Shown piece by piece: positions 1-34,279 of a stretch of DNA of 34,279 nucleotides. The notes below the pieces were generated by a model, which had not been told where the DNA came from, did no database searches, and saw nothing but the letters and a program-made list of their open reading frames with translations. The number at the start of each line of letters is the position of its first letter. The stretch's first letter is position 1. This DNA is from Bacilli bacterium (GTDB lineage: Bacteria > Bacillota_I > Bacilli_A > RFN20 > CAG-826). The DNA is taken from the NCBI GenBank assembly GCA_017940265.1, contig JAGAYY010000053.1, positions 1-34,279 of the forward strand. Direction: 5' to 3'. The position numbers were made by a program, and so were the translations under genes.

Positions 1-579
1 GTCATTAATCATTTCTTTCTTCCTAAGAATCTTAAAAAGATTCGTTCTTCCAATACCAGGAAGCGCAAGGGTATCAGCAATTTCTTTCATAGAGAGCAAA
101 CTTTTAGATCCTTTCATGGCGCGATATTTAACAGCGTCTTCTGATAAAAAATCCACCACTTTATCCGATACAGCTTCAATAAATGTATCGTCATTTACTA
201 ATTCATCCACCGTAGCAGCTGGCAAATTCTTGTTTTCAACCACAGCAAAGAATTTAGCTTTAATCCAATCTTTGATATCTAATGCAGATGGAAAGGTGCT
301 TCCAATACATAAATCATAGAAGCCACGAGAATCGATAAATGTCATTTCTCTCATTTGACCATGGGACCTGACGTAGAATTTTTCTACACCAGCTTCCTTT
401 GTGACGTGATACTTTATAGCATTTCTTGAGTTTACATATCCTAACGCTTCACAAACATCAAGACCACAGAGCCATACTTGACCATCGACTTCAATATTTC
501 TGATATTTCCAAAATCAGGGTTGTAGTTATCAACTGCAACAATTTCGTTTTTGTTTGTTTGAATTATATTGGTGTTCAT
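1..579 (-). CDS. Phage antirepressor, Bro-N plus start of KilAC domain (partial, C-terminus outside window)
   Basis: The reading frame is open for 193 codons from an ATG at 579 to the window edge, so the 3' end is missing. GGAGG at 587-591 sits 7 nt before the ATG. Residues about 20-115 look like a Bro-N domain (VDGQVWLCGLDVCEALGY, then a MTFIDSRGFYDLCIGS stretch). From about residue 150 the helix-turn-helix-like stretch SLLSMKEIADTLALPGIGRT followed by LFKILRKK resembles the KilAC/ANT domain. Such proteins are known in temperate phages as DNA-binding antirepressors that counter the CI repressor. The gene is the third of a leftward early operon, its Shine-Dalgarno overlapping the stop of the recombinase gene. 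The domain call rests on motif recall, not a search. Confidence 0.8.
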   Translation of the reverse strand, partial: MNTNIIQTNKNEIVAVDNYNPDFGNIRNIEVDGQVWLCGLDVCEALGYVNSRNAIKYHVTKEAGVEKFYVRSHGQMREMTFIDSRGFYDLCIGSTFPSALDIKDWIKAKFFAVVENKNLPAATVDELVNDDTFIEAVSDKVVDFLSEDAVKYRAMKGSKSLLSMKEIADTLALPGIGRTNLFKILRKKEMIND

Positions 580-590
580 CGTTATACCTC

Positions 591-1508
591 CTATTTAATA
601 AATAATTTTGATGAAATAATTAATTCCGAATCGTTTTCTTCTCTTTTTAGAGAATGGTTATATATTTGAGTGGTACTAATATCTCTATGGCGAAGGACTT
701 GTTGTGCTTCTTCTAGAGAACCACCACTTCTAAGGATCTCGCTACAGACAAAATGCCTAAGCGAATGAGCGGTCATATTTCTATCTTCTAAACCAGCTTC
801 AAATAAGAAATTTTTAATGATTTCTCTAATGGATCTAGTTCTTATTGGATTGCCATATGAATTATTGCCATGCGTTATAAATAACGGTGAATAATCATCT
901 CTTCTATGTGCTAGATAAGTTTCAATGATGTCATAGACTTCATCCGATAATTTGACATATTCGGATTTATCATCTCTTCCTTTGCCTCGTACATAGAGGA
1001 TATGGGTATCATTAATGAAAGATAAATCGTCAATTTCCGCTCTTTCGACTTCTATGGTTCTTAGGCCAGTTGTGGCAATAAGCGACAATATCGCATAATT
1101 ACGATATGCTTCTAAAGAATCATAGGATTTTGCTTTAGCGATATTAATGAGAAGAGAGACATCATTAACATTTAAGACATCTCTCCTCATCACTCTAGTG
1201 GTTTTCATGGAATTGATGCCCACCGAAATATCGGGATAAATCTCATTACGGGCTAAGTAATGGAAGAATCCACGTAAGACCACTATCGCTTTTTGAATCG
1301 ATACAGGGGCAAGTGTCTTTGATAAATATTCTTTATATTCGATGATATTCCTACTTTTTGGCGTTTCGAGATATCTACCTTTCAAATATTCAGAAAACTT
1401 AATCAATATTGTCCTATATGATTGTTTAGTGATAGGTGATCTATCTAAATCCTGAATAAAGGATTCGATTTCATTTTTAAAGAATGGAGAATAATCAGTC
1501 GTCATCAT
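591..1508 (-). CDS. Tyrosine recombinase / phage-type integrase
   Basis: A 305-residue protein with an N-terminal SAM-like DNA-binding part (about 8-100) and a C-terminal catalytic domain. All expected catalytic residues are visible: Arg150 in TTGLRTIEV, Lys176 in RGKGRD, His248 and Arg251 in AHSLRH, His274 in LRHRDIS, and the nucleophile Tyr283 in TTQIYNH. Length and layout match XerC/XerD-like and phage integrases, which cut and rejoin DNA through a 3'-phosphotyrosine. The start (ATG 1508 or the adjacent ATG 1505) overlaps the end of the upstream HTH gene, implying translational coupling; only a weak AAAGAA precedes it. It lies inside the early operon, not at the element edge, so it may be an invertase or resolvase rather than the main integrase. 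Confidence 0.9.
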   Translation of the reverse strand: MMTTDYSPFFKNEIESFIQDLDRSPITKQSYRTILIKFSEYLKGRYLETPKSRNIIEYKEYLSKTLAPVSIQKAIVVLRGFFHYLARNEIYPDISVGINSMKTTRVMRRDVLNVNDVSLLINIAKAKSYDSLEAYRNYAILSLIATTGLRTIEVERAEIDDLSFINDTHILYVRGKGRDDKSEYVKLSDEVYDIIETYLAHRRDDYSPLFITHGNNSYGNPIRTRSIREIIKNFLFEAGLEDRNMTAHSLRHFVCSEILRSGGSLEEAQQVLRHRDISTTQIYNHSLKREENDSELIISSKLFIK

Positions 1509-1746
1509 ATTGTTCTTTCATTCTTTGTAACTTGTTTTGATACTTCTCTTCTAATTGATAAATATCTTCAAGGGAAATATCTAATGTGTGCGCTATGCGA
1601 CCCATAATAACTAAAGAGACTTTGCCACCACGAGAGCCGTTTTCTAATCTGGCGTAATGTTGAAACGACATACCAGATTCACGCGCTACTCTGCGTTGGC
1701 TGTAGTCTTTTTTATTTCTCAGGTCAACCAAGTAACTTCTAATCAT
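1495..1746 (-). CDS. Small XRE-family HTH regulator (Cro-like position)
   Basis: I take the ATG at 1746 because AGGAGG lies 7 nt upstream; a 12-residue upstream extension lacks such a site. The 83-residue product has one XRE helix-turn-helix (about residues 4-60): a YSQRRVARESGMSF helix pair, then HYARLENGSRGG, ending with LDISLEDIYQLEEKY. The acidic/polar tail is short. It is the first gene of the leftward operon, divergent from the longer repressor at 1984, which is the place of Cro or an early regulator in temperate phages. It probably binds the intervening control region. The residues giving DNA specificity cannot be assigned from sequence alone. Confidence 0.85.
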   Translation of the reverse strand: MIRSYLVDLRNKKDYSQRRVARESGMSFQHYARLENGSRGGKVSLVIMGRIAHTLDISLEDIYQLEEKYQNKLQRMKEQYDDD

Positions 1747-1983
1747 TTGTCTACCTCCTATTTGATTTGTTTTTAAACGCAATTCTCTTGCAATTAAATG
1801 TTAAAATAAGAAAAATGATTTATGAATATTCTAAAATTAAAAACTAAAAAAGGTTGATTATTAAGAAATGATAATATTATATATAATATTAAGTCTTACA
1901 TTTTTTATTTAGTCAACCAATTTGTTTATTGATTTTAAATCTTAACTGCAGTTTAATTAATGTATAAAGGTGGTTTTATTGGT
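1747..1983. promoter_or_regulatory. Divergent lysogeny control region with operator-like palindromes
   Basis: This 237-bp, very AT-rich gap separates the leftward HTH gene from the rightward repressor. A perfect 20-bp palindrome at 1872-1891 contains TATAAT on both strands. It is flanked by an inverted pair, GGTTGA at 1852-1857 and TCAACC at 1913-1918. Read inward, the similarity extends about 20 bp on each side (GGTTGAYTA, A-rich, AAATG). A second palindrome, AACTGCAGTT, lies at 1944-1953 before the repressor start. The layout fits divergent promoters with paired repressor operators; binding is inferred. Confidence 0.55.
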
Positions 1984-2889
1984 ATGGAATACTCTGTTGA
2001 TTATTCAAAAATGAATTTAAAAGAATTCCTTGATTTATATAAAGTTGCTTCTCCAGAGCAAAAAGAAGAAATGGATCACTTCACAGATGAAATTTGGCCA
2101 AAAGAATCTCGAGAAAAACTAGCTGCAGCAATGATAGATTTGAAGGAAAAGATTACCGGTGTTAAAAATAATTTAGAAGCTTCTGGCATTTTTGATGCTC
2201 TAACAAAAGCTCTTAGAGAAACAGGTGACAACAAAGGAATATATAGCGGCCTGGCAATCAAAAAATACTGCAGGATTAGAGAAATATCTGAAAAAAGATT
2301 GTGCAACATGTTAGATATTGATAAATCAACATTATATAAATACGAAAAGGGAATAATAGATGTCCCAGCAACGAAATTAATACAAATATCTGAAATATTA
2401 AATGTTTCTACCGATTTATTATTAAAAAGAAAAAAGAGGGAATTAAAACTAGGCTATTTAGGCAATAACGTGCCTTTATATGAATATAACTATAAGAAGC
2501 AAGAAATCATCACATCGAACGTTTCATATGCCTTGGATCAGAATTTAAAAAACTTTAAAGAGAGAATTCAAGTAATCAAATACGAAAAGCCAATACACGA
2601 ACTTGGACTACCAAGAAATTCAATTCTTTTCATTGTTGATAAAAAACAAATTGATTTAGATGCCGAACTTCCTAGTGATTTTGGTGCTTTTATTGAGGAG
2701 AAAGACAAAACCGGAAAGGTAACTGAGCAATATTTCTCATATATCCAAAAGATAGTCGGTAAAGATAAAGATTATTCATCTGCAGTTAATTATAATTTTG
2801 AAAAAGATGGCAGAACCTATACATGTGGTGTCGGTAAATTAAAAGAAATGCTTTCTAAAATAATATTGAAAGCAGTTGTCGATTTTTAA
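1984..2889 (+). CDS. CI-like HTH repressor
   Basis: The ATG at 1984 is preferred because AAAGGTGG lies about 11 nt upstream; an in-frame ATG at 1960 adds eight residues but has no ribosome-binding site. The product is 301 residues. Residues about 8-80 are charged and helical. An XRE helix-turn-helix follows at roughly 85-150 (EISEKRLCNMLDIDKSTLY, then YEKGIIDVPATKLIQISEIL and NVSTDLLL). The C-terminal half is mixed alpha/beta with a LGLPRNSILFIVDKK stretch that recalls an S24/LexA-like fold, but I cannot place a Ser/Lys protease dyad. Position opposite an early operon and before a serine recombinase suggests the lysogeny repressor. The HTH is firm; the C-terminal domain is not. Confidence 0.75.
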   Translation: MEYSVDYSKMNLKEFLDLYKVASPEQKEEMDHFTDEIWPKESREKLAAAMIDLKEKITGVKNNLEASGIFDALTKALRETGDNKGIYSGLAIKKYCRIREISEKRLCNMLDIDKSTLYKYEKGIIDVPATKLIQISEILNVSTDLLLKRKKRELKLGYLGNNVPLYEYNYKKQEIITSNVSYALDQNLKNFKERIQVIKYEKPIHELGLPRNSILFIVDKKQIDLDAELPSDFGAFIEEKDKTGKVTEQYFSYIQKIVGKDKDYSSAVNYNFEKDGRTYTCGVGKLKEMLSKIILKAVVDF

Positions 2890-2973
2890 ATTGTCACCAC
2901 TAGGTGTCTTACCAAACAATAATATCTCTGCTACATTATAAGTGGCGTTCGAGATTATATCTCTTTAAATGAT

Positions 2974-3003
2974 ATTCCTACACTTCGGTGGAGGAATTTT
3001 TTT
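2974..3003 (+). terminator. Intrinsic-terminator-like hairpin overlapping a ribosome-binding site
   Basis: The arms ATTCCTACAC (2974-2983) and GTGGAGGAAT (2988-2997) pair at nine of ten positions across a TTCG tetraloop, followed by seven T residues ending at 3003. The GGAGG in the 3' arm (2990-2994) is also the Shine-Dalgarno of the ORF starting at 3004. It could end the repressor transcript and hide the site on any readthrough RNA. Confidence 0.75.
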
Positions 3004-3135
3004 ATGGATCAATATAATCGCTCATCATTAATAAATTTAGTTATTAAAGACATGTTACCAATGTCAATTTTTAACGTTGAAACAGTAGACATATCCGTTG
3101 ATATTATCACTCATAAGAGTGATATATGTATGTAG
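3004..3135 (+). CDS. Small 43-residue ORF before the serine recombinase
   Basis: The frame runs from ATG 3004 to TAG 3133-3135. GGAGG lies 9 nt upstream, within the hairpin at 2974-3003. The stop falls inside the AGGAGG of the recombinase gene, so the two are packed as a translationally coupled pair. The product is mostly hydrophobic and polar with no recognisable motif (starts MDQYNRSSLINLVIKDMLPM, ends HKSDICM). I do not recognise a family. It could be a leader peptide controlling recombinase expression or a small recombination directionality factor; both are guesses from position. Too short for codon use to prove it is translated. Confidence 0.55.
   Translation: MDQYNRSSLINLVIKDMLPMSIFNVETVDISVDIITHKSDICM
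3105..3124 (+). promoter_or_regulatory. Hairpin/operator-like inverted repeat before recombinase RBS
   Basis: TATCACTC (3105-3112) and GAGTGATA (3117-3124) form a perfect 8-bp inverted repeat around ATAA, ending 9 nt before the recombinase Shine-Dalgarno (3134-3139). It could be an mRNA hairpin or a protein-binding site. Confidence 0.45.
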
Positions 3136-3146
3136 GAGGTTTCAAT

Positions 3147-4883
3147 ATGGAAAGACAAGTGCAAATTATCGCTCCACGAGTGAAATTGAAAATACTATGT
3201 GGTAACAACCCATATCTAGCGCATCAGAAACGTGTCGCGGCTTATTGCCGTGTTTCCAGTGATAAAGATGAACAACAAAACAGTTTTGATAACCAGGTCG
3301 ACGAATGGAAGAAAAGACTAGAAAGTGATCCAAGTGTTATTTTTGTTGGAATATACGCTGATGAAGGTATAAGTGGCACCTCTGAAGAAGGAAGAGCGGA
3401 ATTTCAAAGAATGATAAATGACGCAAGGTCTGGAAAGATTGATAAGATTGTCACTAAATCAATATCTAGGTTTGCTAGAAACGTTGCTGATTCCATTAAT
3501 ATTGCTAGAGAATTAAAAACCATTGGAGTGGAAATATATTTTGATAATGAACATATATCGACATTAGACCCATCTAGCGAGATGATGTTCACTTTAAACG
3601 CGATTATGGCACAAGAAGAATCCAGGCATATTTCTGATAATGTTAAATGGACTTTTAACAAGAATAAGAAAGAAGGAATTCCAATGATTCCAAGTAATTT
3701 ATTGGGTTACAAAAGGGATCCAAATAATCCTAAGAACCTAGTAATTATTCCTGAAGAAGCTGAAATTGTTAAATTGATATTCAAACTTTATACTGATGAA
3801 GTTGGCACGAATGAAATATGCCGCATTCTTGAAAAAAAAGGCTGTCTCACTTCTAGAGGCAAAACTAAATGGTATAACACCACTGTTGAAGGAATAATAA
3901 CCAACGAGAAATACTGTGGTGACCTCTTACTTCAAAAAAGCGTTACCATTGATTTCTTAAAACATAAAAGAGTCAAAAATGACGGCTTAGAAGAACAAAT
4001 CTATATCAAAAACAATCATGAACCGATTGTGGATAGAGATACATGGGATAAGGCACAACTTATCTTAGATAGAAACAGAAACCGTTTTAGAGGAGAAAAC
4101 AAAGATTCTCATAAATACGCTTCTAAATATCCATTAAGCGGAATGATTATTTGTCTAAATTGTGGTGATACATTTAAAAGAAGGCATTGGACTCAAGGAT
4201 ATCCTGAACCAAGAATTGTTTTTCAATGTTCAGGTTATGTTGGAGGCGAACCAAGTCAAAGATGTCCATCAAAAGCCATAAGCGAAGATATATTATTAAA
4301 AACAACGTGTGAAGTTATTAATAAGATTTATCTAAATAAAGGTACGGCTTATAACAAAGTTATCGCTAATATCAGAAAATACCATGATGAAGACGTTCTT
4401 CAACAGCAAATGGATGAAGCCTACGCTGACCAAAGAATTATTGAATCTGAAATTGATGACATTATTAAAAAGAAGCAATCCACTACTGATGATGTTGAAA
4501 AAATTATTTTGGATAGGCAATATCGTGAAAGGGTTATCGAATATCAACGATTAAATAAATTGATATTTGATTTGTCACAAAAACAGCAAGATGCTCAATA
4601 TGCCAAACTAAGAATCAAAAAGATGGGCGAAACATTAAAAGGAGAAAAATTGACTCCAGAAACATTAACTAAGCCTATCGTTGAAGCATTTATACAATCC
4701 ATCATTGTGATTAACAAAAGAGAGGTTGTATTTGTTCTCCCAAATAGTGAAAAAGCTAATTACATGGCCATCAAAGAGAAAAGACATGATTTGATTAATA
4801 AAGAAATCATTGATGATGGAGATGTTAAATTAGATAGACACTTTAGACCAGAATTCCTTCATTATAAAGTCGTGATGATGTAA
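3147..4883 (+). CDS. Large serine recombinase / integrase
   Basis: The ATG at 3147 is chosen for AGGAGG at 3134-3139, giving 578 residues. The N-terminal resolvase domain (about 30-170) holds the catalytic serine in YCRVSS (Ser37), the ADEGISGTS loop, and the arginines of ISRFARN (Arg108, Arg111). A recombinase domain follows (about 175-300, NLLGYKRDP, then NEICRILEKKG). The zinc ribbon has Cys336, Cys339, Cys361 and Cys373. A long coiled coil lies at about 405-500 and a short C-terminal domain ends the protein. This is the standard architecture of phage and ICE integrases that recombine attP and attB with no host factor. It sits at the element edge next to a repressor, the usual place for the integrase. 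All key residues are present. Confidence 0.95.
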   Translation: MERQVQIIAPRVKLKILCGNNPYLAHQKRVAAYCRVSSDKDEQQNSFDNQVDEWKKRLESDPSVIFVGIYADEGISGTSEEGRAEFQRMINDARSGKIDKIVTKSISRFARNVADSINIARELKTIGVEIYFDNEHISTLDPSSEMMFTLNAIMAQEESRHISDNVKWTFNKNKKEGIPMIPSNLLGYKRDPNNPKNLVIIPEEAEIVKLIFKLYTDEVGTNEICRILEKKGCLTSRGKTKWYNTTVEGIITNEKYCGDLLLQKSVTIDFLKHKRVKNDGLEEQIYIKNNHEPIVDRDTWDKAQLILDRNRNRFRGENKDSHKYASKYPLSGMIICLNCGDTFKRRHWTQGYPEPRIVFQCSGYVGGEPSQRCPSKAISEDILLKTTCEVINKIYLNKGTAYNKVIANIRKYHDEDVLQQQMDEAYADQRIIESEIDDIIKKKQSTTDDVEKIILDRQYRERVIEYQRLNKLIFDLSQKQQDAQYAKLRIKKMGETLKGEKLTPETLTKPIVEAFIQSIIVINKREVVFVLPNSEKANYMAIKEKRHDLINKEIIDDGDVKLDRHFRPEFLHYKVVMM

Positions 4884-4887
4884 TAAA

Positions 4888-4926
4888 ATCCACAAGCCTA
4901 TAACACAGGAATGTGGTTTTTATTTT
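4888..4926 (+). terminator. Probable intrinsic terminator after serine recombinase
   Basis: CCACA at 4890-4894 pairs with TGTGG at 4912-4916, with a possible inner CCT/AGG pairing, followed by a T-rich run at 4917-4926. It lies just after the recombinase stop codon. The stem is imperfect, so confidence is moderate. Confidence 0.55.
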
Positions 4927-5041
4927 GCTTAAAAGACATGTTATCAGCCGCAACGGTAAAATTATGGAACTATCAATTTTTGTTTTAACAAAAGAAGCTG
5001 CACATATCACAGTCTCTCAAATCGTTAAAAATGATGGATAA
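4904..5041 (+). pseudogene. Coding-like 3' remnant next to the recombinase (possible interrupted host gene)
   Basis: One frame is open from the stop at 4901-4903 to TAA at 5039-5041. From about 4931 it reads like the C-terminal end of a protein (KRHVISRNGKIMELSIFVL, then TKEAAHITVSQIVKNDG). The only in-frame ATG (4964) has no Shine-Dalgarno, so it is not a convincing free-standing gene. A serine integrase often leaves the 3' part of its target gene beside attR. I infer, weakly, that this is such a remnant. I do not recognise the parent protein. Confidence 0.3.
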
Positions 5042-5056
5042 TTCGCTTAAAAACCA

Positions 5057-6403
5057 CTATTTTTTATCTTTTAAGTACAAGCCAACGATTGTCTCCACGT
5101 GTGCAGTCATTGGGAACATATCAACAGGTTGAACATAGTTCACTTCATACATACTAGATAGATATTGGATATCTCTTGCTAATGTTTCTGGATTACATGA
5201 AACATAGACTATTTTCTTAATACGTTTATTCATCACTGTTGATAAGAATGTCTCATCACTACCGCTTCTAGGTGGATCCATAATCAAAACATCAATATCA
5301 CCGTCATATTTAGTGATGAATTCACCAGCATCAGCACAGTGGAATTCAATATTATCAATATTATTTCTTTTTGCGTTCTCTATAGCGTTTTTATGCGCAC
5401 TCTTGTTTATTTCTACAGAGATAACCTTTTTAGCGTTTCTCGCGGCTATTAGGCCAATTGTTCCAACACCACTATAGGCATCAAGAACTACTTCTTTTTT
5501 ATTGAAATCAATTAAATTAAGCGCGGAGGCATATAGTTTTTCTACCTGTATTGGGTTTACTTGGAAGAAACTAGCGGCACTAATCTCAAAAGACAAACCT
5601 AAAATATCATCTTTAATATGACCTGGACCATATAAGACTTTTTCTTGATTACCTAATATCACATTAGTGTGTCTAGAATTAACGTTTTCCACGATTGTGG
5701 TTATTTCAGGATGTCTATTAACTAATTCATTAATGAAATTCCTTTGTCCAGGGAAGTTCATTTGAGTGGTGACTAAAACCACCATTAGTTCATCATAATG
5801 ATAACTAGTTCTAATAAGAACATATCTTAAGATACCTTTACCACTATCTTCGTTATAGCAAGGGATATTCATTTCTTCTAAAAGTAATTTGATATCCCAT
5901 AAGATAGGCGCGGCTCTTTTATCTTCAATCGCACATTCTTTAATCGGCATAATGATATGAGTGTTTTCTTTATAGAAACCAAACTTCACTTTACCATTTC
6001 TATCCTTATTAAAAGGTACTTGAATCTTATTACGATAGTTATATGGTTCATCCATACCTAAGCATGGTAAAACTTCTTGTTTAACATGAGCGATTCTTGT
6101 TAAAGCTTCTTTAACTCTTTTAGTTTTATATTTTAACTGTGCTTTATAGTCTAATTGTTGATATTGGCAGCCCCCACACGATGTACAAATCTTACATCTT
6201 GGTTGGATTCTATCTTTAGATAAGTTATAGAGTTTCTTAACTTTACCAAAATACACTCCTGCGCGGTGATATAGTATTTCAACATCCGCTTTTTCACCAG
6301 GGAAAATGCCATCGCAAAAGATTACATCTTTCCCGTTTTTAATAACGCCTTTTCCTTCGCTAGAAATATCGACACATGAACAATTTGTAATAATCTTTTG
6401 CAT
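5057..6403 (-). CDS. rlmD: 23S rRNA (uracil-5-)-methyltransferase, RlmD/RlmCD (RumA/TrmA) family
   Basis: A 448-residue SAM-dependent enzyme that makes 5-methyluridine in rRNA. A TRAM RNA-binding domain occupies about 1-60. Iron-sulfur type cysteines lie in CKICTSCGGCQYQ (70-82), with a further Cys in PIKECAIED. The SAM motif is VLDAYSGVGTIGL, then DPPRSG, the catalytic Cys403 in YVSCNPETLARD, and the base Glu437 in TAHVET. Length matches Gram-positive RlmD/RlmCD. Which uracils are modified (747, 1939, or both) cannot be told from sequence, so the symbol is by family. The start has no clear Shine-Dalgarno, but the N-terminus fits the TRAM fold. It is convergent with the phage element. Confidence 0.9.
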   Translation of the reverse strand: MQKIITNCSCVDISSEGKGVIKNGKDVIFCDGIFPGEKADVEILYHRAGVYFGKVKKLYNLSKDRIQPRCKICTSCGGCQYQQLDYKAQLKYKTKRVKEALTRIAHVKQEVLPCLGMDEPYNYRNKIQVPFNKDRNGKVKFGFYKENTHIIMPIKECAIEDKRAAPILWDIKLLLEEMNIPCYNEDSGKGILRYVLIRTSYHYDELMVVLVTTQMNFPGQRNFINELVNRHPEITTIVENVNSRHTNVILGNQEKVLYGPGHIKDDILGLSFEISAASFFQVNPIQVEKLYASALNLIDFNKKEVVLDAYSGVGTIGLIAARNAKKVISVEINKSAHKNAIENAKRNNIDNIEFHCADAGEFITKYDGDIDVLIMDPPRSGSDETFLSTVMNKRIKKIVYVSCNPETLARDIQYLSSMYEVNYVQPVDMFPMTAHVETIVGLYLKDKK

Positions 6404-6436
6404 AGCGATATTTATATTAAAACAAAGATACAGGAA

Positions 6437-6656
6437 TTAGATAACAATTTTTGTTAATATGGACAATTTCATCGCACATACACATGTCTCTAAACGCTTG
6501 GCTTGTCTATCATCAAAGCTTACATAATGGCGGTTGTTTTCTTTAATGTGGTTTAGCATAGTATTTACCAGCTTGCCTTTGACCACAAACCATAACAACT
6601 GGATATTCTTTGCTTGTTTAGATAATTGCTTCTTCAATGTTTCGTTTAATATACAT
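6437..6656 (-). pseudogene. Degenerate AAA_14/DUF4143 ATPase gene remnant
   Basis: The original start appears to be ATG 6656 behind GGAG (6664-6667), reading MYIKRNIEEAII before an in-frame TAA at 6618-6620. The same frame then resumes as YPVVMVCGQRQAGK, a Walker A start. At about 6563-6567 two bases seem lost, and the next frame continues as TMLNHIKENNRHYVSFDDRQ before dissolving into unrelated sequence. The pieces line up with the intact ATPase at 30694 (PVVMVCGQRQTGKS, then KYVTFDDAKA). So this is a nonsense-, frameshift- and deletion-damaged copy of that family. Its promoter and leader are also shared with the 30694 gene. Confidence 0.8.
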
Positions 6657-6688
6657 AAAATTCTCCGAGAAATCTAAAGTCTAATTTT

Positions 6689-6716
6689 ATTTTGCTCGCA
6701 TTTTTCATGCTTTCAA
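6689..6716 (-). promoter_or_regulatory. Relic promoter of the ATPase pseudogene
   Basis: On the minus strand TTGAAA (6716-6711) is followed after 16 bp by CAAAAT (6694-6689). The stretch from here to the start codon (AAAATAAA, TAGACTTTAGA, CTCGGAG) closely matches the region upstream of the intact gene at 30694. Confidence 0.5.
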
Positions 6717-6724
6717 TTATATGT

Positions 6725-6753
6725 TTGTTATATGTTTGTTTTTTCTTTATAAT
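6725..6753 (+). promoter_or_regulatory. SigA-type promoter for the 240-residue lipoprotein
   Basis: TTGTTA at 6725-6730, a 17-bp spacer, and a perfect TATAAT at 6748-6753, about 50 bp before the start codon at 6806. Confidence 0.65.
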
Positions 6754-6805
6754 TTATCCGGTGTTTTGAATAAATCAAAACATCATTAGAAAAGGAAACC
6801 ATCAT

Positions 6806-7528
6806 ATGAAATTATCAAAAGTTTTATTGCTCGCTAGTGCATTGCTCTTAGTGGCTTGTAATTCAAACAATATTACAAGCAGTAATACACCTGCTAGCAC
6901 TGTTATATCTTCAAGTGTAGATTCAAGTGAAGAAAGTAGTTCTACAACAAGTGAATCCACAAGTTCCGCTAATGCTTCAAGCATTGAATCAAGTTCATCC
7001 AGTAATTCTAATATTAGTTCTTCAGAGACACCAGTTGCTGATAAAACGTTAACAATTAACTTATTTAATCCAACATGTGGTTCAGTAAGTACAGAAGCAT
7101 TAGACGCTAAACTATTGGAATATATCAATCAAGAAGCAGGAACAACATTTGTCAGCGCTATTAAGAACACAAGCTGCCAAATCATCAATGACGCTCCTAA
7201 TAAAGGCAATAAAGTCTTAGTCATTGGTTTTGCTAGTTCTCAAGGTTCATTAGAATTCACATTTGCAGAGACTATCAAATCCATCACTATTACTGCTCAA
7301 ACATATCATAAACCATATAAGGATTATGCCACTGGCAACACCATTCCTAATGTTGATGCTAATTCAGTGTTATATGTCGACACTAATACCATTGATTTAA
7401 AGCCAGTTAACGGAGAACCAGTAGAAAAAGAATATATTGAAGAACTTAATGCAAAGACTCTTAAACTCACCAATAGCGGTGAAGAAAAGAGCAGAGTCTT
7501 TATCAAATCATTAACGTTTGTTTATTAG
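6806..7528 (+). CDS. Ser-rich lipoprotein of unknown function
   Basis: The ATG at 6806 follows AGGAAA and its own promoter. The 240-residue product starts with a lipoprotein signal peptide whose lipobox is LLVAC, so it should be lipidated and anchored outside the membrane. A Ser/Thr/Asn-rich linker runs from about 20 to 75. The rest is beta-rich, with alternating hydrophobics (LTINLFNPTCGSVS, then SITITAQTYHKPY, ending SRVFIKSLTFVY), resembling an extracellular beta-sandwich. Two Cys (in NPTCG and NTSCQ) might form a disulfide. No catalytic motif was found. It is convergent with another Ser-rich lipoprotein, sharing a terminator. A binding or surface role is inferred only. Confidence 0.75.
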   Translation: MKLSKVLLLASALLLVACNSNNITSSNTPASTVISSSVDSSEESSSTTSESTSSANASSIESSSSSNSNISSSETPVADKTLTINLFNPTCGSVSTEALDAKLLEYINQEAGTTFVSAIKNTSCQIINDAPNKGNKVLVIGFASSQGSLEFTFAETIKSITITAQTYHKPYKDYATGNTIPNVDANSVLYVDTNTIDLKPVNGEPVEKEYIEELNAKTLKLTNSGEEKSRVFIKSLTFVY

Positions 7529-7543
7529 TCTATATTAGATATG

Positions 7544-7577
7544 AAAAGAGTGATCCGTTTTGTGGACCACTCTTTTT
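7544..7577. terminator. Bidirectional intrinsic terminator
   Basis: AAAAGAGTGATCC (7544-7556) pairs with GGACCACTCTTTT (7564-7576) around GTTTTGT, with one A-C mismatch. It has T residues on the plus side and A residues before the stem, so it can end both the lipoprotein gene from the left and the 802-residue gene from the right. Confidence 0.85.
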
Positions 7578-7596
7578 GTTTGTTTTGTTAAGTTAA

Positions 7597-10005
7597 TTAA
7601 GCCACGTATGGGGTTAATTCCACTACTAAGGCCATACCGCCGAAATAGACAGCGCAATAGCTTGGGATACTTGCTAATTGATCACTTGTTGGAGTGAATT
7701 TATTAACAGTACCTCCAGCAATGCTTTCCATTGGTTGTAAGAAATTGTTAGCGCCATCATAGGCTAATAAACCAAATTTCTCACCTAAGTCCATGACTGG
7801 AGCACCAGCGTTGTTAAGACCTCTTAATGTCATATGTTGTGTGCAGATGCCTGTAATATAAGCAGTAATCTTATCGTTAGCGTCAGAATAGTCAGAAGCA
7901 AATTCAACACCTTTTGCCATAGCGGCGGCGATTAAGGCTTGTTGAGCGGCTGGCTTATCTTCATCACTAGCAGCATTATATGCAACATAGGCTTGATAGA
8001 CACTATCATATGCTGGTTGACGGTAATCAAATGTATTAGTCACACCAGTATTGATCATGTTAACTGTGCCACATGCTGGAGTGGTTGTAATGCCTTCGGC
8101 ACTACCAGATTTATTTAAGACAATGAAGTTGAAGAAAGCATTTTCATCAGCAGCGGATAATGCAGCATAGAGTTTACCTTCACCCTTATCATTAGTCACA
8201 TAAGATTTTGTTAATCCTGTCGCATAGAATAAGTCGGATAACATTTTAATTTCACCAGCTTTAGCTGTCGCACCAAATTGTTGGAACCAAGCTTCTGAAC
8301 CAGTGACATAGTTCTTGATTGTGCAATCAATGAAGTTAGCAGTTGGGGCGTGACCAAGAACAGTCATACCGTTGTTATCTTCATATGTATCTGTATCAGT
8401 ATGGTCTTGAATGAGAACTGGACCACCACAACTTCTGAATAATGTGTTCTTAGCGGTAATTGTGGAACCCCAGTTATATAAGAAGGAGTTATAGTTATCA
8501 AAACATTTAACTTTATCTAATTCAAATTGAGTAAACGATTCACCTTCATCACCTTCTTCGCCAAAGAATGTGATGTAGAACTTAGTGGCAATCATGTTAT
8601 AAGCTTTTAAGGTTTTAGAACCCGCACCTTTAACAAAGATGATACCACCACTATAGATCTTATCTTCATCGCCTGTGGCTTTTTTACCATTACCTGTCAT
8701 ATTAATGTTACGGAAGATAACATCATCACCAGCGATTGTTCTAAACGCAGAAGAGTGACCAATAACTTCACCATCTGCTGTTGTTTTTTGTCTATCTCTT
8801 TTAATTAATGGAATTGCAGAGAAGTCTAAATCAAAATAGTTACCTTCAATAGTCATATCGCCTGGAATGGTACGATCATAGAAGTATGTGAAGTCCACTA
8901 ATGAACCAGCGGCTTTTCTATCATTTAAAGCAGCGGCTTGTTCAGCGGTATAGAAGAAGTTAGCAGGTAAGTCACTAGCAGTAACAGCAATATCTGTTTG
9001 GAAGATTAAAGCGGCTGGGACATAATCAACATCCATATTATTTGCGGCTTTGAATTCTTTCCATTGAGCTCTCCAGTTGTTACCATCTTCCATGACTGGT
9101 GAATCACGGGTGAAATCAACAGGACGGGTATCAAAATAACCTAATTCTTTAGCGTTATAAACGTTATAGCCATCCATAACATCAACGGTAATGGATTTAG
9201 TTAAAGAAGCCACTCTAGAATCATCAACACCACCTGGGGCAATAGTAATGGTAAATGTTTTACCAACAGCCTCTTCAGTGAAGTCGACATCGCATTCACG
9301 AGCGTCTAAAACTTTGAAATATTCTTCACCAACAGTAGTATCACCAAGTTTCGCACTGATTGTGAAATCATGTAACCATTGGCTAGCACTAACTGGTTGA
9401 TATGTTTTAGCGTCTAATACTGTTAAAGCTGGTTTAACATTGAATGGATTATCATCACCAACTTTATATGATTGTGTGTGATCATAGAAACCGTCATCAT
9501 TCTTTTCATCTTTAGCTCTATTTTGTTCAAATAAGACGAATTCATGTTTAGCGGAAACGTTGGATAAAATAACATTATCTTTAACTGTTACTTTACAAGT
9601 AGCAGAAATACTAGCGTTTTTCTTGCTCTTAACAGTGATATTAGCCACACCAATCTTTTTAGCGGTGACTACACCGTTATCAACACTGGCAATAGTATCG
9701 TCATCACTACTCCATTCCACTTCTTTATCGGTGGCGTTAGTTGGAGTGAATGAAACAGTTAATGTTTCTTTAGAATTTAATAAAATGCTTGTTTCAGTTT
9801 TGTTTAACTTAATAGATGTTAAGTCAATAACAGAACCTGAACTTGATGGTTTAGAAGTGCTTTCAGAAGAACCACTATCGGAGCTACTGATTGAACCACT
9901 ATTACTATTTGAGTTTGAGCTTGGAATATTATTTGGATCACAAGCCATCAAACTTGTTAATGATAGTAATGTAACTAATAACGTACTTAATTTGGCTTTT
10001 TTCAT
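7597..10005 (-). CDS. Large surface lipoprotein with Big_2 Ig-like domain and possible beta-helix
   Basis: I choose ATG 10005 because GGAGG (10018-10014) lies 8 nt upstream; the longer frame from 10035 lacks a site. The 802-residue product has a signal peptide with lipobox SLMAC, then a Ser/Asn-rich linker (about 25-60). A bacterial Ig-like group 2 domain follows at about 60-145, with the hallmark PTNATDKEVEWSSDDDTIAS and GVANITVKSK. Further beta-rich sequence follows. The middle (about 380-600) has repeated short strands such as TIEGNYFDLDFSAI, FRNINMTGNGKK and NTLFRSCGGPVLIQDH, which suggest a right-handed beta-helix as in polysaccharide-binding or lyase-like proteins. No catalytic residues can be named. 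Probably cell-surface binding. Confidence 0.75.
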   Translation of the reverse strand: MKKAKLSTLLVTLLSLTSLMACDPNNIPSSNSNSNSGSISSSDSGSSESTSKPSSSGSVIDLTSIKLNKTETSILLNSKETLTVSFTPTNATDKEVEWSSDDDTIASVDNGVVTAKKIGVANITVKSKKNASISATCKVTVKDNVILSNVSAKHEFVLFEQNRAKDEKNDDGFYDHTQSYKVGDDNPFNVKPALTVLDAKTYQPVSASQWLHDFTISAKLGDTTVGEEYFKVLDARECDVDFTEEAVGKTFTITIAPGGVDDSRVASLTKSITVDVMDGYNVYNAKELGYFDTRPVDFTRDSPVMEDGNNWRAQWKEFKAANNMDVDYVPAALIFQTDIAVTASDLPANFFYTAEQAAALNDRKAAGSLVDFTYFYDRTIPGDMTIEGNYFDLDFSAIPLIKRDRQKTTADGEVIGHSSAFRTIAGDDVIFRNINMTGNGKKATGDEDKIYSGGIIFVKGAGSKTLKAYNMIATKFYITFFGEEGDEGESFTQFELDKVKCFDNYNSFLYNWGSTITAKNTLFRSCGGPVLIQDHTDTDTYEDNNGMTVLGHAPTANFIDCTIKNYVTGSEAWFQQFGATAKAGEIKMLSDLFYATGLTKSYVTNDKGEGKLYAALSAADENAFFNFIVLNKSGSAEGITTTPACGTVNMINTGVTNTFDYRQPAYDSVYQAYVAYNAASDEDKPAAQQALIAAAMAKGVEFASDYSDANDKITAYITGICTQHMTLRGLNNAGAPVMDLGEKFGLLAYDGANNFLQPMESIAGGTVNKFTPTSDQLASIPSYCAVYFGGMALVVELTPYVA

Positions 10006-10071
10006 AACAAAGACCTCCTTTGTTAAGTCGCTCAATTATCATAACCAATAAATATTATTTTACAATATCTT

Positions 10072-10563
10072 TTAAGATAAGAGCGAACTAACGAATGTAA
10101 TGCAAACTTTGAGTTTTATTTGTGTACCAGGATTTGTAGCGGACACAAAGAATGGTGTTGATAAAACTGTTTCTAATTCGCCGGTTAACGTGATTAAAGC
10201 AAAGTTTTTTTCAACATTTGGATTTGTTTCGTGTGTGTCAATTTTGAAAGAAGTATCACTTTCATCCTTGGTAAACTTGATGTCTGGATAGGTGCAGTTA
10301 TCAGGTTTAATATTCGCTTTAATTCTAACACTATCCCCACTTTTGTAATTCTTATAGACGAAGTAATAATTGTACAAAAGTTCACCTGTATCAGGGTCAA
10401 CAGTGTCTTTTGACATCTCTGTTCTATTATCAGGGTCAATAATCTCAATGCTTTCTGGATAGACTTCTGGATTATAGTTTCTGATGGAATGGCCTAAAAG
10501 ACCAATCACAAAGAAGGAAACGATATAGACAAGGGCAAGTAACAATATTGTTGATTTCTTCAT
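10072..10563 (-). CDS. Membrane-anchored extracytoplasmic protein in the ABC export operon
   Basis: The 163-residue product starts 12 nt after the permease stop, with a GGAGG-type site 5 nt or more before ATG 10563. One transmembrane helix (about 5-25, ILLLALVYIVSFFVIGLLG) is followed by a beta-rich outer domain (for example PESIEIIDPDNRTEMS, DSVRIKANIKPD, TLTGELETVLSTPFF). No lipobox was seen, so it is probably an uncleaved anchor. I do not recognise the family. Co-transcription with an ABC-2 exporter suggests an accessory subunit or a protein acting on the exported substrate. Confidence that it is a real gene is high; its function is unknown. Confidence 0.7.
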   Translation of the reverse strand: MKKSTILLLALVYIVSFFVIGLLGHSIRNYNPEVYPESIEIIDPDNRTEMSKDTVDPDTGELLYNYYFVYKNYKSGDSVRIKANIKPDNCTYPDIKFTKDESDTSFKIDTHETNPNVEKNFALITLTGELETVLSTPFFVSATNPGTQIKLKVCITFVSSLLS

Positions 10564-10575
10564 ACATTTCCTCCT

Positions 10576-12261
10576 TTACTTTTCATAATAGAACGCTTGT
10601 ATCTTTTTGATGAAAAGAAATAAGAATCCTGCAAATAGCGCCGCTGCGATAATTAATAATCTAACAAAAGCGGATATGTAATTACCATGTAATGTCGTAG
10701 ATTCCACAAGCATGAAATATAAGACAAAGGTAATGATAAATGAACCAACAAAGGCCATAATTGTGGCTTTAGCCTCGTTTGGATTATTGAAATCACTACC
10801 GGTTGTGGCATAGACCTCATTTTGTGGATTCATGATATCTTGCGCCGCACTATAGAAGATGTGAGCGTATTGGATTAATAACACTGACACACTAAATAAG
10901 ACGGCAATTAGTACCCCTAATCCGCTAAAATTTGCAAAAATAATTGAACAAGCCACAATTGATGGGACACAGAATAATAAGTTAAACAATAGTTTACTCG
11001 CTAAAGGAATAAACGGATTAACAGGATTACTCTTTGTTAAATAAGCTGTTCTACCTTCTTTAGAATATAAGGTCGCAATTGTGGAGTTACTCGCTAATAA
11101 AGGAAGAATAGTTAATAAGACATTAACTGCGATAGCGATGTTATCGCCTCTCATAGAGGTGGAAATCGCTGAAATCACACGGTCCATAAATAACAATAAA
11201 ATAGGAATAATAATATAAATAGCGATATATGAACCAGAGATATCAAAGTCTCTGAACGACAACTTAAATTCCTTATTAGCGAAGGTGATGTATTTCTTAT
11301 GTCTCACATTCTTTTTAGCCGCTAACTGTGGGTTCTTATCAAATTCAAATGTCTTATAAACCATCTTGAAATAGACTGGTCTAATAAGAAGGAAGGCAAA
11401 TAATGTTAATAAACCAATAGCCCCAATAGCGATTAATATTTTAAGGAAAGTTATACCAGTTAATTGATAGTGGTATCCACTACTACATGATTCACCAAAG
11501 AAAAGACGTGAATATAAGTTAATTGGGTAAACATATTTATCAAAAGTAACAATAAAGTTTTCAAAACCATTGACCATGGATGGCCATTGTCTATCTAGAT
11601 CAATATCTTCTGGAATTAAATTAATTAATCTAACGACAATAAAAATAAATAAAGCGACCGCTAAGGTGACAATAATTAAATCGAATATTTGATTACGCTT
11701 AAATAAACGATATACATACATAAATGGAATAGAGATAACCGCACTTAAAAGGACTTGGATAACCATTAATAAGATAATTGGAATAATCATCCAAAGAAGT
11801 GGTAAAGCGCTTAGTTCTCTACCTTTAAAGCCAATGGTTTCAAATAATAAGAAACCAAAGACACCTGGAATTAATAACAAGAACGATTTTTTTAATTCGT
11901 AGAAGAAATAGACTAGTAATTTAGAGAAGAATAACTTATTCGCATTAACTGGGAATGTAATTAAAACCTTATTGTCATCAGCGAGATATAAAGACTTAGT
12001 TAAGTTATAAGTTGATGAACATAAACTTAAGAAAGTGATGACTGATAAGAACATCGTAAAAAGTGGTAAGACATCTTGATACTTAGAAATAAAGCCAACT
12101 GAAGTTAAGGCGTATAAAACAGCAAAAGTCACACCGGCGACTAAGACAAACTTCAATATGCCAAAAACAATTGATTGGATTAAAGTCTTTTTAGACTTCA
12201 TCCATGACATATCAATTTTGTCTTTGAGTTGGAATAATGTCAGTTGCAATAATTGTTTCAT
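10576..12261 (-). CDS. ABC-2-type exporter permease
   Basis: A 561-residue integral membrane protein with about 12 hydrophobic segments, two blocks of helices flanking a soluble middle stretch (about 330-350). The N-terminus MKQLLQLTLFQLKDKIDMSW and overall pattern resemble the putative ABC exporter permease family PF16949, which pairs with a single ATPase. Its ATG shares one base with the TAA of the upstream ATPase gene (TAATG at 12259-12263), a sign of tight translational coupling. It should form the membrane channel for the fused ATPase encoded by 12261-14495. Substrate is unknown. The protein is one chain carrying both halves, so a homodimer or a single-chain pore are both possible. Confidence 0.8.
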   Translation of the reverse strand: MKQLLQLTLFQLKDKIDMSWMKSKKTLIQSIVFGILKFVLVAGVTFAVLYALTSVGFISKYQDVLPLFTMFLSVITFLSLCSSTYNLTKSLYLADDNKVLITFPVNANKLFFSKLLVYFFYELKKSFLLLIPGVFGFLLFETIGFKGRELSALPLLWMIIPIILLMVIQVLLSAVISIPFMYVYRLFKRNQIFDLIIVTLAVALFIFIVVRLINLIPEDIDLDRQWPSMVNGFENFIVTFDKYVYPINLYSRLFFGESCSSGYHYQLTGITFLKILIAIGAIGLLTLFAFLLIRPVYFKMVYKTFEFDKNPQLAAKKNVRHKKYITFANKEFKLSFRDFDISGSYIAIYIIIPILLLFMDRVISAISTSMRGDNIAIAVNVLLTILPLLASNSTIATLYSKEGRTAYLTKSNPVNPFIPLASKLLFNLLFCVPSIVACSIIFANFSGLGVLIAVLFSVSVLLIQYAHIFYSAAQDIMNPQNEVYATTGSDFNNPNEAKATIMAFVGSFIITFVLYFMLVESTTLHGNYISAFVRLLIIAAALFAGFLFLFIKKIQAFYYEK

Positions 12262-14495
12262 TATTTACCTTCAACCTTAGTGGTGTTATCACCAATTGTC
12301 TCTAAATAGAATTCCTCTAGTGAGCGACCACTATTTTCGATATCTTTTAAAGATAATTGGGCCTGGATTTCTCCGTGTTTGATAATCGCGATTCTATCGC
12401 ATAGTTTTTCAACGATATCAATTAAGTGAGAGGAGAAGAAAACGATATTGCCTTTAGAAGCATGTTCTCTCATACACTCTTTCACTTGATAAATAGATGT
12501 TGGGTCTAAACCTGTTAAAGGTTCATCTAAAATCCAAACCTTTGGATCATGGACTAACGCGGCAATAATTGTGACCTTTTGTTTCATACCATGAGAATAG
12601 GTTTTGATTTTGTTATCAATGGAATCTTTTAATTCAAATCTTTCGATATATCTAGATAAACGTTCGTTTCTATCTTCTTTAGAAACTTCATAAATATCAG
12701 CGATATAGTTAAGGTATTCTCTACCTGTTAAGTTTTCATATAAAGCGTAATGATCAGGAACAAAACCAATTTGAGATTTAGCGCCTACGCCTTGTGTTCT
12801 AACATCATAGCCACAGACAGAGATGGAACCTTCAGTAATTGGTTGAATACCAACGATAGATTTAATACATGTGGATTTACCCGCACCATTAGGACCAAGG
12901 AAACCAAATACTTCCCCACCTTTGACGGATAAGTTCACATTTTTAGCAGAATAGTAGTTATTTAAACCATACTTCTTCGAGAAATTCTTTAGCTCTAAAC
13001 TAATACCAACATTTTCATCCATAGGTTTATCTAAGCTCCTTCCATTTAACGCCGACTTAAGGGCGAGTTTATCAATACGAATACCTTTCAATCTGTAATG
13101 TAATGCTTTATGCGAATCAGCGATATCAAACATCAACTGATATACAAACCAAATGCCAAAACCTATTAATGCATAAACAACATAATAGATAAGTTGATAG
13201 ACAATATGCATGGTCATCGTTCGACCATTAATTGTGAATGTGATAATTAAGTTATTAAAGATGTTCTCCGCCCATTTGCCAAGTTTTTCAGCGATAAATG
13301 TGGAGTTAATAAAGAAATAGTCAGTGCCGCTTATAGTGCCTACAGGTGTGGCTACACCTTCTAAACCAGTGAAGATAGTGTTTAATGTGAGAACGATAAC
13401 GAAATAGACAAAGAACCAAATAGAAGAGAAACCAAATTGTTTTAACTTTGGTCTATCAAATTCATATAAGGCGACGCCTAATAAAGGCATCATATAGGCA
13501 CAGCAGTGATTGATCCAGAAATACCAAATATTAGGATTAAACACTAGCATTGATTCAGTATAGTTAGGCATTAGCATCGCTAAAACCGCACCAAAGACAT
13601 TAATAAAGTAAGTGAAATAGAATAAACGTTTGGTTCTAAAGATATAACAGATAGGGATTAAAATCATCGCTAAGTTACATAAATGTAATGGCCAATCCCA
13701 TGGTCTAAGAATAACATCATATTTATGACCCACTAGATAGGAGATTAATGTTCCTAATGAGATAAACACTAAAGAGTAATGAATCTTATCTTGGTGAGCG
13801 CTTCTTAAACTGAAATAGATGCCTAATGGAATGACAATGCATGAACCATATAAGAAAATACGGTGAATGACATTGAAATCAATAACGGTTCTACCTATTG
13901 GACCCATACCAAAGAAGAAGTTTGGCATAAAGCATGGCATGGTGAAGATGTTGATAAGAACACTAAAGGCAATGACTTCAGGATAAGAATGTTTAGATAT
14001 TTTTACTTTGAAATCTTTCGCTAAATAGAAAATAGCAAGGGCTAATAAGCCACCTATTTCAATAGGAAGCATGATTGATAAGACACTAGTGTGATTATCT
14101 CCTTGCATCATCATAATCATTGGATGTAATGAGATAGCGGACACTAGTAAGATTGGTAATGCCACATATTTAGTGTAGAACTTCGCGGTTTTAAAATATG
14201 ACCAAGGTCTAAGTAACACCATTAACATCGCTGTCACTTCAAGCCACATACATAAGTTACCAATGGTATTAAGGAAGCCATTCATTGGTCCACCAAATAA
14301 ACTAAATGCTGTGAAATTAGCGTCCATGAATTGCACGTCTTTATAAGACATGAATCTCACAACAAAAATCGCCATTAAAACAAAGGCCATTATTCTTTCA
14401 ACAATGAGCTTTTGAAGTTTGGGGAATTTATAGTGAACCAAGAGTATTGTCCCTAGAAATATGAGTAATGTAACGGCGAAGATTAAATAATACAT
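12261..14495 (-). CDS. Fusion of YwaF/TMEM164-like membrane protein and ABC-2 ATPase
   Basis: A 744-residue protein with two parts. Residues 1-455 have about 12 membrane helices; the second half of this block carries WPLHLC (268-273) and a later WINHCC (327-332), typical of the YwaF (TIGR02206)/TMEM164-like family. Residues about 500-744 are a complete ABC ATPase: Walker A GPNGAGKST (534-542), Q-loop region IGFVPDHYALYENLT, signature YSHGMKQK (633-640), Walker B WILDEP (654-659), His690 in SSHL. ABC-2 ATPases are normally about 300-residue soluble proteins, so the fusion is unusual. It is the first gene of the operon with the permease and the 163-residue protein. Human TMEM164 is reported as an acyltransferase; whether activity carries over is unknown. 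Confidence 0.85.
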   Translation of the reverse strand: MYYLIFAVTLLIFLGTILLVHYKFPKLQKLIVERIMAFVLMAIFVVRFMSYKDVQFMDANFTAFSLFGGPMNGFLNTIGNLCMWLEVTAMLMVLLRPWSYFKTAKFYTKYVALPILLVSAISLHPMIMMMQGDNHTSVLSIMLPIEIGGLLALAIFYLAKDFKVKISKHSYPEVIAFSVLINIFTMPCFMPNFFFGMGPIGRTVIDFNVIHRIFLYGSCIVIPLGIYFSLRSAHQDKIHYSLVFISLGTLISYLVGHKYDVILRPWDWPLHLCNLAMILIPICYIFRTKRLFYFTYFINVFGAVLAMLMPNYTESMLVFNPNIWYFWINHCCAYMMPLLGVALYEFDRPKLKQFGFSSIWFFVYFVIVLTLNTIFTGLEGVATPVGTISGTDYFFINSTFIAEKLGKWAENIFNNLIITFTINGRTMTMHIVYQLIYYVVYALIGFGIWFVYQLMFDIADSHKALHYRLKGIRIDKLALKSALNGRSLDKPMDENVGISLELKNFSKKYGLNNYYSAKNVNLSVKGGEVFGFLGPNGAGKSTCIKSIVGIQPITEGSISVCGYDVRTQGVGAKSQIGFVPDHYALYENLTGREYLNYIADIYEVSKEDRNERLSRYIERFELKDSIDNKIKTYSHGMKQKVTIIAALVHDPKVWILDEPLTGLDPTSIYQVKECMREHASKGNIVFFSSHLIDIVEKLCDRIAIIKHGEIQAQLSLKDIENSGRSLEEFYLETIGDNTTKVEGK

Positions 14496-14507
14496 AGCGC
14501 GCCTTAT

Positions 14508-14535
14508 ATTTTAGCAAGTTTATTTTTTTATGCAA
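14508..14535 (-). promoter_or_regulatory. Promoter of the ABC export operon
   Basis: TTGCAT (14535-14530), 16-bp spacer, TAAAAT (14513-14508) on the minus strand. The start codon is only 12 bp downstream of the -10 box, so the untranslated leader would be very short and the weak AAGG site only partly transcribed. Confidence 0.5.
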
Positions 14536-14542
14536 ATTTCAT

Positions 14543-14580
14543 AAAAAAATCCCCGCAATAATCAAAGAAAATTGCAGGGA
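14543..14580 (-). terminator. Intrinsic terminator of metG
   Basis: On the minus strand TCCCTGCAAT pairs with ATTGCGGGGA around an AT-rich loop (one mismatch), followed by seven T residues. It lies 20 bp after the metG stop codon. Confidence 0.9.
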
Positions 14581-14600
14581 ATATTTTTAGATGCTAAATG

Positions 14601-16193
14601 TTATTTATTATTTGCCATTAAGCCTTGGATGTATTCAACTTCAGTAGCGGCATCTAGTCTTGGGAAGAGTTGATCTTTCTTCTCAACTTTTAAGCCAGAA
14701 ACGATACCGTATTGCTTAATTTTGTCGTAATTGAGTAAATCACCACTGACACCCAATTGGTCAAATAGCTTATCAGAAGCGGTCACTAAGACTGGCTTCA
14801 TAAGCATACCAGCGACATATAAGGAATTGGCTAAGTGAGTCATAACTGATTCGAGATTACTTCTCTTTTCTGGATCTTTAGCTAAAGCCCAAGGTTCAGT
14901 TTCATCAATGTATTTATTAGCTCTATTTACTAATTCATTAACTTGCGCAATAGCGTCGGTAATCTTTAAGTCATCCATTAATCTTTCATAAGATTCAATA
15001 GTTAACTTTGTTAAATCTTCTAAGTTACCATCAACTTCATTGATGCGACCTTTATATTCTGGGACCACACCATCGAAGTATTTATTAATCATTGAAACTG
15101 TTCTATTTAATAAGTTACCTAACGCATTAGCAAGGTCTTGATTAATTCTTTCAACAAATAATTCTGGAGCGAAGCTACCATCACTACCAAAGTTGATTTC
15201 TCTAGTTAAGTAATATCTAACAGCATCAACACCATATCTTTCTACGAGTGGATATGGATCAACGACATTGCCTTTAGATTTACTCATCTTAGAATCTTTC
15301 ATCATTAATAAACCATGAACGAATTCTCTATCTGGTTTTCTTAAGCCTAATGATTCTAAGAACATTGGCCAATAGATGGCGTGGAATCTAGTAATATCAG
15401 CGCCTAAAATGTGAATGGTTTCACTTTCAGGATCTTGCCAGAACTTATCAAATAATTCTGGATGGTCACTATCATAACCTAAAGCGGTAATGTAATTGGT
15501 TAATGCATCTAGCCAAACATAAATAACATGTTTTGGATTCTCTCTAATTGGGATACCCCAAGAGAATGATGTTCTAGAAACACATAAGTCATCTAATCCT
15601 GGTTTAATGAATGTATTAATCATTTCATTCTTACGAGATTCAGGCACTAAGAACTTTGGATTTTCATCAAAGAACTTCATTAAACTATCAACATATTTGC
15701 TGGTCTTAAAGAAGTACGCTTCTTCTTCCGCCATTTGGACTGGTCTACCACAGTCAGGGCAGAGGTGATCTGGACCTGCTTGTGTATCTGTCCAGAATGC
15801 TTCACATTCTTTACAGTACCAGCCTTTATATTTACCTAAATAGATATCATCATTAGCGAGCATCTTAGAGAAGATGTCTTGCACCACTTTAGTGTGTCTT
15901 TCTTGTGTGGTTCTAATAAAGTCATCATTAGAGATTTTTAATAAATCCCATAACTTATAGAAGCCTTCAACAATGTCATCCACGAATTCTTGTGGTGTTT
16001 TACCAGCGGCTGCAGCATTCTTTTCAATCTTCATGCCGTGTTCATCAGCGCCTGTAAGGAAATAGCATTCAAATCCTCTTAAGCGTTTATAACGGGCAAA
16101 AACATCGGTTAAGGTTGTGCAATATGCATGACCGATGTGAAGCTTAGCGCTTGGGTAATAAATTGGGGTTGTGATATAAAATCTTTTTTTCAT
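14601..16193 (-). CDS. metG: Methionyl-tRNA synthetase
   Basis: A 530-residue class I aminoacyl-tRNA synthetase charging tRNA-Met. HIGH motif LHIGH at 18-22, KMSKS at 302-306, and a four-Cys zinc knuckle at Cys127, Cys130, Cys145 and Cys148. The anticodon-binding helical domain fills about 370-500. The C-terminal EMAP-like tRNA-binding domain seen in longer enzymes is missing, giving the short form. The start at 16193 has GGAGG 10 nt upstream. It is flanked downstream by a strong terminator and upstream by the ATPase gene in the same direction. The gap to that gene is only 51 bp, so part of its transcription may come from the upstream gene. Confidence 0.98.
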   Translation of the reverse strand: MKKRFYITTPIYYPSAKLHIGHAYCTTLTDVFARYKRLRGFECYFLTGADEHGMKIEKNAAAAGKTPQEFVDDIVEGFYKLWDLLKISNDDFIRTTQERHTKVVQDIFSKMLANDDIYLGKYKGWYCKECEAFWTDTQAGPDHLCPDCGRPVQMAEEEAYFFKTSKYVDSLMKFFDENPKFLVPESRKNEMINTFIKPGLDDLCVSRTSFSWGIPIRENPKHVIYVWLDALTNYITALGYDSDHPELFDKFWQDPESETIHILGADITRFHAIYWPMFLESLGLRKPDREFVHGLLMMKDSKMSKSKGNVVDPYPLVERYGVDAVRYYLTREINFGSDGSFAPELFVERINQDLANALGNLLNRTVSMINKYFDGVVPEYKGRINEVDGNLEDLTKLTIESYERLMDDLKITDAIAQVNELVNRANKYIDETEPWALAKDPEKRSNLESVMTHLANSLYVAGMLMKPVLVTASDKLFDQLGVSGDLLNYDKIKQYGIVSGLKVEKKDQLFPRLDAATEVEYIQGLMANNK

Positions 16194-16244
16194 GGCAAAT
16201 GAGCCTCCTTGTTATTACTATAACACTTTAGTGTTTATTTTCTA

Positions 16245-17600
16245 TCAAAAAGAGTATTTGTATTTCCCTAAAGCGAATGTTAGATAATGAGGAATAGTAA
16301 TTACATCTCCTTCTTCAGAAACGTTATAATCGCCGATTTTGATAAGTTTTGTTTTTCCATAATGTTCAGGATGATTCATGACTGTTTTACTAGATTTTGT
16401 ATTGCCATTTTTAGCCTTGGCTTCAATCAAAGTGGAATATCCTGCATACGCTATAACAAAATCAATTTCCAAGCCGGTTTCTTTAGCAAAATAATACGTA
16501 TCAATGTTTGCTTTGTTCAAGGAATCAAAAACCAAAGCTTCATAGATGGCGCCCTTACCTTGCCCTAACTCCCCTTTATTGATAGCGGAAACAGTTTCGA
16601 TACCATACATAGCAGTAACAATGCCAATGTCTTCTGGGAATAATTTGAATTGGGATATAATTTTCGATCCCGCTAATGGTAACGATGGAACTTCAACATT
16701 ATGTATTTTGGAAACAATGTGTGCTTGCTTTAAATATTCAACAGCATCCTTTTTCTCATACATTGAACCAGAAGAAATCTTAGAGACAACGAATCTTTTG
16801 TTTTCTTTTGATAAGAATGTTGGTATTAAATCATACACCTCTTGAATTCTTGCAACTTCTGCTGGTTTAAAAACAGGCATACCATCTTTGCCTTTTCTTC
16901 TTCCAAAATCAGTTTTCATATCAAAAACCGTGCTAGTCAAAACATCATAAGCTAAGGCTATATTATGCGTATCAACATATTCCTTAACAACTTTAGGAAA
17001 ACCACCTATGCAGGCATATTTAAGAAACAAGTCCTTATATAATGTATGGACACTTTTTGGCACTGGTTTCTTTTTTTCAAAGCAATCAATAATAGCGTTA
17101 TTTTGTTCTTCTTTATAGCCTAAGGCCCATAAAAACTCTTCGAAATCCATAGTTTTCATCTGAAAAACATCTTCATAACCAGTCGGTGCAGGAGTCGCAT
17201 CTCCGACCACATATCCATTAATCCCTAAATAAGAACCACTGCCAATTACGTTATATCTACCATCTATACCAAAATTCTTAAAAGCAAGTCTAGCTTTAGG
17301 GCATTCTTGTATTTCGTCAAAGAAAATTAATGATTTCCCCGGAACAATTTTGTGATTGTCAAAACGCAACGAAACATTAGATATGATTGTATCTATGTCT
17401 ATTTTACCTTCAAAGTCAGACGCGAATTCAGGATTGTTCCAAAAATTAATTTCAAAAAGTTCTAAATTATTTCTTTTAGCAAATTCTCTTATTGTTTCTG
17501 TCTTGCCACATTGACGAATTCCAACAATCAAAGCAGGACTTTTGCCTTTTTTATTAATCCATGAATCTAAATGTTGATCCAATTTTCTTCTAAAATACAT
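16245..17600 (-). CDS. AAA_14/DUF4143-family ATPase
   Basis: ATG 17600 is chosen because GAGGTG lies 7 nt upstream; a TTG-initiated extension of seven residues is less likely. The 451-residue product has Walker A GIRQCGKT (27-34), Walker B SLIFFDEIQECP, and the GSGSYLG sensor-like stretch. A winged-helix-like region lies near FVVSKISSGSMYEKK. The C-terminal DUF4143 part holds GLEIDFVIAY followed by TLIEAKAK, a PD-(D/E)XK-like pattern. The family is widespread and multi-copy in gut bacteria, with unclear roles. It is transcribed from tandem repeated promoters just upstream. A second intact paralogue is at 30694. Confidence 0.88.
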   Translation of the reverse strand: MYFRRKLDQHLDSWINKKGKSPALIVGIRQCGKTETIREFAKRNNLELFEINFWNNPEFASDFEGKIDIDTIISNVSLRFDNHKIVPGKSLIFFDEIQECPKARLAFKNFGIDGRYNVIGSGSYLGINGYVVGDATPAPTGYEDVFQMKTMDFEEFLWALGYKEEQNNAIIDCFEKKKPVPKSVHTLYKDLFLKYACIGGFPKVVKEYVDTHNIALAYDVLTSTVFDMKTDFGRRKGKDGMPVFKPAEVARIQEVYDLIPTFLSKENKRFVVSKISSGSMYEKKDAVEYLKQAHIVSKIHNVEVPSLPLAGSKIISQFKLFPEDIGIVTAMYGIETVSAINKGELGQGKGAIYEALVFDSLNKANIDTYYFAKETGLEIDFVIAYAGYSTLIEAKAKNGNTKSSKTVMNHPEHYGKTKLIKIGDYNVSEEGDVITIPHYLTFALGKYKYSF

Positions 17601-17615
17601 ATAATAGCACCTCTT

Positions 17616-17703
17616 TAACAATTTCGGAGCGAGTTTTCAATACTTTTATAACAATTTCGGAGCGAGTTTTCAATACTTTTATAACAATTTCGGAGCGAGT
17701 TTT
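17616..17703 (-). repeat. 33-bp tandem repeat carrying duplicated promoters
   Basis: Three copies (the third partial, 88 bp in all) with an exact 33-bp period lie directly upstream of the ATPase gene. The unit on the minus strand reads AAAACTCGCTCCGAAATTGT, then TATAAAAGTATTG. TTGAAA (17673-17668) and TATAAA (17650-17645) are exactly 17 bp apart. A second set is CTTAAA (17706-17701) with TATAAA (17683-17678), also 17 bp apart. The copy nearest the gene has TTGAAA at 17640-17635 but only TAAAGA at the -10 position. Copies are nearly identical, so the expansion looks recent. Confidence 0.9.
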
Positions 17704-17723
17704 AAGCGAAGAATGAGGCTGTA

Positions 17724-17748
17724 TTAAAAAAGCATCCTTTAGGATGCT
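17724..17748 (-). terminator. Intrinsic terminator of the arc operon
   Basis: On the minus strand AGCATCC and GGATGCT form a perfect 7-bp stem around TAAA, followed by six T residues. It lies about 25 bp after the arcB stop. Confidence 0.92.
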
Positions 17749-17773
17749 AATTGTTTTCACAAATGATGTATTA

Positions 17774-18769
17774 TTATTCGTCTTCTTTCATAGTGGCTAA
17801 CATGACCGCTTTAATAGTGTGTAATCTATTCTCAGCTTCATCAAAGACCACTGATTGTTTACTTTCAAATACTTCTTCAGTAACTTCTAAACCATTAAGT
17901 CCAAACTTTTCGTATACTTCCATACCCACTTTAGTTTCTAAATTATGGAAGGATGGTAAACAGTGAATGAAGATGGCTTTAGCATCCGCAAAAGACATGA
18001 CACGGGTATTAACTTGGTATGGTTTTAATAAGTTAATTCTTTCTTCCCAAACAGAAGCATCTTCACCCATAGAAACCCAAACATCGGTGGCGATGACATC
18101 AGCGTCTTTAACGCCTTCTTCAACACTTTCAGTAAATGTTATTTTAGCGCCTGTCTCTTTAGCGATTTCTAAACATCTATTTCTTAACTGTTCATTTGGC
18201 CATAATTCTTTTGGTCCAACCATACGGTAATCTAAGCCCATTTTCGCGGCCCCTACTAAGTAGGAATTACCCATGTTATATCTACCATCACCTAAGTAGG
18301 CCATCTTAATACCTTTAAGTTTGCCTTTTTGTTCAATGATGGTCATAAAGTCAGCGAGGATTTGTGTTGGGTGATAATCTTCGGTTAAACCATTCCATGT
18401 TGGAACTTTGGAATATTTAGCTAAGTCTTCAACAGTCTTTTGTTTAAAGCCTCTATATTCAATGCCGTCAAACATTCTGCCTAACACTCTTGCGGTATCA
18501 GCAATTGATTCTTTCTTACCCATTTGAGAACCGCTGCTACCGATATAAACAGCATTCATGCCTAAATCAGCAGCGGCCACTTCAAAAGCGCATCTAGTTC
18601 TTGTGCTATCTTTTTCAAAAAGAAGAACAATGTTCTTACCTCTTAAAACATCATGGGCTTCACCATTATGTTTTTTCTTTTTTAAAGAAAGAGATAAATC
18701 TAATAAGTATTGGATTTCTTCTGGTGTGAAATCTAACAAAGTTAATAAGTTTCTTTTATATAAGTTCAT
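17774..18769 (-). CDS. arcB: Ornithine carbamoyltransferase (catabolic)
   Basis: A 331-residue enzyme converting citrulline and phosphate to ornithine and carbamoyl phosphate in the arginine deiminase pathway (or the reverse in biosynthesis). Carbamoyl-phosphate-binding STRTR at 55-59, HPTQ at 133-136, and FIHCLPSFH near 268-274 are present; the last motif usually reads HCLPAFH or HCLPRFH, so Ser here is a mild variant. The start at 18769 is 2 nt after the arcA stop. Being in an operon with arcA supports the catabolic name arcB rather than argF. A terminator follows. Confidence 0.95.
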
Positions 18770-18771
18770 TT

Positions 18772-19995
18772 TTATAATTCCTCTCTAACTAATGGCATAC
18801 ACATACATCTTGGTCCACCTCTACCTCTAGATAATTCACTTGAAGGAATGATATGGACTTTAATACCCGCTTCTATTAACGCGGCATTAGTGATGTCGTT
18901 TCTTTCGTAAGCGATAACTTCACCTGGGGCAATAGCCACGAAGTTACTACCATCTGACCATTGTTCACGGTCCGCACTGATGGTATCTCCACCACCACAA
19001 GGGATAAGAGTGATTGGTAAGCCAATATATGATTCAAGAACGTCTTCAAGTTTTTGATCTAATTCCATAACTTTAACTTTCTTATCATTATTGAAGTCTT
19101 TAGTGATTCTAAAGATTTTTAACTTTTCATAGCAGCCTTTATGAATGGCAAATTTATTAACATCCACTTGGGTAAAGACTGTATCTAAGTGCATGAATGT
19201 TCTAGCTTGAGGGATAGTGAACGCTAAGACGGTATCAAAATCTGTTTCATTGTTATAAAAGAGATTCTTGGCTAAACGTTCCACTGCTTCAGCGCATGTT
19301 CTTTGGCTGACACCCACTACTAGAACATGGTTGTTAAGAACCATAATATCTCCACCTTCGATATTTACATCTTCATAACGAGAATAATATAAAGGTGTGG
19401 TTTTATATGTTGGATGATATTTAAAGATATATTCGCCAAAGATTGTTTCTCTACTTCTAGTAATGGAATACATCTTATTAAGTGAAACACCATTACCAAT
19501 AGAGGCAAATGGGTCACGAGTGAAATATAAGTTTGGCATTGGATCAGTGACAAATGGATAATCATCGACATGATCCGCTAGTGATTTAACTTGATAGTTA
19601 GGTAGTTCACTCTTTTTAATACCAGCGATTGTTTTAAGCACTAATTCTTTATTGTCTTTGAAGCTCTTTAAATATTCAGTAGCAACTTCTCTAAGAGTAT
19701 TACTTCTGATATGCGCTTCTTTGATAAATTGTTCTACGAATTCATTCTTAATATCATTAGAGGAATCTAAAACTTCTGTCATTAAGTCAGTAAGATAGAC
19801 AACTTTAACACCAGCATCCTTAAAAGTTTTAGCGAAAGCTTGATGTTCTTTCTTCGCTAATGGGAGCCATGGAATATCATCAAATAATAAGTCATCTAAC
19901 TTCTTTGGCGTTAAGTTATGGAGTTCATCACCTGGTTCGTGAAGAAGAACCACTTTTAAACGACCTATTTCAGAGTTCACTTGGACGTTCTTCAT
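18772..19995 (-). CDS. arcA: Arginine deiminase
   Basis: A 407-residue enzyme hydrolysing arginine to citrulline and ammonia, the first step of the ADI pathway giving ATP and acid resistance. Motifs visible are the N-terminal [40 protein letters not shown] with the catalytic His, and the nucleophile Cys397 in [10 protein letters not shown] near the end. Length matches the family. AGGAGG precedes ATG 19995; the gene overlaps the end of the upstream transporter gene by 26 nt, so the two are co-translated. arcB follows directly. Confidence 0.97.
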
Positions 19996-20935
19996 GTTCT
20001 TTGTCCTCCTCTATACTATGTTTCTTAGCTTGACACTCTTTACGATAATCAAATATTGCGGAAACCGCAATGGATAAGAGGATAATAATGCCGCCTATTA
20101 ATAAGTTCCAGGTGAATTCTTCGATATGTAAACATATGGATAATACACTAGCGATAACTGCGGATAATGGCACTAATAAACTAACAGTAACAGCGTCAAT
20201 TGATTTCATTGCCCAAGCTCTAGCAACCCAGCATAAAGCGGTGCAGACAACACCTAAGAAGATGACTTGTAAGATGTCTAAAATCTTAAATGAGAAGGCA
20301 AATTCTTTAAAGACATTTGCTTCAAATATAAATGAATAACCAGTAGCGACTACAGTAAGAATCACTAATTGGAAGAAAACATATAATAATGGATCTTTAT
20401 CTTTGCAGAACACTTTAGTGAAGGCGATATCTAGACCAAAGAATAAGCCACCAATAGCGGATAAACCATCACCTAGTAAATTACCGCTTTTGAAGAATTC
20501 TAAGAAATTAAAGCCATTGCCCACTAAGAATAAAGAACCAACCACACATATTAAAGCGGAAACAATGCTATACCATGTTGGTTTTTCTCTAATAAAGATG
20601 AACATGAAAATAGGAATGGTAATACATGAAATATTTTCTAAGAAAGCATTTTTAGAAGGGACGGTATATTTTAAACCGACAAATTGGAAGATATAAGCCG
20701 CGGCTAATATAATGCCCGCAGGTATACAAATAAGATAGGATTTATTAATTTTCTTAAAACCTTTATTGATCACTATCGCCATTGCAATGATGGAGAATAA
20801 ACCACGCATTGCAATTAAAATACCTGGAGAATAAACACCATAATCAAAAATAGATTTGGAGATAACTGGCGCTACACCCCATAAGGCGACAACGATTAGT
20901 AATGTAATAAATGCAATAGTCTTTGTCTTTTTCAT
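19970..20935 (-). CDS. EamA/DMT-family transporter in the arc operon
   Basis: A 321-residue drug/metabolite transporter with about ten helices in two EamA repeats (about 1-140 and 155-295), the second ending LLIGGIIILLSIAVSAIF. It ends in a charged tail ([18 protein letters not shown]). The gene is first in the operon and overlaps arcA. ADI operons usually carry an APC-type arginine/ornithine antiporter ArcD; none is seen here. By position this DMT protein may move arginine, ornithine, citrulline or another metabolite; that is inference. The start at 20935 has no clear Shine-Dalgarno. Confidence 0.85.
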   Translation of the reverse strand: MKKTKTIAFITLLIVVALWGVAPVISKSIFDYGVYSPGILIAMRGLFSIIAMAIVINKGFKKINKSYLICIPAGIILAAAYIFQFVGLKYTVPSKNAFLENISCITIPIFMFIFIREKPTWYSIVSALICVVGSLFLVGNGFNFLEFFKSGNLLGDGLSAIGGLFFGLDIAFTKVFCKDKDPLLYVFFQLVILTVVATGYSFIFEANVFKEFAFSFKILDILQVIFLGVVCTALCWVARAWAMKSIDAVTVSLLVPLSAVIASVLSICLHIEEFTWNLLIGGIIILLSIAVSAIFDYRKECQAKKHSIEEDKEHEERPSEL

Positions 20936-20979
20936 AAGCCGGACAATATAATAACATTTTAAAATTTTGCGACAACCCC

Positions 20980-21013
20980 CTACTTAAAAAGTAGCGGTTT
21001 AAATGATTTAAAC
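20980..21013. promoter_or_regulatory. Two adjacent palindromes between the arc operon and vWA gene
   Basis: CTACTT/AAGTAG (20980-20994, loop AAA) and GTTTAAA/TTTAAAC (20997-21013, loop TGA) lie back to back in the 185-bp divergent gap, upstream of the transporter-arcA-arcB promoter region. They resemble operators. They do not look like a standard ArgR box. The rest of the gap is A/T-rich. Confidence 0.5.
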
Positions 21014-21120
21014 GCATATTTTTGTAAAAAAATAATTTATTCCACTACCAAAAATAAATATCAAAATGTTTAGCAATTAATCATGTTTGCCTCGTCTAAT
21101 TAGTAGGAGGTCATCCAAAC

Positions 21121-22608
21121 ATGAAACTTAAAATTAGACATTTATTTCTCGGCTTTTTAGCCACTGGTTTAGTGGGCTGCGCTGCTGGTAACGGATACGG
21201 TGGTTATGGAGGCTACTATAATCCAAAAGGAAATAGCAATTATAACAATGGTCAAAGCAATTATTATCAACAACAAGAAGACTATGGTTATGAATATGCT
21301 CCTGAAGTTATTGAAAACCCATTTGTGAATGTTTCTGAAGAAAACAAAACAAGTAACGTTTCTTTAACAAGTTCAGCGTTCTCATATTCTATCCTTAGAC
21401 AAGCCATTAACAATGGCAGTTTGTATAACGCTAAAAGAAGCGCTCGTATTGAAGAGATGCTCAACTACTTCTCTTATGGTTATGTTAATGACACAGATGA
21501 TGCATTAGTAACTAAATTAGAATTAGATGCGTGTCCATGGAACAATGAACACTATTTAGCGAGTGTGGTTGTTAAAGCTAAACCTGCGATTACTGAGAAT
21601 GTTAAAAATAACATTGTTATCCTTGTCGATAAAAGTGGCTCAATGAACTCAGTCTTTAGCTTAGTTAAAAAGTCACTTCATACACTCGTTGATAACTTGG
21701 GTGAAAATGATGTTGTATCCATCGTTTCCTATGCTTCAACAGGTAAGATTGAATGTGAAGGCTTAACTGGTAAAAACAAAACCAAATTGAATAAAGTTAT
21801 TGATGGTTTAGAATCACGTGGTGGTACTTATGGCGAAGATGGTATCGAAAAAGCCTATAACTTAGCCTATAAATACTTCATTAACGGTGGTAATAACCGA
21901 GTGGTTCTTCTCACTGATGGTGACTTCAATATTGGTAAAGTCTCTGGTAAAGATTTAACTGACTTAATTAAACAAAAAGCCGCGGATGGCGTGTATCTCA
22001 CATGTTGTGGATATAGAAGCAATAATAACGATACCTTATACACTCTCGCAGATAACGGTAATGGTAATGCTTACTATATCGATGATGAATTAGAAGCTAC
22101 GAAAGTCTTCGAAGAAGAATTGGGCAAATCATTATATGTCGTCGCTAAAGACGCTAAATGTCAAATTGAATTCTCTAACGATGTTGCTTCTTATCGTTTG
22201 CTTGGTTATGAAACTAGACAAATGACAGACGAAGAATTCGAAGATGATAAGAAAGACGCTGGTGAAATCATGTCTGATCACACCACTGTTGCCTTATATG
22301 AATTGGAACTTAAGGCAGAAACTCCAGAAAACTTCTTCTTTAAGACCGCTCTTAGATATAAAGATCCAGTTACTGAACAAAATAAAGAAGTCATTAACAC
22401 TAAAGCGGATGTCAGTGTTTCTAGACGTGCTGACTTTGATTTCGCTAGTTATGTTGCAGAATATGCCTTAACTTTAACTGAATCACAATATAAAGGCACA
22501 TCTTCCTACACTCACTTATTAGAAAGAATTAATGATGAATACATTAACGATAAGTATAGAGATGATTTCAAAGCGATGGTCAATAAGACCCAACAAATGA
22601 ATTATTAG
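21121..22608 (+). CDS. vWA-domain lipoprotein (YfbK-like)
   Basis: A 495-residue lipoprotein: signal peptide with lipobox LVGC (Cys20), then a Gly/Tyr/Asn/Gln-rich linker to about 60. A conserved N-terminal region with SYSILRQAINNGSLYNAKR and RIEEMLNYFSYGY follows, as in the YfbK vWF_A N-terminal family. The von Willebrand A domain has an intact MIDAS start DKSGSM (Asp170, Ser172, Ser174) and a later LLTDGDFNIG. The C-terminal part (about 340-495) is beta-rich, like DUF3520. AGGAGG precedes ATG 21121. YfbK-type proteins are surface or periplasmic metal-dependent adhesion modules with undefined partners. Confidence 0.88.
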   Translation: MKLKIRHLFLGFLATGLVGCAAGNGYGGYGGYYNPKGNSNYNNGQSNYYQQQEDYGYEYAPEVIENPFVNVSEENKTSNVSLTSSAFSYSILRQAINNGSLYNAKRSARIEEMLNYFSYGYVNDTDDALVTKLELDACPWNNEHYLASVVVKAKPAITENVKNNIVILVDKSGSMNSVFSLVKKSLHTLVDNLGENDVVSIVSYASTGKIECEGLTGKNKTKLNKVIDGLESRGGTYGEDGIEKAYNLAYKYFINGGNNRVVLLTDGDFNIGKVSGKDLTDLIKQKAADGVYLTCCGYRSNNNDTLYTLADNGNGNAYYIDDELEATKVFEEELGKSLYVVAKDAKCQIEFSNDVASYRLLGYETRQMTDEEFEDDKKDAGEIMSDHTTVALYELELKAETPENFFFKTALRYKDPVTEQNKEVINTKADVSVSRRADFDFASYVAEYALTLTESQYKGTSSYTHLLERINDEYINDKYRDDFKAMVNKTQQMNY

Positions 22609-22629
22609 TTTTTGAATATTCCTCACTGC

Positions 22630-22677
22630 ATTTGGTGGTAACCTATTTGTCTTGTTTCTCCCATATCACCACCAAAT
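22630..22677 (+). repeat. Long-range inverted repeat in the vWA gene 3' region
   Basis: ATTTGGTGGT (22630-22639) and ACCACCAAAT (22668-22677) form a perfect 10-bp inverted repeat with a 28-nt loop, just after the stop codon and just before the terminator at 22683. It has no T tract, so it is not a simple terminator; an mRNA-stability stem is possible. Confidence 0.5.
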
Positions 22678-22682
22678 AAAGA

Positions 22683-22715
22683 AAAGCCCCGATTTTGCCT
22701 CGGGGCTTTGTTTTA
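22683..22715 (+). terminator. Intrinsic terminator (copy 1)
   Basis: AAAGCCCCGA (22683-22692) pairs perfectly with TCGGGGCTTT (22700-22709) around TTTTGCC, followed by GTTTT. Nearly identical to the terminator at 23252. Confidence 0.95.
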
Positions 22716-22730
22716 TATAGTATAAATGTG

Positions 22731-22760
22731 TTTACAATTATGGTGTATATGCCATATTAT
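22731..22760 (+). promoter_or_regulatory. Promoter with operator-like palindrome in its spacer
   Basis: TTTACA (22731-22736), 18-bp spacer, TATTAT (22755-22760). TATGG/CCATA at 22739-22743 and 22752-22756 form an inverted repeat lying between the two boxes. A protein bound there would block transcription; autoregulation by the HTH protein encoded next is inferred. Confidence 0.5.
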
Positions 22761-22786
22761 TTAGATGAAATGAGGTTGTTATCAGT

Positions 22787-23248
22787 ATGCATGTAAGAGC
22801 GCTTAAAGTAGAATTCTTAGAAGATGTGACATTGCAAATGACTTTTCAGGATGGAAAAGTTGTTGGATACGATATGTCTCGAATGTTTGGAAAGTATCCA
22901 CAACTAGAAGAGTTAAGAAGAAATCGCAAACTATTTGAAAGTGGTCATTTAGATTTAACTGGATTCGCGGTTATTTGGAATGATGAATTAGATTTTGATG
23001 CCACTAGTATTTATGATGATGGTGAAGTTGTCGGATGTGTAGAAACAACGCTTAATCAACAAATCGGTTTCTTACTAGCGAAAACAAGAGATGAAATGAA
23101 TATCACTCAGACTGAATTATCCAAAAAGTCTCATATAGACCAAGGTGATATTTCAAAAATAGAAAGAGGGATCGGTAATCCCACCATTGCAAAAATCAGT
23201 AAATTGTTTAGAGCATTAGGTCGAAGTATTTCTTTAACACTATTATAA
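22787..23248 (+). CDS. DUF2442-HTH fusion protein (antitoxin-like)
   Basis: A 153-residue protein starting at ATG 22787 after GAGG. Residues about 1-80 match the DUF2442 pattern (RALKVEFLEDVTLQMTFQDG, then YPQLEELRRNRKLF and DLTGFAVIWNDELDFDA). Residues about 90-153 form an XRE helix-turn-helix (TRDEMNITQTELSKKSHIDQ, then ISKIERGIGNPTIAKI). DUF2442 proteins often pair with small toxins as putative antitoxins; no partner gene is adjacent, so it is solitary. Terminators on both sides make it a single-gene transcription unit. Confidence 0.85.
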   Translation: MHVRALKVEFLEDVTLQMTFQDGKVVGYDMSRMFGKYPQLEELRRNRKLFESGHLDLTGFAVIWNDELDFDATSIYDDGEVVGCVETTLNQQIGFLLAKTRDEMNITQTELSKKSHIDQGDISKIERGIGNPTIAKISKLFRALGRSISLTLL

Positions 23249-23251
23249 GAA

Positions 23252-23284
23252 AAAGCCCCGATTTGATTTCGGGGCTTTGCTTTT
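23252..23284. terminator. Intrinsic terminator (copy 2, bidirectional)
   Basis: AAAGCCCCGA (23252-23261) pairs with TCGGGGCTTT (23269-23278) around TTTGATT, with T residues after and A residues before. It ends the DUF2442 gene and, on the minus strand, rpmE. Near-identical to the hairpin at 22683. Confidence 0.95.
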
Positions 23285-23298
23285 AACTTGATACTTAA

Positions 23299-23511
23299 TT
23301 ATTTCTTTTCGTTTAAGCCATATTTACGGTTGAAACGATCGACACGACCATCGGATTGAACGAATCTTTGTTTGCCAGTGTAGTATGGGTGGCAGTTCGC
23401 GCATGTATCAACCTTGATTTCTTTTAAAACAGAACCTGTTTCGAATGTGTTACCACAGGAGATGCATGTGACTGTGCAACGATGGTATTCTGGATGGACA
23501 CCTTTTTTCAT
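23299..23511 (-). CDS. rpmE: Ribosomal protein L31, zinc-binding type
   Basis: A 70-residue protein of the large subunit. It starts [20 protein letters not shown] and contains [12 protein letters not shown], so the Cys residues of the zinc-binding form are present. Length is normal. The start at 23511 has GGAG about 9 nt upstream. It is a single-copy essential-type gene lying immediately downstream of the TnpB element, in the same direction, so element insertion may have changed its expression. Confidence 0.97.
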
Positions 23512-23604
23512 AACTTTTTCTCCTTCCGCCTTGAGCCGTAATGTCGCCCAAAGAAAGTTTGCCCGTGACTTCTCCTTATCTCAATATGTTTGATTATTGG
23601 TAAG
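23512..23604 (-). promoter_or_regulatory. rpmE leader region, possibly structured
   Basis: Between the element's 3' flank and rpmE the minus strand has GTC and GAC flanking a CAAA/TTTG hairpin and the GGCTCAAGGCGGAAGGAG region just before the start. Ribosomal-protein leaders for L31 are known in Firmicutes, but I cannot match this to a published consensus. No clear promoter was found here. Confidence 0.3.
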
Positions 23605-23714
23605 GCTTCCCACTCAAGAACTCTAATGAATTCAGTATCAATGGGCTATCCCCGAGAGTCCCTCGGTTGAGGATATTTTATTACTTTACAACAAATTTAG
23701 TCAACTTGTTTATT
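23605..23714 (-). ncRNA. Candidate omega RNA (reRNA) 3' part downstream of tnpB
   Basis: Reading the minus strand from the tnpB stop, one hairpin pairs TATCC/GGATA and CCGAG/CTCGG (23647-23675, loop GGACT, bulge TCAA). A second pairs CCCATT with AGTGGG (23645-23609 on the minus strand), enclosing GAATTC/GAGTTC around ATTA. TnpB proteins are known to use an omega RNA made from the 3' end of their gene and the element's right end. The position and structure fit that. The guide would be the roughly 16-20 nt just past the element end, perhaps after the GTGGGAAGCC motif. Boundaries are uncertain. Confidence 0.5.
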
Positions 23715-24860
23715 TTAACTCAAATCAGTGATGAGTTTAATCCCTTCGTTTCTAATGTTATTCGCAGCGTTCAAATCGCGGTCATGTTTAGAACCACATT
23801 CTGGACAAACCCAACTCCTTTGATTAAGCGTTAAGTTTGTTTTTCGATAATTACAGCATGAACATAATTGGCTAGAAGGGAAGTACCTATCAACTTTGAT
23901 TAATTTCTTATTTAGCCACTCCAGTTTGTACTTTAGGTAGTTAAGAAAAGTACCATATCCTAAATCAAATATAGAAATGCCTAGTTTTAAATCAGTTTTC
24001 CTCTCACTCATTTCTTTTAGGTCTAGATTTTCCACAAAGACATAGTCATAAGTGTTAGCAAGTTTTCTACTTACCTTATGGAGAAAGTCTTTTCTCTGGT
24101 TGGTGATATGTTCGTGAAGATTCCTGATTCTCAATAATTGCTTTTGATAGTGAGATGAATCTTTCTTCATATGAGATAGCTTTCTTTGCTCTTTGGCTAA
24201 TTTAGTTAAAGAATCTTGATAATAAGTAGGCATATCTAAGTGATTACCATTACTATCAACGAAGAGATGTTTCAAAGAGAAGTCTAGGCCAATTGAATTG
24301 TTTGGGTCCAGAGATTCCTTGATATATTCTCCATAGTCAAAATATTCTTCTTCTCCTGATAAAGAAACGTAGTAGTATTTACCTTTTCTAGAAACACTGA
24401 CCGTGGTGAATTTAAATGATTCTGGTAAACGACGATGTGCTTTAACTTTTACTCTACCTAGTTTTGGGATTTGGATATCATCCGCGACGAAACGAATAGA
24501 GCTATTTATATTCATGGTCGTATAACCATAATCATTCTTTTTCTTTTTAAACCTTGGGAATTCGGCATTGTGTCTAAAGAAATTCATATAGGCATCGTAT
24601 AAATGGATAACTGTTTGTTGAAGTGCGATTGAATCAACTTCTTTAAGATATGGGAATGTTTCCTTATATTCTGGTAGTAACTTAATAAGATCATATTTCT
24701 TAATTGTATAGCTCTTATCAGCACTGTATGATTCAATACACATCGAAAGGAAGTCATTATAAACTTGACGGCAGCATCCTAAAGTCTTCTCAATTAGTTC
24801 TTTTTGAGAAGGATTAGGATAGATTCTAAAACGATATGTTCTTTTAACTGTCTTAATCAT
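23715..24860 (-). CDS. tnpB: TnpB, RNA-guided RuvC nuclease of IS200/IS605 family
   Basis: I use ATG 24860 (AAGGAT a few nt upstream, then MIKTVKRTYRFRIYPN, the family's usual start); an 18-residue extension lacks a site. The 381-residue product has all three RuvC carboxylates, Asp193 in GLDFS, Glu277 in FVEN and Asp362 in HDRDLNAANN, plus the zinc finger Cys333, Cys336, Cys352, Cys355. Spacing closely matches the well-studied TnpB of ISDra2. So the nuclease looks intact. TnpB cuts DNA next to a target-adjacent motif under an omega RNA guide, which helps keep the element after transposon excision. Confidence 0.95.
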   Translation of the reverse strand: MIKTVKRTYRFRIYPNPSQKELIEKTLGCCRQVYNDFLSMCIESYSADKSYTIKKYDLIKLLPEYKETFPYLKEVDSIALQQTVIHLYDAYMNFFRHNAEFPRFKKKKNDYGYTTMNINSSIRFVADDIQIPKLGRVKVKAHRRLPESFKFTTVSVSRKGKYYYVSLSGEEEYFDYGEYIKESLDPNNSIGLDFSLKHLFVDSNGNHLDMPTYYQDSLTKLAKEQRKLSHMKKDSSHYQKQLLRIRNLHEHITNQRKDFLHKVSRKLANTYDYVFVENLDLKEMSERKTDLKLGISIFDLGYGTFLNYLKYKLEWLNKKLIKVDRYFPSSQLCSCCNYRKTNLTLNQRSWVCPECGSKHDRDLNAANNIRNEGIKLITDLS

Positions 24861-24938
24861 ACTTATCCTTTCGAAATATAAGAAAAGGGAAATAAATGCT
24901 AAATGCATTTTCATCCCCTACATCCATATTTCCTACTA

Positions 24939-24969
24939 TTATTATATCAAATATTTGATATAATAACAA
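24939..24969 (-). promoter_or_regulatory. tnpB promoter built on a perfect 28-bp palindrome
   Basis: 24939-24966 is a perfect palindrome of 28 bp centred at 24952/24953 (half-site TTATTATATCAAAT). On the minus strand TTGTTA (24969-24964), 17-bp spacer and TATAAT (24946-24941) form a near-consensus promoter that overlaps it. It may be the element's left-end hairpin and its promoter at once. Confidence 0.65.
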
Positions 24970-25098
24970 GTTTGTTTAATAAATTTTATTCTATATCCAG
25001 CAGCGCGAAATCATAATTACAATTAAATTTGTCTTTTTATTAATTATTTGTTATAGGTATGGTTATCTTAATAGGTTTTATAAATACGTTATTTTGCT

Positions 25099-25104
25099 TA
25101 TAAT
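25099..25104 (+). promoter_or_regulatory. -10 box very close to the GT2 start codon
   Basis: TATAAT at 25099-25104 ends 9 bp before ATG 25114, with no Shine-Dalgarno between. The -35 position (25076-25081, TTTTAT) is poor. A transcript from here would be nearly leaderless. Confidence 0.4.
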
Positions 25105-25113
25105 GTATGGCAG

Positions 25114-26187
25114 ATGGAAAAAGTTAATTATCCAAGAAATGATACTTATATATTAATCCCCGCTTATAAACCAGATCACTTAATGATTGAACTTTTAGTT
25201 AGTCTAAAAGAGGAAGGTTTTGATGTTGTCGTTGTAAACGACGGTTCAGGCGAACAGTTCACTGATATCTTTAAAGAAGCAGAGAAATACGCGATTGTTT
25301 TAGATCAAAATCCTAACCGTGGAAAAGGTGCAGCGTTACGTCTTGGTTTTTCTTATGTAAACCTACATCCACAAGAACATAACTACCTCATTACTTGTGA
25401 TGCAGATGGACAACATGCGGTTAAAGATATTATTAAAGTTAACGACAAATTACATGAAACAAACCACATTGTTTTAGGCTCTCGTAAGTTTGATAAGAGT
25501 GTGCCTAAAAGAAGTAGAAATGGTAACTTCATGTCCAGATTATGTCGAACACTTTTAACTAAAGAATATGTTCCTGATGATCAATGTGGATTAAGAGGTT
25601 TTCCAATTGAAGATATTTTTAATATCACCACTTTACAAGGTGACCATTATGAATATGAAATGAATGTCATCTGTGACCTTCAAATCAAAAGATTAAAGTT
25701 TGAAGAAGTACCAATTGAAACTATTTATTTAAATAACAATAGTTCATCTCACTTCAAACCATCCTTAGATACATTTAGAATTCAAAGAACTATTTGGGGT
25801 TACGCTATTACTCCACTTGTGTGTGCTTTATTAAGTATTGCTATGCTAACGGTGTTAACTGGAATATGGCCAAATGTTGGTATTTATGAATATTCATTTT
25901 TAGCAGCTTCTTATCTTTTCTACTACCAAGCTCTTATCGGTGTCACCGCTTTTGTGTGGCCCACAAGAAAGATGGGTAGAAGAACATTAATTGAAGGTGG
26001 CTATGCGACATTTAAGACACTATTAATATTTGTGATGGTGACATTTTTATATGAAGTTTGTCACATCTATATGGGTATTGCCTATACAATAGCCCTTTTA
26101 GTGTCATTCTTACTTAATTTCCCACTTGCATACTTAGTATGGAAGTTAAAGAATAGATATGTTGTTAAAAGCAACAAGGAGAATTAA
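25114..26187 (+). CDS. GT2 glycosyltransferase with C-terminal membrane domain
   Basis: A 357-residue protein. Residues about 8-215 form a GT-A family 2 domain of the dolichyl-phosphate-mannose synthase type: TYILIPAYKP, VVVNDGSG, NRGKGAALRLGF, the DXD-like ITCDADGQHA, and DDQCGLRGF. Residues about 225-350 have four helices, like GtrA-type membrane anchors. It probably transfers sugar from a nucleotide donor to a polyprenyl or lipid carrier at the membrane. No Shine-Dalgarno is seen before ATG 25114, and no upstream in-frame start would keep the fold better. It heads an operon with degV and a hydrolase. Confidence 0.88.
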   Translation: MEKVNYPRNDTYILIPAYKPDHLMIELLVSLKEEGFDVVVVNDGSGEQFTDIFKEAEKYAIVLDQNPNRGKGAALRLGFSYVNLHPQEHNYLITCDADGQHAVKDIIKVNDKLHETNHIVLGSRKFDKSVPKRSRNGNFMSRLCRTLLTKEYVPDDQCGLRGFPIEDIFNITTLQGDHYEYEMNVICDLQIKRLKFEEVPIETIYLNNNSSSHFKPSLDTFRIQRTIWGYAITPLVCALLSIAMLTVLTGIWPNVGIYEYSFLAASYLFYYQALIGVTAFVWPTRKMGRRTLIEGGYATFKTLLIFVMVTFLYEVCHIYMGIAYTIALLVSFLLNFPLAYLVWKLKNRYVVKSNKEN

Positions 26188-26192
26188 ACATC

Positions 26193-27134
26193 ATGAAAGA
26201 AAACTTTGCAATTCTCACCGACGCTGGTGGCGATTTTACAAGAGAAATTATTGAAAAATATGGGATTGAAGAAACCCCAATTAGTACAGTTGTGTGGCCA
26301 GATGGCTCTAATAGAGAAACAGATATTTATTGGGAGAAAATGACCCCTAATGAATATTTCACATTAATGACCAATAAGAAGAACAACTTCTCTTCTTCTA
26401 TTCCTTCTCCTCAAACAATTAACGATCGATTAACTGCTTTAGCCAAGGCTGGTAGAAACGTTGTCGTTATTACTATTTCCTCCACGATGAGTGGCGGCTA
26501 CAGCGCTTTCACTGTGGGCGCTAGAGAAGTCATGGAACAATATCCAGAAGTTAAGATTAAAGTTATCGACTCATTAAGATATAGTGGCGCGATTGACTTA
26601 ATCGCTCTTGAAGCAAGTTTATGCCGTGAAAAAGGTATGGACTTTGATAGCACTGTTAAATATTTACAAGACTTTAGATTAAGAATTCACCAATGTGGTT
26701 TCATTGATGACCTCTTCTTCTTAGCGAGAAAAGGTAGAATCGCTAAAGGTAAAGCCTTCATGGGTAATATGATTGGTATTAAACCATTAGGCGATTTGTG
26801 TAACGAAACAGGTCAAACCCAAATCATTGGTAAAGCACGTGGCTATAAAACTGTCATGAAATTATTCCCAGAATACATTAAAAGAACAATTGGTGATCCA
26901 ACAAACAAATCATTCGTTGTTACTTATTCATTAAGAGAACCACAAGCTTTAGAAATGAAAAAGATGATTGAAGAAACATTCCATCCACAAAACTTAATCT
27001 TTGTCCCAGTTGGTCAATCCACTGGTTGTAATGTTGGACCAGGTTTAGCAGCGGCTTTCTATGCGGGTGATGAACCAGTTTCTCCAATGTGCGAAAAAGA
27101 AGCTGTTATTTTAAACGAATTATTAAAGAAATAA
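26193..27134 (+). CDS. DegV family fatty-acid-binding protein (FakB-like)
   Basis: A 313-residue DegV protein starting 5 nt after the glycosyltransferase stop, with AAGGAG about 12 nt before ATG 26193. Family features include FAILTDAGGDFT at the N-terminus, FSSSIPSPQ, ISSTMSGGYSAF, VIDSLRYSGAIDLIALEA and ARKGRIAKGKAFMGNM. DegV/FakB proteins bind one fatty acid and present it to the kinase FakA for phospholipid synthesis. No fakA was seen in the window. The specific lipid cannot be told. Co-location with a glycosyltransferase suggests a membrane-lipid gene cluster. Confidence 0.9.
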   Translation: MKENFAILTDAGGDFTREIIEKYGIEETPISTVVWPDGSNRETDIYWEKMTPNEYFTLMTNKKNNFSSSIPSPQTINDRLTALAKAGRNVVVITISSTMSGGYSAFTVGAREVMEQYPEVKIKVIDSLRYSGAIDLIALEASLCREKGMDFDSTVKYLQDFRLRIHQCGFIDDLFFLARKGRIAKGKAFMGNMIGIKPLGDLCNETGQTQIIGKARGYKTVMKLFPEYIKRTIGDPTNKSFVVTYSLREPQALEMKKMIEETFHPQNLIFVPVGQSTGCNVGPGLAAAFYAGDEPVSPMCEKEAVILNELLKK

Positions 27135-27137
27135 TCT

Positions 27138-28103
27138 ATGCCTACACCAGTTATCATCATTATCATCGTTATTGGTGCTTTATTAGTTTTAGGACTACTA
27201 TTTTCAGTATTCTTCACATTCCTAGTGGCCTATAAGGTTTATAGCAAGACATTAATGCGTGGTAAATTAGGTTCTTGGGGTAGAAAAGAATGTTCTGAAC
27301 CAGGTAATCCCGCTTTAGAAACAATGTGGAAAAGAGGTTTAGCCTGGGTTGAAGATGATAAGTCTTATATTAAAGAATTAAGCATTACCTCTAACGATGG
27401 TCTTAAACTAGTTGGTGAATGGTTTGATTATGGTTTTGATAAAACTGTTATTATTCTTCCAGGTAGAAGAGAAACACTCGTTTATTCCTATTACTACGCT
27501 CAACCATATAAGAAACTTGGTGTTAATGTTTTAGTTATTGACCAAAGAGCGCATGGTCTTTCTGAAGGTACTTATAGTACATGTGGTATTAAGGAAGCAG
27601 AAGATGCGAAATTATGGATGGAATACATGCATAATGAACATAATCAAAAAGAACTATATTTACACGGTATCTGTGTTGGTACATGTGCAACATCTATTGC
27701 CACTGCAACATTCGATAAAGATTATTTAAAAGCCATTATCTTAGACAGCGCTTTTATCACTTATCAAGAAATCTATAAGAACCACTACATCGAAAGTGGC
27801 CATGCTTTATTCCCTGTTTATTATCAAATTTGGATGTGGTTCAAACACTTCACCAAATGCAATATTAACGATGCGAAAACAATTAATTATGTCCCTAAAT
27901 TTGGTAACATTCCTGTTCTCTTCATTTGGGGCACTAAAGATGTATATTGCTTGCCTGAAAAGAGTAAAGAAATCTATGCCGCTTGCTCTTCAAATAAGAA
28001 AGAACTTGTCTGGTTTGAAGGTGCATTACATTCTAGGGTAAGATTAAGTGATGAAGAGCGTTATGACGCTGTTATTGGCGACTTTTTAGCAAGAAACAAG
28101 TGA
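27138..28103 (+). CDS. Membrane-anchored alpha/beta hydrolase with Cys at the nucleophile position
   Basis: A 321-residue protein with one N-terminal helix (about 4-32), followed by an alpha/beta hydrolase fold. Strand and oxyanion region VIILPGRRETL and VIDQRAHGLSEG are typical of this membrane-bound family. The nucleophile elbow GICVG (177-181) has Cys179 where GxSxG has Ser; the codon is TGT. The likely acid is Asp268 in GTKDVY and the base His298 in ALHSR, so a Cys-Asp-His triad results, as in dienelactone hydrolase. It lies 3 nt after degV with no strong Shine-Dalgarno, so translation is probably coupled. Substrate unknown. A changed or lost activity is equally possible. Confidence 0.85.
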   Translation: MPTPVIIIIIVIGALLVLGLLFSVFFTFLVAYKVYSKTLMRGKLGSWGRKECSEPGNPALETMWKRGLAWVEDDKSYIKELSITSNDGLKLVGEWFDYGFDKTVIILPGRRETLVYSYYYAQPYKKLGVNVLVIDQRAHGLSEGTYSTCGIKEAEDAKLWMEYMHNEHNQKELYLHGICVGTCATSIATATFDKDYLKAIILDSAFITYQEIYKNHYIESGHALFPVYYQIWMWFKHFTKCNINDAKTINYVPKFGNIPVLFIWGTKDVYCLPEKSKEIYAACSSNKKELVWFEGALHSRVRLSDEERYDAVIGDFLARNK

Positions 28104-28106
28104 TTT

Positions 28107-28154
28107 GCAACCAAAAGTTGCGAAAATTCTAACTAGACTAGGTGGCGCAACCAA
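28107..28154 (+). repeat. GCAACCAA repeats and hairpin before the HTH-membrane gene
   Basis: GCAAC/GTTGC (28107-28111 and 28117-28121) form a hairpin, and GCAACCAA occurs again at 28147-28154. The cluster lies between the hydrolase stop and the HTH gene, where autoregulation of that gene would act. Confidence 0.35.
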
Positions 28155-28201
28155 GTAGAAAATTGCTAGATTGTTGGTGTCAAAAACAGGAGGAAACGAT
28201 T

Positions 28202-28993
28202 ATGACGATTGAAATTGCAGACAGATTAGTTAAATTAAGAAAAAAATATGGCTATTCCCAAGAAGAACTCGCGGATAAATTAGGCTTATCAAGACAAGCC
28301 GTGAGTAAATGGGAAAGAGCGGAAGCTTCCCCAGACACTGATAATCTTATTTGCTTAGCGAAATTATATGGAGTATCTCTCGATGAACTCCTCGCGACAG
28401 ATGAAGATATCGATACCATCGTGCAAGAACAAGTTAAAGAAGATACACCCGCACAAGAAGAAAAAGTAGAAGTCAATAAAGATGATCATGTAATCTTCGT
28501 TGGCAAAGGTGGTAAGAAAGTCACTATTAACGATGATGGTGTGACTTGCTATAACGCTGATGGCACTGTTAAAAAACATCAATTCGATACAAAGATGGCG
28601 GTTATCGGAGCAATTGAAGCAACATTATTCACATTAGCCGCTGTCGCTTATGTAGTAACAAGCGCTATCCTTGGCTGGTGGAATATTATGTGGATTGTCT
28701 TCTTCATCCCAGAAATCATTTGTTCTATTGCTAGAGCAATTGTGAAGAGAAACGCTAACCACTTCAATATGGCCTTTGTCGCTGTATTTGCCTTCTTCTT
28801 AGTGTGTTTATTTTTACCAGTAGCCCTTGCTCCAGCGGGTATTACAATGCCACCATTATGGCATCCAATGTGGGTCGTGTTCTTAGCGATTCCTGCTTAT
28901 CACTCCGTTGTGGGTGCGATTAACAAAGTCTTAGGTAAAGAAGAAGAAAAAGACGAAGACGATGATCCAGAAGATCCAGAAGATAAAAATTAA
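28202..28993 (+). CDS. XRE HTH regulator with C-terminal membrane domain
   Basis: ATG 28202 is chosen for AGGAGG at 28188-28193; an upstream frame from 28142 has none. The 263-residue product has an N-terminal helix-turn-helix (about 5-65; YSQEELADKLGLSRQAVSKW, GVSLDELLATDE), a linker with a beta-rich VIFVGKGGKKVTINDDGVT segment, then four hydrophobic helices (about 130-235) and an acidic tail. This membrane-bound HTH architecture is common in Firmicutes, where signals are thought to reach the regulator through the membrane part. arcC starts 5 nt after its stop, so it may control arginine catabolism; inference. Confidence 0.85.
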   Translation: MTIEIADRLVKLRKKYGYSQEELADKLGLSRQAVSKWERAEASPDTDNLICLAKLYGVSLDELLATDEDIDTIVQEQVKEDTPAQEEKVEVNKDDHVIFVGKGGKKVTINDDGVTCYNADGTVKKHQFDTKMAVIGAIEATLFTLAAVAYVVTSAILGWWNIMWIVFFIPEIICSIARAIVKRNANHFNMAFVAVFAFFLVCLFLPVALAPAGITMPPLWHPMWVVFLAIPAYHSVVGAINKVLGKEEEKDEDDDPEDPEDKN

Positions 28994-28998
28994 TTAAT

Positions 28999-29913
28999 AT
29001 GGCAAAATACGTAGTTTCCTTAGGGGGTAATGCACTAGGCAATAATCCTAGTGAACAAAAACAAGCATTAATAAAAGTCGCTGAGGCTATTACTGGTTTA
29101 ATTATGGATGATAACGAAGTCGCTATCGTGCATGGTAATGGCCCACAAGTGGGAATGATTAATCTTGCTTTTGAAACATCCAAGGAAACACCTAATATGC
29201 CATTCCCTGAATGTGGAGCGATGTCTGAAGGATATATTGGTTATCACATTCAAAATGCCTTATATAATTCTTTTAAATTAAATAACATTAATAAAACTGT
29301 CGTAACTTTAATTACCCAAGTACAAGTGGACCCTTGTGATCCACTTTTCCTATCTCCAAGTAAACCGATCGGATCCTTCTATAATAAAGAACAAGCCGAG
29401 CAAATAAATAAAGAAAAAGGCTATATCATGAAAGAAGATGCTGGAAGAGGCTATAGACGAGTGGTTCCTTCACCACTTCCAATCGACATCATTGAAAAAG
29501 AATCTATTAAAGCATTATTAGATAACGGACAAGTTGTGATATGCGCAGGCGGGGGTGGCATCCCTGTTATTAAACAAGATAACAAATTAGAGGGTGTGGC
29601 CGCGGTAATCGACAAAGATTACGCTTCCGCGAAGCTCGCTAGTCTCATAGATGCTGATTATTTGGTCATTTTGACCGCGGTAAACAACGTTTGTCTAAAT
29701 TATAAGCAAGAAAACGAAGTCGTCTTAAAAGACGTTAAGAAAGGCGATTTAGCTAAGTATCTTGAAGAAGGACATTTCGCTAAAGGAAGCATGTATCCAA
29801 AAGTACAAGCGGTACTTAACTTCTTAAAAGACAATAATAAGACTGCAGTTATCGCTTCATTAGATAACGCGAAAGATGCATTTAAATTAAAAGCCGGGAC
29901 TATCGTGAGATAA
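28999..29913 (+). CDS. arcC: Carbamate kinase
   Basis: A 304-residue amino-acid-kinase-fold enzyme making ATP from carbamoyl phosphate and ADP, the last step of the arginine deiminase pathway. Features are SLGGNALGN at the start, IVHGNGPQVGMIN, GYRRVVPSPLP, VVICAGGGGIPVI, and EGVAAVIDKDYASAKLA. Length is normal. It starts 5 nt after the HTH-membrane gene, with only weak Shine-Dalgarno sequence, implying co-transcription. arcA and arcB lie about 9-11 kb away on the opposite strand, so the pathway is encoded in two units. Confidence 0.96.
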   Translation: MAKYVVSLGGNALGNNPSEQKQALIKVAEAITGLIMDDNEVAIVHGNGPQVGMINLAFETSKETPNMPFPECGAMSEGYIGYHIQNALYNSFKLNNINKTVVTLITQVQVDPCDPLFLSPSKPIGSFYNKEQAEQINKEKGYIMKEDAGRGYRRVVPSPLPIDIIEKESIKALLDNGQVVICAGGGGIPVIKQDNKLEGVAAVIDKDYASAKLASLIDADYLVILTAVNNVCLNYKQENEVVLKDVKKGDLAKYLEEGHFAKGSMYPKVQAVLNFLKDNNKTAVIASLDNAKDAFKLKAGTIVR

Positions 29914-29949
29914 GTCCAGGCTCTTATATGGTTTTTTAATTTGGCTGAA

Positions 29950-30348
29950 TTATTTATTCAAGAATTTGTCAATAGGTTCATTGCAATGCAATTTAAATGC
30001 TTTGACTGTTTTCAAGTTTGTTTGAAAAGTTGACACTTCATTTTTAGCGCCACTCGTGGCTTTTTTAATCTCGTGATTATTCATTGGTTCATATTGACTA
30101 ATGTAGCCCTTATTTTGAGAAGGGTTTTTTTCATAATAGATTCCTTCCCAAATAATTTTAGAAGCTTGATTAATCTCCATCACTTTCTCTGAAATAGAAA
30201 CACCAGTTGGATTAATTATTCGACACTTTGAATCCATAAAGAATATTTCTATCTCACCATCACTCATTACAATGTTTTTAAGACAATAAATATTATCAAA
30301 CGGCCTTCCTGGCCCAACATCCCAAATTGAACAATTTGAATAATTCAT
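29950..30348 (-). CDS. Unrecognised 132-residue protein
   Basis: ATG 30348 is chosen because GAGGAT lies a few nt upstream; an in-frame extension from 30396 adds 16 residues without a site. The soluble, beta-rich protein begins MNYSNCSIWDVGPGRPFDNI and includes IEIFFMDSKCRIINPTG and ASKIIWEGIYYEKN, then a polar tail. I recognise no family. No membrane helix or signal peptide. It stands alone, convergent with arcC and divergent from an ATPase gene, with inverted repeats before it. Its Ser/Asn/Lys-rich C-terminus and isolated position suggest an acquired orphan gene. Confidence 0.6.
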   Translation of the reverse strand: MNYSNCSIWDVGPGRPFDNIYCLKNIVMSDGEIEIFFMDSKCRIINPTGVSISEKVMEINQASKIIWEGIYYEKNPSQNKGYISQYEPMNNHEIKKATSGAKNEVSTFQTNLKTVKAFKLHCNEPIDKFLNK

Positions 30349-30693
30349 AACTAAAATCCTCTTTTTTGTATTGGTATTTAAAAATACAAACGTCATTTAA
30401 ATATAATTCCATCGACTATTTTTACGCCAGTCGATTTCAATTGTGAATATAGTAAACAAAGCGTAGACAAATTGCAATATATATTTTCTTTGAAAATATA
30501 TAATTAATGATTTTTGTATACACTCAGGTGCAATTGTAACAAAAAGCACTGATTCTTTCAGTGTTTAATCAAATTGCTTTTTCATCAGTTAACACAAAAG
30601 ATGCATTCGATTTAAAATGTTTTATATACATCGACAAACAGGAAAAAAGCGTGTAAAATAAAGTAGACTTTAGAAAACTCGGAGGAATCATTT
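30349..30693. promoter_or_regulatory. AT-rich divergent region full of inverted repeats
   Basis: The gap between divergent genes has TATATATTTTC/GAAAATATATA (30478-30488 and 30492-30502, loop TTT), TCGACT/AGTCGA (30412-30417, 30429-30434), and CACTGA/TCAGTG (30547-30552, 30558-30563). No ORF of note is seen. One promoter for the right-hand gene is listed separately. Confidence 0.5.
30631..30659 (+). promoter_or_regulatory. SigA-type promoter of the 403-residue ATPase
   Basis: TCGACA (30631-30636), 17-bp spacer, TAAAAT (30654-30659). Downstream AGACTTTAGA and CTCGGAG match the upstream region of the pseudogene at 6437-6656. Confidence 0.65.
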
Positions 30694-31905
30694 ATGGATT
30701 ATCTCAAAAGACAGATGGAAGAAGCGGTTTTAAAAGCATCCAAAACTTTTCCAGTTGTAATGGTTTGTGGACAAAGACAAACAGGAAAATCAACTATGCT
30801 TAAGCATCTTTCAGAAAGCGACAGAAAATATGTCACATTTGACGACGCAAAAGCAAGAGCTCTTGCTAATAATGACCCTAATTTGTTCTTTGAAACATAT
30901 GGCTATAAATTGTTTATTGACGAGTTTCAAAGAGTTCCATCCATTCTTCTAGATATTAAAAAGATTGTTGACGAACGAAAAGAAAATGGAATGTTTTGGC
31001 TAAGTGGATCTCAGAAATTTGTGATGATGAAAAATGTTTCTGAATCTTTGGCAGGTAGAGTTGCAATATTTGATATGCTTCCTCTATCAAGTGGTGAAAT
31101 CAATCACGATTTCAATGGCCCGTTTTCTCCTGAAGTTGATCTTTTAAAGAAAAAACAAAACCGTCAAAAAACAATGAAAGAAGTGTTCGAAGACATATTT
31201 AAAGGTGGTCTACCTCAAATTGCCTTAAATCCTGAAATTGATAGAGATATTTATTATTCCTCATATCTTGATACATACATTGAAAGGGATATAAGCGCGC
31301 TTGAACAGGTTGGAAAGTTAGAGGAATTTAGAACTTTTGTTACTTATATGGCGGCAAATACCGCGCAAGAACTGAAATATGATTCTATTTCTAAAGTGGT
31401 AGGTGTTTCCGCTCCAACGATTAAAGAATGGATATCAATTCTAGAACGATCTGGCATTATTTTCATTCTTAGACCTTATTCATCTAGTTTAACAAAGAGA
31501 TTAGTCAAAACACCAAAGTGCTACTTTTTAGATACTGGATTAGCTGCTTATCTAACTTCATGGCCTAATGCCGAAACGCTGATGAACGGAAATGCTGCTG
31601 GAGCATTCTTTGAAACATATGTTGTCGGAGAAATATTAAAAAGTTATACAAACGAGGGTAAAAAAGCAAACTTATACTATTATCGAGACATCGACCAAAA
31701 AGAAATAGATTTGCTAATGGTCGGACCTGATTCTATCTACCCGATTGAAATTAAAAAAGCTAAAAACCCATCAGTTGCAGACAAAAACTTTACTGTCTTG
31801 AACAAGTTTGGGATGAGCGTAAAACCTGGTCTAGTTATTTGTATGGCGGATGAGCTCTTTCCGATAAACAAAAATAACTGGTATTGCCCGATTGGTTTAA
31901 TTTGA
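30694..31905 (+). CDS. AAA_14/DUF4143-family ATPase (paralogue)
   Basis: A 403-residue ATPase with Walker A GQRQTGKST (26-34), Walker B YKLFIDEFQRVP, and GSQKFVMMKNVSESLAGR. A winged-helix stretch DSISKVVGVSAPTIKEWISI lies mid-protein. The DUF4143 C-terminus has QKEIDLLMVG followed by YPIEIKKAK, a PD-(D/E)XK-like signature. GGAGG precedes ATG 30694. The N-terminal half matches the pseudogene at 6437-6656 closely, more so than the 451-residue paralogue at 16245-17600. Function of the family is not settled; proposed roles range from DNA handling to defence or mobile-element upkeep. Confidence 0.88.
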   Translation: MDYLKRQMEEAVLKASKTFPVVMVCGQRQTGKSTMLKHLSESDRKYVTFDDAKARALANNDPNLFFETYGYKLFIDEFQRVPSILLDIKKIVDERKENGMFWLSGSQKFVMMKNVSESLAGRVAIFDMLPLSSGEINHDFNGPFSPEVDLLKKKQNRQKTMKEVFEDIFKGGLPQIALNPEIDRDIYYSSYLDTYIERDISALEQVGKLEEFRTFVTYMAANTAQELKYDSISKVVGVSAPTIKEWISILERSGIIFILRPYSSSLTKRLVKTPKCYFLDTGLAAYLTSWPNAETLMNGNAAGAFFETYVVGEILKSYTNEGKKANLYYYRDIDQKEIDLLMVGPDSIYPIEIKKAKNPSVADKNFTVLNKFGMSVKPGLVICMADELFPINKNNWYCPIGLI

Positions 31906-31907
31906 TT

Positions 31908-31945
31908 AAAAGCTGGGACAATCATTAAGTAATACCCAGCTTTTT
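31908..31945. terminator. Intrinsic terminator, shared by convergent genes
   Basis: AAAGCTGGG (31909-31917) pairs with CCCAGCTTT (31935-31943) across a 17-nt loop, followed by T residues. The stop codon of the minus-strand gene falls at its end. Confidence 0.85.
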
Positions 31946-32513
31946 ACTTGTAAATTTTGTTATAGTTTCTAAATTCTTTTACCAATTGATGAACATTAAT
32001 CGCAGGACCACTACATCTATTTGATAATTCATCCAATAGTTTCTTTACGGTTTTTACTGACATATAACGTAAGGAGAATAATACCTGTCTACCATTTTTA
32101 CTTTCTACAAGGATATATGGTAGTGGTTTTAATGCTTGTTTATATTTACCTCTAGAGTCACGGCGTAATGCCATTACTGCGACTTTTTTAATATCATCGT
32201 ATTTCATTTCTGTATGAAACTGTGTTCTAGGTCCAATTTTAAAATCACCATGTGTATAGATCTTTTCTTTACCAAGGATGATATTGCCTAGCAAGAATGT
32301 TAATTCGAAATATAGAAGTGGGAGTATACCAACATAGAAGATAACTGAAAGAATAATCGCAAATTGTCTTTCAGAATCACTTCTAAAATTAGTGGTCAAA
32401 TAACTAATGTTAAAAAAGATTGCAAGAAAGATATCAAGCAAAAGAGATGTAACAAGAATCGCTTGTATGATTAAAGAAGAAGTTGATGTCTTAAAATAAA
32501 TCTTTTTCTTCAT
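31944..32513 (-). CDS. Two-helix membrane protein with PH-like C-terminal part
   Basis: A 189-residue protein with two hydrophobic helices (about 15-35 and 50-78), then a basic, beta-rich domain (about 85-165; KIYTHGDFKIGPRT, DIKKVAVMALRRD, LPYILVESKNGRQVLFSL), which recalls the bacterial PH-like fold of small membrane-associated proteins. No family name can be given with confidence. The start ATG 32513 has no clear Shine-Dalgarno. It follows the glycosyltransferase gene in the same direction after a terminator, so it is probably a separate unit. Confidence 0.65.
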   Translation of the reverse strand: MKKKIYFKTSTSSLIIQAILVTSLLLDIFLAIFFNISYLTTNFRSDSERQFAIILSVIFYVGILPLLYFELTFLLGNIILGKEKIYTHGDFKIGPRTQFHTEMKYDDIKKVAVMALRRDSRGKYKQALKPLPYILVESKNGRQVLFSLRYMSVKTVKKLLDELSNRCSGPAINVHQLVKEFRNYNKIYK

Positions 32514-32542
32514 GAAATCATAATAGCATTAAACAAATCATC

Positions 32543-32573
32543 AAAAAAAGTTAGGTTTTGAGTTCCTAACTTT
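32543..32573 (-). terminator. Intrinsic terminator of the GT4 gene
   Basis: On the minus strand AAAGTTAGG and CCTAACTTT form a perfect 9-bp stem (loop of nine), followed by seven T residues. The stem overlaps the stop codon of the gene. Confidence 0.88.
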
Positions 32574-33636
32574 ATTTCTTTCTTGTTTTTAATTTCTTAA
32601 GTGGCGCCCACTTGTTATAGATTCTTTGATAATATTCCCGCCAAAGATTCTTAACGTGCTCTTTACTATAGAAATCTGAGATATATTTACTGCCTTCTTG
32701 ATAGTGTTCGTAATATTTCTTATCAGTGGTCAATCTATTGATTTGTTCACAGAAACCATCAACATCAGGGGCTTTCGCGTATGTATCTTTATCAACGAAT
32801 AAGATATCTTCATATAATTCAAGATTACGTAATAAGACAGGTTTTCTAGAATTAACAGCCTCTAAGATAGACATTGGGAACAATTCATCAAATGATGGCA
32901 TAAATAATAAGTCACACATATTGAAGATGCCGTTCATTTCAGTTCTAGGGATAATACCAATGAACTTCACATTTTCTGGAGGATTATCCATGATGGCTTT
33001 AAGTTCTTTATAGCCATCGGTCATAGAACCAAATGAGAAACCACCCGCCCAAACGAATACTTTATCTGGATTACGTTTCGCGCATTCCACATAATCTTTA
33101 ACGCCTTTTCTTGTTTGAACTTGTCCACATCCCATCACTACGAACTTATCGTGAGGGATACCATATTTATCTCTTAAAGCATTTCTTTCTTCTAATGGTA
33201 ATTCGTGGAATTTTTCATGATCCACGAAGTTAGGGATATAAGTAATGTTTTCTCTTTTTAAACCAAGTTTCACTAATGGCTCAATAAAGATCGGATTGAC
33301 CACTACTGCTTCATCCGCTTTCTTATAAGCGTGTTTAACATATTTCTTAAACGCCCAGAAGATTGGTTTAGGCATTTTAAGTGAACCATCAAATGTTTCA
33401 GGTAAACAGTGCACATAAGTAACATTGATATGACGTTTATTTAATCTCATCACATATTGAGGATTAAATGTATGCATATGATAAATATCAAAGTTAGATT
33501 TCTTTGAGTTAATTTCCACTTCAAAGATATCATCATTTTCTTTCACCAATGCGACTTGTTCGATATAAGCACTACCAACGCCTTGACCATCAACAGATGT
33601 GGCTTGTGATAACATATTGATTCTAATTTTTTCCAT
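32572..33636 (-). CDS. GT4 glycosyltransferase, probable glycolipid (diglycosyldiacylglycerol-type) synthase
   Basis: A 354-residue GT-B family 4 enzyme. The start RINMLSQATSVDGQGVGSAY and YVHCLPETFDGSL resemble glycolipid glycosyltransferases such as BgsA/CpoA/alDGS, which add a second sugar to monoglycosyl-diacylglycerol at the membrane. The C-terminal domain has VVMGCGQVQTRKGV, a KFIGIIPRTEM stretch, and the donor-binding SFDELFPMSILEAVNSRKP (E-X7-E-like). The basic tail (KWAPLKKLKTRKK) is typical of peripheral membrane binding. No Shine-Dalgarno is evident at ATG 33636. Substrate assignment is from motif recall and could be wrong. Confidence 0.75.
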   Translation of the reverse strand: MEKIRINMLSQATSVDGQGVGSAYIEQVALVKENDDIFEVEINSKKSNFDIYHMHTFNPQYVMRLNKRHINVTYVHCLPETFDGSLKMPKPIFWAFKKYVKHAYKKADEAVVVNPIFIEPLVKLGLKRENITYIPNFVDHEKFHELPLEERNALRDKYGIPHDKFVVMGCGQVQTRKGVKDYVECAKRNPDKVFVWAGGFSFGSMTDGYKELKAIMDNPPENVKFIGIIPRTEMNGIFNMCDLLFMPSFDELFPMSILEAVNSRKPVLLRNLELYEDILFVDKDTYAKAPDVDGFCEQINRLTTDKKYYEHYQEGSKYISDFYSKEHVKNLWREYYQRIYNKWAPLKKLKTRKK

Positions 33637-33693
33637 AGCACTTATTATTGTATCTTTTTTTGTATATTTGCATAACTTTTTCGGACAAAAATC

Positions 33694-33729
33694 AAAAAAC
33701 CTCCCTATTTAATTAATAGGAGGCTTTTT
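33694..33729. terminator. Terminator-like hairpin containing the next gene's RBS
   Basis: CCTCC (33700-33704) pairs with GGAGG (33719-33723), and TATT with AATA, around TAATT, with a C bulge. A residues precede it and CTTTTT follows. GGAGG is also the Shine-Dalgarno of the ORF starting at 33730, so it may terminate or hide the ribosome site. Confidence 0.65.
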
Positions 33730-34029
33730 ATGTCACGAAGCGAATTTAGATATAATCGTAAAAGAAAACACTATTCATATTTGTTTAAGGATTTGGGCAC
33801 AAAAAGAAAAATAATAATTCTTTCTTCTAAACCATTTAGAAAGGTTCACAAGAAAATAAAAAAGAATATAAAGCTATATAGGCATCCAAATCCGTGCAGT
33901 AATAAAGAAGTTTATGTTATTCCTTTCATTTACATTGATGATATTACCTCTTTCGAGGAAAAGAAGAGAAACTGGAAATTTCATCCAAATGATAAAAGGA
34001 TTATTAAACATATCAAAAAACGGCACTAA
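33730..34029 (+). CDS. Small basic 99-residue protein
   Basis: ATG 33730 follows GGAGG by 6 nt. The product is very rich in Lys and Arg (starts SRSEFRYNRKRKHYSYLFKD, with HPNPCSNKEVYVIP near the middle and KRIIKHIKKRH at the end). I cannot name a family, but the mix of conserved-looking hydrophobic strands and basic patches looks like a compact nucleic-acid- or RNA-binding protein, not a chance ORF. It is single, with no operon partner on its strand. The upstream hairpin hides its Shine-Dalgarno, suggesting post-transcriptional control. Could be an antitoxin, toxin or small RNA-binding protein; no evidence to choose. Confidence 0.65.
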   Translation: MSRSEFRYNRKRKHYSYLFKDLGTKRKIIILSSKPFRKVHKKIKKNIKLYRHPNPCSNKEVYVIPFIYIDDITSFEEKKRNWKFHPNDKRIIKHIKKRH

Positions 34030-34034
34030 AAAAG

Positions 34035-34079
34035 TCGGTATCGAAGTCCCACCCATTAGGGCCGCTATATCAACCGACA
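34035..34079 (+). repeat. GTCGGT/ACCGAC inverted repeat after the 99-residue gene
   Basis: GTCGGT and ACCGAC bracket about 33 nt with GC-rich interior. It could be a weak terminator or stem. No T tract directly follows. Confidence 0.35.
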
Positions 34080-34155
34080 AGGATATTAAAACATAGCAGA
34101 TAATTTTTGTAAAGAAAAAGCCGGCTCGAAGCGTATCAATGTGAATTGAAAAACT

Positions 34156-34195
34156 AAATTCCGTTTTTAGAATTAAACTTTGTTTTTCGGAATTT
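34156..34195 (+). repeat. AAATTCCG/CGGAATTT inverted repeat
   Basis: Perfect 8-bp arms at 34156-34163 and 34188-34195 with a T-rich 24-nt loop, in the gap before the gene at 34256. The 226-bp gap has no other gene-like feature. Confidence 0.45.
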
Positions 34196-34255
34196 TCTCT
34201 TACAAATGGTATGTTTTATATGTCTATGCTTCCGTCGAAAGGAGGTAATTAACAT

Positions 34256-34279
34256 ATGAAACAAAAGCATATGACAAAA
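34256..34279 (+). CDS. Start of an unidentified gene (cut by window edge)
   Basis: ATG 34256 lies behind AAAGGAGG (34239-34246 area), a strong site. Only eight codons are visible (MKQKHMTK), too few to identify. Confidence 0.6.

What the first reader, a model, noticed from the sequence alone, without database searches (positions are those of the whole stretch)
17616..17706. Tandem 33-bp repeat that multiplies a complete promoter
Seen directly: three copies with an exact 33-bp period, each spanning a -35 and -10 (TTGAAA or CTTAAA, 17-bp spacer, TATAAA). The copy next to the gene lost its -10 to the ribosome-binding region. Since copy number changes by slippage, expression of the AAA_14/DUF4143 ATPase could vary between cells or strains. 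Three helical turns per unit would also present the same face to a regulator.
Basis: partly seen in the sequence, partly recalled or inferred. Interest (0 to 1): 0.65.

Follow-up and report, generated by a model that had tools for sequence, protein, structure and literature searches.

The report
Tandem operator-like array of defence ATPases
The three perfect 33-base repeats are not a slippage-multiplied promoter but one example of a repeat array, with fixed spacing and gene-specific sequence, that sits just upstream of most genes in two clades of PDC-S01, a very common but untested anti-phage candidate, and is probably the DNA site that each protein itself recognises.

Summary
The repeat is real: 2.7 identical 33-bp copies at 17616-17703, ending 15 nt before the start codon of a minus-strand AAA_14/DUF4143 gene (16245-17600). 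This gene matches PADLOC's PDC-S01, an AAA+ ATPase fused to a PD-(D/E)XK nuclease and an untested anti-phage candidate. Relatives change the reading. Of 160 PDC-S01 genes fetched by protein similarity, 114 have a tandem direct array just upstream; 1 of 161 neighbouring control genes does. The period is a clade trait: 32/33 bp in the window's clade, 23 bp in a second clade (19/19), none in two others. The core sequence differs from gene to gene. Array similarity follows protein similarity, not the genome; orthologues keep an ~18-bp core while linkers and flanks drift. Most arrays have three cores; a -10-like element usually follows. Units are no more promoter-like than shuffled units. Best explanation: a cognate recognition array over the promoter, through which the AAA+/winged-helix protein represses its own gene. 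Cognate recognition is well supported by inference; repression is inferred from position. The promoter-multiplication and slippage reading is not supported: the one near relative found with the gene also has three copies. No paper found describes these arrays.

The parts
17671..17703 (-). Array copy 1 (gene-distal), 33-bp unit; core 17682-17703; CTTAAA/TATAAA hexamers lie here
17638..17670 (-). Array copy 2, 33-bp unit identical to copy 1; core 17649-17670; TTGAAA-17-TATAAA
17616..17637 (-). Array copy 3 (gene-proximal), core only; the linker is replaced by the ribosome-binding region
17610..17616 (-). Ribosome-binding site AAAGAGG
   Evidence: read directly
16245..17600 (-). PDC-S01 protein, 451 aa: AAA+ (residues about 1-235), winged helix (about 246-302), PD-(D/E)XK (about 313-445)
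   Evidence: AAA_14 and DUF4143; PDC-S01 E=3.3e-110; AlphaFold2 model pLDDT 90.7; conserved Walker and nuclease residues
17731..17748 (-). Intrinsic terminator of argF, between argF and the array
16230..17782 (-). Inserted segment (about 1.55 kb: terminator, array, PDC-S01 gene) between argF and metG, absent from two close relatives
   Evidence: junctions read from the sequences

Best explanation
The array is the recognition site of the protein encoded next to it, placed over and upstream of that gene's promoter. Each asymmetric core (about 18 bp) would be read by one protomer of the AAA+/winged-helix/PD-(D/E)XK protein. Protomers would sit head to tail on usually three cores at a spacing fixed by the protein clade (32/33 bp or 23 bp) and block RNA polymerase, keeping a potentially harmful nuclease low; loss of occupancy, for example during phage infection, would raise expression. 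SHOWN: array, clade-specific period, gene-specific core, covariation with the protein, core conservation, position at the promoter. INFERRED: that the cognate protein binds, that binding represses, and that release is tied to infection.
For: Association: 114 of 160 PDC-S01 genes score 16 or more, against 1 of 161 neighbouring genes; 72 of 101 against 1 expected from shuffles, and 0 of 100 just further upstream. Hold-out batch: best lag 32 or 33 in 32 of 39; most IMG/VR loci too. Clade-specific period: 23 bp forms one clade with support 100, 19/19; 32/33 bp is confined to another (52 of 68); the 23-bp period also holds in Bacteroides and Prosthecochloris plasmids. Cognate specificity: array similarity rises with protein identity (Mantel 0/500) and same-genome paralogues are no more alike than cross-genome pairs; orientation is kept. 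Selection on cores: orthologues at 60-80% identity keep cores 71%, linkers 51%, flanks 31%. Position: array end a median 40 bp from the start codon, -10-like element in 83 of 108 genes against 44 expected. Protein: winged helix in the model, Orc1/Cdc6 on origin DNA among structural matches. Three direct repeats repressed by their own regulator are known in a defence island: RptR, PMC12255303.
Against: No binding or expression data. Not every member of the 32/33 clade has a detectable array (52 of 68), so it is not obligatory or can decay. Domain-wise covariation is weak: partial r 0.11 for the AAA core and 0.08 for the winged helix. Similarity between orthologous arrays partly reflects common descent. 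Repression rather than activation or DNA loading rests on position alone.
Confidence: 0.52

Rival explanations
1. The array is a docking or loading platform rather than an operator: the AAA+ nuclease assembles on its own iteron-like sites, as Orc1/Cdc6 or plasmid Rep proteins do, and the assembled complex is the working form (a poised sensor, a guarded self-sequence, or a maintenance element of a selfish gene).
For: Fixed spacing with free sequence suggests an ordered oligomer. Units are asymmetric with no excess of dyads. Foldseek lists Orc1/Cdc6 and ORC chains. Nuclease and Walker residues are conserved.
Against: The array lies at the promoter and is followed by a -10-like element in most genes, which is simplest for regulation. 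No autonomous replicon was seen; in the window the gene is a single chromosomal insert.
Confidence: 0.24
2. A host transcription factor, not the ATPase, binds the array and coordinates defence genes.
For: The array is at a promoter; separate regulators bind direct repeats in other defence promoters, for example RptR.
Against: Paralogues in one genome carry unrelated cores and even different periods (window genome: 33 bp at C49, 23 bp at C58), while orthologues in different families share cores. The unit occurs nowhere else in the own genome.
Confidence: 0.08
3. A mobile-element end or recombination site: the repeats are recognised for mobilising the gene.
For: The segment is an insertion between argF and metG, a spot that holds other DNA in relatives; the gene family is patchy and found on plasmids and viral contigs.
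Against: The array is about 80 bp inside the left junction and has no counterpart at the right junction. No integrase or transposase domain was found in the protein. The promoter-proximal position is constant.
Confidence: 0.08
4. One reading: tandem duplication multiplies a promoter and changes copy number by slippage, giving variable expression.
For: Perfect copies in the window; promoter-like hexamers 10 of 12; close orthologues sometimes differ by one copy.
Against: Same copy number in the near relative. Units elsewhere are not promoter-like, copy number peaks at three (55 of 95), and linkers diverge while cores stay.
Confidence: 0.04
5. CRISPR-like or structured-RNA array.
For: Repeat-linker layout at constant spacing.
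Against: The linker is identical in the window, so there is no spacer set. RNA folding is weaker than shuffles (z +1.85). The arrays lie mostly upstream of the -10-like element.
Confidence: 0.02

Closest known systems
PDC-S01, PADLOC phage-defence candidate (AAA_14 + DUF4143)
   Same: Both window genes match its profiles. The family is among the most frequent defence candidates in prokaryotes and the rumen, without experimental validation (PMC12988326, PMC13356809).
   Different: No paper found in the library describes upstream arrays; DUF4143 itself occurs in one paper.
RptR autorepressor of a restriction/DarTG2 defence island (PMC12255303)
   Same: Autorepression of a defence promoter through three direct repeats.
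   Different: RptR is a separate dimeric regulator reading 9-bp repeats with a 6-bp palindrome. Here the units are 32/33 or 23 bp, asymmetric, gene-specific, and the candidate binder is the effector itself.
BldC-type head-to-tail binding on direct repeats (PMC5859096)
   Same: Asymmetric direct repeats in variable number suit head-to-tail oligomers.
   Different: BldC is a 68-residue MerR-like protein; no sequence relation is claimed.
Orc1/Cdc6 initiators on origin boxes, and iteron Rep systems (general knowledge)
   Same: AAA+ plus winged helix, repeated sites near the own gene; 2QBY among structural matches.
   Different: A PD-(D/E)XK nuclease domain is added; no replication role shown.
Archaeal STAND-type ATPases 2QEN and 2FNA (SSO1545)
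   Same: Best structural matches, Z about 16 over AAA and winged helix.
   Different: 15-18% identity over about 255 aligned residues; the alignments end near residue 333, before most of the nuclease domain.

Membership tests
PDC-S01 (PADLOC) | Match to PDC-S01 profiles over the full length | tested here: met
   E=3.3e-110, residues 2-447
PDC-S01 (PADLOC) | ATPase fused to PD-(D/E)XK with conserved motifs | tested here: met
   AAA_14 and DUF4143; G32 K33, D95 E96, E378, D380, E393 and K395 conserved; model
PDC-S01 (PADLOC) | Anti-phage activity | not testable with these tools
   Experiment needed; validation pending for most candidates of this kind
Autoregulatory operator array | Repeated sites at the promoter of the regulator's own gene | tested here: met
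Autoregulatory operator array | Site sequence matched to the cognate protein | tested here: met
   Covariation by protein, not genome; indirect evidence
Autoregulatory operator array | The protein binds the sites and represses | not testable with these tools
   No binding or expression data
Phase-variable promoter repeat | Copy number varies among close relatives | tested here: inconclusive
   Three copies in both near relatives; one-copy differences in some orthologue pairs; no population reads
Phase-variable promoter repeat | Each unit contains a promoter | tested here: not met
   Across the family 14 of 73 against 15.6 expected; moderate match in the window only
CRISPR array | Repeats separated by different spacers | tested here: not met
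   Linkers identical in the window
Orc1/Cdc6 or iteron replicon | Acts as an origin of replication | not testable with these tools
   Structural resemblance only

The most novel reading that the evidence does not exclude
PDC-S01 is a class of immune ATPases whose function depends on a private DNA address: each nuclease assembles on its own clade-spaced array as a poised oligomer, and displacement by an invader (through degradation, modification or takeover of host DNA) both derepresses the gene and activates the nuclease, so that the array is the sensor.
Probability: 0.15. Interest if true: 0.9.

Novelty: new variant of a known kind. Interest (0 to 1): 0.7.

Why it matters
PDC-S01 is reported as one of the most frequent defence candidates in prokaryotes, with experimental validation still pending. 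A clade-specific, gene-matched DNA array in front of the gene supplies a predicted ligand for every protein, a test of specificity by swapping paralogues in one genome, and a way to ask whether the nuclease is controlled by, or acts on, its own promoter. The dozens of protein-core pairs collected here are also material for a recognition code.

Tried and rejected
Internal dyads: some units look palindromic by eye (L081, L142), but there is no excess over shuffled units (3 of 73), so dimeric palindromic sites were dropped as the general rule. RNA element: folding weaker than shuffles. Repeats elsewhere in the genome as a regulon: none. Promoter in each unit as a family trait: no excess. First control set: 9 of the 10 high-scoring 'control' genes had lags of 32/33 or 23 and looked like neighbours sharing the same array; redone with overlapping DNA excluded. 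Mapping the DNA-reading domain by partial Mantel: weak peaks near residues 1-36, 121-170 and 265-304, suggestive only. A viral-contig scan with a clade-B protein found none. PDB sequence search gave no significant homologue.

Full report
OBSERVATION. The window lies in a 1.73-Mb metagenome assembly; its near relative G005 corresponds to a rumen Erysipelotrichaceae MAG, RUG14382. On the minus strand, upstream of the gene at 16245-17600, the unit AAAACTCGCTCCGAAATTGTTATAAAAGTATTG occurs 2.7 times without a mismatch. The 22-bp core is found three times there and nowhere else in the genome with up to three mismatches. The gene encodes an AAA_14/DUF4143 protein that PADLOC names PDC-S01.

GENE CONTEXT. 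In two close relatives (argF and metG 98-99% identical) argF and metG are adjacent; the window has about 1.55 kb between them, consisting of the argF terminator, the array and the PDC-S01 gene. Other relatives carry other DNA there, so this is an insertion-prone spot. G005 has the same insert and the same three-core array, with one base changed in the gene-proximal copy. Nucleotide identity is 98% in the array and 96% in the gene, against 91% in argF and 85% in arcA.

THE ARRAY IS A FAMILY TRAIT. I collected homologous genes by protein similarity only, from relatives, plasmids and viral contigs, and scored self-similarity of the DNA upstream of the start codon at every lag from 15 to 60. In the first 101 genes 72 exceeded the 99th percentile of dinucleotide shuffles (1 expected), with periods almost exclusively 32/33 or 23/46, and none of 100 segments further upstream did. 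A later batch chosen before looking gave 32 or 33 as the best lag in 32 of 39. In total 114 of 160 genes score 16 or more, against 1 of 161 other genes from the same loci. Examples include Segatella, Collinsella and Glaesserella plasmids (33 bp) and Bacteroides and Prosthecochloris plasmids (23 bp).

PERIOD FOLLOWS THE PROTEIN CLADE. On a tree of 101 proteins the 23-bp genes are one clade with support 100 (19 of 19); 32/33-bp arrays are confined to another clade (52 of its 68 members); two further clades have none. The window genome itself shows three states: 33 bp (this gene), 23 bp (contig C58) and none (the other five DUF4143 genes, including the second window copy at 30694-31905).

SEQUENCE FOLLOWS THE PROTEIN, NOT THE GENOME. 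Core sequences differ widely between genes. Array similarity rises with protein identity (Mantel 0 of 500) and paralogues in one genome are no more alike than genes of equal identity in different genomes. Similarity is orientation-specific. Between orthologues of 60-80% protein identity, cores are 71% identical, linkers 51% and flanks 31% (array positions were anchored by best match, which inflates core and linker alike). Within arrays the best 18-bp stretch is 88% identical between copies and the rest 55%. The usual number of cores is three (55 of 95; range 2-6), and orthologues are mostly equal or differ by one.

WHERE IT SITS. The array ends a median 40 bp before the start codon, and a TATAAT-like element lies around or after its end in 83 of 108 genes (44 expected), median 11 bp downstream of it. 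Units themselves are not promoter-like beyond chance. In the window the array lies unusually close to the start codon, so the likeliest promoter elements fall inside copies 1-2; that the units look like promoters there is not a family property.

PROTEIN. AlphaFold2 (pLDDT 90.7) gives an AAA+ domain, a winged helix and a PD-(D/E)XK domain; the domain names for the second and third part rest on the secondary-structure order, DUF4143 and the literature on PDC-S01. The best solved matches are archaeal STAND-type ATPases 2QEN and 2FNA, with Orc1/Cdc6 on origin DNA also listed. Catalytic residues are conserved, so an active nuclease is plausible but not shown.

EXPLANATION. The simplest account is that each protein recognises its own array: asymmetric cores in fixed orientation, a spacing set by the protein clade, a sequence set by the individual protein, and (tested in the window genome) no other copies. 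Location at the promoter makes autorepression the likeliest consequence, as RptR does with three direct repeats in another defence island. I put cognate recognition at about 0.75 and autorepression through it at about 0.5; the main alternative is that the array is a loading platform for the working complex. Strict same-face binding is not required: 33, 32 and 23 bp correspond to 3.14, 3.05 and 2.19 turns at 10.5 bp per turn.

LITERATURE. DUF4143 occurs in one paper of the library, PDC-S01 in three; the passages read from two of them do not mention arrays, and further searches found none. Preprints and most subscription papers are not held, so an earlier description cannot be excluded.

LIMITS. 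No experiment; metagenome assemblies; sampling is heavy in one order of Bacilli with a modest number of plasmid and viral loci; archaeal members were not sampled.

Noticed in passing
window 30694-31905 (+): A second PDC-S01 gene (403 aa) of a clade without tandem arrays; no direct repeats upstream, only one 11-bp inverted repeat at 30478-30502.
   Followed up: partly
window 16194-17782, L121-L130: The argF-metG gap is an insertion-prone spot: empty in some relatives, filled with unrelated DNA in others.
   Followed up: partly
G000 contigs C58, C46, C31, C55 (loci L071-L075): The same genome carries seven DUF4143 genes; one (C58, L071) has a 23-bp array with the core AAACTCTCGGAATGA, the others outside the finding have none.
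   Followed up: partly
L016 and L017 upstream regions: Orthologues about 85% identical share a core but have uniformly 33-bp and 32-bp spacing, as if all linkers changed together (concerted turnover).
   Followed up: no
L142 upstream (viral contig): Two perfect 33-bp copies each holding a near-complete palindrome ATAAATGTGTA...TACACATTTAT, unlike the asymmetric units elsewhere.
   Followed up: no
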